Shown: piece after piece, positions 1 through 64,000 of the stretch
How the letters are laid out: each line of letters opens with the position of its first letter
Position numbering within the stretch: the first letter of the stretch is position 1
From: Janthinobacterium sp. PAMC25594
Lineage (GTDB): Bacteria; Pseudomonadota; Gammaproteobacteria; Burkholderiales; Burkholderiaceae_D
Assembly (NCBI RefSeq): GCF_019443505.1
Contig: NZ_CP080377.1
Coordinates: 1,984,001-2,048,000, forward strand
DNA: 64,000 nucleotides
Direction of reading: 5' to 3'
Position numbers and translations under genes: made by a program
Notes under the pieces: model-generated
What the model saw: the letters and a program-made list of their open reading frames with translations, nothing else
The model's database searches: none
What the model was told of the DNA's origin: nothing

Positions 1-71
1 GCGCCGCGCCGAACTGGCGCCAGGGCGACCGTGTGCGCGTCGTCAACGGCGGCTTGCGCGCCATCGGCTAA
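1..71 (+). CDS. C-terminal end of a small envelope protein, SlyB-like (5' end outside window)
   Basis: The frame enters the window open and ends at TAA 69-71. The visible tail reads ...APNWRQGDRVRVVNGGLRAIG. A short tail with GDRVRVVNG matches the soluble C-terminus of glycine-zipper SlyB-type outer-membrane lipoproteins, which normally follows a glycine-rich membrane segment. Only 22 residues are visible, so the family call is tentative. A rho-independent terminator follows at 120-148. Confidence 0.5.
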   Translation, partial: AAPNWRQGDRVRVVNGGLRAIG

Positions 72-119
72 GCGAACCGCGGCGGTATCGCTGCCGCCAT
101 GCGTGGCAAATCGAACACA

Positions 120-148
120 CGCCCGGCCCGTCCGGGCGTTTTCTTTTT
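120..148 (+). terminator. Rho-independent terminator
   Basis: A perfect 7-bp GC stem (CGCCCGG / CCGGGCG) with a 5-nt loop is followed by TTTTCTTTTT. It ends the gene that enters from the left edge. Confidence 0.8.
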
Positions 149-236
149 GGCAATGTTCGTTGGCGTACAGATGAGTACGCCGTCCCGCGAGATGATGCAC
201 TCAGGAAAGTTCAACGAATATCTTCAAGGAGCTGCG

Positions 237-482
237 ATGGAAAACGACAAGGCAGGCGGTAAGCGGATCTGGCTCGGCTTTATCGGGGCCGGCATTCTGG
301 CCACCGCGCTGGGTTTCTGCGCGCTGGACCTGGCGCCATTGCAAGCGAGCGCCCCCGTGTTCGGCGTGATGCTGCTGTTGACGGGCGGCATGGTCAGCTG
401 CCTGGCGGGCGCCGTCGGCATGGCCGGCATGCTGGCCTGGATACCGGGCATGGCAGACGACCACGCTGACCGGTCCCGATAG
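237..482 (+). CDS. Small two-helix membrane protein, unknown function (81 aa)
   Basis: The start at 237 is chosen because AAGGAG lies six bases upstream. The frame is open back to 99, but no better ribosome-binding site is visible there. The product has a charged N-terminus (MENDKAGGKR), a hydrophobic segment at about residues 11-31, a short linker, a second hydrophobic and glycine-rich segment at about 39-68, and a charged tail. I do not recognise a named family. It stands alone between a terminator and the 48-aa gene at 667. Confidence 0.6.
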   Translation: MENDKAGGKRIWLGFIGAGILATALGFCALDLAPLQASAPVFGVMLLLTGGMVSCLAGAVGMAGMLAWIPGMADDHADRSR

Positions 483-666
483 TTGATCCTTGTGTACGAC
501 AGCGTACAGAACTCAAGCGAAACAAAGTAGACACTTAGTCATGGCATCAGCGTTCAGCGACCCAATCGCCGCGCAATGACAAAAAACCGATGACGGCGCC
601 ACGCGCCAGCGCCCGCAAGGGCAAGGCAGTCGCCGTCATCCACACATTACTCTCGGAGGACATATC

Positions 667-813
667 ATGTTGTATACAATCGCCGTCGTACTCATTATTC
701 TTTGGCTGCTGGGCCTGGTAACTTCCTATACCATTGGCGGCTTCATCCACATCCTGCTGGTAGTCGCGGTCATCATGATCCTGTTGCGCCTGATCAGCGG
801 GCGCGGTTTATAG
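667..813 (+). CDS. lmo0937-type small hydrophobic membrane protein (48 aa)
   Basis: A 48-residue protein that is almost entirely hydrophobic: MLYTIAVVLIILWLLGLVTS, then YTIGGFIHILLVVAVIMILL, then RLISGRGL. The WLLGL...TIGGFIHILLVVAVI pattern is typical of the lmo0937/DUF5670 family, which is common in soil and freshwater bacteria. The family function is not established, and copies are often stress-inducible. The start is fixed by a strong GGAGGA at 655-660. A terminator follows at 838-873, so it is monocistronic. Confidence 0.85.
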   Translation: MLYTIAVVLIILWLLGLVTSYTIGGFIHILLVVAVIMILLRLISGRGL

Positions 814-837
814 CCCAGGCCGTTAGCCTGGCCTGAC

Positions 838-873
838 AAGAGCGGCGCGCGTGCAAACGGGCGCCGCTCTTTT
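838..873 (+). terminator. Rho-independent terminator
   Basis: An 11-bp stem (AAGAGCGGCGC at 838-848 with its complement at 861-871) has a 12-nt loop and a short T run. It lies just after the 48-aa membrane protein gene. Confidence 0.75.
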
Positions 874-980
874 GCCGCCATTTACCGACAGTGGGCACGC
901 ACTGGCAAGCAGCTTCATTTTGCAGTAACGTGTACGGGTAGTCCTGGGTATGTCCCAATAACAAAACAAGGAGAAAATCC

Positions 981-1661
981 ATGAAAGCATTCAAAAACGG
1001 CCCTGGCGCCAAATCCCTGATCGGCATGCTGGTCCTCGCGCTGGCCGCCACTGGCTGCGCGGATATGTCCTCGACGCAACGTGGCACGGCCACGGGCGCC
1101 GGCATCGGCGCGGGCCTGGGCGCCTTGATCGGCGGCACCACCGGCGGCGGCAGCGGCGGCCGCACGGCCGGCGGCGCCCTGCTCGGTGCGGCAGCTGGCG
1201 CCGTGGTCGGCAATATCTGGTCGAACCGCATGGAAAACCAGAAGCGCGCGATGGAACAAGCGACACAGGGTACGGGCGTGCAAGTGTCGCAGACGGCCGA
1301 TAACCGCCTGAAAATGGAAATTCCAAGCGATATTTCCTTCGACACCAACCGCGCCGACATCAAGGGCAACTTCCGCCCCATTCTCGACCGTTTTGCCGCC
1401 ACCCTGAATGAAAACCCGAACACCACGGTCAGCATCATCGGCCATACGGACAGCACGGGCAGCGCTTCCATCAACGAACCGCTGTCGGTGGAACGCGCGG
1501 CCCACACGCGCGACTACCTGGCCATGCGCGGCGTGTCGCCAACGCGCGTCGTCACGGAAGGCCGCGGCGCCCGCGAGCCGATCGCCTCGAATGCGGATGC
1601 GGCCGGACGCGCACGCAACCGCCGCGTGGAAATCTATGTTGCAGAATTAGCACCACGCTAA
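981..1661 (+). CDS. OmpA-family lipoprotein with glycine zipper (YiaD-like)
   Basis: The 226-aa outer-membrane lipoprotein has a signal peptide ending in a lipobox (LAATGC, lipidated Cys26). A glycine-rich zipper follows at about residues 38-80 (GAGIGAGLGALIGG, GALLGAAAGAVVG). An OmpA C-terminal peptidoglycan-binding domain fills about 115-222, with GHTDSTGS, the LSVERA helix and GRARNRRVEI, the usual DAP-contacting region. This is the YiaD/Pal-like layout that links the outer membrane to peptidoglycan. It has its own ribosome-binding site (AAGGAG at 968-973) and is followed by a bidirectional terminator shared with the convergent protease gene. Confidence 0.9.
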   Translation: MKAFKNGPGAKSLIGMLVLALAATGCADMSSTQRGTATGAGIGAGLGALIGGTTGGGSGGRTAGGALLGAAAGAVVGNIWSNRMENQKRAMEQATQGTGVQVSQTADNRLKMEIPSDISFDTNRADIKGNFRPILDRFAATLNENPNTTVSIIGHTDSTGSASINEPLSVERAAHTRDYLAMRGVSPTRVVTEGRGAREPIASNADAAGRARNRRVEIYVAELAPR

Positions 1662-1677
1662 GTTGACACGCATCAAT

Positions 1678-1717
1678 AAAAAACCCGCTGGCAAGGTGAC
1701 TTGCCAGCGGGTTTTTT
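1678..1717. terminator. Bidirectional terminator between convergent genes
   Basis: A6, then a perfect 12-bp stem (CCCGCTGGCAAG / CTTGCCAGCGGG) with a 4-nt loop, then T6. It is symmetrical, so it can serve both the OmpA gene (+) and the M16 protease gene (-). Confidence 0.92.
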
Positions 1718-1731
1718 CTATGTAAAACGGA

Positions 1732-4578
1732 TTATTTCGACGTCGTTGCCTTGGCGCCGCTTTCGCCCTCTTTCGCCACCTTGGCAAAATCGCCCGCCGT
1801 CACGATCGACACGGCCGATGGCTTCAGGTACTCGCGCAAGCCCTGGTTCACTTGCGCCAGGGTCAATGCTGCCACTTTCGTTTCCAGGTCCTTGTCGTAG
1901 GCCATGGTGCGGTCTTGCGCCAGGTAGCCGGCCAGTTCCCGCGCCAGGCCGCTATCCTGCGTGCGGCCCACTTCCTGTGATTGCAGCCAGCCCTTCTTCG
2001 CCTCGGCCAGTTCCGCTTCCGTGTAGCCGTCGGCCAGCGCCCTGGCGATTTCCTCGCGCAGGGCCGCTTCCACCTTGGCCGTGTTTTGCGGCGCGCTGAT
2101 GGCGTAGGCAAACCAGAAGCCGGCCGGCTCGCGCGACGGGATGCTCACTTGCGAGCCGACGCCGTACGACAGGCCTTCCTTCTGGCGGATGCGGTCGGCC
2201 AGGCGGCTGCGCAAGGCGCCGCCACCGAGCATGTGGTTGGCGATCACCAGCGCCGGATAGCCGGACGCATCATCCTTGAGCGCAATCGGCTGGAAGGCAA
2301 ACAGCACGCTGTTGGCCTTGTCCGGCGTTTCCAGCGTGACTTTCTCGCCGCTGACGGGCTTGACGGCGTCGGGAATGCGCACATACGGCTGCTGCGCCTT
2401 CCAGTTGCCGTACAGGCTGGCCACCTGCGCCTTCAGCGCGGCCGGGTCGAAGTCGCCCACGGCGGTAAAGGTGGCGTTCGACGCGCCATAGTAGGCGCCA
2501 TGGAAGGCTTTCACATCGGCCACCTTGATGGCTTTCCATTGCGCCAGTTCTTCCGGCAAGGTGCCGATATGGCGCACATGGCCTGGCGGCGTGGCGTCGA
2601 GCAGGCGGCGGAAGGCGTTCACGGCCTGCGGCTGCGGTTCAGGCAATTCCTGCTCCGCGCGGCCGACCTGCTCGCGCTGCAATTCCAGGAATTCCGTTTC
2701 GTTCAGGGCCGGCTTTTGCAACACTTGCGCCAGCAGGTCCATGGCGGCCGGCAAATTCTCGCGTTTGCCCGTCAGCATGGCGGTCACGCCCTCGGCGTCG
2801 CCGGAAATGGCCACTTGCGTGCCCAGCTGGTCGAATTTGTCCTTCACTTCCTGGCGCGACAGTTTATCCGTGCCGCGCGACAACAGATTGGCCGTGTAGC
2901 TGCCCACTTGCCCCTTGCCGCGCAAGCTCTCTTCGCTGCCGATCTGCAATTTCAGCACGACGCTGACGGTGCTGCCCTTGGTTTTCTTCGGCAGCAAGGC
3001 CCCCTTCAAGCCGTTCGGCAAGGTGAAGCGCTGGGTACGCGCTTCGATATTCTCGGGGCTCGGGTCGAACATCTCGCCCTGCGCCACCACGGCGCGTCCC
3101 GTGTAGCCGGCCAGTTGCGGCGCCACGTCGGCATAGGCCGGCACGACGGTGCGGTCCGGCGCATCGGTGGGGATGAAACGGCCCAGGGTGCGGTTCGAGC
3201 TCTTCAGGTATTTCTCGGCCGCCGCCTGCACCTGCGCCGTCGTCAGTTTTTCCAGCTGGTCGCGCTGCAGGAAGAACAAACGCCAGTCGCCGGCCGCCAG
3301 GGACTCCGTCAGGGCGATCGTCATGCGCGCCGTGTTCGAGGTGATCAGTTCCACCTGCTTGTTCAGTTGCTGCTTGACGCGCGCCACTTCCGCCTCCGTG
3401 ATCGGCTGCGATTTCAACTCTTCCAGCACTTTCAGCATGGCCGCTTGCGCCGCATCCAGGTTGCCATCGACGGGCACCAGCGCGCCGAACAGGTTGTAGC
3501 CCGGCTCCAGGTTGCTCACGGAGTTGTATTCGATCTTGCTGGCCAGCTTGGTTTCCACCAGCGCCTTGTGCAGGCGGCCGGCCGGTGCGTCCGTCAGCAC
3601 GTGGCCGAGCACCTCGATGGCGACGGCGTCCGGGTTACCGGACGGCGCCACGTGGTAGCCGGCGCCGACGAACTGCGTGCCGCCGCTGCGGCGCACCGTC
3701 ACGGCGCGCTCGCCATCTTGCACGGGCTCGGCCGTGTAGGTGGGTTCGATCACGCGCGTGGGTTTCGGGATCTTGCCAAACAGGTCATTGATCTGTTTCA
3801 AGACCTTGGCTTCATCGAAGCGGCCCGCCACCATCAGCACGGCGTTATCCGGCTGATAATATTTATGATAAAACGCGCGCAAACGGGGAATGTTCACCTG
3901 TTCGATGTCGGAGCGGGCGCCGATGGTCGACTTGCCATAGTTGTGCCAGTCGTAGGCGATGGCCTGGATGCGTTCGCTGGTCACGCCGATCGGGTCGCTC
4001 TCGCCCATTTCGAACTCGTTGCGCACGACGGTCATTTCGCCTTTTTTCGTGACGGGATTCCACAGGTCGTTCTGGTCGATGGCGGCGTTGACCATGCGGT
4101 CCGCTTCCATGGCCAGCATCTGGCGCAGGTTGTCGTCGTTGGCGGGGAAGGTGGCGTAGTAATTGGTGCGGTCGTACCAGGTGGTGCCGTTGAACTGCGC
4201 GCCCGTCGAATTCAGGATCTCGACGGGGGTTTTCGTGCCCTTCCTGACGCCGAAGTTGGCGCTGGGCTTGAACAGCAGGTGTTCGAGCAAGTGGGCCATG
4301 CCCGTTTCGCCATAGTTTTCATGGCGCGAACCGACCAGGTAGACGATGTTGGTGGTCAGCGTCGGCTTGCTGGCATCGGGGAACAACAGCACGCGCAAGC
4401 CATTGCTCAGCCGGTATTCGGTGATGCCTTCGACGGACGTGACCTTGACGGCGGCGCCGCGATTCGGTGCGGCCTTGCCGGTTTTCTGGGTCGGTGCGGC
4501 TTCCACCGGGGTGGCGGCCAGGATGAACGACGGCGAGAGGATGCCGGCGGCAAGCAAGAGGGCGGTAATAGGTTTCAA
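1732..4578 (-). CDS. M16-family zinc metallopeptidase (two-domain, periplasmic)
   Basis: A 948-aa pitrilysin/insulinase-family protease. A signal peptide (about residues 1-22) directs export. The inverted zinc motif HLLEH gives ligands His96 and His100 with catalytic Glu99; the third ligand is probably Glu188 or Glu190 in NEFE. A second, inactive M16 domain fills about residues 500-930, with the usual RQKEGLSYGV substrate-groove motif near its end. Two fused halves of about 450 residues are the normal layout for bacterial 'insulinase family protein' genes in proteobacteria. Likely role is degradation of peptides in the periplasm. It is monocistronic and convergent with the OmpA gene. Confidence 0.93.
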   Translation of the reverse strand: MKPITALLLAAGILSPSFILAATPVEAAPTQKTGKAAPNRGAAVKVTSVEGITEYRLSNGLRVLLFPDASKPTLTTNIVYLVGSRHENYGETGMAHLLEHLLFKPSANFGVRKGTKTPVEILNSTGAQFNGTTWYDRTNYYATFPANDDNLRQMLAMEADRMVNAAIDQNDLWNPVTKKGEMTVVRNEFEMGESDPIGVTSERIQAIAYDWHNYGKSTIGARSDIEQVNIPRLRAFYHKYYQPDNAVLMVAGRFDEAKVLKQINDLFGKIPKPTRVIEPTYTAEPVQDGERAVTVRRSGGTQFVGAGYHVAPSGNPDAVAIEVLGHVLTDAPAGRLHKALVETKLASKIEYNSVSNLEPGYNLFGALVPVDGNLDAAQAAMLKVLEELKSQPITEAEVARVKQQLNKQVELITSNTARMTIALTESLAAGDWRLFFLQRDQLEKLTTAQVQAAAEKYLKSSNRTLGRFIPTDAPDRTVVPAYADVAPQLAGYTGRAVVAQGEMFDPSPENIEARTQRFTLPNGLKGALLPKKTKGSTVSVVLKLQIGSEESLRGKGQVGSYTANLLSRGTDKLSRQEVKDKFDQLGTQVAISGDAEGVTAMLTGKRENLPAAMDLLAQVLQKPALNETEFLELQREQVGRAEQELPEPQPQAVNAFRRLLDATPPGHVRHIGTLPEELAQWKAIKVADVKAFHGAYYGASNATFTAVGDFDPAALKAQVASLYGNWKAQQPYVRIPDAVKPVSGEKVTLETPDKANSVLFAFQPIALKDDASGYPALVIANHMLGGGALRSRLADRIRQKEGLSYGVGSQVSIPSREPAGFWFAYAISAPQNTAKVEAALREEIARALADGYTEAELAEAKKGWLQSQEVGRTQDSGLARELAGYLAQDRTMAYDKDLETKVAALTLAQVNQGLREYLKPSAVSIVTAGDFAKVAKEGESGAKATTSK

Positions 4579-4760
4579 GTCAGAATCCTGGTAACACTAC
4601 GTTATTAGACGAGCGCAAAAGCGGGCGCAATGGAATACGAACGCAAGAATTGCCATGGACCCGCGCTGCGTCTTCGCTGCCCAGGGAAATCATTGCTCTC
4701 ACAATTTACGGCATACTTATCAGTTACGCAAGTCCCTGTCATCAAGCTGTTATATGCCCG

Positions 4761-4769
4761 TGTTATACT
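4761..4769 (+). promoter_or_regulatory. Probable extended -10 promoter for the 4798 gene
   Basis: TGtTATACT is an extended -10 element (TG, one base, near-consensus hexamer). It lies 29 bases upstream of the ATG at 4798, leaving a short leader. No good -35 is visible, as expected for extended -10 promoters. Confidence 0.4.
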
Positions 4770-4797
4770 GCACGGTTCCAGAACTATCTGCCTGTAT

Positions 4798-5139
4798 ATG
4801 AGACGAGCTCTCGTCCTGCTCTGCCTTTTTGTTTTCATCGCCTTGCCCCAGGCGTTCGCCAGCATGGCTTACGCCAGTCCTTCCCCATTCCAGCATGCAA
4901 TCGCGGCCGGCACTACCGCCACGCCTGCCTTCGTCACCGATTGCCTTGACCCCGGCGCCCATGCGGATTTGCCCGGTGACAACTGCGACGCCGACGAATG
5001 CGACAACGACCCCATCACGCTATACCCGACCTCGCGCCAAGGGGCGCCGTTTTGCGCCATCATTTGGCAGGCGGGACCGGGGGCACTTGCCGAGGCGGAC
5101 GCGCGGCAGGCCACCCGGCCGCCGCGCGTCCGCCACTGA
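4798..5139 (+). CDS. Small secreted protein, unknown (113 aa)
   Basis: The start at 4798 gives a clean Sec signal peptide (MRRALVLLCLFVFIALPQAFA). The frame is open upstream to 4630, but that extension has no signal-like character and would place the signal peptide internally. The mature part is acidic in the middle (GDNCDADECDND), has four cysteines and ends in an Arg/Pro-rich tail. No recognised domain. It lies 84 bases ahead of the TerC-CBS gene on the same strand. Confidence 0.5.
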   Translation: MRRALVLLCLFVFIALPQAFASMAYASPSPFQHAIAAGTTATPAFVTDCLDPGAHADLPGDNCDADECDNDPITLYPTSRQGAPFCAIIWQAGPGALAEADARQATRPPRVRH

Positions 5140-5223
5140 CACCGCAGCACGCAGCGCATTCAGGCCCGGGGCAATACGCCGCCGGGCACGCTTTATATTG
5201 ATTGACTTTACAAGGTTACACAC

Positions 5224-6771
5224 ATGGAATGGTTATTTGACCCGACAATCTGGGTCGGCCTGCTGACGCTGGTCGTACTGGAAATCGTACTGGGTATCGA
5301 CAACCTGATCTTCATCGCCATCCTGGCGGAAAAGCTGCCGCCGCACCAGCGCGACAAGGCGCGCGTGCTGGGCCTGACCCTGGCCCTTGTCATGCGCCTG
5401 GGCCTGCTCTCGCTGATTTCCTGGCTGGTCACCCTGACCACGCCATTGTTTTCCCTAGGGACATTCTCGTTTTCCGGGCGCGACCTGATCCTGCTCGTCG
5501 GCGGCCTGTTCCTGCTGTTCAAGGCCACCACCGAGCTGCATGAGCGCCTCGAAGGCGTCACGCATGCCCAGACGGGCCCGAAAGTCTACGCCGGCTTCGG
5601 CCTGGTCGTGGCGCAGATCGTCGTGCTCGACGCCGTCTTTTCGCTCGACGCCGTCATCACGGCCGTCGGCATGGTGGACAACCTGTACGTGATGATGGCG
5701 GCTGTCGTCATTTCCATCGTCGTCATGATGCTCGCCTCGAAGGTGCTGACGCGCTTCGTCAACGCCCACCCCACCGTCGTGGTGCTGTGTCTGAGCTTCC
5801 TGCTGATGATTGGCCTCTCCCTGGTGGCCGAAGGCCTGGGCTTCCACATTCCGAAAGGCTACCTGTACGCCGCCATCGGCTTCTCGATTGTCATCGAGTT
5901 CTTCAATCAGCTGGCGCGCCGCAACTTCCTCAAGCTGCAGTCGAACGCGCCGCTGCGCGACCGCACGGCGCAAGCCGTACTGAGCCTGCTGGGCGGGCGC
6001 AAGGGCCGCGAAGCCGTCGAAGAGCATGAAGTCAAGGCAATGCCCGATGTCTCCGCCTTTGGCGTGGAAGAGCGCAACATGGTCAGCGGCGTGCTGACCC
6101 TGGCCGAACGCTCGATCCGCTCCGTGATGACGCCGCGCGGCGACGTCTCGTGGGTCAACCTGAACGACAGCAGCGAGAAGATGCTGCAACTGCTGCGCGA
6201 CACACCGCACAGCATGATTCCTGTCTGCAATGATGACCTGGACAATGTGGCCGGCATCGCGCGCAGCAAGGACCTGATCGAAGACCTCGTCTCGCATGGC
6301 AAGATCGACCCGGCCAGCATGCGCGAAGCCGTCGTCGTGCCGGAAGCGGCCGGCGTGCTGAAAGCCATGGAAACCCTGAAGCGCTCGCGTGGCCAACTGG
6401 TGCTGGTGGTCGACGAGTTCGGCACCGTGCAAGGCGTGCTCACGCCGATCGACATCCTCGAAGCCATCGCCGGCGAATTCCCCGACGAGGACGAGCTGCC
6501 CGACGTGGAGGTGCTGGGCCCAGGCCACTGGCGCATCGATGGCGCCACCGACCTGCATTACCTGGAGCAAGTCTTCGAGACGGAGTCCCTGGTCAGCGAA
6601 GACGGCGACTACAACTCGCTGGCCGGCTTCCTGCTGGCGCACTTCGAAAACATGCCGGCCGTGGGCGAAGTGCTGGAGCTCGATGATCTGCGTTATGAAA
6701 TCGTCGAAGCGGACGAGCGCCGCATCACCTGCGTGGACGTGCGCCGCATCGAGCCCGATCACAGTTTGTAA
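5224..6771 (+). CDS. TerC-CBS-CorC membrane protein (YoaE/YegH type)
   Basis: The 515-aa inner-membrane protein has three parts. A TerC-family membrane domain occupies about residues 5-230 ([22 protein letters not shown] at the start carries the conserved acidic/Asn residues). Two CBS domains lie at about 295-410 ([12 protein letters not shown] near 302, [21 protein letters not shown]). A CorC/HlyC transporter-associated domain lies at about 425-505. This matches E. coli YoaE/YegH in layout and length. TerC domains are implicated in metal ion (notably Mn) handling, and the CBS/CorC part is regulatory in ion exporters, but the substrate cannot be read from sequence. Confidence 0.92.
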
Positions 6772-6838
6772 CACAATGGCAAGCGTGCCCCGCTTGCCAT
6801 GCCGTATGCTGGGGTCTGCCTTTTTTGGAGATGCCAAC

Positions 6839-7417
6839 ATGAAACGATCCCTGCTACGCCTGACCCTGCTGGCCTGCGCCGCCTTGGGCGCCCACGCCAA
6901 TGTCATGGCCGCCTCGCAGGCAGCCACCATCAAGCCGGGCCTGTGGCAAGTCGACAGCAAGATGGCCTCGCCCGACGCCGCCACCGACAACGCCATGTCC
7001 ATGGTGCTGCAGCAACTGGGCAACCTTCCTCCCGATCAACGCAAACAGCTGGAAAGCATGGCCGCCAGCCGCGGCATGGCCATGCCCACCGTGGGCGCCG
7101 ACGGCGCCGTGCGCGTGACGGCGTGCGTGACGCCGGACATGGCCGCGCGCAAGCAGATTCCCACGGGCCAGCCCGGCGACTGCACCTCGAAGAACAGCGA
7201 CATCGCGGGCGGCATGCACGTGTCATTCAGCTGCACGAAGCCGAAATCGAGCGGCGAAGGCCAGGTCATGTTCACGGGCGACCAGGCGTTCAGCATGCAG
7301 CTGGCGGTGACCACCAGCGCGCGCGGCACGCCGGAACAGGTGAATGTGACGAGCAACGGCAAGTGGCTGGGAGCTGGCTGCCCTGCGCCATCAACCGCTG
7401 CTGCTCAGAAGCCGTGA
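6839..7417 (+). CDS. DUF3617-family periplasmic protein
   Basis: A 192-aa exported protein with signal peptide MKRSLLRLTLLACAALGAHA. The mature start (IKPGLWQVDSKM) and the paired cysteines (ACVTPDM, GDCTSKN, SFSCTKP) with a final GxWLGAGCP are typical of DUF3617 proteins. These are small secreted proteins of unknown function, widespread in beta-proteobacteria. The start is set by TTGGAG at 6825-6830. Its last 13 bases overlap the 3' end of the convergent porin gene. Confidence 0.8.
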   Translation: MKRSLLRLTLLACAALGAHANVMAASQAATIKPGLWQVDSKMASPDAATDNAMSMVLQQLGNLPPDQRKQLESMAASRGMAMPTVGADGAVRVTACVTPDMAARKQIPTGQPGDCTSKNSDIAGGMHVSFSCTKPKSSGEGQVMFTGDQAFSMQLAVTTSARGTPEQVNVTSNGKWLGAGCPAPSTAAAQKP

Positions 7418-8514
7418 CGGAAGCCCATATTAAAAGCGGCGTCGCCGCGTCCCGCATCGCTGGCATTGCCCACCGTGTAGCGGGCGCCGTTCTTGTTGTG
7501 GATCTTCGCGTAGGACGCGTAGAAATCGCTACGTTTTGACAGCGAATACGTAAGGCCGACGGCGACCTGCGTGGCGTCGCGGTTGGCCAGGTCGCGGTCA
7601 TCCTTGCGCACCCAGGACGCCAGCAGCTTGAAGCCGCCCGCGGGCACGGACACGCCCAGCAAGGTGTCGCGGCTGTCCGAGGACGACATCGACAGGGCCA
7701 GCGAGCTGTACGCATTGCTGGGGTCCCACGGCGAGCTGCCATAGCCCTTGTTCACGCCCACGGCGGCAAAGGCGGTGGCCACTTTCAGGTCGACATTTGC
7801 CGCGATCAGGGTGTTACGCGACGACATGTCGATGGCGGGCAAGGTGCCGGAGGCGAGGATGAAGTTGTTCTTGCGCTGGTGCGACACACTGAGATTCACG
7901 GCACCGGCCGAATAGCCGAGGGTGGCGCCATACGCGCGGTTGTTGGCGCTGCTGTACGGCGACTCGCCAAAACTGTAGATGGCGCTGGCGGACACGCCGC
8001 GCAAGGCAGGCGACACGTATTTGACGGTATTGTCGTAGCGTTTCACGCTGTAGCCGGCCAAGTTGCTGGCGCTGCCGGCCATGCCGCCCTTGAACGGGTC
8101 GGCCACATCGGTGAGCGCCAGGTATTGCAGGTTGTACTGGCGCCCCAGAGTCAGCGCGCCCAGGCGGCTGTCGAGGCCCACGTAAGCCTGGCGGCCGAAC
8201 AGACGGCCGTCTTCCGACTGGCCCGTGTCGTTCTGCACGCCCGCTTCCAGGGCAAATACGGCGGACACGTCATTGCCCAGCGCTTCACGGCCCTGCAGCC
8301 CCAGGCGCGAGCCGGACGCGACGCCGCCGGACACCTTGCTGCCGGCGCAATTGGCGGCACAGCCCCGTTCGGCAACGATGCCCGCGTCGAGCACGCCGTA
8401 CACGGCAACGTTACTGGATGCGGCACTGCCCGCGCCATCGGCGGCCTGGGCCGTTGCGCCCAGCGCGAATGGCCCCATCCCTATCACAGCAAGCGCAAAA
8501 TACGAGGTCTTCAT
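7405..8514 (-). CDS. Gram-negative porin (Burkholderiales type)
   Basis: A 369-aa outer-membrane beta-barrel. Signal peptide about residues 1-24, then VAVYGVLDAGIV as the first strand. SRLGLQGREALGNDVSAVFALEAG and GRQAYVGLDSRLGALTLGRQYN follow, the diagnostic first-third pattern of the beta-proteobacterial porin_4 family. It ends in Phe (MGFRHGF), the BAM-recognised C-terminal residue. A Cys pair (GCAANC) lies in the first extracellular stretch. It is monocistronic, and its stop codon falls inside the end of the convergent DUF3617 gene. Confidence 0.93.
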   Translation of the reverse strand: MKTSYFALAVIGMGPFALGATAQAADGAGSAASSNVAVYGVLDAGIVAERGCAANCAGSKVSGGVASGSRLGLQGREALGNDVSAVFALEAGVQNDTGQSEDGRLFGRQAYVGLDSRLGALTLGRQYNLQYLALTDVADPFKGGMAGSASNLAGYSVKRYDNTVKYVSPALRGVSASAIYSFGESPYSSANNRAYGATLGYSAGAVNLSVSHQRKNNFILASGTLPAIDMSSRNTLIAANVDLKVATAFAAVGVNKGYGSSPWDPSNAYSSLALSMSSSDSRDTLLGVSVPAGGFKLLASWVRKDDRDLANRDATQVAVGLTYSLSKRSDFYASYAKIHNKNGARYTVGNASDAGRGDAAFNMGFRHGF

Positions 8515-8766
8515 GATAAATATCTCGGTGACGTGGGTGAAACTTCCCGGTATTGATCAGGACATGCGCTGTGTGTCTGATCTTAGTGTTACCTTATCCT
8601 CGCTTTTTGTCCAGCCATCCGTGCGTTGTGCCACAGAAACTTCAGCTTAGTCCCGGGAAAAGAGTCGCACACTGACAACACGCAAGAGTGACCATGATTG
8701 TGGCAATCTGCGACAAAATGGCGTGAAAAGCAGGCCCTGCCGCAAAGCAATGTTCGGTGGCGAACG

Positions 8767-8794
8767 TTGCGCGATTTGACGCAGGCGGTACACT
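8767..8794 (+). promoter_or_regulatory. Possible sigma-70 promoter for the recombinase-like gene
   Basis: TTGCGC, a 16-base spacer and TACACT sit 38 bases before the ATG at 8832. The 317-base gap (8515-8831) between the divergent porin gene and this gene shows no other strong element. The promoter position argues for the 8832 start rather than the upstream GTG at 8757. Confidence 0.35.
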
Positions 8795-8831
8795 ACTGGT
8801 TTTACCGACAGCGGCTCGCCCGTTTTTCTGC

Positions 8832-10943
8832 ATGCTAGCTATCCTCGAACGCATTGACCCGAACTCCAGCAATATCGACTTGCTGGTGGAATTATTCAAC
8901 TCACTGCGTCCCAAGCGCCCGCACGACAGCGCTACCGCGATCGCCAACGTGCGCACCCTGCGCCAGCTTCTCAAAGGTAACCCCGCGCAAGCGCGCGCCC
9001 TGCACGAATACGTGCTGCGCGTGCTGGCCGCGCGCCGCCACGCCAGCCTGTACACGGACATCGGCGTGCTGTCGAACAGCGGTTTTTTCACCGAATTGAA
9101 ACGCCGCATCGCCTACCGCATGCTGCCGCCCGCCTTGGGCGACGAATACCTGAACGACGCGCTCGACCAGGTGCTGTACCTGAAGACCGATTATTTGTGG
9201 ATCATCAATGTGCCCGCCACGGACTGGCTGGAGCTGTTCGACGTGCTCACCAGCGACGACATCGAACTGGCCGTCGGCGATGGCAATATCATGCTGCCCG
9301 GCATACTCGACGCGATCCGCACCCTGTCCTACCGCGTCTGCGCCATGGGACTGGAACCGGAGCTGACGCGTTTCCACAATGAAATCGAAGTGTTCCAGTC
9401 GCCATTCATGGTGCAGAACACGGAAGTGAACGCCTACCTGGACGCTTACACGAATTTACTGCAAGGCAACATCGAGCACATCGAGGATGCGCGCCACCTG
9501 CTGGTGATGCTGGACCAGTGCGATGCCGTCATCGCCAAGATCCGCAAGAAGGCGCTGTACCAGGGCACCAGCATTCCCCTCACCTATTTATTGGTGGCGC
9601 TGGCGCAAAGCATCGACCGCCTGCGCAAGCTGCTGTTCCTCGTCGACACGAGCGGCGAGCTGCCCGCATCGAGCAACGTGGATATCGCCGCCATCACGGT
9701 GGACGCCACGCAAGACTTGCTGCACCCGCAACCGGTCAGCCGCCGCCGCGCGGGCGCCGTGGGGCTGGCGCTGGAACTGATCCGCGCGCATAACCACAAA
9801 TACAAGGTCAGCGACCTGTTTTCCGACAATATCAACTTGCTGGCGCGCAATGTGACGGAAAACGCCAGCCGCACGGGCGAGCACTACATCGCGGAAAACC
9901 GGCGCGAGATGGGCGCCATGTTCCTCTCGTCCGCGGGCGCGGGCGTGATCATCGGCTTCATGGCGTTGTTCAAGATCCTGATGTCGTATCTGCGCTCGGC
10001 GCCGCTGGTCGAAGCGTTCATGTTCAGCATGAATTACTCGATCGGCTTCATGTTCATCCACTTGTTGCACTTCACGGTGGCCACCAAGCAGCCGGCCATG
10101 ACGGCCTCGCGCATCGCCGCCGGCCTGCACAGCAAGGATGGCCGGAATATCGACCTCGACAGCATGGCGGAACTGATCAACAAGGTCTTCCGCACGCAAA
10201 ACATGGCCGTGCTGGGCAACCTGGCCACAGCCATCCCCACGGCGTGGCTGATCGCGCTCGGCTACAAGGCGATCACGGGCCACCACCTGGTGTCGCCGGA
10301 AAAAGCCATGCACTTGCTGCACGATATCGACCCCATCGGCAGCCCCGCCATTTTCTACGCCATGATTGCCGGCGTGTGCCTGTTCGTGGCCGGCCTGATT
10401 TCCGGCTACTATGACAACCAAGCGCTGTACACGCGCTGGGCACAGCGCATCGCGCAATTGCGCGGCCTGGGCCGCGTCATCGGCCAGGATCGCTTGCAGC
10501 GGCTGGGCCTGTACCTGGAAAACAACCTGGGCGGCCTGATGGGGAATTTCTATTTCGGTATCCTGCTGGGCTCCATCGGCACCCTGGGTTTCCTGATCGG
10601 CTTGCCCATCGATATACGCCACATCACCTTCTCGGCCGCCAACTTCGCCACGGCGCTGGTGGGACTGGACCACAACATGAGCTGGCAGCTGGCCGTCAAG
10701 TCGCTGTCGGGCATCTTCGCCATAGGCACGGCCAACCTGCTGGTCAGCTTCGGCCTGGCCCTGTGGGTAGCCCTGCGTTCGCGCCAGGTGCGCTTCAAGC
10801 ACGGCATGCAATTGTTGAAGATTCTGGGCAAGCGCTTCCTGCGCTCGCCCATCGTCTTCTTCTTCGGTTCGAAAAACCCGCCACCCCTGGCACTGGCCGA
10901 TGATACGGCAAACCTGTCACCCACGACCAAGGCTCAAAAATGA
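8832..10943 (+). CDS. Gcr-type 'site-specific recombinase' family membrane protein
   Basis: A 703-aa protein of the family annotated as site-specific recombinase (after gonococcal Gcr, Pfam SpecificRecomb). The N-terminal half (to about residue 370) is soluble and helical. The second half has about six hydrophobic segments (e.g. FLSSAGAGVIIGFMALFKIL, FGILLGSIGTLGFLIGLP). No tyrosine- or serine-recombinase catalytic motif is visible, so the historical name is doubtful and an inner-membrane protein is more likely. The GTG at 8757 would add 25 residues. It overlaps the next gene by ATGA, so the two are translationally coupled. Confidence 0.8.
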   Translation: MLAILERIDPNSSNIDLLVELFNSLRPKRPHDSATAIANVRTLRQLLKGNPAQARALHEYVLRVLAARRHASLYTDIGVLSNSGFFTELKRRIAYRMLPPALGDEYLNDALDQVLYLKTDYLWIINVPATDWLELFDVLTSDDIELAVGDGNIMLPGILDAIRTLSYRVCAMGLEPELTRFHNEIEVFQSPFMVQNTEVNAYLDAYTNLLQGNIEHIEDARHLLVMLDQCDAVIAKIRKKALYQGTSIPLTYLLVALAQSIDRLRKLLFLVDTSGELPASSNVDIAAITVDATQDLLHPQPVSRRRAGAVGLALELIRAHNHKYKVSDLFSDNINLLARNVTENASRTGEHYIAENRREMGAMFLSSAGAGVIIGFMALFKILMSYLRSAPLVEAFMFSMNYSIGFMFIHLLHFTVATKQPAMTASRIAAGLHSKDGRNIDLDSMAELINKVFRTQNMAVLGNLATAIPTAWLIALGYKAITGHHLVSPEKAMHLLHDIDPIGSPAIFYAMIAGVCLFVAGLISGYYDNQALYTRWAQRIAQLRGLGRVIGQDRLQRLGLYLENNLGGLMGNFYFGILLGSIGTLGFLIGLPIDIRHITFSAANFATALVGLDHNMSWQLAVKSLSGIFAIGTANLLVSFGLALWVALRSRQVRFKHGMQLLKILGKRFLRSPIVFFFGSKNPPPLALADDTANLSPTTKAQK

Positions 10944-12331
10944 CCACCAGGCGCATGCAATCCTGCCTCACCGCCCTACTGCTGTGCTGGACCCTGGCTG
11001 CATGCGCCTCGCTGCCCAATGTCAAGAACCTCAACACCACCTTGGCCCCCGTGGCCAGGCCGAATGTGATCACGGGCAAGGGCGCCTTGCTGAACGTCAA
11101 CAGCCGCGCCGCCCTGCTCAACAAGCGCTGGGCCAAGTCCGGCATGGACTTGAAAACCCAGGCCGCGCTGGAAGAGGCGGCCACGGGCGTGCCTTTGATC
11201 AAGGGCAACAAGGTGACCCTGCTGTTTGACGGCCCGCAAACGATGGCCGCCATGTTCCAGGCCATCAGCGAGGCGAAGCACAGCATCAACCTGGAAACGT
11301 ACATCTTTGACCAGGACCCGCTGGGTATGAAATTTGCCGATATGCTCATCGAAAAGCAGCAATCGGGCGTGACGGTCAACGTCATCTACGACAGCGTGGG
11401 CACGATCGGCGTGCCACAGGCGTTTTTCGAGCGCATGCGCGCGGCCGGCGTGCGCCTGGTGGCCTTCAACCCCGTCAATCCGGCCAAGCTGAAGGGCGAC
11501 GACTGGAAGATCAACAACCGCGACCACCGCAAGGTGCTGATCGTCGACGGCAAGACGGCGTTTACGGGCGGCGTCAATATCAGCGATACCTATGCGAAAA
11601 GCTCGCTGTTCCGCTCGAAATCGAAACCCACCGACAAGAAGGACGTGGGCTGGCGCGATACCCACGTGAAAGTGGAAGGCCCGGCCGTGGCCGCCTTCCA
11701 GTGGCTGTTCATCCGCACCTGGGCCCAGCAAGACCAGGCCGACTTGCCGGACGCCAATTACTTCCCCGTGCTGTCCGAAGTGGGCGACAAGCTGGTGCGC
11801 GTGGTAGCCAGCGAACCGGACGGCGGCTTTGAAATCTACAAGGCGTATATTTTAGCCATCCAGGAAGCCAGGAAATCGATCCACATCACGTCCGCCTATT
11901 TCGTGCCCGACCAGCAGACGGTCGATGCGCTGGTGGCCGCCGCCAAGCGGGGCGTGGACGTCACCGTGGTGCTGCCCGGCGTGTCGGACAGCGGCCTGGT
12001 GTTCCATGCGGGACACGCACTGTACGACCAGTTGCTGGCCGGCGGCATCCGCATTTTTCATTTAAAACTGGCCGTGCTGCACGCCAAGACGGCCGTCATC
12101 GACGGCGCCTGGTCGACCGTGGGTTCGACCAACATCGACATGCGCAGCTTCCTGCATAACAGCGAACTGAACGTGATCGTGCTGGGCGACAGCTTCGGCC
12201 GCGAAATGGAAAACGCCTTCCAGGAAGACTTGCGCGACTCGGAAGAGATCACCAGGGCGAAATGGGAAACGCGGCCCATCTCGGACCGCATGAAGGAATG
12301 GGCGGCGCGCTTCATGAACTATTGGCTGTAA
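10940..12331 (+). CDS. Phospholipase D / cardiolipin-synthase-like lipoprotein
   Basis: A 463-aa lipoprotein (lipobox LAAC, Cys22) with two HKD motifs of the phospholipase D superfamily: His196-x-Lys198-x4-Asp203 (HRKVLIVD) and His381-x-Lys383-x4-Asp388 (HAKTAVID). Both are intact, so phosphatidyl transfer or hydrolysis is expected. The layout fits cardiolipin synthases of the ClsC/YmdC type or related exported PLDs; the donor lipid cannot be read. It overlaps the upstream membrane-protein gene by 4 bp (ATGA). It converges on a lipid-related operon at 12566-15066, which suggests a phospholipid neighbourhood. Confidence 0.88.
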   Translation: MTTRRMQSCLTALLLCWTLAACASLPNVKNLNTTLAPVARPNVITGKGALLNVNSRAALLNKRWAKSGMDLKTQAALEEAATGVPLIKGNKVTLLFDGPQTMAAMFQAISEAKHSINLETYIFDQDPLGMKFADMLIEKQQSGVTVNVIYDSVGTIGVPQAFFERMRAAGVRLVAFNPVNPAKLKGDDWKINNRDHRKVLIVDGKTAFTGGVNISDTYAKSSLFRSKSKPTDKKDVGWRDTHVKVEGPAVAAFQWLFIRTWAQQDQADLPDANYFPVLSEVGDKLVRVVASEPDGGFEIYKAYILAIQEARKSIHITSAYFVPDQQTVDALVAAAKRGVDVTVVLPGVSDSGLVFHAGHALYDQLLAGGIRIFHLKLAVLHAKTAVIDGAWSTVGSTNIDMRSFLHNSELNVIVLGDSFGREMENAFQEDLRDSEEITRAKWETRPISDRMKEWAARFMNYWL

Positions 12332-12332
12332 G

Positions 12333-12436
12333 GGAGTAGCCGTCAAAAAGTCCAGGGCGTTGTTGCATTGCCTCGCCGTACTATTCGTACTGTCTTCGGC
12401 AACGCGCCTAGCCCTGGCCATTTTGCCGGCCACTCC
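12333..12436. repeat. Nested palindromic intergenic element
   Basis: It starts two bases after the PLD stop codon. The outer arms GGAGTAGCCG... and ...CGGCCACTCC are imperfect complements. Inside them CCAGGGC (12352-12358) pairs with GCCCTGG (12411-12417), then GGCGTTGTTGC with GCAACGCGCC, with a small CGTACTATTCGTAC hairpin at the tip. It could end transcription of the PLD gene. The multi-level stem resembles the elements at 31762 and 33808 in design, though not in sequence. Confidence 0.6.
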
Positions 12437-12450
12437 TGCTACCGGTGCAG

Positions 12451-12569
12451 GTCGGCGTAGGTCGGCGTAGGTCGGCTTAGCGCAGCGTAAGCCGACACCA
12501 TCACGAAAACCACCAAAGCCAACAATAGCGTCGGATTACGCGCGGCTTCGCCGCGCTAATCCGACCTAC
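12451..12569. repeat. REP-like pair of hairpins with tandem 10-mers
   Basis: Two copies of GTCGGCGTAG (12451-12470) run into GTCGGCTTA...TAAGCCGAC (hairpin 12471-12496). A second hairpin, GTCGGATTACGCGCGGC with its complement, lies at 12530-12565 and is followed by CTAC. The two hairpins share the GTCGG(A/C)TTA foot. The downstream TAG stop of the phosphoesterase gene (12566-12568) lies in the end of this element. This is a typical proteobacterial REP/BIME arrangement. Confidence 0.7.
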
Positions 12570-13384
12570 AGCGGCCGCAAGCTGGCCCACACGCCCCCCT
12601 GGCGCTCGAACGCTTCCGTGCTGACTTTTTCAAAGTCGGCCTTCTCGTCACTCCAGCTGTAGCGCTCGACCCGGATGCCGCTGTCTTCGATGCGGATGAC
12701 ATTGAACGAGTTCGACTCGCCCCTGCCCCGCGTGGACGTGGCCGTGCCCGCCTGCACCATCAGGGCGGCGTAGCCGTCGATCTTGTAGCGCGCCGAGGTG
12801 TCGCCTGCATGGCTGGCGTGAAAATGGCCGGCCAGCAACAGGTCCACGCCACATTCGGAAAACATTTGCAGCGCCAGCGGCGCGCGCTCCACCAGGTCAT
12901 CCTTGTCGAAATGCTCGGGCAAGTCGAATGGATGATGCGTGACGATGATGCGCGTCAGACCGGGCGGCAAACGGCCCAGGCGTTCACGCAGCACATCGAT
13001 CTGCTCGTGGCTGATGCGGCCATCCTTGAACGTCAGGGAGCGGGCCGTGTTGATGCCCAGCACGGCGATTTCCTCGTCCACGTATTCGGGCGACAAATCG
13101 TCCGTCACATGGCGCCGGTATTTCACCAGCGGCGTCAGGAAGCGGGAAAAGACGTTATACAGGGGCACGTCATGGTTGCCCGGCACCACGACCTGCGGCC
13201 CCGGCAAACTGTCGAGAAAAGCCCGCGCCTGCTGGAATTGAACGCTGCGGGCGCGCTGCGTCAGGTCGCCGGAAACGACGACGACGTCCGGCTCCAGGCG
13301 CTCGACCAGGGAGCGCAGGGGCGCCAGCAGGGCCGCATCGACCTTGCCAAAATGCAAATCGGATAAATGCACGAGGGTACGCAT
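12566..13384 (-). CDS. Calcineurin-like metallophosphoesterase
   Basis: A 272-aa cytoplasmic protein with all five metal-site motifs of the calcineurin-like superfamily: Asp9-x-His11 (SDLH), GDLT with Asp40, GNHD (His71), a THHP histidine near residue 150 and GHFH near 190. The substrate cannot be told (cyclic nucleotide, phospholipid head group or other phosphodiester). It is the third gene of a tight operon with a PAP2 phosphatase and a diacylglycerol-kinase-like gene (3-base gap upstream). Its stop codon lies inside a REP-like element. Confidence 0.88.
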   Translation of the reverse strand: MRTLVHLSDLHFGKVDAALLAPLRSLVERLEPDVVVVSGDLTQRARSVQFQQARAFLDSLPGPQVVVPGNHDVPLYNVFSRFLTPLVKYRRHVTDDLSPEYVDEEIAVLGINTARSLTFKDGRISHEQIDVLRERLGRLPPGLTRIIVTHHPFDLPEHFDKDDLVERAPLALQMFSECGVDLLLAGHFHASHAGDTSARYKIDGYAALMVQAGTATSTRGRGESNSFNVIRIEDSGIRVERYSWSDEKADFEKVSTEAFERQGGVWASLRPL

Positions 13385-13387
13385 GGC

Positions 13388-14302
13388 CTACTCCTGGGCT
13401 GGCGCCCGCGCGGGCACGATCACGTCCAGCGCGGCGGGACGGATGCGGTAGCGCAGCGGCGTATTCATGATGGTCACTTCGCCATCGGTGGCCACGCGCA
13501 GGCGGCGGTGTTGCGTGGCAATTTCCAGGTCATTGGCCGTCAGCATATCGAAATCCTTGGCTTGCGACAGTTTGCCGAACAGCGCGTGCAAGGCCAGTTT
13601 CAGCAAGCCCAGGCGGCCCGGACGCTGCGCCACGTACAGGCTCAACCGGCCGCCATCGAGCCGTTCGCGCTCGCCGATATTCAAGCCTTCCATCAGATAC
13701 TCATTATTGCCGATGAAGACGAAAGGCGTGCGGCGCGCATGCACGGCGTCGTTGAGTTTCAATTGCACGCTGAGAAACGGATAGCGGCGCAAAGCCGCCA
13801 CCAGCGCCCAGCTGAAGGCCAGCCACTTGCCACGTCCCAGCCGGCGCTGCTGCTTTTCGCGATCGCGCACAATATCGGGATACAGACCCAGGCTGGAATT
13901 ATTCAGGAAGATGCGGCCATTCACCTCGCCCACGTCGACCTGGTGCGGCACGCCGTGCGCCACATTGGCGATGGCCGCATCAAGCGCCAAAGGAATATTC
14001 AAATCCTTGGCGAAATGGTTCAGGGTGCCCAGCGGCAAAACGCCAAACGGCGTGCCGCTGCCGACAACGACGGAGGCGACGGCATTGATGGTGCCGTCGC
14101 CGCCACCGGCCACGACGATGGGCGCGCCATCGCGCAAGGCTTGCTCGGCCGTGGCGATCATGTCGGCGCCGCTTTGCGCCAGGGTGATGGCGGCGTCGAG
14201 GCCTACGGCCAGGAACTGTGCTTCGAGCTGCTGCGCCCAATCGGGCGCATAGCCACAGCCGGCGCCCCCGTTGATGATGACTGCAATTTTACTCAGGATC
14301 AT
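13388..14302 (-). CDS. Diacylglycerol kinase-family lipid kinase (YegS/BmrU-like)
   Basis: A 304-aa enzyme with the DAGK catalytic signature GGGDGT at residues 66-71 and the following LGTLNHFAKDL segment (nucleotide and metal binding). The C-terminal half is a beta-rich domain with FIGNNEY and DGE motifs, as in YegS/DgkB. Expected reaction: ATP-dependent phosphorylation of diacylglycerol or another lipid. The start at 14302 is preferred over an upstream in-frame extension because the protein then begins with the family-typical strand (KIAVIINGGAG). Five bases separate it from the PAP2 stop codon. Confidence 0.88.
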   Translation of the reverse strand: MILSKIAVIINGGAGCGYAPDWAQQLEAQFLAVGLDAAITLAQSGADMIATAEQALRDGAPIVVAGGGDGTINAVASVVVGSGTPFGVLPLGTLNHFAKDLNIPLALDAAIANVAHGVPHQVDVGEVNGRIFLNNSSLGLYPDIVRDREKQQRRLGRGKWLAFSWALVAALRRYPFLSVQLKLNDAVHARRTPFVFIGNNEYLMEGLNIGERERLDGGRLSLYVAQRPGRLGLLKLALHALFGKLSQAKDFDMLTANDLEIATQHRRLRVATDGEVTIMNTPLRYRIRPAALDVIVPARAPAQE

Positions 14303-14307
14303 TCCCC

Positions 14308-15066
14308 TTATGTGGTTTGCCGGATATGCCGGCGGCGGCGCAGGGTCGACACGCCGGCGATGCAGATGGCCAGCCAGCCATAGCTTTCCGCCATGGCCGC
14401 CAGCACATCGCTCAGGTAATGCGCGCCCAGGTAGATGCGGCTGAAACCCACGAGCGCCGCCATCAGGAAGGCCCCCAGCGCGATGGCGATGCGCTTGCCC
14501 CAGGCGCCCGGCGCCGTCTGGCAAATCAGGTAGGCAGCCAGCAAGCCGTACAGGGCCGTCGAGGTGGCCGTATGGCCACTCGGAAAGCTGTACGTGCTCA
14601 GGGCCGTCTGCAGGATGGGTTCGTCAAAGCTGGGCCGCGCGCGGACAAAAATGTACTTTAGCAGCAGGTTCAAAAACATGACGCCCGGCATGGTAATGAC
14701 CAGGGTAAACAACCAGTAGGTGGCGCCCTTGCGGTGCAGATACCAGCCCAGCAGGGTCGCCAGGGTGATGGCGCCGATCACGCCGTGCAGGTGCGTGACG
14801 ACCAGCAGGCAGCTGGTGATCCACGGCACGGCATGCTGGTTGAACCACTGCGCCACCTGCAGGTCGATCACGGTAATTTGGGCCATACCCATCACCGCTT
14901 CGGCGATCTCGTGGAACACCACGATGGCCACCAGCATCAGCGCCACGCCCACCGTCATATGCAGGCCCAGCTCGCCTTCGGGCGACAGGCGCGCCTCGAC
15001 GAAGCGCCGCAGTTTCGTGGTCCAGCCCGTGGTCATGCCCATGTCATTTTTCTCTTGCAAACTCAT
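14308..15066 (-). CDS. PAP2-family membrane phosphatase
   Basis: A 252-aa integral membrane protein with the three PAP2 active-site motifs: Lys137-x6-Arg144-Pro145, Pro-Ser-Gly-His at 162-165, and Ser209-Arg210-x5-His216-x3-Asp220. The substrate is probably a lipid phosphate (phosphatidate or undecaprenyl pyrophosphate type). It is first in an operon with a lipid kinase and a phosphoesterase, so the first two could run opposite reactions on diacylglycerol/phosphatidate. The two LexA boxes at 15118-15156 lie 52-90 bases upstream on the divergent side. Confidence 0.9.
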   Translation of the reverse strand: MSLQEKNDMGMTTGWTTKLRRFVEARLSPEGELGLHMTVGVALMLVAIVVFHEIAEAVMGMAQITVIDLQVAQWFNQHAVPWITSCLLVVTHLHGVIGAITLATLLGWYLHRKGATYWLFTLVITMPGVMFLNLLLKYIFVRARPSFDEPILQTALSTYSFPSGHTATSTALYGLLAAYLICQTAPGAWGKRIAIALGAFLMAALVGFSRIYLGAHYLSDVLAAMAESYGWLAICIAGVSTLRRRRHIRQTT

Positions 15067-15117
15067 CTCTCTTTCATGTCCCTGGTGATGATCAAAAAAA
15101 CCACACCCGTAAAAAAA

Positions 15118-15156
15118 TACTGTTTATTCATACAGTAGCTGTGTTTTCATACAGTA
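15118..15156 (+). promoter_or_regulatory. Two tandem LexA (SOS) boxes
   Basis: Box 1, TACTGTTTATTCATACAGTA (15118-15137), and box 2, AGCTGTGTTTTCATACAGTA (15137-15156), both fit CTGT-N8-ACAG. They start 19 bases apart, sharing one base, so two LexA dimers could bind in tandem. The boxes lie 52-90 bases before the ATG at 15208 and overlap its likely promoter region (candidate -10 TATGCT/TATTCT at 15159-15169). They also lie upstream of the divergent PAP2 gene. Confidence 0.88.
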
Positions 15157-15207
15157 GTTATGCTATTCTGATGACTCGTTCAACACATCTCCCTCAAAGG
15201 AATTGTC

Positions 15208-15432
15208 ATGGCAACATTGAATAGCGGTTTTGGCTCACGGTTCGGCCTGGAATACGCCCCAAGCTCTTTCCTCGTCCGCATGGGCAAGCGCGAAATCCTC
15301 GTCTGCCGCGACTTCCGCAAGCGCTACTACACCGTCAATCCCTTGATCGAGTGCGGTACGGGCATCGAGCCGGGCTATGTTGAAGTGCTGCTGATGCGCC
15401 GTTGGCTCCTCATTTTATCCAAGGCGCATTAA
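15208..15432 (+). CDS. Small SOS-box-controlled protein, unknown (74 aa)
   Basis: A 74-aa basic protein preceded by AAAGGAA at a good distance from the ATG. No signal peptide or full membrane helix; the sequence is basic (FRKRYYTV in the middle, LLMRRWLLILSKAH at the end). I do not recognise the family. Two strong tandem LexA boxes directly upstream are the main clue and imply induction on DNA damage. By analogy with other short LexA-controlled genes it could be a division inhibitor or DNA-damage-response modulator, but nothing in the sequence shows which. A hairpin follows the stop codon. Confidence 0.75.
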   Translation: MATLNSGFGSRFGLEYAPSSFLVRMGKREILVCRDFRKRYYTVNPLIECGTGIEPGYVEVLLMRRWLLILSKAH

Positions 15433-15435
15433 GAA

Positions 15436-15475
15436 TGACTTTAAAACAAGGTGCTCGCACCCTGTTGTAAAGTCA
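15436..15475. terminator. Hairpin after the SOS-box gene
   Basis: A long imperfect stem: TGACTTTA (15436-15443) pairs with TAAAGTCA (15468-15475), and ACAAGGTGC with GCACCCTGT inside. There is no T run, so it may be a structured 3' end rather than a classical terminator. Confidence 0.5.
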
Positions 15476-15538
15476 GCTCGTCCGGCCACGCCGGGAACGC
15501 CTCAGTACCGGCCAGCGGCAACGCTGGCCAACCCCTCA

Positions 15539-16651
15539 TTACTGCGTGCGTTCCGGTGCGGCCGGGCTGGCAGGTGTATTGGCAACAGCGTTGGCAGGCG
15601 GCAGCTTGTCGAACACATTTGCCTCGTACCACAGCGTGACGAACAGCACCATCACGACGGGGCCGATGAACAGACCCACGAGGCCCAGGGTTTCCACGCC
15701 GCCCAGAATGCCGAACAACACGGCCAGGAAGGGCAGGCGGGTGGCGTTGCCGATCATGCCGGGACGCACGAAGTGGTCGGCCACGAACAGCACCACGGTG
15801 CCCCACGCGGCCACGCCGATGGCGGCGCCCACATTGCCCTGGAAGACCAGCAAGGCGGCGGCGCACACATACGCGAGCGGCGCGCCAAACGGAATGATGG
15901 CCAGGATGCCGGTGGCAAACGCCCACAGGGCCGGCGACGGCACGCCGGCAATCGCATAGGCGATACCGATCAGCACGCCTTCGGCCAGACCCACCAGCAC
16001 CAGGCCGTTGACTGTAGCGCGGATGGCCGTCGGGATCTTTTGCGCATAGCGGCCCCACCGTTCGGGGCGCAAGAAGTGGCTGCCGACAGCCGTGATCTGA
16101 CGCGTCAGCGCTTCACCATCCTTGTAAAAGAAAAACAGGCACAAAAAGGCCAGGCCGAAGTCGACCAGGCGGTGGAATACGTCCGCGCCTAGGATTTTCA
16201 GGATGTCGCGCGCGGAATGAAAGCCGCCCACGGCGCTGCCCGCAAAGAAGTGGCCGAGGCCGTGGGGCTGGCTCAGGGTGGCTAGCCACCAGTCGCCGAT
16301 GGCGCTGCCGGCCAGCGGAATGTGCGCCACCCAGTCCGGCACGGGCAAGCCGTCGGTATTCGCATGGACGACAAAATTGGCCAGCACGGGCACTTCGCGC
16401 GCGGCCTGCGCCACGCCGAACAGCACGGGAATGATGAAGATGCAGGCGAACGCCAGGGTCAGCACGGCTGCCGCGATAATGGTGCGCTGGCCCAGCGCCG
16501 CGCGCACGCGCAGGTACAAGGGCCAGGTGGCCACGCACAGGATGCCGGCCCACACGAGCGGCAAAAAGAAACGCTGCATGACGAAGGCCGTCACGGCAAT
16601 CAAGGCCAGGGAAAAGCCTGCGCTGACGATGTCGCGCTGGGTATCGGTCAT
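15539..16651 (-). CDS. AI-2E family transporter (YdiK-like)
   Basis: A 370-aa integral membrane protein of the AI-2E/PerM (UPF0118) family. Paired N-terminal helices (FSLALIAVTAFVMQRFFLPLVWAGILCVATWPLY) are followed by a periplasmic domain, the FLCLFFFYKDG segment, and C-terminal helices including GILAIIPFGAPLAYV and the LGLVGLFIGPVVMVLF signature. Members export small molecules or ions; the substrate here is not evident. The start has GGAG just upstream. It is monocistronic. Confidence 0.9.
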   Translation of the reverse strand: MTDTQRDIVSAGFSLALIAVTAFVMQRFFLPLVWAGILCVATWPLYLRVRAALGQRTIIAAAVLTLAFACIFIIPVLFGVAQAAREVPVLANFVVHANTDGLPVPDWVAHIPLAGSAIGDWWLATLSQPHGLGHFFAGSAVGGFHSARDILKILGADVFHRLVDFGLAFLCLFFFYKDGEALTRQITAVGSHFLRPERWGRYAQKIPTAIRATVNGLVLVGLAEGVLIGIAYAIAGVPSPALWAFATGILAIIPFGAPLAYVCAAALLVFQGNVGAAIGVAAWGTVVLFVADHFVRPGMIGNATRLPFLAVLFGILGGVETLGLVGLFIGPVVMVLFVTLWYEANVFDKLPPANAVANTPASPAAPERTQ

Positions 16652-16744
16652 ACCACTCCATTCGTGCCCCGCACCGGGAACAGGGACGGAGGCTTAGTTA
16701 CGCGCCAGTTGCGCAGGCGTAGCGTAACACGGAGGTTCGTTACA

Positions 16745-17935
16745 TCACACCAGCCCCAGTTCCACCGGCTTGACGCCGGCAAACACGTGATCGAGTTGCG
16801 CTGGCGTCAAGCCGAAGGTGCGGCGCAGCAAGCCGCCCAGCACGGCCCGGTATTCATTCAGCACGGGCATGTCGCGGTTCTGGAACAGATTCGCCTGCGA
16901 AATCGCCACCTGCTCGCCCGCCACCTGCTTGCCCTTGATACCGCCACCGAGCACCCAGAACACGCTGCCGTGGCCGTGATCCGTGCCGCGGTTGCCGTTT
17001 TCGCGGAAGGTGCGGCCAAATTCGCTGACCACCACCACCACGGTATTGCGCCATGCACTGCCCATCTCCTGCGAAAACGCGGCCAGGCCCCGTCCCAGCT
17101 CATCGAAGCGCCCCGCCAGGTAGCCGCTGGCGCCGCCCTGCCCCACGTGCGTATCCCAGCCGCCCACGTCGACGAAGCCGATATTGTATTTGTCCTTCAT
17201 CAAGCGGGCGATACGCTGCGCTTCCAGTTCAAAACCCTTGGTACTGATGGCGTTGCGGTTGGCCGCCTGCATCTCTCCCGTCAATTCCTTCGTCACATCG
17301 TCGCGCACGGCAAAGCCCGCGCTGACCGGCTGCTGCAAGGGCGTGCCCTTGTACATGGCGGCGATGAGCTGGCTTTGACGCGCATCGATGCCCGACTTGC
17401 CCACCGAGCGCAGCCCCATGTTCGGCACTTGCACGCCGCCCTGGAAGATCAGGGGCAGCTGGTCCGTGAAGGAAATGGCGTGATTACCCTGATTGGCATT
17501 CAGGCTTTGCGCCAGCCGGTTCAAAAAACCCGAGCGGAAGTCGCGCCGGCCGCCGAGTTCCTGCCCCAGCTCGATGCTGTCCTGCGTCTCGAAATGGCTG
17601 CGCGTCAAATCCGTCGTGCCCGCAAACGGGATGAAGGCCGCCTCGCCGCCGTTGAACATGGGGTAGATGGTTTCGCGCAAGGCCGGATGCAAGGCCCAAT
17701 CGCTATTCAAGGTCAGCGCGCCGTTTTCCGTACCAGGTTTCGCAATGGCAATATTCGGCCGCGATGCATAGTAAAAATCGCTGCCGACCGGCACCAGCAA
17801 ATTGTTCGCGTCATAGCCGCCGCGCAAAAAGACGAACAACAGCCGGGCATCCGTGGCGGGTGCGGCCAGCAAGCTGCCCGCATGCGACAGCAAGGGCGCG
17901 GCGGCCAGGGCTTTCAACAAGTCACGACGGTTCAT
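16745..17935 (-). CDS. DUF1501 exported protein (sulfatase-like fold)
   Basis: A 396-aa protein beginning MNRRDLLKALAAAPLL, a Tat signal (RRDLL). The body carries LLFVFLRGGYDANNLLVP, FAGTTDLTRSHFETQDSIE and a C-terminal VVVVSEFGRTFRENGNRGTDHGHG motif, the conserved metal-site-like residues of DUF1501. The family is alkaline-phosphatase/sulfatase-like and nearly always sits beside a DUF1800 gene, as here (10-base gap). A role in extracytoplasmic processing has been proposed but is not established. Confidence 0.9.
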   Translation of the reverse strand: MNRRDLLKALAAAPLLSHAGSLLAAPATDARLLFVFLRGGYDANNLLVPVGSDFYYASRPNIAIAKPGTENGALTLNSDWALHPALRETIYPMFNGGEAAFIPFAGTTDLTRSHFETQDSIELGQELGGRRDFRSGFLNRLAQSLNANQGNHAISFTDQLPLIFQGGVQVPNMGLRSVGKSGIDARQSQLIAAMYKGTPLQQPVSAGFAVRDDVTKELTGEMQAANRNAISTKGFELEAQRIARLMKDKYNIGFVDVGGWDTHVGQGGASGYLAGRFDELGRGLAAFSQEMGSAWRNTVVVVVSEFGRTFRENGNRGTDHGHGSVFWVLGGGIKGKQVAGEQVAISQANLFQNRDMPVLNEYRAVLGGLLRRTFGLTPAQLDHVFAGVKPVELGLV

Positions 17936-17945
17936 GGCGATTCCT

Positions 17946-19493
17946 TTAGCGGTGCATCATTTCTGGCGAGGAAAGAAGAAACGTGTTCCACTCCTGCGGC
18001 GAAGCGGCCTGCTCCAGCGCCTGGCGCGTGGCGGGGCTCAAACCTGGCTGCAGCGACTGGTAATACAGGGCGCTGGCCAGCTGGGGAAACGCCACTTTTT
18101 CCTGCGGCTGCGGGCCATCCGTCTTGAACAGGCCGGCGCTGCCCGAACCGATGGTGCGGGCGATATCGAAGCGCGTCGTCATCTGGCCGGGACTGGCCCA
18201 GGACGCATCCGTCATGGGATAGCCATCGGGCGTCTGGCGTCCGTACAGGGGCTGGCCCATGCGCGAAAGCCAGTTCAGCATGGGGCCCGCGTTGAGGATG
18301 GGCTTGTCGTCATAGCTGAGGCGCACGGCCGACACCACATAATGCATGGGGTCCTTGAATTTCTTGCCCAGCGATTGCCTGAATTCGGGACTGTTGAACA
18401 TGGTCTGCAGCACGTCGGCGATCATGCCGTCGCTGTGCTGGAAGGTGGCGGCCATGCGCGCCACCAGCGGCGCGGGAGGATTGTCGCCGACGAAATACTG
18501 GGCCAGCTTGCCGCTGATAAAGTGCGCGGTGGCGGGACTGCGGCTGAGGCGGTCCAGCGCTTCGTCGAGTTCGGCCAGCCCCCTGCCCTTCACCGTTTGT
18601 CCGAGGAATTGCTTGTCGCCGTAATCGTGACGGTTCGGATTGAATTCGAACAAGCCCCGGCGCACGTATTGCGATTGCAGCGCCGGCTTCACCTTCGGCG
18701 TATCCGGTCCCAGGTTGACGCCAACGCCCGTCAGGATGCGCGCCAGTTCCTGCACGTCAGCCTGGCTGTAGCCGCCGTTGACGCCCAGCGTGTGCAGCTC
18801 CATCAGTTCGCGCGCATAATTTTCATTGATGCGTTTGACGGCGTTGGCTTCATTGTCCAGGTAGCGCAACATGGCCGGATGGTGGACGGTCGCGCCCAGC
18901 AAGTCGCGAAATTTCCCCAGGGCATGCGGGGCGATGGCGTTCGCCTCGTAATCGCCCACCATGGCGCGCAAGTTGTGCTTGCCCTGGTGCACGCTGAAAT
19001 GGTTGAGCCAAAACCAGCTCAGTTGCTGCTGCAGCTGGTTGGGCGAATACACGTCGAGCAACAGCGAACGCGTGGCCGCCTCGCGCGCCAGGCGGTTCAG
19101 TTCCTGCTGGTAATCCTTTTGCGCCTGCTGCTTTGCCATGTCATCCATGACGGCGGCCGACTCCTTGCGCTTTTGCTCCATCGACATCACCAATTGATCG
19201 AGCGGCACCTGGCTGATCGTCATGGCGTCGATCTGCGCCTGCACGGCGGGCGGCAGGCTGATTTTTCCTGGATGCAACTGTGTCTGCAGGTAGGCGCTCC
19301 AGCCTTCCTTTTGTAACTGGCGCACGCTGCCCCCGTTCACGCCCCAGCTGACCCGTTCCAGCATGGCGATGCCTTGCGCGGCATTGTCGGGCGCGGCGGC
19401 GGCATGCTGCGCGGCCGGCGGTGCCGTCGCGGCGCAGCCGGCCAGCAACAGCAGGCACATCAAGGTCGTCGGCAACAGTCGGTTCGGGCTCAT
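17946..19493 (-). CDS. DUF1800 lipoprotein, partner of DUF1501
   Basis: A 515-aa lipoprotein (lipobox LLAGC, Cys20) with the DUF1800 pattern. It carries LERVSWGVNGGSVRQLQKEGW near the start, WFWLNHFSVHQGK, NYARELMELHTLGVNGGYSQADVQELARILTGVG, HDYGDKQFLGQTVKG and a final PDGYPMTDASW. Function is unknown. It is upstream in a two-gene operon with DUF1501, and both are exported, so they probably act together outside the cytoplasm. Confidence 0.9.
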   Translation of the reverse strand: MSPNRLLPTTLMCLLLLAGCAATAPPAAQHAAAAPDNAAQGIAMLERVSWGVNGGSVRQLQKEGWSAYLQTQLHPGKISLPPAVQAQIDAMTISQVPLDQLVMSMEQKRKESAAVMDDMAKQQAQKDYQQELNRLAREAATRSLLLDVYSPNQLQQQLSWFWLNHFSVHQGKHNLRAMVGDYEANAIAPHALGKFRDLLGATVHHPAMLRYLDNEANAVKRINENYARELMELHTLGVNGGYSQADVQELARILTGVGVNLGPDTPKVKPALQSQYVRRGLFEFNPNRHDYGDKQFLGQTVKGRGLAELDEALDRLSRSPATAHFISGKLAQYFVGDNPPAPLVARMAATFQHSDGMIADVLQTMFNSPEFRQSLGKKFKDPMHYVVSAVRLSYDDKPILNAGPMLNWLSRMGQPLYGRQTPDGYPMTDASWASPGQMTTRFDIARTIGSGSAGLFKTDGPQPQEKVAFPQLASALYYQSLQPGLSPATRQALEQAASPQEWNTFLLSSPEMMHR

Positions 19494-19598
19494 GGCAATC
19501 CTTCAAGCGGTTTCATGCAGAATACCTGAGGGTACGCCCAGCTTGACCTGCGCATGATTGCCATTTGCAACGAGTTGTAATCAATAATGCTATTTTGA

Positions 19599-20495
19599 TC
19601 ATTCCGCACATTTGTCGCGCAAGAAATCGCGCAGCTGCAGCACCAGCGGCGTCACCTGGGCCCGGTGCATGCATACCAGCTGCAAGGGCGTGGCCTCGCC
19701 CGCCACCTCGGGCAGCAACACCTGCAGGCGGCCGGCCGCCACGTCGCCGGCAACGTCGAGCCGCGATTTATAGGCGATGCCCAGGCCCGCCACGGCCCAG
19801 CGCCGCACCAGGTCGGCATCGTCGGCGCTGCGGTTGCCGCTCACTTGCACGGTGACTTGCTCGCGCTGCGGCAAGCGATAAAAAGTCCAGCGGTCGTGCA
19901 AGCCATCTTCCAGCGCGAAGCGCAGACAATTACGTTGCGACAAGTCTTCCAGCGCCAGCAGGGGGCCGTGCTCGCGCAGGTAAGCGGGCGACGCCACCAG
20001 CACGCGGTCGTTGGCGGGCGCGATCGGCATGGCGACCATGCTCGAATCGTCCTGCTGCCCGTAACGCAGGGCAATATCGACTTGCTGGCGCACCATGTCG
20101 GCCACGCGGTCGCTGACGCTGAGCTGGTACTGCAGCTTCGGGTGGCGCGACTGAAATTCGTCCAGCCAGCCCAGCATCAGGTTGCGGCCCAGGTCGGACG
20201 GCATGGCAATTTTCAAGGTTCCGCCGAAACTGTCCTTGCCGGCCAGCAGCGCGTCGTGGCCCGCGCGCAGCAGGCGCAAGGCTTCGCGCGCGTGTTCCAG
20301 GTATTGCGTGCCTTCCGCCGTCAAACTCAGCGAACGGGTCGTGCGGGCCAGCAGGCGCAAGCCCAGCTCCCCTTCCAGGCGCTTGACGGCGGCGCTGGCC
20401 AGCGCGGGCGAAATGCCGATCTCGCGCGCGGCCGCCGACAAACTGCCCCGGTCGGCCGTGCGCACAAACACCTGCAAGTCATCGAGTCGCAGCAA
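19599..20495 (-). CDS. LysR-family transcriptional regulator
   Basis: A 298-aa regulator with an N-terminal winged HTH (LDDLQVFVRTADRGSLSAAAREIGISPALASAAVKRLEGELG, residues 3-45) and a LysR substrate-binding domain (about 90-295). The frame begins with TTG at 20495, after AAGGAA; no in-frame ATG fits the family N-terminus. It is divergent from the alcohol-dehydrogenase-like gene at 20601 across 105 bases, the usual layout for a LysR protein and its target. The inducer is unknown. Confidence 0.9.
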   Translation of the reverse strand: MLRLDDLQVFVRTADRGSLSAAAREIGISPALASAAVKRLEGELGLRLLARTTRSLSLTAEGTQYLEHAREALRLLRAGHDALLAGKDSFGGTLKIAMPSDLGRNLMLGWLDEFQSRHPKLQYQLSVSDRVADMVRQQVDIALRYGQQDDSSMVAMPIAPANDRVLVASPAYLREHGPLLALEDLSQRNCLRFALEDGLHDRWTFYRLPQREQVTVQVSGNRSADDADLVRRWAVAGLGIAYKSRLDVAGDVAAGRLQVLLPEVAGEATPLQLVCMHRAQVTPLVLQLRDFLRDKCAE

Positions 20496-20600
20496 TTTTC
20501 AGCATTCCTTTGAAAGTGTTTCGGTACGCGCCCTCTTTTTCCCGGACGCGAAAGCAACCATCATACGTCATCGCCTGCCCACTCTTGACCAAGGATAATC

Positions 20601-21617
20601 ATGAAAGCCATCGCCTACCACCACAGCCTGCCCATCACCGATGCCGACGCCCTGCTCGACATCGAGCTGCCCACGCCCGTCGCCACGGGGCGCGACCTGC
20701 TCGTCGCCGTGCACGCCATCTCCGTCAACCCCGTCGACGCCAAGGTGCGCAAGAACCGCGCGCCGCAAGACGGTCAGCCGGAAGTGCTGGGCTGGGATGC
20801 GGCCGGCGTCGTCACGGCCGTCGGCCCCGACGTGACCCTGTTCCAGGCGGGAGATAAAGTCTGGTACGCGGGCGCCATCAACCGCCCCGGCAGCAACAGC
20901 GAATTTCAATTAGTCGACGAGCGCATCGTCGGCCACATGCCGGCCAGCCTCGATTTCGCCCAGGCCGCCGCCCTGCCCCTCACCAGCATTACGGCCTGGG
21001 AATTGCTGTTCGACCGCTTGCAGCTCAGCCGCGACAAGAGCCTCACGGGCAAGTCCCTGCTGGTGATCGGCGCGGCGGGCGGTGTCGGCTCCGTGCTGGT
21101 GCAACTGGCACGGCAGTTGACGGGGGTCACCGTCATCGGCACGGCCTCGCGCGCGGAAACGGCCGACTGGGTCAAAGAACTGGGCGCGCACCACGTGATC
21201 GACCACAGCCTGCCGCTGGCCGCCGAAATCACGCGCCTGGGCTTGCCGCCAGTCGATTACGTCATCAGCCTGAACCAGACGGATCAGCATTTCGAGCAAA
21301 TCGTCGAACTGATCGCGCCGCAGGGGAAATTTGCCCTGATCGACGACCCCGAGCACATTGACGTGCGCAAGTTCAAGGGCAAGAGCGTGTCCTTGCACTG
21401 GGAATTGATGTTTACCCGTTCGCTGTTCCAGACGGAAGACATGGTGCAGCAGCACGCTTTGCTGGAAGAGCTGGCGCAACTGGTCGACGCAGGCGTCATC
21501 AAGACCACCGTGGCCGAGCGCTTTGGCACGATCAACGCGGCAAATTTGAAACGCGCGCATGCCCTGCTGGAAAGCAATACGGCCAAGGGCAAGATCGTGC
21601 TGGAAAATTTTAATTAA
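20601..21617 (+). CDS. Zinc-binding-alcohol-dehydrogenase-family (quinone-reductase-like) oxidoreductase
   Basis: A 338-aa medium-chain dehydrogenase/reductase. The N-terminal GroES-like part includes VNPVDAKVRKN and LGWDAAGVVTAVG, then a Rossmann NADPH site GAAGGVGSVLVQLARQL (about residues 158-174). The structural- and catalytic-zinc cysteines of true alcohol dehydrogenases are absent, as in the zinc-independent quinone reductase-like subgroup (adh_fam_1). It probably reduces an electrophilic quinone or enone with NADPH. It is likely controlled by the divergent LysR gene. Its stop codon abuts that of the convergent glycerate kinase gene. Confidence 0.88.
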   Translation: MKAIAYHHSLPITDADALLDIELPTPVATGRDLLVAVHAISVNPVDAKVRKNRAPQDGQPEVLGWDAAGVVTAVGPDVTLFQAGDKVWYAGAINRPGSNSEFQLVDERIVGHMPASLDFAQAAALPLTSITAWELLFDRLQLSRDKSLTGKSLLVIGAAGGVGSVLVQLARQLTGVTVIGTASRAETADWVKELGAHHVIDHSLPLAAEITRLGLPPVDYVISLNQTDQHFEQIVELIAPQGKFALIDDPEHIDVRKFKGKSVSLHWELMFTRSLFQTEDMVQQHALLEELAQLVDAGVIKTTVAERFGTINAANLKRAHALLESNTAKGKIVLENFN

Positions 21618-22886
21618 TCAGGTAATCAGGATGGCCCGGAAATCATTGACATTCGTCAAGGTCGGGCCAGTAATCACGGAATCTCCCAGCGCCTGGAAGA
21701 AACCGTGGCCATCGTTGTTGTCGAGGCTGTCGCGCGGCTTGGTGCCCAGCGCCCAGGCGCGCCGCAGGGTGTCCGGCGCCAGAACCGCGCCGGCGATGTC
21801 TTCCTGGCCGTCGACGCCATCCGTGTCGCCGGCCAGCGCGTGGATGCCCGCGTGTCCGTCCAGCGCGATGCCCAGCGCCAGCAGGAATTCCACGTTGCGC
21901 CCGCCGCGCCCGTTGCCGCGCACGGTGACCGTCGTTTCGCCGCCCGACAGCAGCACGCACGGGGCGGGAAACGGCTGGCCCCGCATGGCCGTTTGCAGCG
22001 CGATGCCGGCCATGACTTTGCCCACGTCGCGCGCCTCGCCTTCCAGGCTGTCGCCTAATATATACGGTGTGATACCGGCCGCGCGCGCCACGGCTGCCGC
22101 CGCTTCCAGGGCCATCTGCGGCGTGGCGATCAGGGTCGTCTGCGTGCGCGCCAGGCGCGGGTCGTCGGGTTTCACGGATTCGCCGCGCCCGCTTTCCAGC
22201 GTTGCGCGTATGCTGTCCGGCAAGTCCATGCCGTAGCGGCGCACGATGGCCAGCGCGTCCTCGCACGTCGTCGCGTCGCCCACCGTGGGGCCGGAAGCGA
22301 TATCGCCCAGCTTGTCGCCGGGCACGTCGGAAATGGCCAGGGTGATGACTTGCGCCGGATGGCAGGCGGCCGCCAGCCTGCCACCCTTGATGGCGGACAA
22401 ATGGCGGCGCACGCAATTCATTTCGCCGATGGTGGCGCCCGACGCCAGCAGCGCGCGGTTCAAGGCTTGCTTGTCTTCCAGGCTGATGCCGTCCAGCGGC
22501 AAGGCCAGCAGCGACGAGCCGCCGCCCGAAATCAAACACAGTACGGTGTCCTCGGCCTGCAAGTTGGCGACCAGATCCAGCATGCGCCGCGCCGCGTCCA
22601 TCCCGGCCTGGTCCGGCACGGGGTGCGACGCTTCCACGATCTCGATGCGGTCACACGGCACGGCATAGCCGTAGCGCGTGACCACCAGTCCCGACAGCGG
22701 CCCCGGCCAGTGCCGCTCCACGGCTTGCGCCATGGCGGCCGACGCCTTGCCGGCGCCGATGACGATCAGCCGTCCCTTGGGCGCGGGCGGCAGATGGGGC
22801 GGTATGCAATGCGATGGCTGGGCCGCTGCGATGGCGGCCTGGAACATGGCTTGCAGCAAGGCGCGCGGCGCCGGGGTCGTCGTCAT
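21618..22886 (-). CDS. Glycerate 2-kinase (MOFRL family, GckA/TtuD-like)
   Basis: A 422-aa enzyme of the DUF4147/MOFRL type. The N-terminal domain carries GKASAAMAQAVE and CLISGGGSSLLALPLDGISLEDKQALNRALLASGA; the C-terminal MOFRL domain has VLLSGGETTVTVRGNGRGGRN and ALAGDTDGVDGQ. Expected reaction: ATP + D-glycerate to 2-phosphoglycerate, in glyoxylate/tartrate or serine-type pathways. Older annotations call this family hydroxypyruvate reductase TtuD, which the domain content does not support. GGAGAA precedes the start. It is monocistronic. Confidence 0.88.
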   Translation of the reverse strand: MTTTPAPRALLQAMFQAAIAAAQPSHCIPPHLPPAPKGRLIVIGAGKASAAMAQAVERHWPGPLSGLVVTRYGYAVPCDRIEIVEASHPVPDQAGMDAARRMLDLVANLQAEDTVLCLISGGGSSLLALPLDGISLEDKQALNRALLASGATIGEMNCVRRHLSAIKGGRLAAACHPAQVITLAISDVPGDKLGDIASGPTVGDATTCEDALAIVRRYGMDLPDSIRATLESGRGESVKPDDPRLARTQTTLIATPQMALEAAAAVARAAGITPYILGDSLEGEARDVGKVMAGIALQTAMRGQPFPAPCVLLSGGETTVTVRGNGRGGRNVEFLLALGIALDGHAGIHALAGDTDGVDGQEDIAGAVLAPDTLRRAWALGTKPRDSLDNNDGHGFFQALGDSVITGPTLTNVNDFRAILIT

Positions 22887-22975
22887 GGTGTTCTCCTCGG
22901 ATATCCGAACCCGATCATAGCAGTGCCGGCAGCCCGGCAGCTAGAATGGCGCCTTGACCACATCACAGGAACACC

Positions 22976-23329
22976 ATGAGCGACGCCATCGAATGGACCA
23001 GTCTTGCCCGCACTTTCGGGCTGTTTACCGTCACGGCCGTGGCTGAACTGCTGGGCTGCTACCTGCCCATGCTGTGGCTGAGCAACAAGGGCAGCGCCTG
23101 GCTGCTGTTGCCGGCCGCTATCAGCCTCTTGATCTTCGTGTGGCTGCTGACCTTGCATCCAGCCGCCAGCGGCAGGGTGTATGCCACGTATGGCGCCATC
23201 TATATCGCCACGGCGCTGGGATGGCTGTGGCTGGTGGACGGCATCACGCCCGCCTGGACGGACATCGCTGGCGTGGGCCTGGCCCTGGCTGGCGCCGCCG
23301 TCATTGCCATGGGGCACAAGACGGCTTGA
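22976..23329 (+). CDS. YnfA-family (UPF0060) membrane protein
   Basis: A 117-aa four-helix membrane protein with the YnfA signatures [15 protein letters not shown] near residue 25 and [23 protein letters not shown] in the third helix. YnfA relates to the small multidrug resistance exporters; the substrate here is unknown. It lies beside TerB- and TerC-like genes. Its stop codon is six bases from that of the convergent TerB-like gene. Confidence 0.92.
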
Positions 23330-23335
23330 TGTGCA

Positions 23336-23737
23336 TCAGCCGGCATGCGCGCGGAAGTTCGTTTCCGCCGACCACACGGCGCTGGCGCGGGCCAGCAGCA
23401 CGGCTTCGCCATCGGCCAGCCAGTCGTCCGCATCGGCGATCTTCCACATGGCTTGCAGCAGCTTGCGGCGCAAGTCCGGGTCATCGATTTCATCGAGCAG
23501 GCTGTCGATCACGCCATTGGCCAGCTGTACCGCGCCATGCACGGTCGAGGTCAGCATGTCGTCGCACAAGTCTTGCAGCAACTGTTGAAAAGCGGCCGGC
23601 GCCAGGTCGATATGCTCGAGGATCTTGCTGCGGTGCATGGCTTGCAGCTCGGCGCTGGCCAGGTTGCCATCGACTACCATCATCAAGGCCAGAATACGTC
23701 CCGCTGCCTGGGGACTGTTTGTTTCATACGTACGCAT
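23336..23737 (-). CDS. TerB-family protein
   Basis: A 133-aa all-helical protein. The motif RILALMMVVDGNLASAELQAM at residues 13-33, and MWKIADADDWLADGEAVLL near the C-terminus, give the two-fold acidic helix pattern of the TerB/DjlA-N-like fold (metal-linked). The start at 23737 gives MRTYETNSPQ; a 14-residue upstream extension lacks family character. TerB proteins belong to tellurite-resistance/membrane-stress modules, and a TerC gene lies immediately upstream on the same strand (64-base gap). Confidence 0.8.
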   Translation of the reverse strand: MRTYETNSPQAAGRILALMMVVDGNLASAELQAMHRSKILEHIDLAPAAFQQLLQDLCDDMLTSTVHGAVQLANGVIDSLLDEIDDPDLRRKLLQAMWKIADADDWLADGEAVLLARASAVWSAETNFRAHAG

Positions 23738-23801
23738 AATGTTTCTTCCATTGTGAGTTTGAAAAGCGCGCCCCGCCATTGCAGGGCGCGCGGTACGGCA
23801 T

Positions 23802-24764
23802 TTACTTTTTGTCGCTGCGGGTGATGAACACGCTCGCCACGCAACTCGATACGATCAGCACTGCCACCACCAGCAACGAAGCTTCCACCGGCACGTGGTA
23901 CCACGGCATGATCAGCATCTTGGCGCCGATGAACACCAGCACCATCGCCAGGCCATACTTGAGCATGTGGAAGCGGTCAGCCACATCCACCAGCAGGAAG
24001 TACAGGGCACGCAAGCCCATGATGGCGAACAGGTTCGACGTGAAGACGATGAACGGGTCCGTCGTGATGGCGAAAATCGCCGGGATCGAATCGACCGCGA
24101 AGACCAGGTCCGTCACCTCGATCAGGATCAGCACCAGGAACAGCGGTGTGACATAGCGCAAGCCGCCTTTTGCCACGAAGAAACGCTCGCCGTGGTCGCC
24201 GTCCGCTACCCGCAAGTGGCGGCGGGCAAAACGCAGCAAGGGGTTGTTCGCCACGTCCGGCTCTGAGTCGGCCGCCACCAGCATGCGCATACCGGTAATC
24301 AAGAGGAACGCGCCAAACAGGTACAGCACCCAGCTGAACTCGCTTACCACCCATGCGCCGGCCATGATCATTACGGCGCGCATGACGATCGCGCCCAGCA
24401 CGCCGTAAATCAACACCCGGCGCTGGTACTGGATCGGCACCTGGAAGGCGCTGAAGATCAGCAGGAAGACGAACACGTTATCGACCGACAGCGCTTTCTC
24501 GATCAGGTAGCCGGAGAAAAATTCCAGCGCCTTCTGGTTGGCGATTTCGGGTCCGGCCGTGCCGTTCAGATACCACCACAGGCCGCCGTTGAACAGCAGG
24601 GCCAGGCTGACCCACACGAGCGACCACGTCGCCGCTTCCTTGACGCTGACCTTGTGCGCCTTGTTGCCGCCGAAAACGAACAAGTCCAGCGCCAGCATCA
24701 CCAGGACAAAGGCGATGAAGCCGGCCCACATGGGTGCCGTTGCAATGCTCTCCAGGCCGTTCAT
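23802..24764 (-). CDS. TerC-family membrane protein (Alx-like)
   Basis: A 320-aa integral membrane protein with nine or so helices. It carries the TerC motifs EKALSVDNVFVFLLIFSAF (residues about 80-98) and VLILIEVTDLVFAVDSIPAIFAITTDPFIVFTSN, where the Asp/Asn pairs are thought to bind metal. The length and order match Alx, the E. coli Mn exporter induced at high pH. The start at 24764 is chosen because GGAGG lies just upstream; the frame is open further upstream through the intergenic region. It is divergent from the NhaR-like regulator. Confidence 0.92.
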   Translation of the reverse strand: MNGLESIATAPMWAGFIAFVLVMLALDLFVFGGNKAHKVSVKEAATWSLVWVSLALLFNGGLWWYLNGTAGPEIANQKALEFFSGYLIEKALSVDNVFVFLLIFSAFQVPIQYQRRVLIYGVLGAIVMRAVMIMAGAWVVSEFSWVLYLFGAFLLITGMRMLVAADSEPDVANNPLLRFARRHLRVADGDHGERFFVAKGGLRYVTPLFLVLILIEVTDLVFAVDSIPAIFAITTDPFIVFTSNLFAIMGLRALYFLLVDVADRFHMLKYGLAMVLVFIGAKMLIMPWYHVPVEASLLVVAVLIVSSCVASVFITRSDKK

Positions 24765-24853
24765 CGGTGGCCTCCGCAACTGTCTGTTTCTATCCTGATG
24801 CCCATGGCACTCTCCTTGCATGAATTGAGCAGCCATCATAGTCTGAATATAAA

Positions 24854-24904
24854 CATCGAACAAATCGAATATAATTGACGAATACATCGAAAAACTCGAT
24901 GTAT
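24854..24904. promoter_or_regulatory. Operator/promoter between terC and the NhaR-like gene
   Basis: Going right: ACATCGAACAAAT (24853-24865) leads to a perfect -10 TATAAT (24870-24875, + strand). Then comes a perfect 9-bp inverted repeat, ATACATCGA-AAAAC-TCGATGTAT (24882-24904), 18 bases before the NhaR-like ATG. Inverted repeats of this size are typical LysR-family binding sites. The ACATCGAACAAAT part recurs ahead of the ClC gene. Confidence 0.7.
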
Positions 24905-24921
24905 TAGCTTCAGGGAAAAGC

Positions 24922-25821
24922 ATGTCGACACTTAACTTCAAGCACTTGCGCTATTTCTGGATGGTGGCCAAGACGGGCAGCATCGCGCGCGCGGCCGAAC
25001 AGCTGCACCTGACGCCGCAATCGATCTCCGGGCAGCTCAGCGAGTTTGCCGACACCCTGGGCGTGGAATTGTTCCGCCGCAGCGGGCGCCAGCTGGAATT
25101 GACGGACACGGGCCGGCGCATCCTCAGCCATGCAGAAAGCATTTTCAACACGGGCGATGAACTGCTGGAAATCGTGCGCGACCAGTCGCGCTCGGCGACG
25201 ACGACGTTCCGCGTGGGCTGCGCCGATTCCGTCTCGAAACTGATCGCCTGCCGCCTGGTCGCGCCCGCGCTGGGCCTGGCCGAACCGCTGCGCATCATTT
25301 GCCGCGAAGGCCGGCTCGCCAGCCTGCTGGCGGACCTGGCCGTGCACCGGCTGGACCTGATCATGGCGGACCGCCCCATGCCCGCCCATTTGAGCGTGCG
25401 CGGCTTTAACCATTTGCTGGGCGAAAGCGGCATGACCCTGTTCGGTACGCCAGCGCTGGCCGCCACCCTGACGGGGGACTTTCCGCTATGCCTCGATGGT
25501 GCGCCGCTGCTGCTGCCGGGCGAAGACTTCGCCATTTACGGGCGCTTGCTGCAGTGGCTGGGCGACAACCATCTGCATCCGCGCATCGTGGGCGAATTCG
25601 ACGACAGCGCCATGATGAAAGCCTTCGGCCAGTCCGGCGCCGGCCTGTTCTTCGCGCCCACCGTCATCGCGCCCCAGGTGTGCGAACAGTACGCCGTGGT
25701 GGCGCTGGGGCGGGTCGACAGCCTCGTCGAGCAAGTCTACGCGATTACCACGGAACGCCGGCTGAGCCACCCCGCCACCATCGCCATCAGCCAGAGCGCG
25801 CGGCACGAACTGTTCGTGTAG
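24922..25821 (+). CDS. NhaR-like LysR-family regulator
   Basis: A 299-aa LysR-type regulator. The N-terminus (NFKHLRYFWMVAKTGSIARAAEQLHLTPQSISGQLSEFADTLGVELFRR) is the characteristic NhaR version of the LysR HTH, and RLDLIMADRPMP in the effector domain also fits. NhaR responds to Na+ and alkaline pH and activates the Na+/H+ antiporter gene in E. coli. Here it is flanked by terC (divergent) and a ClC channel/antiporter (downstream), and both share promoter motifs with it, so it probably controls ion or pH homeostasis genes. Confidence 0.88.
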   Translation: MSTLNFKHLRYFWMVAKTGSIARAAEQLHLTPQSISGQLSEFADTLGVELFRRSGRQLELTDTGRRILSHAESIFNTGDELLEIVRDQSRSATTTFRVGCADSVSKLIACRLVAPALGLAEPLRIICREGRLASLLADLAVHRLDLIMADRPMPAHLSVRGFNHLLGESGMTLFGTPALAATLTGDFPLCLDGAPLLLPGEDFAIYGRLLQWLGDNHLHPRIVGEFDDSAMMKAFGQSGAGLFFAPTVIAPQVCEQYAVVALGRVDSLVEQVYAITTERRLSHPATIAISQSARHELFV

Positions 25822-25857
25822 CAGTTCTGCAACTGACGTTCCACAATTAAAACCCCG

Positions 25858-25889
25858 CGAATACATTTGAACAAATACATCTATATAAT
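25858..25889 (+). promoter_or_regulatory. Promoter of the ClC gene with NhaR-region motif
   Basis: GAATACATTTGAACAAATAC is followed by CATCTA and a perfect -10 TATAAT (25884-25889). ACAT-(T)TGAACAAAT repeats the motif ahead of the NhaR-like gene (ACATCGAACAAAT before its TATAAT), and no consensus -35 is present. This is what an activator-dependent promoter would look like. Confidence 0.6.
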
Positions 25890-25936
25890 GGCAAGCCTCC
25901 CCGACGCCCTGCGCGCCCCTTCCTGGACTTGCCGCA

Positions 25937-27280
25937 ATGAAGCACTTGCACGACATCCCCTCTGCCTTCAAGCATGAATTTGCCAACCCGCGCCTGTGGT
26001 GGTCGCGCGCCGTCGTCGTCGGCATGGCCGCCATCGCGGGCCTCGTCGTCGTGGGCTTCACGTGGCTGGCGGAGGAAGCGCTGGACCTGTTTCTCTTTTT
26101 TAATGGCAAGGCCTGGTGGTTCGCCCTGCTGTGGACACCAGCTTGCGCCGCCCTGCTGGTCTGGCTGACGCGCCGCTACGCCATGGGCGCGGCCGGCTCC
26201 GGCATCCCGCAAGTGATGGCGACGCTGGACCCGGCCGTGGCACCCGAGCAGCGTTCGCTGTTCGTGTCGCTGAAACTCAGTGCCGCGAAAATCGTCCTGA
26301 CGGCGGGCGGCTTGCTGGGAGGGTTGTCTCTGGGGCGCGAAGGACCGTCCGTGCAGATCGCCGCCGGCGTGATGCTGGCCGCGCGCCGCTGGCTGCCGCG
26401 CCACTCGCAGGTGAGCGCCCATTCCCTGCTGGTGGCCGGCGGCGCGGCCGGCATCGCGGCCGCCTTCAATACGCCGCTGGCGGGCGTCATGTTTGCCATC
26501 GAGGAACTCTCGCGCTCGCCCGAGCAGCGCAACAGCGGCCTCATCGTGGCCGGCATCGTGCTGGCCGGCATGATGGCCGTGTCCATCCACGGCAATGCCA
26601 CCCACTTCGGCATCATCCACCCTGGCCCCATCGGCCTGGCGCTGGCCTTGCCAGGTTTACTCGTGACCCTGGTGGCGGGCGTGGCCGGCGGCCTGTTCGC
26701 GCGGCTGCTGCTGGCGTCCGCCCGCGGCAATCCGCTGGGGAAGTTATCCGCGTGGAGAAAAGGCCGGCCCGTGCTGTTCGCCGCCGTCTGCGGTTTGCTG
26801 GTGGCGGCCATCGGCATCGCCAGCCATGGCGCCACGTTCGGCAGCGGCACCGTGGCCACGCGCGCCATGCTGGAAGGTTCCAGCGACGCCTCGCCCGCCT
26901 TTGTTGCTTTCAAGTATGTGGCGACGTGGCTGACCGTGTGGTCGGGCGTGCCGGCCGGCATCTTCGCACCGTCGCTGGCCATCGGCGCCGGCATCGGCCA
27001 CGATATCGCCGTGCTGCTGCACTACCCGCACGCGCCCGCGCTGATCGCGCTGGGCATGGTGGGTTTCCTGGCCGCCGCCACGCAGGCGCCGCTGACGGCG
27101 TTTATCATTGTCATGGAAATGGTCGACGGCCACGGCATGGTGCTGAGCCTGATGGCCTGCGCCGTGGTGGCCAGCACCGTCTCGCGCGTCCTCAGCGAAC
27201 CGCTGTACGGGGCGCTGGCGCAACTGCAGCTGCAACGGTTGCCGCTGCAGTTGCAGGTTGGCCGGGATACTACATCGTAA
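25937..27280 (+). CDS. ClC-family chloride channel / H+-Cl- antiporter
   Basis: A 447-aa membrane protein with the three ClC selectivity signatures: GSGIPQ (residues 87-92), GREGP (133-137, with the gating glutamate Glu135) and GIFAPSLAIGAG (about 340-351). The intact gating Glu suggests chloride coupling or fast gating is preserved. There is no C-terminal CBS pair, so it resembles the short bacterial ClcB/EriC type. It is probably activated by the NhaR-like gene just upstream. Its last 11 bases overlap the convergent MarR gene. Confidence 0.92.
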   Translation: MKHLHDIPSAFKHEFANPRLWWSRAVVVGMAAIAGLVVVGFTWLAEEALDLFLFFNGKAWWFALLWTPACAALLVWLTRRYAMGAAGSGIPQVMATLDPAVAPEQRSLFVSLKLSAAKIVLTAGGLLGGLSLGREGPSVQIAAGVMLAARRWLPRHSQVSAHSLLVAGGAAGIAAAFNTPLAGVMFAIEELSRSPEQRNSGLIVAGIVLAGMMAVSIHGNATHFGIIHPGPIGLALALPGLLVTLVAGVAGGLFARLLLASARGNPLGKLSAWRKGRPVLFAAVCGLLVAAIGIASHGATFGSGTVATRAMLEGSSDASPAFVAFKYVATWLTVWSGVPAGIFAPSLAIGAGIGHDIAVLLHYPHAPALIALGMVGFLAAATQAPLTAFIIVMEMVDGHGMVLSLMACAVVASTVSRVLSEPLYGALAQLQLQRLPLQLQVGRDTTS

Positions 27281-27764
27281 ACGGAAACGGCTGCATGCCC
27301 GCCTGGCGGTCGTCTGGGGCGACCACGGCCAGCAAGGCGTTCAAGCCCTGGTTCAGGTGCGCCAGGCTGTCGGGGTCCAGCTGGGCCAGCGCGCTGGGCA
27401 GCAGGCCGCGCGCGGGCTGCGGCGCGCCGGCGATCACGGCTTGCCCTTCCAGCGTCAGGGTGAGTGTGACCACGCGCTGGTCGGGCTGGTCGCGCGCCTT
27501 GCGCACATAGGTTTTTTTCACCAGCGCGTCGACCAGGTTGCTGGCCGTCGTCTGGTGGATAGACATCTTGCTTGCCAGTTCGCCCATGCGCAGGCCTGGG
27601 TGCTCCAGCAATTCCTGCATCACCCACAATTGTGCGCCAGACACGCCGCATTGCTTCTCGATCTGCGCCGAGTGCCGCTGCGCTGCACGCATAACGACGC
27701 GCATGTTTTGCAAGGCCATGCCCTGCGCCCGGGCTACCGCCGAAACTTCCGCTTCCACCACCAT
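27270..27764 (-). CDS. MarR-family transcriptional regulator
   Basis: A 164-aa winged-helix protein. The HTH lies at about residues 55-110 (GLRMGELASKMSIHQTTASNLVDALVKKTYVRKARDQPDQRVVTLTLT), with the conserved wing Asp-x-Arg (DQR) of MarR proteins. It has a single cysteine near residue 39 (KQCGVSG). Targets and ligand are unknown; no adjacent divergent gene suggests one. Its 3' end overlaps the ClC gene by 11 bp. Confidence 0.87.
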   Translation of the reverse strand: MVVEAEVSAVARAQGMALQNMRVVMRAAQRHSAQIEKQCGVSGAQLWVMQELLEHPGLRMGELASKMSIHQTTASNLVDALVKKTYVRKARDQPDQRVVTLTLTLEGQAVIAGAPQPARGLLPSALAQLDPDSLAHLNQGLNALLAVVAPDDRQAGMQPFPFTM

Positions 27765-27843
27765 TGCCTCCAGTTATCCTGCCGGCTTCACGCCTGCTGG
27801 CGGGCCGGAATCCCTGCATGATACCTGCAAAGGAAGCGCTCGA

Positions 27844-28653
27844 CTAACTGCCTGTTACAGGCTGTCCATGGCGCCACGCCTGCTCCAGCACCAGCTTGCC
27901 GGCCGGGTCCCACTGGCGCTCGATGCCCTGCTTCTTGCCGTGTTCGTACGGCACGATCTGCCGCAGGCTGCCGTCGCTATACCAGGTCTGCAGCAAGCCG
28001 TGGCGCTGGCCGTCGCGCATGGGAGTGACCTGGGCGCGCACGCCGTTGTCATGCCATTCCGTGACATCGCCCTGCTCGCGCCCTTGCGCGTCCTGCTGCC
28101 AGGCGATCGACGGCTTGCCGTTGCTGCCCCACTTCTGCATGCTCAGCAGCTTGCCCTTGCGGTACAGGGCCTTTTGCGCCAGCTGGCCATTGTCATGGCT
28201 TTCAAACGACCAGCCATCGGCTTCGCCATCCACCAAGACCTTGCGCGCGAGCACCTTGCCATCCTCGGCCAGGGTGAGGAACTCGCCATCCTGCTTGTCA
28301 TGAATAAAATGACTGCGCTGGAACAGCTTGCCATCGGCGTAAAACACTTCCTGCAGCCCATGCATCTTGCCGCCTTTCAGGAAGGCGCGGCTGCTCACCT
28401 TGCCATTCGGACCGTACGACACATACTCGCCATCGGCCATTTGCTGGCCGTGGTAGCGGATGCGGTTCATCCGCTGGCCATTCGCATGGTAAGTCTCGAC
28501 AATACGCTCGCGCCCGTTCGGCAGCCGGGTCACCTTTTGCTTGAGCTGGCCGTTGTCATAGAACGACGTATCGCCCTGCGCCGCCAGCGGCAAGGCAATC
28601 AACGCCGCCAGCAGCGCCAGGCGCATGGTCCGCATAGTCTGTCGATATAGCAT
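27844..28653 (-). CDS. YwqK/MORN-variant repeat secreted protein (copy 2)
   Basis: A 269-aa exported protein (signal peptide in MRLALLAALIALPLAAQG) made of repeated 20-25-residue units with the pattern (Y/F)xxGxLxxxxxYxxG, e.g. FYDNGQLKQKVTRLPNGRER and WYSDGSLRQIVPYEHGKKQG. This is the MORN-variant repeat annotated as 'toxin-antitoxin system YwqK family antitoxin' from B. subtilis. In Gram-negatives the role is unknown. The start is supported by GAGGGA upstream. It lies nine bases downstream of a longer paralogue with near-identical C-terminal units, clearly a tandem duplication. Confidence 0.85.
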   Translation of the reverse strand: MLYRQTMRTMRLALLAALIALPLAAQGDTSFYDNGQLKQKVTRLPNGRERIVETYHANGQRMNRIRYHGQQMADGEYVSYGPNGKVSSRAFLKGGKMHGLQEVFYADGKLFQRSHFIHDKQDGEFLTLAEDGKVLARKVLVDGEADGWSFESHDNGQLAQKALYRKGKLLSMQKWGSNGKPSIAWQQDAQGREQGDVTEWHDNGVRAQVTPMRDGQRHGLLQTWYSDGSLRQIVPYEHGKKQGIERQWDPAGKLVLEQAWRHGQPVTGS

Positions 28654-28662
28654 GCGATCCCT

Positions 28663-29796
28663 CTACTTCGCGGCCACGGGCTGGCCATCCTGCCACGCCT
28701 GTTCCAGCACCAGCTTGCCGGCAGGGTCCCAGTGGCGCTCGATGCCCTGCTTCTTGCCGTGTTCGTACGGCACGATCTGCCGCAGGCTGCCATCGCTGTA
28801 CCAGGTCTGCAGCAAGCCGTGGCGCTGGCCCTCGACAAACGGGGTCACGCTGGCGCGCACGCCGTTGGCATGCCAGTCAGTCGTGTCGCCGTGGTCGCGC
28901 CCCTGGACGTCTTTCTGCCACGCAAAATTGGGCCGGCCATTCGGTCCCCACGTTTGCAAGCTGAGCACGGCACCCTTCTGGTACAGCGTCTTGTTCGACA
29001 GTTTTCCATTGCCATGGCTTTCAAACGACCAGCCGTCGGGCTGGCCGTGCACCCAGACGGTCCTGGCCAGCACGCTGCCATCCTGGGCAACCGTGACAAA
29101 CTCGCCCTCGCGCTTGCCATCGACGAACTGTCCCCGCTGGAACAGCTTGCCATCCGCATAAAACGATTCCTGCACGCCATGCATCTCGCCATTGCGTTGA
29201 TAAGACCGGCTGCTGACGGCGCCATTCGCGCCATACGACACCTGCTCGCCATCGGCCATCTCGTCGCCGTGATACAGCGTGCGGCTCATTAGCTGGCCGT
29301 TCTCGTGATACGTTTCCGAGATGCTGTCGCGCCCGTTCGGCAGCGGCGTCACCTTTTGCTTGAGCTGGCCATTCTCGAAGTACACGCTGCCGCCGGGCAG
29401 CTCCTCGCCCTGGGCATCGAAATAAGTTTCGCGCAGCAGCTGGCCATTCTCGTAGTAGTATTTGCGAAAACGCACGAACTTGATCTGGCTCAGGTAGAGA
29501 TCCGTGGCATAGGTTTCAAAGGCCAGCACGCCCGGCGTGTCGGGAAATTCGAGCCGCACATGCCAGGCGCCCAGCGCCTCGTCGCGCACGGGCGGCGTGC
29601 GCAGCGCATACACGGCGCCGCGCTGGTTGCTGGGCATGAAATTTTCATCCAGATACATGCTGTGGTCTTCCTCCTGCAAGGTTGGCATTGGCGTTGGCGT
29701 TTTCTCGGCCGGCTGTTCCTGTGCCGCCAGCGGCAAGGCCAGGGCCATGCCCAGCAGTGCGGCCAGTGCCGCGCGCGTCGTCTGTGGTGTGTGCAT
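28663..29796 (-). CDS. YwqK/MORN-variant repeat secreted protein (copy 1, long)
   Basis: A 377-aa exported protein: signal peptide about residues 1-26, an unrelated N-terminal region to about 110 (DEALGAWHVRLEFPDTPGV...), then ten or so MORN-variant units. The last roughly 230 residues align almost residue for residue with the downstream paralogue (both contain QRHGLLQTWYSDGSLRQIVP and YEHGKKQGIER). The start at 29796 (MHTPQTTRA) is chosen because it begins the signal peptide; 22 upstream residues have no such character. No toxin gene is adjacent, so the antitoxin label should not be taken literally. Confidence 0.85.
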   Translation of the reverse strand: MHTPQTTRAALAALLGMALALPLAAQEQPAEKTPTPMPTLQEEDHSMYLDENFMPSNQRGAVYALRTPPVRDEALGAWHVRLEFPDTPGVLAFETYATDLYLSQIKFVRFRKYYYENGQLLRETYFDAQGEELPGGSVYFENGQLKQKVTPLPNGRDSISETYHENGQLMSRTLYHGDEMADGEQVSYGANGAVSSRSYQRNGEMHGVQESFYADGKLFQRGQFVDGKREGEFVTVAQDGSVLARTVWVHGQPDGWSFESHGNGKLSNKTLYQKGAVLSLQTWGPNGRPNFAWQKDVQGRDHGDTTDWHANGVRASVTPFVEGQRHGLLQTWYSDGSLRQIVPYEHGKKQGIERHWDPAGKLVLEQAWQDGQPVAAK

Positions 29797-29873
29797 TGTG
29801 TTCCGTTGCGATGTTATTCTGCGACTGCCATCATAAAGGAAGGCAACGTTTTCCCCTGTCACGAAAGAAAGCC

Positions 29874-30269
29874 ATGCACTTGCCCGCCGCCCCCGGCGAC
29901 ACCCGGATACTGGACATCATCGACGCCTGGATCGCCGACCTGGCGCGCGGCGATTACGCGTGCGCCCATGCGCGCACGGCGCACGACGCGTATTACGGCT
30001 GGACGCCGGCGCTGTTGCGCGCCGTGATCGAAGGGTATGGTTCGCCGGAAGCGTATGCGGATGGCCGGGTCTACCGGGTCACCCCGGCGGCGCAGGCCAG
30101 CGGCGCGCCGCACGAGCGCTGCGTCGAGCGCCCGGACGGCCAGGATGGCGGCATAGTGATCGCCGAGGTGCGTCATTCCCTGCCCCTGAACGGCGCCTGG
30201 TCGGACCTGACTGCCACCTTTCGCGTGGAGGGCGCCACGCTGGTATTACAGGAAATTCACGTGTTCTAA
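29874..30269 (+). CDS. Small cytoplasmic protein, unknown (131 aa)
   Basis: A 131-aa acidic protein starting MHLPAAPGDTRILDIIDAWI, with YYGWTPALLRAVIEGYGSPEAY in the middle and a beta-rich C-terminus (WSDLTATFRVEGATLVLQEIHVF). The N-terminal DIIDAWIADLARGDYA resembles NTF2-like/SnoaL 'limiting' domains, but I cannot assign a family with confidence. The stop codon TAA lies inside the 9-bp target duplication of the IS element that follows, so the gene survived the insertion intact. Confidence 0.65.
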   Translation: MHLPAAPGDTRILDIIDAWIADLARGDYACAHARTAHDAYYGWTPALLRAVIEGYGSPEAYADGRVYRVTPAAQASGAPHERCVERPDGQDGGIVIAEVRHSLPLNGAWSDLTATFRVEGATLVLQEIHVF

Positions 30270-30272
30270 GAG

Positions 30273-31756
30273 CCACCCCTTTAAAGGTGTACATTGACAG
30301 CACCGTCTTTTAATACCCGTGCCGTTGATACGTGGCGTCGCGCAACAGCGCCGGCCACGTAGCCTTTTTTTACTGTTTTTTTCGGGCCGCGAGGGTGTTT
30401 GCGCAGCGTTTTTGGTTTGGCGTAAGCGGCAATCTGAAGCAGTAATTTGCTCAGCTCTGATGCACACATGGCGTCGTAGCGCCGCCATGCTTTGGTTGGC
30501 ACAGCCATCACCATGCCGGCATAGTGCGCCCGTACCTCCACGGCCACATAAAACGGCGATAGCTCAATGCCGCTGGCAACCAAGTCGTGCGCGGTGCTTA
30601 CCGCGCGCTGCAAGACAGTCAGCACGTTATAGGCCAGGATCGCGATACCGAACGCGAACAAGGCTGCGCGCGGGTGTCCGAGAGTCTTGACTTCACTGTG
30701 CAAGACCGATTCGAGCCGCTGGAACATTGTCTCGATCCGCCAGCGCTTGCTGTATAGGCGAGCAATGGCGCGTGCGCTGAAATGCTCTTTTGGTAGATTC
30801 GTCAGTAATCGGAGAATCATTTCGCCATCGTTAGTGGGCTTGTAAAGTTGCAGTTCAATGCGACGTGATGCTACCTTCTGTCCTGTAGCTCCAGGGATGG
30901 CAACGCACTGTTCAAAGACGGCGCCGGTCGCGATTCTCCCTCGATATGTCAGCTCGTCGAGCGGTGCCGGATTGGGCGTACGACCGTGCTCACGCACGAT
31001 GAAGGCACACCCACGGCGATCCCATTCGGACAGGATCATGCGCGTGCTGAAGTTGCGATCAGCAATCCACAGGTCGCCCGGATGCGAACGCTCTAGTAAC
31101 GGCGGCATTACGGCGCGTTCCTGCGAGTGTGCATCTTCGCAAGGCTCCATATCGACGACCAGGCCCGAATCAGGGTCATACACCACAAGGGACTGGCCAG
31201 GCATTGCGGCGCCGCGAAAGGCGCGTAAAGGCTTCAACCGCTTTTCGCTTGCAGGCAAATGGTTACCGTCCACGATTCGGGTGCGGTAACCCGGAACCAG
31301 CGGTGCATTCCCCTGCAAAAATGGCGTGATCACATCTCCAAGGCGCTCGACGCTGCCGGTGACCAGAGCCCGTACCAGGTTCGGCTCGGTATGCTTGACC
31401 TTGTCATATAAAGCTTGCACCGAAACAGGCAAATCAGGGTAAGCCTGCGCTGCAGCGTGAAGCGATGGCCGCAGCCCAACTGCGACCACGGACATCAGTT
31501 CGACTGTCGTCGAGAACAGTAGCTCCCTCTGGTATTGGGCGCCACGTTCACGCTCGAACAGTGCATCGACCCAAGCAGGATCGAGGGCACGTTGCAGCGC
31601 CAGCCTTGCCATTACAGTCAGCGGGCTGATTTTTGCGCAGTGCGATACCACAGCATTCATCATCATGGCAGTTTCCTCCTGTCCCAGTTAGATGATGTTT
31701 GCTACAAAGAGTGCAGGTTTTATTTCATCTGTGGCGACGCACCTTTAAAGGGGTGG
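30273..31756 (-). mobile_element. IS4-family insertion sequence, complete, 1484 bp
   Basis: Perfect 17-bp terminal inverted repeats: CCACCCCTTTAAAGGTG at 30273-30289 and its complement at 31740-31756. A 9-bp direct repeat TTCTAAGAG flanks the element (30264-30272 and 31757-31765). The single transposase gene fills most of it, and its stop codon lies within the left repeat. The intact ends and target duplication suggest a recent, probably still mobile insertion. Confidence 0.95.
30281..31666 (-). CDS. IS4-family transposase
   Basis: A 461-aa DDE transposase. A helical N-terminal region (SPLTVMARLALQRALDPAWVDALFERERG) is followed by a catalytic core. Asp residues lie in RTRIVDGNHLPAS and DLWIADRNFSTR, and the glutamate in YSKRWRIETMFQRLES; the Y-x2-R-x3-E pattern is the IS4 signature. 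No frameshift or stop interrupts it. It is read leftward inside the IS. Confidence 0.95.
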   Translation of the reverse strand: MMMNAVVSHCAKISPLTVMARLALQRALDPAWVDALFERERGAQYQRELLFSTTVELMSVVAVGLRPSLHAAAQAYPDLPVSVQALYDKVKHTEPNLVRALVTGSVERLGDVITPFLQGNAPLVPGYRTRIVDGNHLPASEKRLKPLRAFRGAAMPGQSLVVYDPDSGLVVDMEPCEDAHSQERAVMPPLLERSHPGDLWIADRNFSTRMILSEWDRRGCAFIVREHGRTPNPAPLDELTYRGRIATGAVFEQCVAIPGATGQKVASRRIELQLYKPTNDGEMILRLLTNLPKEHFSARAIARLYSKRWRIETMFQRLESVLHSEVKTLGHPRAALFAFGIAILAYNVLTVLQRAVSTAHDLVASGIELSPFYVAVEVRAHYAGMVMAVPTKAWRRYDAMCASELSKLLLQIAAYAKPKTLRKHPRGPKKTVKKGYVAGAVARRHVSTARVLKDGAVNVHL

Positions 31757-31761
31757 TTCTA

Positions 31762-31921
31762 AGAGCCTACCCCAGTAGATGAATACATCCCCTGCTGGCG
31801 CCCCTCATAAGCGGGGACTGCGTTGATCGTCGTCGCGTGGCTCGCCACGCGTCCTCCTCACGCCTTGTCAGCGCTCCTGATGAACTGCCAGCAGAAGACG
31901 CTCCCTACTGGCATAGGCTCT
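31762..31921. repeat. Nested-palindrome intergenic element, about 160 bp (type A)
   Basis: Outer arms AGAGCCTACCCCAGTAG (31762-31778) and its near complement (31905-31921) match at 15 of 17 positions. Inside, CTGCTGGC (31792-31799) pairs perfectly with GCCAGCAG (31887-31894). Two further hairpins lie within: CCCC...GGGG (31801-31816) and CGCGTGG-CTCG-CCACGCG (31834-31851). It exactly fills the gap between two convergent stop codons. It could be a structured RNA, a bidirectional terminator or a MITE-like repeat. The IS4 element inserted at its left boundary. Confidence 0.65.
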
Positions 31922-33755
31922 AAGCCGCGCCATTCTTGACGGGAGACAACTGGCTCGCATGCAGCCGCGCATACGCGCCGCCCTGCCGCAGCAAGGCGGC
32001 ATGGCTGCCCGACTCCACCAGGCGCCCGCCCTGCATGACGACGATGCGGTCGGCGTTTTCGATGGTGGATAAGCGGTGGGCGATGACGATGGTGGTGCGG
32101 TTGCGCATCAGCACTTCCAGCGCCGCCTGCACGGAACGCTCCGACTCCGTATCGAGCGCGCTGGTGGCTTCGTCGAGCAGCAGAATCGGCGCGTCCTTGT
32201 ACAGGGCGCGCGCGATCGCCAGGCGCTGGCGTTGGCCGCCCGACAGGCGCGAGCCGTTCTGGCCCGCCTGGGTCGCGTAGCCTTGCGGTAACTGCATGAT
32301 GAAGTCGTGCGCGTAGGCGGCGCGCGCCGACGCTTCGATTCTGTCCTGGTCCGGGGCCGGGTCGCCATACGCGATATTCGCCGCCATGGTGTCGTTGAAC
32401 AAAATCACATCCTGGCTGACGAGGGCGAACTGGCGCCGCAGGGCCAGCAAGGCGTAGTCGCGCACGTCAACGCCGTCGAGCAGGATCTGGCCGCCGCTGA
32501 CGTCGTAGAAGCGCGGCAGCAAGCCCAGCAAGGTCGTCTTGCCGCCACCCGAGCCGCCCACCAGGGCCACCGTTTCGCCGGCGCGGATGTCGAGCGTAAT
32601 CTCGCTCAAGGCCGTGGGCGCATCGGGATCGTCGCTGTTGTAGCGGAAGTTGACGTTCTGCAAGGACAGATTGCCCTGCACGGCCGCCGGCGCAATGGTG
32701 CCCGGGTCCGGTTCCAGCGGGGTGTCGATCAAGCCGAAGACGGATTCGGCCGCCGCCAGGCCACGCTGCAGCGGCTCATTGATTTTGGTTAAATTCTTGA
32801 TCGGCGACTGCATCGCCATCAGCGCGCCCATGAAGGCGACGAAGGCGCCCGGCGTGATGGCGCCGCTTTGCGCGCGCAGCATGGCAAAGTAAATCACAGA
32901 AGACAGGGTAATGCCGACGAGCATCATGATGAAGCCGGAATTCATGGCCGAGGTGGCCGCATGTTTGACGGCCAGCTGGCGGTTGCGCTTGACGACGTCG
33001 ACGAAGCGCGCCTGTTCATAATCCTGCCCGCCGAAGATTTTCACCACGCGCTGGCCGGCGATGCTTTCGTCCAGCACGGAGGTCAGCTCGCCCACGGCTT
33101 GCTGCGAACTCTTGCTCAGGTGGCGCATGCGGCGGCCCGCCAGGGTCACGACCAGGGCCACGATGGGCATCGAGGCCATGCAGAACAGGGCCAGTTTCAC
33201 ATCGATGCTGAACAGCAAAATCAGATAGCCGATGGTGGCGACGGAATCGCGCACCATCACGTTGAGCACGTTCAAGCCCGCCTGCGACACCTGGCTGGCG
33301 TCGAAGGCCACGCGCGACTGCGTCAGGCTGGTGGTGGTGGTGTCGAAAAAGCGGCTGGGCAGGCGCATGATGGTGGCGAACATCTTTTCGCGCAAATCGG
33401 CCTGCACCCGGCTCGATAGCCATACGGAACCGTAATCGCCGGCAAAGCTGGAGACCATGCGCAGCACGGCCAGGCCCAGGATGGTGGCGGGAATGACCCA
33501 CAAGTCCACCTGTCCCGCATGCGCGGGCAGGAAACGGTCGACCCAGCCCTGCAGCATGCCCATCACGCCGGACACGGGCGCGACCTGCTCGCTGGCCGTC
33601 GTGCGCATGGCATCGACGACGTTTTGTAACTGGCGGATTAACAACACATCGGTGGCGGACGCCACGCCCACGGCCAGCAAGGTAGCGGCAACGATGGCGC
33701 CATAGCGGCGAAACTGGCCGGCCAGGCGGAAGAACAGGAGGCGACTTTGCTGCAT
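31920..33755 (-). CDS. msbA: Lipid A/phospholipid flippase MsbA (ABC transporter)
   Basis: A 611-aa half-transporter: six N-terminal helices (to about residue 330), then an ABC ATPase. Walker A is GGSGGGKTT, the signature LSGGQRQRLAIARAL, Walker B ILLLDEATSALD, and the H-loop IVIAHRLST. The length and domain order are those of MsbA, which flips core-lipid A across the inner membrane as a homodimer. No Shine-Dalgarno is obvious before the ATG. It is flanked on both sides by long palindromic intergenic elements and is not in an operon with lpxK here. Confidence 0.88.
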   Translation of the reverse strand: MQQSRLLFFRLAGQFRRYGAIVAATLLAVGVASATDVLLIRQLQNVVDAMRTTASEQVAPVSGVMGMLQGWVDRFLPAHAGQVDLWVIPATILGLAVLRMVSSFAGDYGSVWLSSRVQADLREKMFATIMRLPSRFFDTTTTSLTQSRVAFDASQVSQAGLNVLNVMVRDSVATIGYLILLFSIDVKLALFCMASMPIVALVVTLAGRRMRHLSKSSQQAVGELTSVLDESIAGQRVVKIFGGQDYEQARFVDVVKRNRQLAVKHAATSAMNSGFIMMLVGITLSSVIYFAMLRAQSGAITPGAFVAFMGALMAMQSPIKNLTKINEPLQRGLAAAESVFGLIDTPLEPDPGTIAPAAVQGNLSLQNVNFRYNSDDPDAPTALSEITLDIRAGETVALVGGSGGGKTTLLGLLPRFYDVSGGQILLDGVDVRDYALLALRRQFALVSQDVILFNDTMAANIAYGDPAPDQDRIEASARAAYAHDFIMQLPQGYATQAGQNGSRLSGGQRQRLAIARALYKDAPILLLDEATSALDTESERSVQAALEVLMRNRTTIVIAHRLSTIENADRIVVMQGGRLVESGSHAALLRQGGAYARLHASQLSPVKNGAA

Positions 33756-33807
33756 GTAGTTGGGAAAAGTGAGGGTAAAGCGTGATTCTAACCGCTGCCA
33801 GACTTAC

Positions 33808-33971
33808 CTAAGTAGGTCGCAATAAATTATTGTGATTTCTGACTTCCATAACCGACGCTCTGCGGTGTTGCCCGCTGCTAGCAGTGCTCGCACTGCGTCG
33901 CAGCGGGCGCCTTGCAGAGCATCCGGTTCTGTTCGTCATAACTTCACAATAATTTCCCACGCCCTACTTAG
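33808..33971. repeat. Nested-palindrome intergenic element, about 164 bp (type B)
   Basis: The outer arms (33808-33843 and 33935-33971) both read CTAAGTAGG...AAATTATTGTGA...TGAC when the right arm is complemented. Inside, CCGACGCTCTGC pairs with GCAGAGCATCCGG, then GCCCGCTGC (33870-33878) with GCAGCGGGC (33900-33908). The apex is GCAGTG-CTCG-CACTGC (33881-33896). The architecture and the CTCG apical loop mirror the element at 31762. It lies 53 bases upstream of msbA, so the msbA promoter must be inside it or next to it. Confidence 0.7.
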
Positions 33972-34023
33972 ACGAAAGTCGCACCTTGCCGGCGCAGAAC
34001 CGGCAAGGGCAATGCACGGAAAA

Positions 34024-34407
34024 TCAGCTCTTCGCCACTTTCCACGCGGCCGTGCCGGCCTTGCAGACCTTCAGCTTGAGGGTCTGTTCCTGGCCCTTGG
34101 CGCTCAAGCCCACCTGCACCTTGCGGCAAGTTTGCGCGTCCGTCTTTTCCGTGTCGCTGGCCGTGATCTCGGCGGCGATGCGCACGGAATTGCGCAAGCC
34201 TTCATTGCTCCATTGCACGGTTTCGCCATCCTTCTTGTCATTGAGCACGTCGGTGACGGCTTTCACGAAGACGGGCTTGTCGTTTTTGTTCAGGTAGGCC
34301 ATCGGCGTATCGGCCAGGAAACCCAGGCCGACGGCGGAAGCGGAAGCGCTGAAGACGACGCTGCCGAAGATCAGGGCGGACAACAGTGTGGCGGGACGAA
34401 TACGCAT
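34024..34407 (-). CDS. Small secreted protein, surface-antigen-like tail
   Basis: A 127-aa exported protein (signal peptide MRIRPATLLSALIFGSVVFSASASA). The tail pattern (DGETVQWSNEG...VRIAAEIT...AQTCRKVQVGLSAKGQEQTLKLKVCKAGTAAWKV) resembles the C-terminal domain of RT0821/Lpp0805 17-kDa-type surface antigens, with two cysteines that may bridge. That assignment is by pattern only. AAGGAG sets the start. It lies 58 bases downstream of the Dyp peroxidase gene on the same strand. Confidence 0.6.
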   Translation of the reverse strand: MRIRPATLLSALIFGSVVFSASASAVGLGFLADTPMAYLNKNDKPVFVKAVTDVLNDKKDGETVQWSNEGLRNSVRIAAEITASDTEKTDAQTCRKVQVGLSAKGQEQTLKLKVCKAGTAAWKVAKS

Positions 34408-34465
34408 GGAAAACTCCTTGTAAAGTAAAGAATAGGGACAGGACCGGGAACCGCCGGGGCGGCCC

Positions 34466-35428
34466 TTAGCCGGGATCCGCCGGCGAAATACCCACGGCCA
34501 GCAAGGCATCGATGCTGGGCACGAAGTAAATCGCCGACGACAGCGGCGTGGAAAAATCCAGCAGCCTGTCCGTCTTGGTGACGCCATCATAGCCTACGCC
34601 GTACATTTGCCGCAGCATGCCCATGGTCACCGTGATATCGCGGCAAAAACCGACAAACATGACGCCCGCCTCGCCGGCATTGGCGTAATTGGCATTGCGG
34701 CGCACGATATCGACTTCCTCGCCATCGCGGATGAACTGGTTGCGGCCCACATGGGAATCGACGGGCAGCGGCGACAATTCATGGCTGCCGGCCTTGGTGC
34801 GGCCCCACACCTGCTCGGCCGCGTGCACGGGCAAGGCGCGCAGGCGCTCGACGTCCATGCGCCATTTCTGCAGCAGCACGGTGGAGCCGCCCGCACCCGC
34901 CTCGCCGTCCGGAATGATGGCCACGCCGTGGGCGCGGAACGGATTCGGATTGGCGACGCCGTCGGCAAAGCCGTCGAAGGTCACATTATTGTGATATGGA
35001 AAACACACTTGTTCGCTGGCCAGCTCGGCGAAGGGACTCAGCAAAGTGAGCGTCGTGCGCATGCTGTCGTACAGGGTGGCCGCGTTCGACTGCGTGATCC
35101 AGACCCAGAAATCGTGCTGGGTGGCGGGCGCCGTCTTGCCGTTGGCGCCCACGAGATCCTGCGCGAACGATTCCATGTTGTCCGGCACGCCGCCGGGACA
35201 GGCGGCGCGCCACAGCTCAGGCTTGAATCCCAGCACCACATTGGCCGTGCCGCCTGTCAACTGATGGTGGCGGTTCAGGGTGGGGTCGAGGATGCCCGTG
35301 ACTTCGGATTCCCACAATTTACTGAGCGACTTGAACAACTGCCGCATATCGACGCCGGCCTTGACATTGAACTGCAAATGCACTTCATCGCGCGCGACGA
35401 CGGACAGCATGCTTTGTGGAATTGCCAT
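34466..35428 (-). CDS. Dyp-type heme peroxidase
   Basis: A 320-aa dye-decolorising peroxidase with the family signature GxxDG (TFDGFADGVANP, residues about 150-161), the distal Asp of which drives peroxide cleavage. DSHVGRNQF and VDIVRRNANYANAGEAGVMFVGFCRDI follow. No Tat or Sec signal is present, so it is cytoplasmic (class B-like size), and no encapsulin gene is nearby. The start at 35428 follows GAGGAAC; 22 upstream in-frame residues look non-native. It is divergent from the MocR-like regulator. Confidence 0.9.
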   Translation of the reverse strand: MAIPQSMLSVVARDEVHLQFNVKAGVDMRQLFKSLSKLWESEVTGILDPTLNRHHQLTGGTANVVLGFKPELWRAACPGGVPDNMESFAQDLVGANGKTAPATQHDFWVWITQSNAATLYDSMRTTLTLLSPFAELASEQVCFPYHNNVTFDGFADGVANPNPFRAHGVAIIPDGEAGAGGSTVLLQKWRMDVERLRALPVHAAEQVWGRTKAGSHELSPLPVDSHVGRNQFIRDGEEVDIVRRNANYANAGEAGVMFVGFCRDITVTMGMLRQMYGVGYDGVTKTDRLLDFSTPLSSAIYFVPSIDALLAVGISPADPG

Positions 35429-35586
35429 GACAGATGTTCCTCTTTTAGTTTTCTCTATGGATATTAAACCAGAAGTGCAGGTTGGTAGTTTCATTTAGGC
35501 AACATGCGATCTTTGTAACTATAGGTCGTCATGAATTGGACGATAATGCAATGATGTAGAGCAAGAATCAAGAATGGAACCATTGC

Positions 35587-37008
35587 ATGAAATTGTATGA
35601 AAAGCTCGTCGGCGACATCGAGCAACTGGTGGACAAGGGCGTGCTCTTGCCCGGCGAACGCATCCCCTCGGTGCGCCAGACCAGCCAGCAGCACAAGCTC
35701 AGTATCACCACGGTGCTGCGCGCCTACGTCAAGCTGGAAAGCATGGGCGTGCTCGAAAGCCGGCCCCAGTCCGGCTACTTCGTGCGCCAGCGGGCCAGCG
35801 ATACGGCCGCGCCGTCCCTGTGCATGCAGGCGTCGCACCCCAGCCCCGTGCCGGCCGAAGTGCACGTCAGCCGCCTGGTGCTGTCGACCCTGCGCTCGAT
35901 CGGCTTGCACGATGCCATTCCGCTGGGCTCGCCCTACCCCGACCCTTCGCGGTTTCCCTGGGAACGCATCAACCAGTATGCGGGTGCCGTGGCGCGCCGC
36001 AACCGCGTGTGGAACATGACGGACGACCTTCCGCCGGGCAACCCGCAGCTGATCCGTGAAATCGCCCGCCGCTACATGGAAAACGGCCTGGCCGTCGATC
36101 CCGACGAAATCATCGTCACCGTGGGCGCCACGGAAGCGATCAACCTGTGCCTGCAAGCGGTGGCCAAGCCGGGCGATACCATCGCCGTCGAGTCGCCCAC
36201 CTTCTATGCCATGCTGATGGCCGTCGAACGGCTGGGCATGAAGGTGGTGGAAATTTCCACCGATCCGTATGAAGGCATCAGCATCGAGGCGCTGGCCAAC
36301 ATCATGGCCCGGCAACCGATCGCCGCCGTCATGGTGATGCCGAACTTCCAGAATCCGCTGGGCTTTCAAATGTCGGACCAGCGCAAGTGGGCCCTGGTCC
36401 AGCTGCTGGAGCAGCACGACGTGCCCGCCATCGAAAACGGCGTCTACAACGAACTGTATTACGGCGACGCCCACCCGTCCTCGCTCAAGTCCTACGACCG
36501 CAAGGGCCTGGTGCTGCACTGTTCCTCGTTTTCCAAGAGCCTCAGTTCGGCCCAGCGCGTGGGCTGGGCCCTGGCCGGGCGCTATCGGGGCAAGGTGGAG
36601 GAACTCAAATTCCTCAACACCCTGGCCACGTCCTCGTTTCCCCAGCTGGCCATCGCCGAATACCTGCAAAACGATGGCTACGAACAGCATCTGCGCCGCA
36701 CCCGCAAGGCCTACGCCCAGCAGGCACGCATCATGGCGGCCGCCGTGCAGCGCTTCTTTCCCGCTGGCACGAAAATCTCGCACCCGCAGGGCGGCTACGT
36801 GCTGTGGGTGGAATTGCCCGGCGACATAGACTCCATTCAGCTGTACCGGCGCGCGCTGGAATGCAAGATCACGGTGGGTCCGGGGCGCATGTTTTCCGTC
36901 AGCCAGGCCTACAAACATTGCATCCGCCTCAATTACAGCTATCCGTGGAGCGTGGGCGTGGAACAGGCGATCATCCTGCTCGGCAAACTTATCACCGAAT
37001 TCCTGTAG
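35587..37008 (+). CDS. MocR/PdxR-like GntR-aminotransferase regulator
   Basis: A 473-aa fusion of a GntR winged HTH (residues 1-70: LYEKLVGDIEQLVDKGVLLPGERIPSVRQTSQQHKLSITTVLRAYVKLESMGVLES) and a class I/II aminotransferase fold. The PLP lysine is Lys317 in SSFSKSLSSAQRVGW. VPAIENGVYNELYYGDAHPSSLKSYD has Asn and Tyr where aminotransferases have D-x-Y, a common MocR variation. Such proteins sense PLP or amino compounds to control a neighbouring gene; the divergent Dyp peroxidase gene (158-base gap) is the obvious candidate target. Confidence 0.9.
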   Translation: MKLYEKLVGDIEQLVDKGVLLPGERIPSVRQTSQQHKLSITTVLRAYVKLESMGVLESRPQSGYFVRQRASDTAAPSLCMQASHPSPVPAEVHVSRLVLSTLRSIGLHDAIPLGSPYPDPSRFPWERINQYAGAVARRNRVWNMTDDLPPGNPQLIREIARRYMENGLAVDPDEIIVTVGATEAINLCLQAVAKPGDTIAVESPTFYAMLMAVERLGMKVVEISTDPYEGISIEALANIMARQPIAAVMVMPNFQNPLGFQMSDQRKWALVQLLEQHDVPAIENGVYNELYYGDAHPSSLKSYDRKGLVLHCSSFSKSLSSAQRVGWALAGRYRGKVEELKFLNTLATSSFPQLAIAEYLQNDGYEQHLRRTRKAYAQQARIMAAAVQRFFPAGTKISHPQGGYVLWVELPGDIDSIQLYRRALECKITVGPGRMFSVSQAYKHCIRLNYSYPWSVGVEQAIILLGKLITEFL

Positions 37009-37026
37009 CCACTCCACGCAGTCCCG

Positions 37027-38109
37027 TCACCCGCCCACCAGCGACATGCGCACGGTGGGATACTGCTTGCGCCCGCCCACCTGGGCCAGTGCGCCGCGCA
37101 CTTCCGAGTAGCGGTCGCCACGGCGCTGCCAGTGCCGGCGCAGCACGGTTTCCAGCCCTTGCTCGGTATCCAGATGGGGCCTCAGGTCGAGGCCGTCGTG
37201 GGCGAACAGGCAGGTGAACAGCTTGCCGTCCGACGAGACGCGCACGCGGCTGCAGTCGCCGCAGAACGGCTGCGACACGCTGGAAATGAAGCCCACTTCA
37301 CCGCCGCCATCGAGGTAACTATAACGGCTGGCCGTCTCGTGCAAGATCGGCTTGCCTTCGCCCAGCGACACGAGGGGAAATTCGGCGGCGATCAGCGCCC
37401 GCGCTTCGTCCGACGTGACGACATGCGTGCGCGACCAGGCGCCGATGCCGCCCACGTCCATGAATTCGATCAGGCGCAGGATAACGCCCGTGTGGCGGAA
37501 ATGGCGCGCCAGCGGCACGATCTGGCTATCGTTGACGCCTTTCTGCACCACCATGTTGACCTTCACGGGATGCAAGCCCACGGCTTGCGCCACCTCGATG
37601 CCGTGCAGCACTTTCTCGACGGGAAAGTCGACGCCGTTCATGCGCTGGAATATGCCGTTGTCCAGGCTGTCGAGGCTGACGGTGACCCGCTCCAGGCCCG
37701 CATCCTTCAGCGAGCGCGCCTTGGCCGCCAGCAAGCTGCCGTTGGTCGTCAGCGCGATGCCCACGGCGCGCCCGTCCGGCGTGGTGAGTCTCGCCAGCAT
37801 CTCGATCAGCTGTTCCAGGTTCTTGCGCAGCAGCGGCTCGCCGCCCGTGATGCGGATTTTATCGACGCCCAGGCGCACGAAGGCGCGCGCCATCGTTTCG
37901 ATCTGCGCGAAGGACAGGCGCTCGCTCGATGGCAGAAACGGGTAATCGCTGGGGTACAGCTCGGCCGGCATGCAATAGGTGCAGCGGAAATTGCACTGGT
38001 CGATGACGGAAATGCGCAAGTCCGTCAGGGGGCGGCCCAGCATGTCCACGCAGGGCTCAAAATAGTCTGGCTGCCGGAGCGCTGGCTGCGGATACAGGAT
38101 GGTGTTCAT
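37027..38109 (-). CDS. moaA: GTP 3',8-cyclase MoaA (molybdenum cofactor synthesis)
   Basis: A 360-aa radical-SAM enzyme. The N-terminal cluster motif is CNFRCTYCMP, and a second 4Fe-4S site is formed by FCGDCSRVRVSSDGKLFTCLF near the C-terminus. The protein ends in the invariant double glycine (SLVGG) that reaches the active site. It catalyses the first step of molybdopterin synthesis, GTP to 3',8-cyclo-GTP, with MoaC. Here it lies apart from other moa genes, beside a molybdoenzyme operon, with a promoter motif shared with that operon. GGGGAAG precedes the ATG. Confidence 0.96.
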   Translation of the reverse strand: MNTILYPQPALRQPDYFEPCVDMLGRPLTDLRISVIDQCNFRCTYCMPAELYPSDYPFLPSSERLSFAQIETMARAFVRLGVDKIRITGGEPLLRKNLEQLIEMLARLTTPDGRAVGIALTTNGSLLAAKARSLKDAGLERVTVSLDSLDNGIFQRMNGVDFPVEKVLHGIEVAQAVGLHPVKVNMVVQKGVNDSQIVPLARHFRHTGVILRLIEFMDVGGIGAWSRTHVVTSDEARALIAAEFPLVSLGEGKPILHETASRYSYLDGGGEVGFISSVSQPFCGDCSRVRVSSDGKLFTCLFAHDGLDLRPHLDTEQGLETVLRRHWQRRGDRYSEVRGALAQVGGRKQYPTVRMSLVGG

Positions 38110-38174
38110 TGTTGCTTCCCCTCGATAGGCATACGTCAGGATGTAGCATAAGACGAATGGGGGCAGGCAAAGAG

Positions 38175-38204
38175 GTACAGTCCGGCGCCAGCCGATAGAG
38201 TACA
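38175..38204 (-). promoter_or_regulatory. Bipartite operator/promoter motif upstream of moaA
   Basis: Read on the minus strand: TGTACTCT, 15 bases, ACTGTAC. The same pair with the same 15-base spacing lies upstream of the FdhF-type operon at 38567-38596, and CCGG precedes the right half-site in both. The right half-site also sits in a perfect 12-bp hairpin (38177-38188 with 38208-38219). It lies 66-95 bases before the moaA ATG. Confidence 0.7.
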
Positions 38205-38223
38205 GACGCGCCGGACTGTGCTC

Positions 38224-38496
38224 TTACTGCGCAGGCGGCGCGAACATGCTGGCGCACAGCTGCGCGCCCGCCGCGCTCAGGGATGCGCTGCCGCCGCCGC
38301 TCTCCGCCGCGGCGACCACCACCAATCCCGCGCTGGACAGCGCATTGAGCTGGCGCAGCAAAGTACTCATCTGTACCCCTGCCCGCTTGGCCAGCTTGGC
38401 CAGCGACCACGGTTTCTCCGGCGCCTCCTGCCGTGCTTGCCACAGCAGCGCCAGCAGCGCTATCAGCGCCGCGTCGATCCCTTCTTCCTTGTGCAT
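38224..38496 (-). CDS. Small winged-helix regulator (90 aa)
   Basis: A 90-aa protein that is essentially one winged HTH: WSLAKLAKRAGVQMSTLLRQLNALSSAGLVVVAAAESGGGSASLSAAG (residues about 28-75), close to ArsR/MarR-like single-domain regulators. No metal- or ligand-binding cysteines are visible. AAGGAG fixes the start at 38496. It lies between moaA and the molybdoenzyme operon, and a common bipartite motif flanks it on both sides, so it is the natural candidate to bind that motif. Confidence 0.78.
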   Translation of the reverse strand: MHKEEGIDAALIALLALLWQARQEAPEKPWSLAKLAKRAGVQMSTLLRQLNALSSAGLVVVAAAESGGGSASLSAAGAQLCASMFAPPAQ

Positions 38497-38566
38497 GTTT
38501 TTTCTCCTTGTCCACATCATAAATCACGGCCGGCGCCGGCGCGACCGGCATCGTCGTCTTGCCATC

Positions 38567-38596
38567 TGTACTCTGTTTTTTTGTCCGGAACTGTGC
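38567..38596 (+). promoter_or_regulatory. Bipartite operator/promoter motif upstream of the FdhF-type operon
   Basis: TGTACTCT (38567-38574), 15 bases, ACTGTGC (38590-38596), matching the moaA-side motif in both half-sites and in spacing. It is 67-96 bases before the ATG at 38663, nearly the same distance as in moaA, and lies in the divergent gap shared with the small winged-helix gene. Confidence 0.7.
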
Positions 38597-38662
38597 GCCT
38601 ACGGGGAGGTCCGCCGCCCCTACCATGTGATTGTCCCATCGCATATCACCAGGAGAGTCATC

Positions 38663-40975
38663 ATGAGCAAGCCAAAGTCCGACGCGCGCATCGCGCCCTA
38701 CACCCATGCCGCGGCCGGTTGGGGAGCCCTCAAGTACGTGGCCATCAATCTGTTCAAGGAAAAAGTCAGCGCAGGCAACTACCGTTCGCTGTTCGAGCAA
38801 AACCAGCCCGACGGCTTCGACTGTCCCGGCTGCGCCTGGCCCGACCGCGAACACGCGTCCACGTTCGAATTCTGCGAAAACGGCGTCAAGGCCGTGGCCG
38901 CCGAATCGACGAGCAAGCGCGTGCGCCCCGAGTTTTTCCAGGAACACACGGTCACCGAACTGATGCAGCAGTCGGACTATGACCTGGAACAACATGGCCG
39001 CTTGACGGACCCCATGGTGTACGACGCGGCCAGCGACAAATACCAGGCCATTGCCTGGGACGACGCCTTCGCCCTCGTGGCGCACCACTTGCACGCGCTG
39101 GACGACCCGAACCAGGCCGCCTTCTACACGTCTGGCCGCGCCAGCAACGAAGCGGCCTTTTTGTATCAACTGTTCGTGCGCGCCTACGGCACGAACAACT
39201 TCCCCGACTGTTCCAACCTGTGCCATGAAGCGACGAGCCGTGGCTTGCCGGAAACGGTCGGCATCGGCAAGGGCACGGTGCTGCTGGACGATTTCGAGCA
39301 TGCGGACACCCTGCTGCTGTTCGGCCAGAACCCGGCCACCAACCACCCGCGCATGCTGGGCGAATTGCGCGAAGCGTCGCGCCGTGGCGCCGTCATCGTC
39401 TCCATCAACCCGCTGCACGAACGGGGCCTGGAACGCTTCACCAGCCCCCAGCACCCGCTGGAAATGCTGACGGGCGGCAGCACGAACATCTGTTCGCTGT
39501 TCATCTGCCCGACTCTGGGCGGCGACTTTGCGCTGATCAAGGCCATGGCCAAGCGCGTCGTCGAGCTCGATGACGACGCCATCGCCCACGGCCAGGAGCG
39601 CGTGCTCGACTGCGCCTTCATCGCCGAACACACGAGCGGCTTCGACGCCTTCGCGGCCGACCTGCGCGCGGAAAGCTGGGACTTGCTGATCGCCGAATCG
39701 GGCGTGGCGCGCGACAAGATCGAAGAGTTGACGCAGATCTATGTCAAAGGCAAGGCCGTCATCGCCACCTGGGGCATGGGCGTGACGCAGCACAAGAATT
39801 CGCTGGCCACCGTGCAAATTCTGTCGAACTTGATGATGATGCGCGGCAATATCGGCAAGCGCGGCGCGGGCCTGTGCCCCGTGCGCGGCCACTCGAACGT
39901 GCAGGGCGACCGCACCATGGGCATCGAGGAACAGCCGACCAAGGAATTCCTCGACCGCCTGGGCCTGGTCTTCAACTTCGAGCCGCCGCGCCACCACGGC
40001 TATGACGCCGTCGGCACCATCGCCGCCATGCTGGAGAAAAAAGTGAAAGTGTTTGTCGCGCTCGGTGGCAATTTCTCGATGGCCACGCCGGACACGCCGC
40101 GCACCTGGGACGCGCTGCGTTCGTGCGACCTGACCGTGCATATCGCCACCAAGCTCAACCGCAGCCACCTCGTGCACGGCAAGGATGCGCTGATCCTGCC
40201 CACCTTGGGCCGCACGGAAATCGATGTGCAGCAAGGCGTGGCGCAAGGCGTGACGGTGGAAGACTCGATGAGCATGGTGCACATCTCGTTCGGCATGAAC
40301 CAGCCCGCCTCGCCCAATCTACGCTCGGAAATCGCCATCGTGGCCGGCATGGCGCAGGCGACCGTCGGCAGCGAAAAGATCGACTGGCTGCGCTTTTCCG
40401 GCAACTATGCGCTGCTGCGCGATTCCATCGAGCAAGTATTCGATGACTTTTTCGATTACAACTTGCGCATAGCCAAGCCGGGCGGCTTCCACCTGGAAAT
40501 CGCCTCACGTGAAAGAGTCTGGAAGACGCCGAGCGGCAAGGCGCAATTCCTCGTCAACGCCGTGGAACTGGACACGCCGATCCACCGTGCGCGACAGCAA
40601 TATGGCGAGCGCCTGATGGTGCTGATGACCACGCGTTCGCACGACCAGTACAACACGACGATCTACGCCATGGACGACCGCTACCGTGGCGTATTCGGCC
40701 AGCGCCGCGTCGTCTTCATCAACAAGGATGACCTGGCCATGCTGGGCTTTGCGGCCGGCGACTGGGTCGACCTGATCGGCGTGTGGCATGACGGCATCGA
40801 ACGCCGCGCCGACCGCTTCCTGCTGGTCGAGTACGACATTCCGCGCGGCTGCATCGGCGCCTACTACCCGGAAACCAATCCGCTGGTGCCGCTGGACAGC
40901 GTGGGCCACGGTTCGCGCACGCCGACCTTCAAATCCATCCCCGTACTGCTGTCGCCTTCGGCCGCCCTCAGCTGA
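38663..40975 (+). CDS. FdhF/YdeP-family molybdopterin oxidoreductase
   Basis: A 770-aa cytoplasmic protein of the TIGR01701-type FdhF/YdeP family, with Mo-bisMGD domains throughout and an Asp-decarboxylase-like C-terminal domain (about 630-765). The likely Mo ligand is Cys187 in DCSNLCHEATSRGL, which aligns with ARVUHGPSVAGL of formate dehydrogenase H. Only two N-terminal cysteines (Cys54, Cys57 in DCPGCAWPD) are seen, so a standard 4Fe-4S site is doubtful. There is no Tat signal. The reaction is unproven for this family; FdhD in the same operon argues for a formate-dehydrogenase-like enzyme. Ribosome-binding site AGGAGA. Confidence 0.88.
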   Translation: MSKPKSDARIAPYTHAAAGWGALKYVAINLFKEKVSAGNYRSLFEQNQPDGFDCPGCAWPDREHASTFEFCENGVKAVAAESTSKRVRPEFFQEHTVTELMQQSDYDLEQHGRLTDPMVYDAASDKYQAIAWDDAFALVAHHLHALDDPNQAAFYTSGRASNEAAFLYQLFVRAYGTNNFPDCSNLCHEATSRGLPETVGIGKGTVLLDDFEHADTLLLFGQNPATNHPRMLGELREASRRGAVIVSINPLHERGLERFTSPQHPLEMLTGGSTNICSLFICPTLGGDFALIKAMAKRVVELDDDAIAHGQERVLDCAFIAEHTSGFDAFAADLRAESWDLLIAESGVARDKIEELTQIYVKGKAVIATWGMGVTQHKNSLATVQILSNLMMMRGNIGKRGAGLCPVRGHSNVQGDRTMGIEEQPTKEFLDRLGLVFNFEPPRHHGYDAVGTIAAMLEKKVKVFVALGGNFSMATPDTPRTWDALRSCDLTVHIATKLNRSHLVHGKDALILPTLGRTEIDVQQGVAQGVTVEDSMSMVHISFGMNQPASPNLRSEIAIVAGMAQATVGSEKIDWLRFSGNYALLRDSIEQVFDDFFDYNLRIAKPGGFHLEIASRERVWKTPSGKAQFLVNAVELDTPIHRARQQYGERLMVLMTTRSHDQYNTTIYAMDDRYRGVFGQRRVVFINKDDLAMLGFAAGDWVDLIGVWHDGIERRADRFLLVEYDIPRGCIGAYYPETNPLVPLDSVGHGSRTPTFKSIPVLLSPSAALS

Positions 40976-40988
40976 TCAGGAGAACGCC

Positions 40989-42368
40989 ATGTTCGGTTTC
41001 GATACCCTGGACCTGTCGCGCGCGCAATTTGCGATGACGGCCATCTTCCACATTTTGTGGCCCATATTGACGATCAGCCTGTCGCTGTTCCTGTTCGTCG
41101 TCGAGGCGCTGTGGCTGCGCACCAGCGACCCCGTCTACTACCGCCACGCGCGCTTCTGGAGCAAGCTGCTGGTGCTCAACTTCGCCGTCGGCGTCGTCAG
41201 CGGGATTCCCCTGGAATTCCAGTTCGGCACCAACTGGGCGCCGTTCTCGCACCATTCCGGCCAGTTCATCGGCAACATCCTCGGCTTCGAGGGCGCCATG
41301 GCCTTCATGCTGGAAGCGGGCTTCATCGGCGTCATGATGTTCGGCTGGGGCCGCGTACCGAAGGGCGTGCACCTGTTTGCCACCGGCATCGTGGCGCTAG
41401 GGTCGAGCATTTCCTCGTTCTGGATCATGGTCGCCAATTCCTGGATGCAGACGCCGGCCGGCGTGCGCGTGGTCGATGGCAAGATCATCGTCACCGATTA
41501 CGTGGCCGCCATCTTCAATCCCGACATGGCCTGGGCCGTGGGCCACATGTGGGTGGCCGCCGTGGAAACTGGCTTGTTCGTCATCGCCGGCATTTCCGCC
41601 TGGTATATGTTCAAGCGCCGCGAGCCGGCCTTCTTCGCCCGCTCGTTCAAGCTGGCGCTGATGCTGCTGCTGGTCATCGCGCCGTTGCAAGTGTGGCTCG
41701 GCGACTCGAGCGGCGTCGACGTCTTCAAGACCCAGCCCGCCAAGGGCGCGGCCATCGAAGGCCACTGGCACACGAATCCCGATGGCGAGGGCGCGGCCTG
41801 GTCCCTGCTGGCCTGGCCCAACCAGGCCGAGCAAAAGAATGACTGGTCGCTCGAAGTGCCCGGCATGCTCAGCGTGATCGCCACGCATAGCGCCACGGGC
41901 AAGATCACGGGCCTGGCCGACATCGCCCGCGCAGACCAGCCGCCCATGCTGCCGCTGCTGTACTACGCGTTTCGCGCCATGGCCGGCATCGGCATGTGGT
42001 TCGTGCTGCTGGCGTTCTGGACCTTCGTGGCCTGGCGCAAGGTGGGTGGGCGGGTGCAGGAGTTCGTGCGCAACCGCAAGCTGCTGCTGGCCTGGGTGCT
42101 GACGATACCGCTGCCGTATATCGCCGTCGAGTGCGGCTGGATCGTGCGCGAAGTGGGACGCCAGCCATGGGTCGTGTACGGCTTGCTGCGCACGCGCGAC
42201 GCCGTCTCCGACGTGTCGGCCCATGCCGTGGCCGGCAGCATGCTGATGTTCTGCGTGTTTTACATCGTGCTGTTCCTTGCGTTTTTTGTGTTCGCCAGGA
42301 AATGGTTGCAACAAGGCCCGGACCTGGCGCTGCCGCTGCCGGACGCCGCCCATGCCGTGGGGTATTGA
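40989..42368 (+). CDS. cydA: Cytochrome bd-type quinol oxidase subunit I (CioA-like)
   Basis: A 459-aa subunit with nine helices. Heme ligands are His21 (IFHILWP) and His186 (VGHMW), and the conserved GWxxxExGRQPW motif lies at residues 383-394. The periplasmic Q-loop is short, as in cyanide-insensitive CioA-type oxidases. It transfers electrons from quinol to O2 without proton pumping. It is 13 bases downstream of the molybdoenzyme gene, so the two are co-transcribed and may share electron flow through the quinone pool. No cydX or cydDC gene is nearby. Confidence 0.95.
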
Positions 42369-42398
42369 AATGCGCCCCCATCAATCAAGGAGTATGTA

Positions 42399-43379
42399 AT
42401 GGATATCAATTCGCATGCCATGCTGGGCAATGCCTGGTTCGGCCTGATCGGCCTGATGCTGGTGTTTTACGTGGTCACGGACGGCTTCGACCTGGGCGTG
42501 GGCATCCTCAGCCTGTTCACCGGCCGCGAGCAGGAACGCAACTTGATCTTCCAGTCGATAGCCCACGTGTGGGACGCCAATGAAACCTGGCTGGTGGTGG
42601 TGGGCGGCGCCCTGTTCGGCGCCTTTCCCAGCGCCTACGCCACCCTGCTGGAAGGATTGTACATTCCCATCATGCTGCTGATCGCCAGTCTGATCATGCG
42701 CGGCGCCTCGATCGAGTTCCGCCATGCGGCCGGCAACAAGCGCCTGTGGGACCTGATCTTCGGCGTAGGCAGCCTGCTGGCCGCCGTGGCGCAAGGCGTG
42801 GTGCTGGGCGAAGTCATCACGGGCTTGCAGCCTGGGCCGCTGAGCGGCGTCTTCACGGCCTGCACGGCGCTGGGCGTCGTGGCCGGGTATTGCCTGCTGG
42901 GCAGCACCTACCTGATCAAGAAGACGGGCGGCCAGCTGGAAGCGGCGGCGCGCCGCTATGCGACGGCCAGCGTGCTGGCGACTGTCGCCGCCGCCATCGT
43001 GCTGTCGGCCGGCACCATGGTCTTCAGCGCCATCGGCCACGACCGCTGGGCGCAGCCTGGCGTGTTCGGCGTGCTGCTGGCCCTGGCCGCTATCGCCGCC
43101 AGCGCCTTTATTTACATCCTGTGGGCCGTGCACGTGAACGGCGTGCGCGGACCGTTCCGCGGCGCCATCGTGCTGTTCCTGGCCTCGTTCGCTGGTCTGG
43201 CCATCAGCTTCTTCCCCGACCTGGTGCCGGGCAAGCTGAGCATCGCGGCGGCCGCATCGGACGAGCCGACGTTGATCTTCATGCTGATCGGCATGGGTTC
43301 CATGCTGCCGATCATGATCGGCTACAACCTGTTCCAATACTACGTCTTCGAGGGCAAAGTCGTGCCCCGCAAGCATTGA
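42399..43379 (+). CDS. cydB: Cytochrome bd-type quinol oxidase subunit II
   Basis: A 326-aa subunit II with eight or so helices. The N-terminal signature is GLIGLMLVFYVVTDGFDLGVGIL, followed by AHVWDANETWLVVVGGALFGAFPSAYA and the C-terminal GMGSMLPIMIGYNLFQYYVFEGKV. The length is typical. It follows cydA after a 30-base gap with its own AAGGAG. Together they form the heterodimeric terminal oxidase. Confidence 0.95.
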   Translation: MDINSHAMLGNAWFGLIGLMLVFYVVTDGFDLGVGILSLFTGREQERNLIFQSIAHVWDANETWLVVVGGALFGAFPSAYATLLEGLYIPIMLLIASLIMRGASIEFRHAAGNKRLWDLIFGVGSLLAAVAQGVVLGEVITGLQPGPLSGVFTACTALGVVAGYCLLGSTYLIKKTGGQLEAAARRYATASVLATVAAAIVLSAGTMVFSAIGHDRWAQPGVFGVLLALAAIAASAFIYILWAVHVNGVRGPFRGAIVLFLASFAGLAISFFPDLVPGKLSIAAAASDEPTLIFMLIGMGSMLPIMIGYNLFQYYVFEGKVVPRKH

Positions 43380-43391
43380 GCGGCATCCAAT

Positions 43392-44312
43392 ATGATCATT
43401 CGGCCTACTACCAACTGGTTCCGCATGCTGTTCGTCTGGAACGGCTCCGTGCTGCAAGCCATCATCCCGCAGTTGCTGCTGATGCTGGTCGTCAGTTCGC
43501 TGGCCCTGCTGACGGATGGCCGCATCTTCGGCGTCAAGATTCCGCTCGATACGGCGCCGTTCCCCATGGTCGGCATCAGCCTGGCGATCTTCCTCGGCTT
43601 TCGCAACAACGCCAGCTATGCGCGCTTCGTCGAGGCGCGGCATATCTGGGGGCAATTGCTGATCGCCGCGCGGGCCCTCGCGTCACAGGCGCTCACGTAT
43701 CTGCCACAAGAAACGAGCGGCCTGGACCATGAATTGCTGCTGCGCCGCCTGATCGCCTTCGTGTATGCGCTCAAGCATCAGCTGCGCCAGACGGACCCGC
43801 AGCAAGACCTGGCGCGCTACCTGCCGGCCGAGGAAGTGCAGCGCTTGCAGGGCATCGTCTTCAAGCCCGTCGCCGTACTGCATACGGTGCGGGCCATGCT
43901 GCACGAGGCCGTGCAGCGCCAGCCGGGACAGACGCAGCTGCTGTGGATGCTCGACACGCAGCTCAATGACCTGGCCGCCACCGTGGCTGGCTGCGAGCGC
44001 ATCAAGAACACGCCGATTCCGTATCCGTATGGCGTGCTGGTGCACCGCACCGTCTACATGTACTGTTTTTTACTGCCGCTGGGCCTGGTGGACGCCATCG
44101 GCGTGGCCACGCCCCTCATTTCCGTGTTTGTCGCCTACACCCTGTTTGCGCTGGAAGCCATCGCGCAGCAGATCGCCGAACCGTTCGGCCTGGCGCCCAA
44201 CTGCTTGGCCCTGAACGCCATGACGCGGGAAACGGAACGTTCGCTGCTGGAATTGAACGGCGAGCCGCTGCCGCCCTCGATCCGGCCCTGCCCGCGCTAT
44301 CAGATCGATTAA
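43392..44312 (+). CDS. Bestrophin-family membrane protein
   Basis: A 306-aa protein of the bestrophin/UPF0187 family. The first helices and the FRNNASYARFVEARHIWGQLLIAARALA motif (residues about 55-85) are diagnostic, as is the later CERIKNTPIPYPYGVLVHRTVYMYCFLLPLGL. Bacterial homologues form pentameric channels, for cations in one studied case and anions in others. It lies between cydB (12 bases) and fdhD (14 bases), so it belongs to the same operon. Its link to respiration is not obvious and may be charge balance. Confidence 0.9.
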   Translation: MIIRPTTNWFRMLFVWNGSVLQAIIPQLLLMLVVSSLALLTDGRIFGVKIPLDTAPFPMVGISLAIFLGFRNNASYARFVEARHIWGQLLIAARALASQALTYLPQETSGLDHELLLRRLIAFVYALKHQLRQTDPQQDLARYLPAEEVQRLQGIVFKPVAVLHTVRAMLHEAVQRQPGQTQLLWMLDTQLNDLAATVAGCERIKNTPIPYPYGVLVHRTVYMYCFLLPLGLVDAIGVATPLISVFVAYTLFALEAIAQQIAEPFGLAPNCLALNAMTRETERSLLELNGEPLPPSIRPCPRYQID

Positions 44313-44326
44313 CCGGAGGAAAAATC

Positions 44327-45157
44327 ATGGAATGCGACATCACCACCATCGAGCGCGATGGATTTCTGGAAGTGCCCATGGTGCGCCACCAGGGGGACGT
44401 GGCCACGGCGGGCCGTGACATGGTGGCCGAGGAATATCCCGTGGCCCTCGTCTACAACGGCATCGCGCACGCGGTGATGATGGCCACGCCGCGCGACCTG
44501 GAGGAATTCGCCGTCGGCTTTACCTTGACCGAAGGCATCGTCGGCAGCGTGCGCGACATCTACGACCTCGATGTATGTTGCGGCGCGGATAGCGCGGAAG
44601 TGCGGCTGACCATCGCGCAGCCCGATTTGATCAAGCTCAAGGCCCGCCGCCGCGCGCTGACGGGGCGCACCGGTTGCGGCGTGTGCGGCATCGAAAGCCT
44701 GGCCCTGCTGGACCTGGTGCCGGAAAAGATCACGCGACCGCTGCCGCCGCTGGTTGCCAGCAGCGCCATCATCGGGCGCGCCGCGCGGGAACTGCTGCCG
44801 TACCAGGAACTGATGCACAAGACGGGCGGCGTGCACGCGGCCGCCTGGTGCACGGCCGAGGGCGCGGTGGTCAAAGTGTTCGAGGACGTGGGCCGGCATA
44901 ACGGCCTGGACAAGTTGATCGGCTATCTGGCGCTGCACCGCATCGCCATGCACGACGGCTTCGTCTTCCTGTCCAGCCGCGCCAGCTATGAACTGGTGCG
45001 CAAGTCGGCGCGCATGCATATCGGGCTCGTCGCCACCATCTCCGCCCCCACCTCGCTAGCCATCCGCATCGCGCGCCAGGCCGGCATGCAACTGGCCAGT
45101 TTTTGCCGCCGCGACGGCTTTGTCGACTACACGGCCGGCGACGCGCCGCCGCCTTGA
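44327..45157 (+). CDS. fdhD: Formate dehydrogenase accessory sulfurtransferase FdhD
   Basis: A 276-aa protein with the FdhD pattern: EYPVALVYNGIAHAVMMATPRDLEEFAVGFTLTEGI, the essential Cys117-x2-Cys120 loop (TGCGVCG), HKTGGVHAAAWC and FEDVGRHNGLDKLIG. FdhD carries sulfur from IscS to the Mo cofactor, and formate dehydrogenases need this for activity. Its place at the end of the FdhF-like/cyd operon (GGAGG upstream) implies that the molybdoenzyme needs a sulfurated cofactor. Confidence 0.95.
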   Translation: MECDITTIERDGFLEVPMVRHQGDVATAGRDMVAEEYPVALVYNGIAHAVMMATPRDLEEFAVGFTLTEGIVGSVRDIYDLDVCCGADSAEVRLTIAQPDLIKLKARRRALTGRTGCGVCGIESLALLDLVPEKITRPLPPLVASSAIIGRAARELLPYQELMHKTGGVHAAAWCTAEGAVVKVFEDVGRHNGLDKLIGYLALHRIAMHDGFVFLSSRASYELVRKSARMHIGLVATISAPTSLAIRIARQAGMQLASFCRRDGFVDYTAGDAPPP

Positions 45158-45230
45158 CGGAGGAAAAACGGGGCAAGCGTACCGTCTGGCAAGCCGATGC
45201 TACATTTTTTTCCGTAAAGCAAGTGCACGC

Positions 45231-45259
45231 TTGACTTGCCCACGCTGGCGGCTTTCTAT
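45231..45259 (+). promoter_or_regulatory. Probable sigma-70 promoter of the amidohydrolase gene
   Basis: TTGACT, 17 bases, TTCTAT. It is 73 bases before the ATG at 45332 and separates this gene from the fdhD operon. Confidence 0.45.
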
Positions 45260-45331
45260 GGCAATAGTTTCTAATCATTAACTTTGCCGGCTGCCACGCT
45301 CCTGGCGCGGCAGCGATGAAAGGATGGCGCG

Positions 45332-46831
45332 ATGGCCCTGGCACAAGAACAGCATCTGGCGGAAACCTGGCAGACGGGCGGCTTGAAACCGCGCGCCTGC
45401 GATTGCGGCGGCACCGTCTTTACCATCCTGCACCAGCGGGTGATGGCGGACATGCGGCGCCGACAATTTCTCGGTGGCACGGCTGCCATGCTGGCGCCAT
45501 TCATCGGCCTCGGCCTGTCCACGGGCAACGCCATTGCCCAGCAGCCCAAGACATCCGAACGTCCCCTGCTGTTGACCAATCTGCGCCTGTTCGACGGCAC
45601 GGGCAAGGCGCCCCGTTCGGGTGTCAATGTGCTGGTGACGGGGGCAAGCATTACCGCCCTGCCGCCGGCCGGCGAGAAAGTCGAGGGTGCGCAAGTGATC
45701 GATTGCCAGGGCAAGCTGGTGATGCCGGGCCTGATCGATGCCCACTGGCACACCATGCTGGCCGCCATCAATCAGGTGACGGCCATGACGTCCGACGTCG
45801 GTTATCTGTACCTGGTGGCGGCGCAGGAAGCGCGGCGCACCCTGCTGCGGGGCTTTACCTCCGTGCGCGATCCTGGCGGCCCCGCCTTTGCATTAAAACG
45901 CGCCATCGATGAAGGCATCGTCGACGGCCCGCGCATCTTTCCCTCGGGCGCCATGATTTCGCAAACCTCGGGCCATGGCGACTTCCGCATGCGTTCCGAT
46001 ATCCCGCGCGCGGCGAATGCGCCTTTGAGCATGGTGGAATCGATGGGCGTGGCCATGATCGCCGATGGCGAGGCGGAAGTGCTGCGCCGCGTGCGCGAGC
46101 AACTGATGCTGGGCGCGACGCAGATCAAGATGATGGCCGGCGGCGGCGTCGCCTCGATGTACGATCCGCTCGACAGCACGCAGTATTCGGAACGCGAACT
46201 GCGCGCCGGCGTGGAAGCGGCCGCCGACTGGGGCACGTATGTGATGGCCCATGTGTACACGCCGAAAGGCATACAGCGCGCCATCCGCGCGGGCGTGCGC
46301 AGCATCGAGCACGGCCAACTGGCCGACGACGAGTCCGCGCGCATGATGCGCGACACGGGCACGTGGTGGAGCCTGCAGCCTTTCCTGCAAGATGCGGATG
46401 CGAATGTCTACCCCGATGCGGTGCGCAAGGCCAGCCAGAGGATCGTCTCGGAAGGCACGGTAAAGGCGTATGCGCTGGCGCAAAAGTACGGCATCAAGAC
46501 GGGCTGGGGCACGGATATCCTGTTCAACGCGAAAAACACGCCCACGCAAGGCCGCCAGTTGGCCAAGCTCATGCGCTTTTACGATCCGTTGACCCTGCTG
46601 GCGCAGGCGACGGGGCAGAATGGACAATTGCTGGCCCTGTCCGGCCAGCGCGCGCCCTACCCCGGCGCCCTGGGCCGCCTGGCGGCAGGCGCCCTGGCCG
46701 ACTTGCTGGTGGCCGAGGGCGACCCCACGAAGAACCTCGATTTCCTCGCGCATCCCGAGGAAAGCTTGTTCCTGATCATGAAAAACGGCCGCATCTACAA
46801 GGACAAACTGGGCGAGCAGCTGGCAGGCTGA
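45332..46831 (+). CDS. Metal-dependent amidohydrolase (exported)
   Basis: A 499-aa amidohydrolase-superfamily protein. Metal ligands appear in MPGLIDAHWHTM (His138, His140), followed by VRDPGG, HVYTPKGIQRAIRAGVRSIEHG and WGTDILFN (a metal Asp). Related genes are often called Xaa-Pro dipeptidase-like or imidazolonepropionase-like; the substrate is unknown. The ATG at 45332 has an AAAGGA site. However MRRRQFLGGTAAMLAPFIGL at residue 41 is a Tat signal, so the functional start may be the ATG at 45443 or 45452, giving an exported protein. Confidence 0.85.
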   Translation: MALAQEQHLAETWQTGGLKPRACDCGGTVFTILHQRVMADMRRRQFLGGTAAMLAPFIGLGLSTGNAIAQQPKTSERPLLLTNLRLFDGTGKAPRSGVNVLVTGASITALPPAGEKVEGAQVIDCQGKLVMPGLIDAHWHTMLAAINQVTAMTSDVGYLYLVAAQEARRTLLRGFTSVRDPGGPAFALKRAIDEGIVDGPRIFPSGAMISQTSGHGDFRMRSDIPRAANAPLSMVESMGVAMIADGEAEVLRRVREQLMLGATQIKMMAGGGVASMYDPLDSTQYSERELRAGVEAAADWGTYVMAHVYTPKGIQRAIRAGVRSIEHGQLADDESARMMRDTGTWWSLQPFLQDADANVYPDAVRKASQRIVSEGTVKAYALAQKYGIKTGWGTDILFNAKNTPTQGRQLAKLMRFYDPLTLLAQATGQNGQLLALSGQRAPYPGALGRLAAGALADLLVAEGDPTKNLDFLAHPEESLFLIMKNGRIYKDKLGEQLAG

Positions 46832-46877
46832 GGCCAGCGGCGTTGGCAAGCGGGCACGCCTGCCGCATAATGCGGGC

Positions 46878-47855
46878 ATGTTCAAACTGACTTTTCTCGG
46901 CACGTCTTCCGGCGTGTCCACGCGCCACCGCAACGTCACGTCGCTGGCCCTGCAAACCACGCACAACCGCGACTGGTGGATGATCGATTGCGGCGAAGCC
47001 ACGCAGCACCGGCTGCAGCGCCTGCCCTTGTCCGTGCACGACCTGGTGGGCATCTGCATCACCCACGTGCATGGCGACCACAGCTATGGACTACCGGGCC
47101 TGCTCGCCAGCGCCTCGATGACGGGGCGCAAGAAACCCCTGCTGCTGATCGCCCCGGCCCCCATCAAGGCCTGGATCGACGCCACCCTGCTGCACACGGA
47201 ACTATTTTTGACGTACCCGCTGATCCACATCGACGTGGACAGCGCGCCAGTCGTGCATGCAGCAGCGGGCTTGACCATCTCGCGCCACGCGCTGTCGCAC
47301 CGCGCCCCGAGCGTGGGCTACCGTTTTGCGCTGGAAACGAGCAGGTGGAAGCTGGACAAGGCGGCCCTGCAGGCGGCCGGCGCGCCGCCCGGCCCCGCCT
47401 GGGGACTCTTGCAGGCGGGCCAGGATGCGATCCTCGACGATGGCACGGTCTTGCGCGCCGCCGCTTTCCGCCAGACGGAAACGCAGCGCGCCACGGTGGT
47501 GATCGGCGGCGACAACGACACGCCGTCGTTACTGACGGACGCCTGCGCCGGCGCGCAACTGCTCGTGCATGAAGCCACCTACACGGAAGCCATGCTGCAA
47601 AAGGTCGGCCCCGGCCCCACGCACAGTTCGGTGCAGCGCGTGGCGCAGTTCGCCGAAGCGGTGCGCCTGCCCAATCTGATTTTAACGCACTTCAGCGCCC
47701 GCTATCACAATGCGGACGGCATGGCCGAGCTGGAAGCGGAAGCGCGGCTGCATTACTCGGGTGAACTGTTCCTGGCGCGCGATTTCGACAGCTATGAACT
47801 CGATGCGACAGGCCTGCTCGCCAGGCTGCCGGCAAAGAAATCTAGTGGGGATTGA
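46878..47855 (+). CDS. rnz: Ribonuclease Z-like metallo-beta-lactamase protein
   Basis: A 325-aa protein with the RNase Z pattern: LTFLGTSSGVSTRHRNVTSLAL at the N-terminus, DCGEATQHRLQR, the metal motif HxHxDH (His63, His65, Asp67, His68 in THVHGDHSYGLPGL), VVIGGDNDTPSLL, LLVHEATYTE and LTHFSARY. It would trim the 3' ends of tRNA precursors. GDN replaces the usual GDT motif, a modest deviation. Its last 14 bases overlap the convergent Sel1-repeat gene. Confidence 0.88.
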   Translation: MFKLTFLGTSSGVSTRHRNVTSLALQTTHNRDWWMIDCGEATQHRLQRLPLSVHDLVGICITHVHGDHSYGLPGLLASASMTGRKKPLLLIAPAPIKAWIDATLLHTELFLTYPLIHIDVDSAPVVHAAAGLTISRHALSHRAPSVGYRFALETSRWKLDKAALQAAGAPPGPAWGLLQAGQDAILDDGTVLRAAAFRQTETQRATVVIGGDNDTPSLLTDACAGAQLLVHEATYTEAMLQKVGPGPTHSSVQRVAQFAEAVRLPNLILTHFSARYHNADGMAELEAEARLHYSGELFLARDFDSYELDATGLLARLPAKKSSGD

Positions 47856-48498
47856 CGCCATACTGCGCCGCATATTCGGCCGCCAGCGCGCGCGCCGCCT
47901 GCTGCTGTGAGGGCGTGAGGATTTCCAGCAACTGGTCGCGGTTCTTGACCGATTGCGCGCTGCCCGCCTCGGCCGGCATGGCGATCCACGCATACGCCTG
48001 CACGTAATCGAGGTCCACGCCCTGTCCTTGCGCGTACAGCAAGCCGTATTCATTCTGCGCGGAAAGGGAGCCGGCTTCGGCCGCCTGCTTGTACCAGAAC
48101 GCCGCCTCGGCGTAGTCTTGCGGTACGCCATCGCCCTTGCGGTAAGCCTGCGCCAGATTGAATTGCGACTGGCCATCGCCCGCCTCGGCCGCCTGGCGCC
48201 CGTAGGCCAGCGACTGGGCCATGTCTTGCGCGACGCCATCGCCGCTCGCATACATCAGTGCCAAATTGGCCAGCGACGGGGGAAAACCCGCTTGCGCGGC
48301 CGCCGTGAACAAGTCCACCGCTTTCGGCATGTCTTGCGTCACGCCATGGCCCTGGCAATACAGGCTGGCCAGCAAATGCTGTCCGGCGGGATCACCAGCC
48401 GCGGCGGCGGCGTTGAATTGTTTAAAGGCCTCGGCATGATTGCCGTCGTTATAAGCGAGGATGCCCGCTTCATTCAAAGATTCGGGAGAGGATGTCAT
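47842..48498 (-). CDS. Sel1-like (TPR-type) repeat protein
   Basis: A 218-aa protein of about four or five Sel1-like repeats of 36 residues, each with the pattern A..G...A..NLA..Y..GDGV.QD (for example GQHLLASLYCQGHGVTQDMPKAVDLFTAAAQAG and SQFNLAQAYRKGDGVPQDYAEAAFWYKQAAEAG). There is no signal peptide. Such solenoids bind partner proteins, and no partner is evident here. AAGGAA precedes the start. Confidence 0.88.
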   Translation of the reverse strand: MTSSPESLNEAGILAYNDGNHAEAFKQFNAAAAAGDPAGQHLLASLYCQGHGVTQDMPKAVDLFTAAAQAGFPPSLANLALMYASGDGVAQDMAQSLAYGRQAAEAGDGQSQFNLAQAYRKGDGVPQDYAEAAFWYKQAAEAGSLSAQNEYGLLYAQGQGVDLDYVQAYAWIAMPAEAGSAQSVKNRDQLLEILTPSQQQAARALAAEYAAQYGVNPH

Positions 48499-48650
48499 CA
48501 GAATTCCTTATCGGGGATTTTTGGGCATTGTACACAGCACTGTTCCACACAGAATGCACGATAGGAACCGTGTGGCGCATTGCCCAAATCCTGCGTTATG
48601 ATCATTCTCCGCCTGATGCAATCGGGACATTGTGCCCCAAGAATAACGCC

Positions 48651-49310
48651 ATGAAATTGATTGTTCTGCTTTTATCCCTGCTTTCCACCTCCGCTTATGG
48701 CGCCACCTTGCATCTGGATAAAGCCGCGACAGGCAAGGTGCGGCAAGCGGCCGATATCCGCTATGTCAATCACGATGAAAAACAGACTTACCAGCTGAAA
48801 ATCGGCAAGCATTGGATCGCTGGCAGCTGCAGCAGCAGCGGCACGGGCAATTTGCATGCGCTGCTGCTGGACATGAATTTCGACGGCCATGCCGACCTGT
48901 GGGTGACCGGTTACACGGATAGCCAGGGGCGCATCCGCTGTTCCGATGTATGGCTGTGGGATGCGCAAGCAAAACAATACAGTTTCAACAAACCGTTGTC
49001 GGCGATTCCGAATCTGGACATCAGCATCGCCGATCAAGGAATCGCAGGCGGCATCGCCAATTGCGGCTGCGCGGCGCAATGCTTTTATGAAGACAGCTAT
49101 GCCTGGCAGGCCAGCAAATTAATTACCATCGCCCGGCGCGAGCAGGATTGCGAGCGCTATCGGGAATATCGTTTGAATGAAAAGAATGACTTGATACTCG
49201 TCAAGGATGAAATCATCGATAGCGACAATCCCGGCCAGCAGGCCATCGAACATACCAAAGCCTATGACTGGCAGCGCCACGCGCACATCATGCGCAAACC
49301 GTGGGATTAA
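48651..49310 (+). CDS. Exported protein, XAC2610-like, unknown function
   Basis: A 219-aa protein with a signal peptide (MKLIVLLLSLLSTSAYG). The middle DMNFDGHADLWVTGYTDSQGRIRCSDVWLWDAQAKQYSFNKPLSAIPNLDIS resembles the XAC2610/FG-GAP-like pattern 'D.NFDG..DL' found in small secreted proteins, followed by a CGCAAQCF cysteine group. The start at 48651 is chosen for the signal peptide; the frame is open back to 48492 without such character. It is rather less GC-rich than its neighbours. Confidence 0.65.
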   Translation: MKLIVLLLSLLSTSAYGATLHLDKAATGKVRQAADIRYVNHDEKQTYQLKIGKHWIAGSCSSSGTGNLHALLLDMNFDGHADLWVTGYTDSQGRIRCSDVWLWDAQAKQYSFNKPLSAIPNLDISIADQGIAGGIANCGCAAQCFYEDSYAWQASKLITIARREQDCERYREYRLNEKNDLILVKDEIIDSDNPGQQAIEHTKAYDWQRHAHIMRKPWD

Positions 49311-49353
49311 ATCCTTCACTACCATCCAACAATTCACAACAATTCACGCACAC

Positions 49354-49824
49354 ATGACGACACATCCAGCATCGATTACTTTTCATCCCGCCAAGGCGGA
49401 AGACACCCCGGCCTTCATCGCATTGCGCGGCAAGACGCGGCAAAACGCCGTTTCCCAGGAACGCCTGGCGGAAGTGGGCATCACGGCCGACACCTGGGCG
49501 GAAATGATGCGCTCAGGCAGCCTGCCCGGCCAGGTCTGCCATCATGACGGCCAACTGGTCGGCTACTGCTTCGGCGAGCGCGACACGGGCGAAATCATCG
49601 TCCTGGCCCTGCTGCCGGAATTCGAAGGCCTGGGGATAGGCAAGACCTTGCTGGAACTGGTGATGGCCGACCTTCGCGCCCGGGGCCACCAGCGGCTGTT
49701 CCTCGGCTGCTCCAGCGACCCCGCCTCGCGCTCCTACGGTTTTTACCGCTACCTGGGCTGGACCGCGACGGGAGAGACCGACAAGTATGGCGACGATGTG
49801 CTGGAGTTTCGCCTGACAGCCTAG
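49354..49824 (+). CDS. GNAT-family N-acetyltransferase
   Basis: A 156-aa single GNAT domain. VLALLPEFEGLGIGKTLLELVMADLRARG (about residues 82-110) includes the acetyl-CoA loop (Q/R-x-x-G-x-G/A form, here EGLGIGK), then LFLGCSSDPASRSYGFYRYLGW. The acceptor is unknown. No Shine-Dalgarno is seen before ATG 49354. Its last four bases overlap the convergent TetR gene. Confidence 0.85.
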   Translation: MTTHPASITFHPAKAEDTPAFIALRGKTRQNAVSQERLAEVGITADTWAEMMRSGSLPGQVCHHDGQLVGYCFGERDTGEIIVLALLPEFEGLGIGKTLLELVMADLRARGHQRLFLGCSSDPASRSYGFYRYLGWTATGETDKYGDDVLEFRLTA

Positions 49825-50438
49825 GCTTTAACGCGATTGGCATCCCACACGCGCAGGATCTGCGTAATGGCAGGGTCAAACACGGCGTAGCCCACGCCAT
49901 CGCGGGCCTGGATCGCCACGCCCGATAGAAAACTGTCGAACACGGCCGCCAGCGCTACCCCATCCGTCTGCGCGGATAACTCTCCGCTGGCCATGCCCCG
50001 CTCGACGCAATGCACGAAGCCGGCACGCGTGTGCGCGCGCGAAGCCGTCAGCGGCGCGGCCACGGCCGCATGTTCGGCCGTCGGCGCGCTCATGCAGCCG
50101 AGCGCTACCATGCAGCCGGGCGGATGGCCCGCATCAGACTGCATGCGGGCCGACTGGCGCAAGGCCAGTTCGATGGCCGCGCGCGGCGCCAGGCCATCGT
50201 CCCACAGACATTCCGTCACGCGCGCAAAGGTGCCCAGATAGCATTGCGCCGCTTCGCGGAACAGCGCTTCCTTCGAGCCGAACGCCGCATAAAAGCTGGG
50301 CGCGGAAATGCCGCCGCCCAGGCTCGCCTTGAGCTGGCTCAAGGACGTCGATTCATATCCCTGCTGCCAGAATAAAAACATGGCCTGCTCGACGGCTGCC
50401 TGCCGGTCGAACGTGCGCGGCCGTCCCATTTGCGCCAT
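49821..50438 (-). CDS. TetR-family regulator
   Basis: A 205-aa TetR-type repressor. The HTH covers residues about 8-55 (FDRQAAVEQAMFLFWQQGYESTSLSQLKASLGGGISAPSFYAAFGSKEALFREA), followed by a ligand-binding domain with GCMVALGCMSAP, as in AcrR-like regulators with a TetR_C_13-type tail. It is divergent from an MFS efflux gene across a 165-base gap holding a near-perfect palindrome at 50527-50542, so it very probably represses that gene. Confidence 0.9.
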   Translation of the reverse strand: MAQMGRPRTFDRQAAVEQAMFLFWQQGYESTSLSQLKASLGGGISAPSFYAAFGSKEALFREAAQCYLGTFARVTECLWDDGLAPRAAIELALRQSARMQSDAGHPPGCMVALGCMSAPTAEHAAVAAPLTASRAHTRAGFVHCVERGMASGELSAQTDGVALAAVFDSFLSGVAIQARDGVGYAVFDPAITQILRVWDANRVKA

Positions 50439-50526
50439 TCATCGCTCCTTCTCATCTACGCATTTTCTACTTACATACTACTCGATACAGAAGTCATTGA
50501 CAACGGAGCGCGCCATCGCCTATATT

Positions 50527-50542
50527 TATACCGATCGATATA
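50527..50542. promoter_or_regulatory. Candidate TetR operator
   Basis: TATACCGATCGATATA is palindromic in 7 of 8 base pairs, centred on CGATCG, and lies in AT-rich sequence 62 bases before the MFS start. It is the only good dyad in the TetR/MFS gap. Confidence 0.6.
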
Positions 50543-50603
50543 TATATACCGCCATGACGGTCAGGGCACTCCTGCGCCTGATCTCTTTACAAGGATGTTT
50601 GCC

Positions 50604-51830
50604 GTGAATCACGCCACTATCACTACCGGAACCAGCCCCGTGCTGGCCGACCGCCTCCCCGTCGCCGGCCTGCTGGCCCTGGCCATGACGGGTTTTATCT
50701 GCATCGTCACGGAAACCTTGCCCGCCGGCTTGCTGCCGCAGATCAGCGCGGGCCTCGGCATCAGCGCCGCGCTGGCCGGGCAAATGGTCACGGCCTACGC
50801 GCTCGGTTCCTTGCTGGCAGCCATTCCGCTGACCATCGCCACGCGCGGCTGGCGCCGCCGCAACGTGTTGCTGCTGACCATCATCGGCTTTCTCGTGTTC
50901 AATACCGTCACGGCGCTGTCGTCGTACTACTGGCTGACCCTGGCGGCCCGCTTCTTTGCCGGCATGGCGGCCGGGCTGGCGTGGAGCTTGCTGGCCGGCT
51001 ATGCACGGCGCATGGTGGCGCCCCACCAGCAAGGCCGCGCCCTGGCGCTGGCCATGGTGGGTGCGCCCATCGCCCTGTCGCTGGGCGTGCCGCTGGGTAC
51101 CCTGCTCGGCTCGCTGGTGGGCTGGCGCGCCGCGTTCTGGATCATTTCCGCCCTGACATTAGTCCTGATCGCCTGGGTGCTGGCGAAAGTGCCGGACTAC
51201 CCGGGCCAGTCCGTCCATGAACGCCTGCCCCTGCGCCGCGTTTTCACGACGCCGGGCGTGCGGCCCGTGCTGGCCGTCGTCATCGCCTGGATGCTGGCGC
51301 ACAACATTCTCTACACCTACATTGCCCCGTTTGTGGCCCCTGCCGGATTGACGGGACGCATCGACCTGGTGCTGCTCGTCTTCGGCGCCACCGCCATGGC
51401 CGGCATCTGGATTACGGGGAAATTGGTCGAGCGCCACCTGCGCGCCACCGTGCTGTTCAGCCTGGCCGCGTTCGCCGCGACGGCCCTGGTGCTGGGCGTC
51501 GGGTCGCACTTGCCTGCTGTCATCTATGTCGGCATGGCCGTCTGGGGCCTGAGCTTTGGCGGGGCGGCAACGCTGTTGCAAACGGCACTGGCCGACACGG
51601 CCGGCAGCGGTGCCGACGTGGCCTTGTCAATGAACGTGGTGGCGTGGAATGGGGCGATTGCGGCCGCGGGCGTGGTGGGTGGCGCCCTGCTGGAAACCTG
51701 GGGCGCGGGCGCCTTTCCCTGGGCCATGGTGGCTTTGCTGGTGCTGGCTTTCGCGGTCGCCTGGTCGGCCCGCAAACATGGCTTCCGACCGGGACGGCGC
51801 AGCGGCGGCGCGCCCGTGGCCGGGCACTGA
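50604..51830 (+). CDS. MFS efflux transporter
   Basis: A 12-helix major facilitator protein of 408 aa. TETLPAGLLPQISAGLGISAALAGQMVTAYALGSLLAAIP at the N-terminus is the pattern of the PbuE/AraJ/YdhP-like drug:H+ antiporter subgroup (DHA1). GTG at 50604 is chosen over ATG 50595 because AAGGA (50591-50595) is then at normal distance. The cargo is unknown. It is probably repressed by the divergent TetR gene. Confidence 0.88.
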   Translation: MNHATITTGTSPVLADRLPVAGLLALAMTGFICIVTETLPAGLLPQISAGLGISAALAGQMVTAYALGSLLAAIPLTIATRGWRRRNVLLLTIIGFLVFNTVTALSSYYWLTLAARFFAGMAAGLAWSLLAGYARRMVAPHQQGRALALAMVGAPIALSLGVPLGTLLGSLVGWRAAFWIISALTLVLIAWVLAKVPDYPGQSVHERLPLRRVFTTPGVRPVLAVVIAWMLAHNILYTYIAPFVAPAGLTGRIDLVLLVFGATAMAGIWITGKLVERHLRATVLFSLAAFAATALVLGVGSHLPAVIYVGMAVWGLSFGGAATLLQTALADTAGSGADVALSMNVVAWNGAIAAAGVVGGALLETWGAGAFPWAMVALLVLAFAVAWSARKHGFRPGRRSGGAPVAGH

Positions 51831-51859
51831 GGCAACCGTTTAATCAGCCGCCCGCACCG

Positions 51860-52057
51860 TCAAGGTTTTTTCTCCGCCTCTTCTTTATCAGCGGCCGCCA
51901 GCCCCCAGTCATTCCAGCCTTCGCCAAACAGCTCGATAGGATGCTGCGTGCGCTCGGAACCATTGCCGCAACGCATGGCATCCGGCGGACAATACTTGTC
52001 GCAGCCCCAACAGATGCGTTCGGGGTTCTTGGGGTTCAAGGGAAAGGGCTTGGCCAT
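51860..52057 (-). CDS. DUF3079 small zinc-ribbon-like protein
   Basis: A 65-aa protein, MAKPFPLNPKNPERICWGCD followed by KYCPPDAMRCGNGSERTQHPIELFGEGW. The CxxC-x3-C-x6-C cysteines and the RTQHP.ELFG stretch are diagnostic of DUF3079, a small proteobacterial family of unknown function that probably binds zinc. No Shine-Dalgarno is evident. It is the last clearly core-like gene before the accessory region. Confidence 0.88.
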   Translation of the reverse strand: MAKPFPLNPKNPERICWGCDKYCPPDAMRCGNGSERTQHPIELFGEGWNDWGLAAADKEEAEKKP

Positions 52058-52157
52058 GGGAGGCGATCGTGGTCGGTTGAAGGTTCCTTGTTGACTCTAG
52101 ACCTGGCGCGGGGGGCGGTCAAACGAATTTCGGTGGGGAATTTGTCTGGGATCAATT

Positions 52158-52526
52158 CTATGCAGATGGCTGGTGTGTCGGCAAGACGCAGTACACTTCC
52201 AGCACGGTCCGCGCCATATTGACACTGCCATCGGCGGCCGGCTGTGCCTTGAGTTCGTCCAGCGCATACACCATCGTCACAATGGCGCCGGGCACGAACA
52301 ACTTGATGTCCTGCTTGCTGTGCGTGTAGATGCTTTCGTCGACTGTCGAACCGTCAGCCAGGCGCAGGGTGAAGCTGTTGACTTGATCGCCATGGCGGCT
52401 ATCCTGGCCCGCGAAATACGTGCGTTCGATGCTGCCCGTCACCGTTTGCGTCTGGAGGCGGCCGGCTTTGATGCCGTCCCACCATGCTTCGGAGGCGAAC
52501 AGGCCGTGCCTGCCTTTCAGGCCCAT
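52158..52526 (-). CDS. Unknown protein, probably 5'-truncated
   Basis: A 122-aa frame starting MGLKGRHGLFASEAWWDGIKAG, with a C-terminal half that looks like a small beta domain (YFAGQDSRHGDQVNSFTLRLADGSTVDESIYTHSKQDIKLFVPG). The coding-looking frame continues upstream without a start (VYTLAEALAQDPDRVAKTQS...KPH) up to a TGA near 52617. The native N-terminus has therefore probably been lost at the junction near 52602-52614. I do not recognise the family. Confidence 0.55.
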   Translation of the reverse strand: MGLKGRHGLFASEAWWDGIKAGRLQTQTVTGSIERTYFAGQDSRHGDQVNSFTLRLADGSTVDESIYTHSKQDIKLFVPGAIVTMVYALDELKAQPAADGSVNMARTVLEVYCVLPTHQPSA

Positions 52527-52652
52527 GTGGGGCTTGGCGCTGTCAAGGGTCAGCGATTGCGTCTTGGCGACGCGATCGGGGTCTTGTGCCAGGGCTTCGG
52601 CGAGGGTGTAGACAGGTCACATAAGGGTGCAAGAGTTCTTGTAAGCGCTCAC

Positions 52653-52736
52653 TCAGTGTTTGCGCCGAATGACGTATGCATTGCCGGCAGCTTCAAAACC
52701 GAGCGTGGGATAGTAGGACATGGCATCGAAAAGTTA
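52653..52736 (-). pseudogene. C-terminal fragment of a GNAT acetyltransferase
   Basis: In one minus-strand frame the sequence reads DAMSYYPTLGFEAAGNAYVI then RRKH and a stop (52653-52655). YYPTLGFE...YVIRRK is the usual end of a GNAT domain. Just upstream the frame is closed by TAA and the rest of the protein is missing, so this is a decayed remnant. Confidence 0.45.
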
Positions 52737-52996
52737 TGACGATATACGACAGTGATGTTTTTCATCGGTTCACGAGCGTAAGGAGATCGCGCATGGGAAA
52801 CCTCTTCTGCCAGATAATGGAGCAATAAGCGGTTCTGTCTTGCGGGCAGGGGCTGGCGCGGCATGAGGCTCCAGTCGCGCCATAGACAAGATGCATACCC
52901 GCATTTAACGCTCATCAAGACCGAGGCGGCCAGCTCACGCAAGCAGGCACGCTGAAACTTATCTGATAAAAAGCAAACTTGACAAGGATTATAAAT

Positions 52997-53392
52997 ATGT
53001 TGCTACCGTTACGATTGAATAAACGCGTGTACGCCACCCTTGCTGGATCCTTCTTTCTTGTTGCGGGTGCCTCATCGGCGTTTGCTACCACTCTTGACGA
53101 GGATCGGACACGAGGTGACATACATGGATTGTTTGAGATAAGGGATGCCGCTGTACAGTTCATTGCAGCTGAAAATCTGAAAAATGGAACAAACTGGCAG
53201 GCCATGGAGCCGAACCGGAAGATTCTGGTTGCCAAATGCGCGGTATCTCTGCGCGTGAAATGGGTTCCGAAGAGCCATGGCCTGTCTGGACCGAATGTTG
53301 CTGTAAGTTGCGGCCAGACCGTAAAACCCACGATGCAAAAGAAATGGGAAGTGTTCGTACCAATCAATAAGGAGCCGATGGCGCATACATGA
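52997..53392 (+). CDS. Small secreted protein, unknown (131 aa)
   Basis: A 131-aa protein with a signal peptide (ATLAGSFFLVAGASSAFA, cleavage near residue 31). The mature part is TTLDEDRTRGDIHGLFEIRDAAVQFIAAENLKNG... with two cysteines (AKCAVSL, AVSCGQ) that could form one disulfide. AAGGA precedes the ATG at 52997. No family recognised. Codon use and GC are lower than in the first 50 kb, which suggests acquisition. Confidence 0.65.
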   Translation: MLLPLRLNKRVYATLAGSFFLVAGASSAFATTLDEDRTRGDIHGLFEIRDAAVQFIAAENLKNGTNWQAMEPNRKILVAKCAVSLRVKWVPKSHGLSGPNVAVSCGQTVKPTMQKKWEVFVPINKEPMAHT

Positions 53393-53596
53393 GCACATCG
53401 GGGTCATTCCATGGCATTGCACACGAACTGAGGTGCTGGCCGTCGTAGAAACTGGCTCAACCGAGGAGATCAGCGGAACCACGCGGCGCTGCCTTAGCAC
53501 TGGCACCACAATTTCGCTTCTGAATCACTAATCTGGTGCAACCGAACAACGGCAGATATAATAATCGACTCAGATTTATTGATACAACAAGACCAC

Positions 53597-53980
53597 ATGA
53601 AAATAAAAATATCATTCATCGCCTCGCTAGGAATGCTATCGCTAATTCAAGCACCCCCATCCTTCGCGGATAATATCAACGGGAAAAATCTCTATGTACA
53701 GCGATGCTCCATGTGTCATGGAACAGATATCAGGGGAACCGGCCCATTGGCAAATAAAAGTAATCCTCCCACGCCTGACCTTACAACATCCGCCTTCAAA
53801 AAACGTCTGAAAGATTATCCTGGCGTTATTGTTTCATCAGTCATACTTCGCCCGAATGGCGACTTGATTCCAAAAACTTTGCGAGAAAATGGCGTAAAAA
53901 TATCGGCGTACGCCTGGAAAGTTCAGGATTTTCGCGACTTGAATCAATACATGAGTGGTGTGATTTTAAAGAATCGATGA
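53597..53980 (+). CDS. Small c-type cytochrome
   Basis: A 127-aa exported protein: signal peptide about residues 1-24, then NGKNLYVQRCSMCHG with the heme-binding Cys37-x2-Cys40-His41. The likely axial methionine is in the C-terminal helix (LNQYMSGVI, near residue 120). This is a single-heme class I cytochrome, probably a periplasmic electron carrier. It is clearly AT-richer than the core genes. No obvious redox partner is adjacent. Confidence 0.85.
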   Translation: MKIKISFIASLGMLSLIQAPPSFADNINGKNLYVQRCSMCHGTDIRGTGPLANKSNPPTPDLTTSAFKKRLKDYPGVIVSSVILRPNGDLIPKTLRENGVKISAYAWKVQDFRDLNQYMSGVILKNR

Positions 53981-54081
53981 TTTTCAGATAATATTGGTCC
54001 GCGAAGTTGCCGTTGGAGGATTCGAAGGGCGCGAAGGCAGCAAACGAACATCGAAATTCTTCGGAATATCAAGAGTACGAT

Positions 54082-54111
54082 AAAAAAGCCAGTCAAATGA
54101 CTGGCTTTTTT
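54082..54111. terminator. Bidirectional terminator
   Basis: A6, GCCAGTCA, a 2-nt loop, the complement, T6 (a perfect 14-bp arm on each side). It lies three bases beyond the GFA-family stop codon. Confidence 0.9.
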
Positions 54112-54113
54112 CA

Positions 54114-54506
54114 TTATGCCGGACTTTCTTGAAACTGCTTTGCATTATCACAAATTTCATACCAAGCAGGCTTGGAGCCAACATAAACATGAAATTGCAT
54201 TCTTACCTCAGGGTCATCATCCAGACAGTTAACCGATATTGGAAATGAATCACTCTCTGAGCCAACTTCCCCCAACGAGGTTCCGCAATTTTTGCAAAAA
54301 GTTCTTGCATATTTAAAGGGAGGCTCTGGTTCATATCGTTGAATAAATTCTCGCCCCTCCAGCAAGGTAAATGAATTTTTATCAACAAAGGCCAAGGCAC
54401 TCGCTCCGGCCTTCCGACAACGAGAACAGTGACACATGCCCATCATGCTCGGGGGTGATGCCAATTCAAACTTTACTGAGCCACAGTAGCAACTACCTTT
54501 GATCAT
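54114..54506 (-). CDS. GFA-family (CENP-V/GFA) zinc protein
   Basis: A 130-aa protein with the GFA zinc-binding pattern: Cys6-x-Cys8-Gly, Cys25-x-Cys27-x2-Cys30, and Cys71-x2-Cys74. Members are called glutathione-dependent formaldehyde-activating enzymes, but most, probably including this one, are uncharacterised. AAGGA lies ahead of the ATG. The promoter overlaps a strong LexA box, so it is probably DNA-damage-inducible. Confidence 0.9.
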   Translation of the reverse strand: MIKGSCYCGSVKFELASPPSMMGMCHCSRCRKAGASALAFVDKNSFTLLEGREFIQRYEPEPPFKYARTFCKNCGTSLGEVGSESDSFPISVNCLDDDPEVRMQFHVYVGSKPAWYEICDNAKQFQESPA

Positions 54507-54529
54507 GAGATGTCCTTTTTGAAAGTTGA

Positions 54530-54549
54530 CACTGTATTTTTACACAGTA
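54530..54549 (-). promoter_or_regulatory. LexA (SOS) box on the GFA-gene promoter
   Basis: CACTGTATTTTTACACAGTA fits CTGT-N8-ACAG with an AT-rich centre. On the minus strand it overlaps a -10-like TAAAAA, and TTGTCT stands as a -35 about 16 bases further upstream. It lies 24 bases before the GFA ATG, an ideal place for a repressor. Confidence 0.8.
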
Positions 54550-54722
54550 CTTCTGGACAGACAAGGTACACATGGAGGAATTTTTCAGAAGCTAAAGCAG
54601 AAAGCACCATACGGGCGTGAGGGCCAGATACCGATCAGATACTGACAAAAACTGACAGTCAACCTACGTATGATCGGCGAATCAAAAACCAAAAACCAAA
54701 AAGTTACAGGGATAAATTCACC

Positions 54723-55517
54723 ATGACTACTTTTACTCACTCTTCAGGCCAGCACTTATCCGTTGATGATGCCGAAATATACTTTGAAATCATAGGCAAT
54801 CCGATAAGGAGTCCATTGCTGTTACTGCACGGCGGCTTAGGCAACCTCACAGACTTCAATGGTATTGTCGGTCAACTTGCAAATGAATTTAGATTGATTG
54901 GCGTTGATTTTCGTGGGCACGGCAAGTCGATGCTCGGGAAATCCCGCTTGACCTATCAACGATATCAAGCAGATGTTGAAGCTATTCTGGCACACTTGAA
55001 CATCGATTGTTTTTCCATACTGGGCTTTAGTGACGGTGGTATCACCGCCTTGCGCATGGCCGCTGAAACCCCTGCGCGGATCAAGGGACTGGTGGCTGTG
55101 GCGGCTCAAAGTCAAATGGAAGCGGACGCCCCGATCCTTCCTATGTTAAGTGGCGTGACGGCTGATTTCTGGGAGACAAAGTTTCCCGATGCAGTCTCCT
55201 ACTACAGAGAGAACAATCCAGAACCAGACTTTGATGCGTTGATCAAATCGGTTGTATCGCTCTGGACAAATATAAAACACAGCGCTTACCCTGGCAATCT
55301 GATCAAGCAGATCACGGCACAAACGTTGCTGGTGCGTGGCGACGAAGATCATCTTTGTTCGTTAAAGTGCATCGCTGACCTACGAGATCAAATAAAAGGT
55401 TCTGCCTTCTTGAACATCCCATATGCAGGGCACGAGGTCTACAAAGATTCTCCTGTTTTATTCATGGAGGTGGTGTACGATTTTCTTATCAATCAGCTCA
55501 GTCGGAAAGCTGATTAG
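54723..55517 (+). CDS. Alpha/beta-fold hydrolase
   Basis: A 264-aa hydrolase: oxyanion-hole HGG (residues 36-38), nucleophile elbow GFSDGG with Ser103, acid Asp207 or Asp209 in VRGDEDHL, and His237 in YAGHEV. Small esterases and lipases of this kind act on soluble esters; the substrate is unknown. There is no signal peptide. Moderate GC, in keeping with the accessory region. Its 3' end overlaps an opposing frame by 60 bp. Confidence 0.88.
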   Translation: MTTFTHSSGQHLSVDDAEIYFEIIGNPIRSPLLLLHGGLGNLTDFNGIVGQLANEFRLIGVDFRGHGKSMLGKSRLTYQRYQADVEAILAHLNIDCFSILGFSDGGITALRMAAETPARIKGLVAVAAQSQMEADAPILPMLSGVTADFWETKFPDAVSYYRENNPEPDFDALIKSVVSLWTNIKHSAYPGNLIKQITAQTLLVRGDEDHLCSLKCIADLRDQIKGSAFLNIPYAGHEVYKDSPVLFMEVVYDFLINQLSRKAD

Positions 55518-55841
55518 ACGCCGCGCGTTACCGTTTTCCCACTTCACCCTCAGCCACGCACTGTCGGGTGGCAGTTGTAGATAGAGTTGCTGAGTCAAAT
55601 CGGCAAGCATGCGCAAATTTTCTGTCCGGATCCCCCACACGTTTGCTAACTCATCATGTTTACCGCCCAGTTTCCCCCATACTTCGCAAAGTGAATGCGG
55701 CGCAAACAACTCGTTTGCGGTCAGGACAATCACAGGAACGCGCGACTCCTTGCGCAGCTCGACGACGTATTGCCCATCGACGTTCCCGAAGGCGACAGTG
55801 TAGTTGGTGCCGGTGGGGATGCCGTTAATGGAATTGCGCAC
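55458..55841 (-). CDS. Unknown protein, possibly a remnant
   Basis: A 127-aa frame starting with GTG: MRNSINGIPTGTNYTVAFGN and onward, with VIVLTANELFAPHSLCEVWGKLGGKHDELANVWGIRTENLRMLADLTQQL looking protein-like. The last 20 residues are antisense to the end of the hydrolase gene, so the original stop may have been lost. No Shine-Dalgarno is visible, and the frame runs upstream a little without a start. No family recognised. Confidence 0.45.
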   Translation of the reverse strand: MRNSINGIPTGTNYTVAFGNVDGQYVVELRKESRVPVIVLTANELFAPHSLCEVWGKLGGKHDELANVWGIRTENLRMLADLTQQLYLQLPPDSAWLRVKWENGNARRLISFPTELIDKKIVHHLHE

Positions 55842-55916
55842 ACGTAGATGAAAACTTCGGTAAGAGCATGAGGTTGCACTCGCTCAACGGCCCCATTGCT
55901 TGGACGCTGCTAAGTC

Positions 55917-56366
55917 CTATAGCATGCCCCGGCTATGCATACAGTCAAGCACCCGACGCGCACCAAAACTGCGGGCGATCTGCCTGCTGTCGGCACCGGC
56001 ATGATCCCTGCGGAAGGGATCGCCGCCATGGCGCAGGATCAGCTCGAACGCCGGCACACTATCGCTCTCGGCGGCGAGCATCAGGGCCGTCCTCCCCTTC
56101 GCCGGAGCGTTGACGATGGCATTGGGATTGGCGCCGTGTTCGAGCAAAATTTTGATGATCTCCAGTAGTTTGGGAATCGGGTATTGCGATACTAGATCGC
56201 CGACCATGGTTTGCACGACGCTCTGGAAAATTGCTGCATATTCCGGATTTTTCATTGCCTGGGCCATGCCATCCTGGTCACCCAGCATACCTGCCATGGA
56301 GACCTTGGAGCGGCGCAGGACCTCACGCAACAGTGGATCGTGCGCGGCACTGGTGGGTGCCCGCAT
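55917..56366 (-). CDS. Ankyrin-repeat protein
   Basis: A 149-aa protein whose C-terminal half holds two ankyrin units (LLEIIKILLEHGANPNAIVN, then GRTALMLAAESDSVPAFELILRHGGDPF). The N-terminal part is helical and not recognised. It starts about 90 bases from the left end of an IS5-type element, and an upstream part may have been lost. A binding or regulatory role is likely; partners are not evident. Confidence 0.65.
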   Translation of the reverse strand: MRAPTSAAHDPLLREVLRRSKVSMAGMLGDQDGMAQAMKNPEYAAIFQSVVQTMVGDLVSQYPIPKLLEIIKILLEHGANPNAIVNAPAKGRTALMLAAESDSVPAFELILRHGGDPFRRDHAGADSRQIARSFGARRVLDCMHSRGML

Positions 56367-56458
56367 AGTGCCCAGGGTCAGCAATCACAGCTTGACCTGT
56401 GCATATCTGGCTCTATAAAGTTTGAAGTCAGCTTAAGATAAAGAGCTATGACTGCTAA

Positions 56459-57371
56459 GTGACGGTTTAAAAACTTCATAGCAACTTTCGGGTCAAAGCA
56501 TCTTTGATGTTTTTGGAGCGATTGATGATGTGGACGCAAGAGAATCGAAACCGGCATCAGCAGGTGAGGACGGCACTCAAACGTGGCTATCCCACAGATG
56601 TGAAAGATGAAGAGTGGCGCCTGATCGCGCCGCTGCTGCCAAGGCAAGCGAAGACGGGAAGACCTCGCAAGACGGACTTGCGCGCAGTGATCAATGCGCT
56701 GCGTTACATGGTGCGGTCCGGATGCGAGTGGCGCATGCTGCCCAATGATTTCCCGCCGTATCAGACGGTCTATTACTGGTTTCGGCGCCTGATGCGGCGC
56801 ATGCTGTTTCGTACCATTCATGACTTGGCGCTGATGCTGGATCGCTTGTGCAATGAGCGGGAGGTGCTGCCGAGTGCCGGTGTTGTCGATAGCCAGAGCG
56901 TGAAAGCACCCGGCGCGCGAACGCGAGGTTATGACGCCAACAAGAAACTCAGCGGGCGCAAACGCCACATTGCGGTCGACACGGATGGTCGCTTGCTGGC
57001 GATAAACCTGACGCCAGCCGACATTGCCGACTCCACTGGCGCGCAGATGGTGCTCGATGGATTGATCAAACGCTGGCCGTGGGTGAAGCATCTGTTTGGG
57101 GATGCTGCATACGACCGCAGACAGTTGATGGACAAGGCCGCGTTTCTCGACTTTACTGTGGAAGTCGTGCGGCGTCTGCAGGGGCAGCAAGGTTTCGCTG
57201 TTCAGCCAAGGCGCTGGGTGGTCGAGCGAACGTTCGCATGGCTGATGCGTTACCGGCGTCTGGTGCGTGACTACGAACAGCGCATTGACGTGTCGGAAAA
57301 CATGATCTATCTGGCCATGGGATCGTTGCTGCTGCATCGACTAAATTTCCGCTAAGTTATTAAACCGTCTC
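56459..57371 (+). mobile_element. IS5-family element (IS1031-like), about 913 bp
   Basis: The ends are GTGACGGTTTAAAAACTT (left) and, complemented, GAGACGGTTTAATAACTT (right), two mismatches in 18. It is preceded by TAA and followed by TTA rather than an identical TNA duplication, so the right target copy has probably been changed by the neighbouring insertion. One intact transposase gene. Confidence 0.85.
56525..57355 (+). CDS. IS5-family transposase (IS1031 group)
   Basis: A 276-aa DDE transposase: the N-terminal DUF4096-like region (YPTDVKDEEWRLIAPLLP...YMVRSGCEWRMLPNDFPPYQTVYYWF) is followed by DDE residues in GVVDSQSV, LFGDAAYDR and RWVVERTFAWL. ATG 56525 is chosen for GGAG seven bases upstream. 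The frame is intact, and probably so is mobility. Confidence 0.92.
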   Translation: MMWTQENRNRHQQVRTALKRGYPTDVKDEEWRLIAPLLPRQAKTGRPRKTDLRAVINALRYMVRSGCEWRMLPNDFPPYQTVYYWFRRLMRRMLFRTIHDLALMLDRLCNEREVLPSAGVVDSQSVKAPGARTRGYDANKKLSGRKRHIAVDTDGRLLAINLTPADIADSTGAQMVLDGLIKRWPWVKHLFGDAAYDRRQLMDKAAFLDFTVEVVRRLQGQQGFAVQPRRWVVERTFAWLMRYRRLVRDYEQRIDVSENMIYLAMGSLLLHRLNFR

Positions 57372-57374
57372 TTA

Positions 57375-58603
57375 GAGGGTGTAGACAAAATCAACTCTTA
57401 TAAGCGAGTCTGTTGAGTAGCATACGCGCTTCAGCCAACCAAACCCAAGCTGCCGAGACATCGAGTTTGCGGTCGTGATGCATTACCGTGCGGCGCCAGC
57501 GTTCAGTCCACGCATGGGTCCTTTCGACGACCCAGCGCATGGGAAGGACCATGAATCCGGCATTTGTAGCCGCATCATGCACAGGAGCGATCTTGGGATC
57601 GTGTAGCGTTCCGGTGGTGCCATTGGCTGGATGACGAACTACTTCAACGCGAATACCGTGTGCCTGCTCGATGGCATGCGCACATTTTCCGCCATAGGCA
57701 CCGTCGGTATAGAGCTTCTCGAGGCGAGGGCTCTTGCTGCACGCTTGCGTCACCACCGCTGGTGTGGCATCCCGATCTTGCACGCTCGCGGCGGTGACCG
57801 ACACTGCGATGAGCAGCCCCATCGTATCGACCACGAGATGACGCTTGCGCCCTTTGATCTTCTTGCCTGCATCAAATCCGCTTTCGCCACCTTGCGGCGA
57901 GATACGGGTGGACTGTGCATCAATCACCGCCGCGCTTGGCGTACTTGCTCGTCCCATGCGGATACGCCATTGTTCGCGTAGCCGGTCTTGCATCTGTTCG
58001 AATACACCTGCGCCAACCCAGCGCGAAAACGCCTTGTAGACCGCCTGCCAGGGTGGAAACGTCTCCGGTAGCAGCCGCCATGCGCAGCCGGTGCGCAGCA
58101 CGTAAGAACACGCGTTGACGAGATCGCGGCGACTGTAACGCACGGGCTTGCCGCGCTGTCCCGGCATACGTTCGAACAAATCGGCAACCAGCTCCCATTC
58201 CGCATCTGTCAGGTTGGTGCTGTATGGCGAGATGGCCTCGCGCCTGTGGGCTGCTGTGTAGCCATACCGCTTCGTTCCTTCGGCTCGCACAGCGAAGGTC
58301 CGGTGTACCGGCTTGAGCCGTACGACACCTAGCGCGCGTAGCGCGCGACGAATCGTTGCTGCGCACACGCGTAAAGCACAGCGGTGATGAAGTTCGTCGG
58401 CGATTTCCTGCAAGCTGGCCTGCGCGCGCTCCATTACGATATCGTGTAAAAATGCGATATGCTCAGGCTTCAACGCAGGTGGCCTGCCGCCGGCTCTGCT
58501 TGACGGCTCCGTGCCGTCGAGTGGATATTTCGTTGCCATGGCATGCTCCTCCCACATCGCGATAGCATGCCACAACTCCGGTATTGATTTTGTCTACACC
58601 CTC
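57375..58603 (-). mobile_element. IS5-family element (IS427-like), 1229 bp
   Basis: Terminal inverted repeats GAGGGTGTAGACAAAATCAA, perfect over 20 bp at both ends. The TTA direct repeats (57372-57374 and 58604-58606) are the TNA duplication usual for IS427-group elements. It was inserted at the TTA that abuts the right end of the previous IS5-type element, so the two lie back to back. Confidence 0.92.
57391..58539 (-). CDS. IS5-family transposase with N-terminal HTH
   Basis: A 382-aa transposase. An N-terminal HTH region (residues about 18-80: RPPALKPEHIAFLHDIVMERAQASLQEIADELHHRCALRVCAATIRRALRALGV) is fused to a DUF4096/DDE_Tnp_1 core (LTDAEWELVADLFERMPG..., AVIDAQSTR, TDGAYGG, RWVVERTHAW). 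The start at 58539 has GGGAGGAG upstream; an upstream in-frame ATG would add 12 residues. The frame is intact. The fused HTH is a longer layout than the classic IS5 transposase. Confidence 0.9.
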   Translation of the reverse strand: MATKYPLDGTEPSSRAGGRPPALKPEHIAFLHDIVMERAQASLQEIADELHHRCALRVCAATIRRALRALGVVRLKPVHRTFAVRAEGTKRYGYTAAHRREAISPYSTNLTDAEWELVADLFERMPGQRGKPVRYSRRDLVNACSYVLRTGCAWRLLPETFPPWQAVYKAFSRWVGAGVFEQMQDRLREQWRIRMGRASTPSAAVIDAQSTRISPQGGESGFDAGKKIKGRKRHLVVDTMGLLIAVSVTAASVQDRDATPAVVTQACSKSPRLEKLYTDGAYGGKCAHAIEQAHGIRVEVVRHPANGTTGTLHDPKIAPVHDAATNAGFMVLPMRWVVERTHAWTERWRRTVMHHDRKLDVSAAWVWLAEARMLLNRLAYKS

Positions 58604-58606
58604 TTA

Positions 58607-59175
58607 GTGCAACCAGAACTCCTGAACGGCGGACTAATATCAATTTAGTTTTTTAAAAAAATTAAACTTAGCTTAATTTCTCTCAAGCTGCTATCGCGCA
58701 GGTATTTAGCGAGGCTAACCTGATCAGAAAAATTATACTTTACTGATGCCAATTTTAATATTTGAGAAAAGCCTGGCTCGTAATTTCCAATGCGCTGAAT
58801 TGGCTATTTGCAGCACACACAGGCTCGCCGCCGAGTAAAAATAAGCATACATTGCCAAGGAAACGAGCCGTGAAAAATGGCTCAAAAGTGCGTCAAAATG
58901 CGTCAAATCGCATGCCCCCTCTCCGCCCCGCCGCGCCAGTGCTCATGCGCCTTCGGCCATGGCGCAAAGTTGAGTCAAAAGAGCCCTATATAGCGGGCAG
59001 GTGTGGAGGGGGGGACAACTGCGCGCACCGGGCTGAAATGGGCTTTTTTCTTGCTTTTGGTGCAACATCATTCGTCGGGACGTGAAAAAGCCGTCTCATA
59101 GATGGCTATGGCTGGGACGCTCCGGCGCGGCTGCGCTAGCGCGGCCCCGCCCTGCCGACTATCGCGGCGTGGCGG
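58607..59175. other. Non-coding, AT-rich then phage-like junction
   Basis: No convincing gene. The first 150 bases are very AT-rich. Around 58870-58915 lie short repeats (GTGCGTCAAAATGCGTCAAA). At 59020-59060 a GGGCTGAAATGGGCTTTTTT stem-plus-T run could terminate transcription. The right part is the downstream end of the prophage fragment. Confidence 0.4.
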
Positions 59176-59391
59176 TCATCCTGGGCGGCCGGCGCGGACC
59201 TTGGCCGCTTGCTCCTTTTCGTAATCGTCGCGGCAGTCCACATCGCAGAACAGCAGCGCGGGCGCCAGCGCCTCGTCGCAGTAGTGGCAGCAGCCATGCG
59301 CCACCAGGGCGGGCCGGCGCCGCACAGCGGCCAGGCCGCGCGCCACCTCGGCGAAGATGATCTTGTCGGTGTTATCGATGTGGTCGCTCAT
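59176..59391 (-). CDS. Small zinc-ribbon prophage protein
   Basis: A 71-aa protein with two CxxC/CxxxC-type pairs (CCHYCDEAL and LFCDVDCRDDYEKEQAAK). This pattern is seen in small genes next to the portal gene of P2-like prophages. It overlaps the end of the portal fragment by 4 bp, as in an intact phage operon. Function unknown; probably DNA or RNA binding. Confidence 0.6.
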   Translation of the reverse strand: MSDHIDNTDKIIFAEVARGLAAVRRRPALVAHGCCHYCDEALAPALLFCDVDCRDDYEKEQAAKVRAGRPG

Positions 59392-59936
59392 GCCGCGCCC
59401 TCCCCGCCCGTAGCCAGGTCATACGGGGCAAACCTCACCACTTCCACGCCGGCCCACTCGTTGATCGCTTCGAACTGCGCCTGCAGCGGCACCAGCTCGT
59501 TACGCGCGAAGACGCGCGCGGCCGGTTCGACGGCGCCGAAGCCGCCGGCATTGTTCGGCAGGATGCTCATCAGCTGCGGCGGCACGCGGTGCGCGGCCAG
59601 CTGGTCGTCGCGCGTGACGCTCTTGATGTTAAAAAACTCGTCCTTGGCGGCCACGTCCGACACGGGCAGAATCTGGATGCCGTCCTTCTTGCCGTTCGGC
59701 GCGTACATGAACAGATTGCGGAAGTTGCCAGGGCCCTTGCTGTCGCGCATGGCCTGGCGCAGCTTGTCCACGTCCTGCGTGTTGGCGGCGGCGTCCGTCA
59801 TGTAAAACACGAATCCCGCATGCGAACCGTTCTTGTAGTACTTGCGGCGGAACAAGGTGGCCGCCTCGTTGAGCCAGGCTGATTGCAGCGCGCTCAGGTA
59901 CTGCGGCACGCCGTACAGCTCCTGGTTTACATCAGG
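59388..59936 (-). pseudogene. C-terminal part of a P2-family phage portal protein (gpQ-like)
   Basis: The frame starts abruptly after a TAA (59937-59939) and reads PDVNQELYGVPQYLSALQSA, then WLNEAATLFRRKYYKNGSHAGF..., DDQLAAHRVPPQLMSILPNN and EWAGVEVVRFAPYDLA. This is the last half of PBSX/P2-type portal proteins (about 340 aa when complete). The N-terminal half is missing, cut off by IS debris to the right. No capsid or terminase genes remain. Confidence 0.85.
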
Positions 59937-60013
59937 TTATTTGATTCGTTCGATGTGTCAAAAACAGCTCCTGGCCGAAGACGGACCTTGCCAAGGTGGA
60001 CGCCACCAACTGA

Positions 60014-60253
60014 CTAGCAAAGGAGCTGCAAATTGTATGCGGCGACTTTCCAATTCCAATGCAGCGTAGCGCTCGGTAGATCGACCGAGCGCAGCACCTT
60101 GTCGCCCATCAGTGCCAAGCCCGCGAAGACGTGTTCCACACGCGCCCGAGTTTTGGCGATGCGTTTATTCCGGCGTTCCTTCGTTTCTGAGATCGGCTTG
60201 TCTTGGCTGCCCTTACGTTGGCTATGCATACGCCAGCTCCGCGAAATCGACAT
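60014..60253 (-). pseudogene. C-terminal fragment of an IS5-family transposase
   Basis: A 79-residue frame reading RKGSQDKPISETKERRNKRI then AKTRARVEHVFAGLALMGDKVLRSVDL and LHWNWKVAAYNLQLLC. This is the end of a typical IS5-group transposase including the catalytic Glu (RVEHVF). The first three quarters are gone. It lies between the truncated portal gene and the AT-rich spacer, and probably caused the deletion. Confidence 0.8.
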
Positions 60254-60255
60254 GC

Positions 60256-60757
60256 TATTCCATCACCTCGCAGCACATCGTCAAGCTTATTCAGCTTCGC
60301 TTCGCATTCCTAGTCGGAAAATAGGCTGGCTTTGATCATTAGAATAAAGTCAGAATCGGCTCGCCTACATCATTCCAGAGCTTGGGTGTTTTTTCGAGGT
60401 GCCCATCAGACGCGCAATTGAAAATCATGTGTCAGCACAATATTTTTTAACATTCGTTCCATTTGATATATATCAAATTTCTCTATCTTCCAAGGCAGAG
60501 AATACTTAAGTTCCATGGATATTAAATTGACAGATTCCAATAAAACAATGAATTTCAGATTGGAAATTATTTACAAATTTCCATATTAATTTAAATATTA
60601 TTATATCTACTACGGAAATCGATTGAAAAAGTGTCGATGGGAATATTGCGAGAGGTACAGCAATGGACGCATCGCATTATCACACCCGCGCATCCACCCA
60701 AAGCGCACGGTGAGTAATACCGGGAGAAAATGCATTGATTTTAATTAAGGAGCCGTT
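60256..60757. other. AT-rich intergenic region before the crystallin-like gene
   Basis: About 500 bases without a convincing gene. The centre (60440-60620) is strongly AT-rich and holds a perfect FNR-type box (60463-60476). A 24-codon frame (starting MDIKLTDSNKTMNF) follows it, but nothing supports its being translated. The last 40 bases supply AAGGAG for the next gene. Confidence 0.5.
60463..60476. promoter_or_regulatory. FNR/Anr-type box
   Basis: TTGATATATATCAA is an exact match to TTGAT-N4-ATCAA. If placed at -41.5 it would activate a start near 60517, about 240 bases ahead of the crystallin-like ATG, so any transcript has a long leader. Confidence 0.6.
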
Positions 60758-61402
60758 ATGTCACTGACTGAAACCACGCTGACCACGCCGGATCAAAATC
60801 AGGTTATTTTCTATGAGGGACAAAACTTCCAAGGCAAAGCCTATCTGTCCACACTGGGCGCGGAAGTCGATATTTACAAAAGTTACCGCCATCTGAACGA
60901 TCGATTGAATTCGGTTAAGGTGGGGGCCGCCTGCAAAATCTTGGCATTTCGTCATGCAGGTTTTGGGGCACCTACGAACGAACTGAATACCGATACGGGC
61001 AATATCAATGTGGGTGGCATGAGCGCTTTTGTGGTGCTCAATAAAGTCGGCCACCATGCGTTGTTATTCACGTTCGACGACAGCACCGATCTGCGGCGCA
61101 GCATGACGCTCCAGAGCGCGGGTTTCGGTTCTGTCACGCAACCTAATCCCGAGCCGGAGCAAGGAATCGACCCGAATATTCCGCGCGCATTCGTCACGCT
61201 CAAGGAAACCGATATCGAAACCAAACCCGTGGTGACGGCGATATTCGTCAGAAAATCCAACGGCGAGTATGAGTCCCCCAATGGCTCCCTCCATTTCTAT
61301 TGGAAGGATGGCAAGCCTCATGCAAAAAACATCCCGGAATATGAATCGGCAAGTCTGAGCTATACGCAGGAAGGTAATTTATTCAAATTCACCTGGAAAT
61401 AA
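60758..61402 (+). CDS. Beta/gamma-crystallin-like protein
   Basis: A 214-aa protein with no signal peptide. Residues about 15-55 (VIFYEGQNFQGKAYLSTLGAEVDIYKSYRHLNDRLNSVKVG) fit a beta/gamma-crystallin Greek-key unit, with the F/Y-x-x-x-x-F-x-G opening and an NDRLNSVKV turn close to the N/D-N/D-x-x-S/T-S calcium motif. The rest (AFVTLKETDIETKPVVTAIFVRKS...) is beta-rich and not recognised. AAGGAG lies at good distance. Calcium binding or a structural/stress role is plausible. Confidence 0.7.
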   Translation: MSLTETTLTTPDQNQVIFYEGQNFQGKAYLSTLGAEVDIYKSYRHLNDRLNSVKVGAACKILAFRHAGFGAPTNELNTDTGNINVGGMSAFVVLNKVGHHALLFTFDDSTDLRRSMTLQSAGFGSVTQPNPEPEQGIDPNIPRAFVTLKETDIETKPVVTAIFVRKSNGEYESPNGSLHFYWKDGKPHAKNIPEYESASLSYTQEGNLFKFTWK

Positions 61403-61482
61403 TCAACGAGCATACGTGCACCTCGCGTCACTGCGGGAAGACAGGTATGTCGAGATGCAATAGGGAATAATTGGAAAAGAAA

Positions 61483-61794
61483 TCAGTGGCGCCGGTAACT
61501 CTTGGCGCCGCTGTCGCTCAAACAATACTGCCCGCCACGCGGCCCGGTACAATAGTTGCCGCTGCGGCAGGTGCAACCCGAAGTATCGGCCACTGGCACT
61601 CTGGCTGGTTGGCCGGCGGCAGAACATATTTTTTTCGATGCGCTGATCGAGCCGTCATTGCAGACGAAGGTTGCGCCATCACAGTGAGAAATTCCGCCCT
61701 TGCGACCGGAGCACGGCGTGTTAGCGGCCAGAAGCGGGATGCATACCAACAGGGATGCGGTGAAAAGCAATTTCTTGACAATTGGGAATCTCAT
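61483..61794 (-). CDS. Cysteine-rich small secreted protein
   Basis: A 103-aa exported protein (signal peptide MRFPIVKKLLFTASLLVCIP then LLA). The mature part has nine cysteines: TPCSGRKGGISHCDGATFVC, then NDGSISASKKICS...CTCRSGNYCTGPRGGQYCLSDSG. This pattern recurs in small proteins scattered across proteobacterial accessory regions, but no function is known to me. Several disulfides are likely. The start at 61794 is chosen for the signal peptide. Confidence 0.7.
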   Translation of the reverse strand: MRFPIVKKLLFTASLLVCIPLLAANTPCSGRKGGISHCDGATFVCNDGSISASKKICSAAGQPARVPVADTSGCTCRSGNYCTGPRGGQYCLSDSGAKSYRRH

Positions 61795-62063
61795 TTTTTC
61801 ACTTCTATGGACCAACAAGGAACTCCGTCAGGGTCGTTGTTCATACACTCGCGCATCAATCCATTTGACATCCTGATCGGACGCAAGCGGACGCAAGGGT
61901 CAGGTCCGCCATTCAGACACGGACTGGTGCGTTGGGTGGCGTGGAAGGTGGCTCAGTTGAAGACCTAATTAGAACCACGAACGCGCGCCTGCGGCACGTG
62001 AAGCTGCCGCGCAGCGGCAGCGATTGGAGGATTCGGGGCGGGCTGGGCCGGTAGGCCCAGCCC

Positions 62064-62172
62064 TTCGAATCTCACACGCAGGGCGCGAAGGCGCCCTGCT
62101 CGCTTCCGCCAGGAAATAAAAAACCGCCCGAAGGCGGTTTCTTTATTTCCTGGCGGAAGCGGTGAGATTCGA
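62064..62172. other. Inverted duplication of a tRNA-Ser 3' end: probable attachment site
   Basis: On the minus strand, 62172-62151 reads TCGAATCTCACCGCTTCCGC then CA, the T-arm and acceptor end of a bacterial tRNA-Ser, followed by AAACCGCC-TTCG-GGCGGTTT (terminator). The + strand repeats the same blocks inverted (TTCGAATCTCAC at 62064-62075 and CGCTTCCGCCAGGAAATAAA at 62101-62120), interrupted by a 25-base hairpin insert. No full tRNA is present. Integrases of phages and islands commonly use tRNA 3' ends as att sites. Confidence 0.6.
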
Positions 62173-62227
62173 CGCCAAAAATTAATATCCTATTAAATCA
62201 AAGACTTAAGCGGCTTTGAAAAAACAC

Positions 62228-62260
62228 TTTGTACCACTCATTTGTACCAAAATCTGTACC
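62228..62260. repeat. Three short direct repeats, integrase-arm-like
   Basis: TTTGTACCA at 62228, TTTGTACCA at 62241 and TCTGTACCC at 62253 have a 12-13-base period. They lie 55-90 bases from the tRNA-Ser-like site, as arm-binding sites of tyrosine integrases do next to att. No integrase gene remains. Confidence 0.45.
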
Positions 62261-62930
62261 CCCGATGGGGAATCATAACTGATGAACCAGGCTCGCTGCA
62301 AGCAGGTTGTACTGGGATTTCGAGGTGATTGGACGCAGCGTATCAGACCGCCTAACTTAGTTCGTCATCGCAGGCGCAACGCCAAGTCCGGCCAAGGCAA
62401 GCGCAACGGCGGTTCTGGGCTGTCGACAAATTTGAGGATCGTGGCGGATGTTGCCGCCGGGTTGCCAATACCTATCTCTTGAATTGTTCGGTCAGATCAG
62501 TGCGCACCGCATTGTATGCTTTCATTGGCGACGGTTGCCTGGGCGACGGTGAGTTGGTTCTCTGGCGCCGAAAGCCCCCAACTACCAGGGCCGCCGAGGG
62601 CGGTTGCGGGATGCCCTCTTCGCGGCGCACGTCTGAATCGAAAAAGCCCGCATAAACGCCAAGTTGCCACTTGAGGCGATATTGCCCGCGATCCCTCCCG
62701 TTAGGCCATTGTAGGCGCACGCACGTCGGCCGTGCCTGGACATCTCAGCGCCGCATTTCCTACTTGACCAAGTGGAGGAAAAGGCCAACCACGATAAAGG
62801 TACCCAGCACACGCAGTGAATGTCTTTTCCAAGAGAGCCATCATCCCAGCCACCAGAATTCCCATCCCAAATATGCCAAGCGTTAAATTCCTTCAGGTGT
62901 TCAACAAGCGCGCGGATTGACGGCGGATGC
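62261..62930. other. No supportable gene
   Basis: Several short frames exist on both strands, but none has a convincing start, ribosome-binding site or recognisable product. The minus-strand frame that ends at 62582 contains one protein-like stretch (SIRALVEHLKEFNAWHIWDG), so the region may hold debris of a lost gene. Confidence 0.4.
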
Positions 62931-62962
62931 GGCCGACCAGACGCTTCGGGGTCTGGTCGGCC
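62931..62962. terminator. Strong hairpin
   Basis: A perfect 12-bp stem (GGCCGACCAGAC / GTCTGGTCGGCC) with an 8-nt loop and no T run. It lies just downstream of the remnant at 62971-63199 (minus strand), so it may have been its terminator. Confidence 0.5.
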
Positions 62963-62970
62963 AGTGCCAG

Positions 62971-63199
62971 TCAGCGTTGCCACCAAGCGATGAAACCGGC
63001 GGCAGCATGCGCGGTCTTCTTCGCTTTAACCGAAGTAGTCGCTACTGCTACGTTCGGCGCCGATTTAACGCTGGTGTTGAGTAACCCAGTAGACGTCATC
63101 TAGCGCATCCACGATAAGCTCGTACGTCTCACCTTGATGCGCTGGGAGACCGTAGGTGTTTAGATTCGTGTGATTATGCACCCATCCGTAGCTGGCCCC
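62971..63199 (-). pseudogene. Frameshifted remnant of an unknown gene
   Basis: Two adjoining minus-strand frames look like protein: SYGWVHNHTNLNTYGLPAHQ then GETYELIVDALDDVYWVTQHQR and a stop (63065-63067), and in the next frame LLNTSVKSAPNVAVATTSVK then AKKTAHAAAGFIAWWQR and a stop (62971-62973). A single frameshift near 63075 would join them into one C-terminus. The N-terminal part is missing. No family recognised. Confidence 0.4.
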
Positions 63200-63260
63200 T
63201 CTTCAAAGCTCGGCACGTTTTGAGTACATTACTTTTTTCCAGCGAATCCGAGCGCGCACC

Positions 63261-63668
63261 ATGAGCCAAGCCCTGCATAGCCTTGCCAGAACGACCCACC
63301 TAATCCGTAAGGAGACTCGGGAGTCGACATTAACCCAGGCGGAACTGGCGCGCCGTTACAACGTGACCCGCCAGACCATTCGCAAGTGGCAGGGACGCGA
63401 TAGTGCGGAGGACCGCTCACATCGTCCCGACACCTTGCACACCACGCTCACGCCAGCGCAGGAAGCGATCGTCGTCGAACTGCGCACGACGCTGTTGCTG
63501 CCCACCGACGACCTGCTGGCCATCACGCGCGAGTTCATCAATCCCGCCGTCTCCCGTGCTGGCCTGGGGCGCTGCCTGCGCCGCCATGGCGTGTCCCAAC
63601 TGACCGACCTGGTGCTCCAGGAGAGCGGTGAGCCGGCTAAGAAAAAAACCTTCAAGGACTACGTGTAG
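63261..63668 (+). pseudogene. N-terminal fragment of an IS481-family transposase
   Basis: 135 residues starting MSQALHSLARTTHLIRKETR, with the IS481 helix-turn-helix (LTQAELARRYNVTRQTIRKWQGRDSAEDRSHRP) and the EAIVVELRTTLLLPTDDLLAITREFINPAVSRAGLGRCLRRHGV region. It breaks off at KKTFKDYV, just where the DDE core should begin (about 180 residues missing). The next bases belong to a cluster of short repeats, so the truncation is an insertion or deletion junction. Confidence 0.85.
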
Positions 63669-63671
63669 TGA

Positions 63672-63831
63672 CCTGCATTTGAAACGGGCCCGACCAGCAT
63701 TCCAACCGATTCTCGGCCAGGAATAACTGCAACTGACGGCCCCCTCAAACCAGCATTAGCTGCAAATGAACCTGCATTTATCCGCGCCGACCTGCATTTC
63801 ATCGCCGCGAACCAGCATTATCTGCAACTGA
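63672..63831. repeat. Cluster of interspersed short repeats
   Basis: Three copies of CCTGCATTT (63672, 63771, 63791), three of CCAGCATT (63694, 63750, 63812) and three of CTGCAA(C/A)TGA (63727, 63760, 63822) within 160 bases. Multiple short repeats at an element end resemble the transposase-binding arrays of IS21-family elements. The cluster begins exactly where the IS481-type gene is interrupted. Confidence 0.6.
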
Positions 63832-64000
63832 CCAGGATGTTCAACACGGCCTTGGTATCGGCCTCGATTTCGGCCAGCACGCCCATCCAGTGACCTATGA
63901 CCCGCTTGACGCTCGGTGCCGGCTGGGTGTCGCGCCAAACCGTCAGAATGCGCTGGTAACCGACCAGATCGGCCCGCTGCACGCAATACGCGGTCGTCAT
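63818..64000 (-). CDS. Unknown protein, may continue beyond the window
   Basis: A minus-strand frame of 60 residues from an ATG at the very edge (63998-64000): MTTAYCVQRADLVGYQRILT then VWRDTQPAPSVKRVIGHWMGVLAEIEADTKAVLNIL. The ATG may be internal. The last few residues are encoded by the short-repeat cluster, so the C-terminus may be artificial. No family recognised. Confidence 0.35.
   Translation of the reverse strand: MTTAYCVQRADLVGYQRILTVWRDTQPAPSVKRVIGHWMGVLAEIEADTKAVLNILVSCR

Follow-up and report, generated by a model that had tools for sequence, protein, structure and literature searches.

Does the short open reading frame (ORF) that lies behind a pair of LexA-like boxes in the window (the whole 64,000-nt stretch of Janthinobacterium DNA analysed here) belong to the SOS response of its host, and if so, what might its product do? 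A few model organisms have well-charted SOS responses, and individual lineages add effectors of their own. The host belongs to a large, mostly environmental family, for which we use the name Oxalobacteraceae on the basis of the names of the related loci. The small gene bears on whether a division checkpoint or a repair helper peculiar to this lineage exists. Among the titles and opening lines of abstracts that searches of open-licence papers listed, PMC7739468 among them, none described the protein or LexA control in these genera.

LexA boxes and transcription signals at the locus

The features of the locus are collected in Table 1. The initial annotation had described two tandem LexA boxes 19 bases apart; the boxes themselves are confirmed, but the 19 nt is the distance from start to start, and the two boxes abut, with base 15137 common to both. 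Box II overlies the putative −35 region and part of the spacer. It ends at a fixed distance before the pattern TGnTAnnnT, the putative extended −10 element, which recurs at the same offset in 78 of the 80 loci of the conservation set (the best of 188 relatives found in the species collection; hereafter the 80 best loci). A generic sigma-70 scan found no consensus promoter at this site. The position of box II fits blocking of this putative promoter.

Table 1 Features of the small gene and its surroundings (positions in the window).
Feature	Position	Strand	Description
LexA box I TACTGTTTATTCATACAGTA	15118–15137	.	TACTGT-N8-ACAGTA, 0 mismatches, both half-sites perfect
LexA box II AGCTGTGTTTTCATACAGTA	15137–15156	.	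2 mismatches to TACTGTN8ACAGTA
Putative extended −10 element TGCTATTCT	15161–15169	+	Pattern TGnTAnnnT at fixed offset behind box II
Shine-Dalgarno-like AAAGGA	15196–15201	+	
ORF, 74-aa basic protein of orphan family	15208–15432	+	ATG start, 8.5 kDa, pI 9.7
Stem-loop stretch behind stop codon	15433–15485	+	−18.6 kcal/mol, z −3.7, without T-run

Similar stretches of the AAAGGA type were present in most of the 20 upstream regions compared. At the other end, the stem-loop is possibly the end of the transcript, and it was not among the calls of the terminator scan. Since this stable stem-loop stands behind the stop codon and the next long ORF (15539–16651) points towards the 74-aa gene, the small gene looks monocistronic here.

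The box pair compared with LexA sites across the genome

Within the window alone, enrichment of loose box matches over shuffled sequence was not clear: eight box-like sites with at most three mismatches were found against a shuffle mean of 5.6, and 23 of 100 shuffles reached eight. Genome-wide, sites with at most two mismatches numbered 69, below the 114 of the reversed control pattern, so single weak sites carry no meaning. The strict core CTGTNTNNNNANACAG, by comparison, occurred at 12 sites in the 6.55-Mb genome, the box pair accounting for two of them, and its reversed control at none. Cores of this strict form, or boxes with no more than one mismatch, also precede recA, two imuA genes and dinB (the last assignment assuming that the true dinB start lies inside the listed ORF), as well as a FAN1-type nuclease gene, vsr and a GyrB/ParE-type gene. 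The lexA gene of the same genome has, like the small gene, two boxes of its own, with two mismatches each; a dnaE2-like gene was recognised by eye only. Some sites lie elsewhere, for instance within a repeated ORF or before genes without a known role in damage. In the motif scan proposed by the initial annotation, the pair thus has the same box sequence as the sites of recA, lexA, imuA and dinB, and judged by this sequence identity it matches the organism's own LexA sites.

Conservation of the boxes

The 80 best loci span Janthinobacterium, Rugamonas, Duganella, Massilia, Pseudoduganella, Herbaspirillum, Noviherbaspirillum and relatives. In all 80, the core CTGTN8ACAG was present within 300 nt upstream of the gene, and in 78 a second, looser core (CTGN10CAG) stood 18 or 19 nt further upstream. 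A box with at most three mismatches lay within 250 nt upstream in 79 of them, and in the remaining locus (L080) the box is at −261. With the threshold at two mismatches, the 150-nt stretch just upstream of the gene held a box in 78 of the 80 best loci and a tandem pair in 62; as background, 6221 consecutive 150-nt intervals from the same loci held such a box in 85 cases and a tandem pair in 61, counts that include the gene's own upstream intervals.

The comparison was extended to 30 distant loci (29 genomes in 11 genera, with stretches only about 3 kb long), 29 of which have a box with at most two mismatches within 300 nt; most of them have a single box and not two. The exception (L141; G375:C35, from a 1.7-Mb genome) is a pseudogene with an in-frame TAG and a decayed box with three mismatches. 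Three of four further copies also carry a box, L212 being the one without it. The retention of boxes upstream of orthologues, on which the initial annotation had made its reading depend, was thus found in the 80 best loci and in nearly all of the others. Gene and control site of L141 decayed together although its genome has a lexA gene.

In the established scheme, RecA filaments formed after DNA damage stimulate the self-cleavage of LexA, and the repressed genes are released. Because the boxes are conserved and identical to the LexA sites of the genome, this biology makes SOS control of the small gene, and its induction by damage, highly probable. LexA dimers on the two abutting boxes would cover the −35 region and spacer of the extended −10 promoter, and RecA-stimulated cleavage of LexA upon damage would then release the gene.

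The protein and its family

The ORF is real, given the AAAGGA stretch and the low pN relative to pS in Janthinobacterium (mean pN 0.008 versus mean pS 0.166 over 18 loci). Over 74 loci, pN was 0.168 and pS 0.524, the latter near saturation. Such values identify the selection on the small gene as purifying, and the earlier description of a small basic protein is upheld. Over 108 alignment rows the invariant residues are R24, G26, R28, E29, Y41, P45, G52, G56 and W66; conserved basic residues are R24, R28, R34, R37, K38 and R39. The protein is predicted to be all-beta, with strands at residues 21–25, 28–34, 47–51, 57–62 and 66–72 (AlphaFold). Two AlphaFold models concur on five strands, an unsure start and no long helix, at modest mean pLDDT (71.7 and 68.5). 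Taking selection and prediction together, the product would be a strongly basic, all-beta protein of 8.5 kDa.

That the protein matches no known family, as the initial annotation had proposed, agrees with our searches: no credible match turned up in Pfam, NCBIfam, PHROGs or the sequences of the PDB, and 37 members run against Pfam and NCBIfam at E up to 1 gave only weak matches to unrelated families. DinI and YebG are small SOS proteins; neither these nor other curated small SOS models of Pfam and NCBIfam matched any of the 37 members at that threshold. No homologue with known function was found in the sequence libraries searched, and comparison of the predicted models with known folds was indecisive, with no confident match.

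Of 392 genomes sampled from the same taxonomic family, 305 contained a match to the protein family, distributed over 23 of 44 genera, usually as one match per genome in nearly all family genomes listed; second copies occurred in five of 29 genomes re-searched. Among 274 genomes sampled from the class, only the host genome matched, and the 399 sampled from the order yielded 12 matching genomes, all belonging to the same family, and one further, marginal match (E 0.006). Twenty family genomes without the gene still gave no match with a wider profile. Since there are family genomes with LexA but without the small gene, the SOS response does not require it. In PHROGs, a match to phrog_4140 (E 0.0023) came from one distant member, whose tblastn search against phages gave five weak matches (E 1 to 8), which were taken as chance.

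The small protein thus differs from the products of recA, lexA, imuA and dinB in belonging to no described family and in being found in only one bacterial family. On the sequence evidence, the small gene is very probably an SOS gene peculiar to its lineage, and its product is an orphan with no known relative, kept widely in the family. Of the earlier suggestion of a new SOS effector, the LexA-boxed gene, the absence of a known family and the conserved boxes stand, and the effector part is a candidate role.

A candidate role in DNA repair

The neighbourhoods of some relatives contain repair genes. Five g235 genomes have a match, and in four of them (L209, L210, L211 and L216) the order is LigD-type gene, LexA box, small gene, FAN1-type VRR nuclease, DEAD_2-type helicase; the small gene here is a paralogue and the first gene behind the box of the nuclease/helicase pair. 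The domains come from a Pfam run on L210 only, and the L211 helicase runs off the stretch. The fifth genome (G287) has instead, close to a serine recombinase gene, the second copy L212, which is divergent and boxless. The g235 paralogues fall into a single clade (support 100/97), so the cluster counts as one event. The window genome has a corresponding nuclease/helicase pair (52% and 60% identical to that of g235) with its own LexA box and without the small gene. In L214 and L215, from the two g258 genomes, the small gene is followed by a UvrD helicase gene; in L213, dinB stands on the other side of the box in divergent orientation; and a RecD-like helicase gene lies upstream in two of four g251 loci (L145 and L146), while many other loci have unrelated neighbours. 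These repair-gene neighbours were noticed post hoc.

From these neighbourhoods and the charge of the protein, we infer, tentatively and at somewhat less than an even chance, that it is a lineage-specific SOS repair accessory. At sites of DNA damage or at stalled forks it would assist or tune repair enzymes of the nuclease/helicase type, and it would not be part of the adjoining lipid operon. Several results count against such a role: in most loci the genes next to it are not repair genes (a PAP2 gene lies within the fetched stretch in 74 of the 80 best loci), the g235 cluster is a single event and the fifth g235 genome lacks the arrangement, neither a homologue of known function nor a confident fold match was obtained, and family genomes with LexA can be without the gene. 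More specifically, and more doubtfully, the protein might be the first representative of a family, so far undescribed, of small all-beta SOS effectors in the Oxalobacteraceae. By binding DNA or a repair enzyme it would steer nuclease/helicase action of the FAN1 or UvrD type at crosslinks and stalled forks, and g235 bacteria would have built a copy into the nuclease's SOS cluster.

A conserved protein of unknown function is encoded directly behind the small gene in L215 (2980–3618) and L156 (1711–2439), which belong to two genera. The two proteins are 69% identical over 181 residues; the gene precedes that of UvrD in L215 and was not seen between the genes in L214.

Alternative explanations

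The main rival to a repair accessory is an SOS cell-division inhibitor replacing SulA, which would block FtsZ or another part of the divisome until the damage is repaired; we consider it unlikely, though less so than the readings that follow. SulA, the gammaproteobacterial SOS division inhibitor, is likewise small and LexA-controlled, but in E. coli it is more than twice as long as the 74-aa protein, and none of 37 members matched the SulA model PF03846 at E up to 1. In the 44 genomes searched, no SulA turned up outside ImuA (the four PF03846 matches all lay inside ImuA genes), so the post looks vacant; it is equally vacant, however, in the 20 of these genomes that are without the small gene. 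Tandem boxes would also suit a product that needs tight silence. According to PMC4211646, unrelated inhibitors fill this role in other lineages. SidA and DidA of Caulobacter, YneA and SosA are described, in PMC4211646 and PMC6851548, as short damage-induced division inhibitors of single lineages; the former source places SidA and DidA in the membrane and makes DidA independent of SOS. The small protein, in contrast, is basic and predicted to be all-beta. As to a single transmembrane helix of the SidA/YneA type, the two AlphaFold models, at their modest pLDDT, show strands and no long helix. No cell-division gene was recognised adjoining the small gene in the loci inspected; a PBP1A-like gene, identified by eye, is near L071.

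That SOS releases a toxin or the product of a domesticated mobile element, leading to growth arrest or acting in a prophage-like manner, is improbable. The serine recombinase gene adjoining the divergent copy L212 and the second copies in some genomes would agree with it, but searches of 50,697 phage and 72,556 plasmid records with the window protein (E up to 1) found nothing, purifying selection and the single match in nearly all family genomes listed point away from it, and no antitoxin-like partner was recognised.

Still more improbable is a cofactor of the ImuA-ImuB-DnaE2 mutagenic polymerase complex. Although the imuA genes of this genome carry the same boxes, ImuA (above the curated cut-off) was present in 17 of 24 genomes with the small gene versus 13 of 20 without it, which indicates no link. 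Such an ImuA is missing from seven genomes with the small gene, one of which, G375, carries the pseudogene. A mutasome role is unlikely because the presence of ImuA does not follow that of the small gene. For the same reason, and because most distant loci are single-boxed, the argument of the initial annotation that tandem boxes point to an inhibitor or a mutagenic factor is not supported.

Divergently upstream of the small gene is a PAP2/kinase/phosphatase lipid operon starting at 15066 (names assigned by eye). The operon lies 0.9–5 kb from the small gene in L045 and L091–L094, and PAP2 was not found in L040 (a short contig), L051, L067, L071, L088, L095 or the 30 distant loci with their stretches of about 3 kb. 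Least probable of all is that the boxes mainly serve this operon and the small gene is a passenger: the operon is close and divergent in most of the 80 best loci, yet the boxes remain with the small gene where it is distant or not found (with the decayed box of the L141 pseudogene), and the fixed spacing of the −10 element favours the small gene. Because the boxes stay while the neighbours change, the lipid operon is not the partner; the earlier remark that it may be affected therefore fails as a conserved link, and an effect in cis is possible.

Other LexA-boxed genes and sites

Several further sites were noted in the same genome. Two separate imuA genes are LexA-boxed (G000:C1 1816251 and 5465513). 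The box-like site at 31502–31521 of the window is an identical 20-mer at four places in the genome, and the two examined both lie inside the same 461-codon ORF; it is probably a repeated element and a chance site. The LexA-like box CACTGTATTTTTACACAGTA at 54530–54549, one of the 12 strict cores, lies between a GFA-type enzyme gene (54114–54506, minus strand) and an alpha/beta hydrolase-like gene (54723–55517, plus strand; hydrolase recognised by eye). Two LexA-boxed genes, L008 and L010 (G000:C1:6430328 and 1027832), encode related proteins that are 37% identical and have no Pfam match, and may represent another possible orphan SOS family in this genome.
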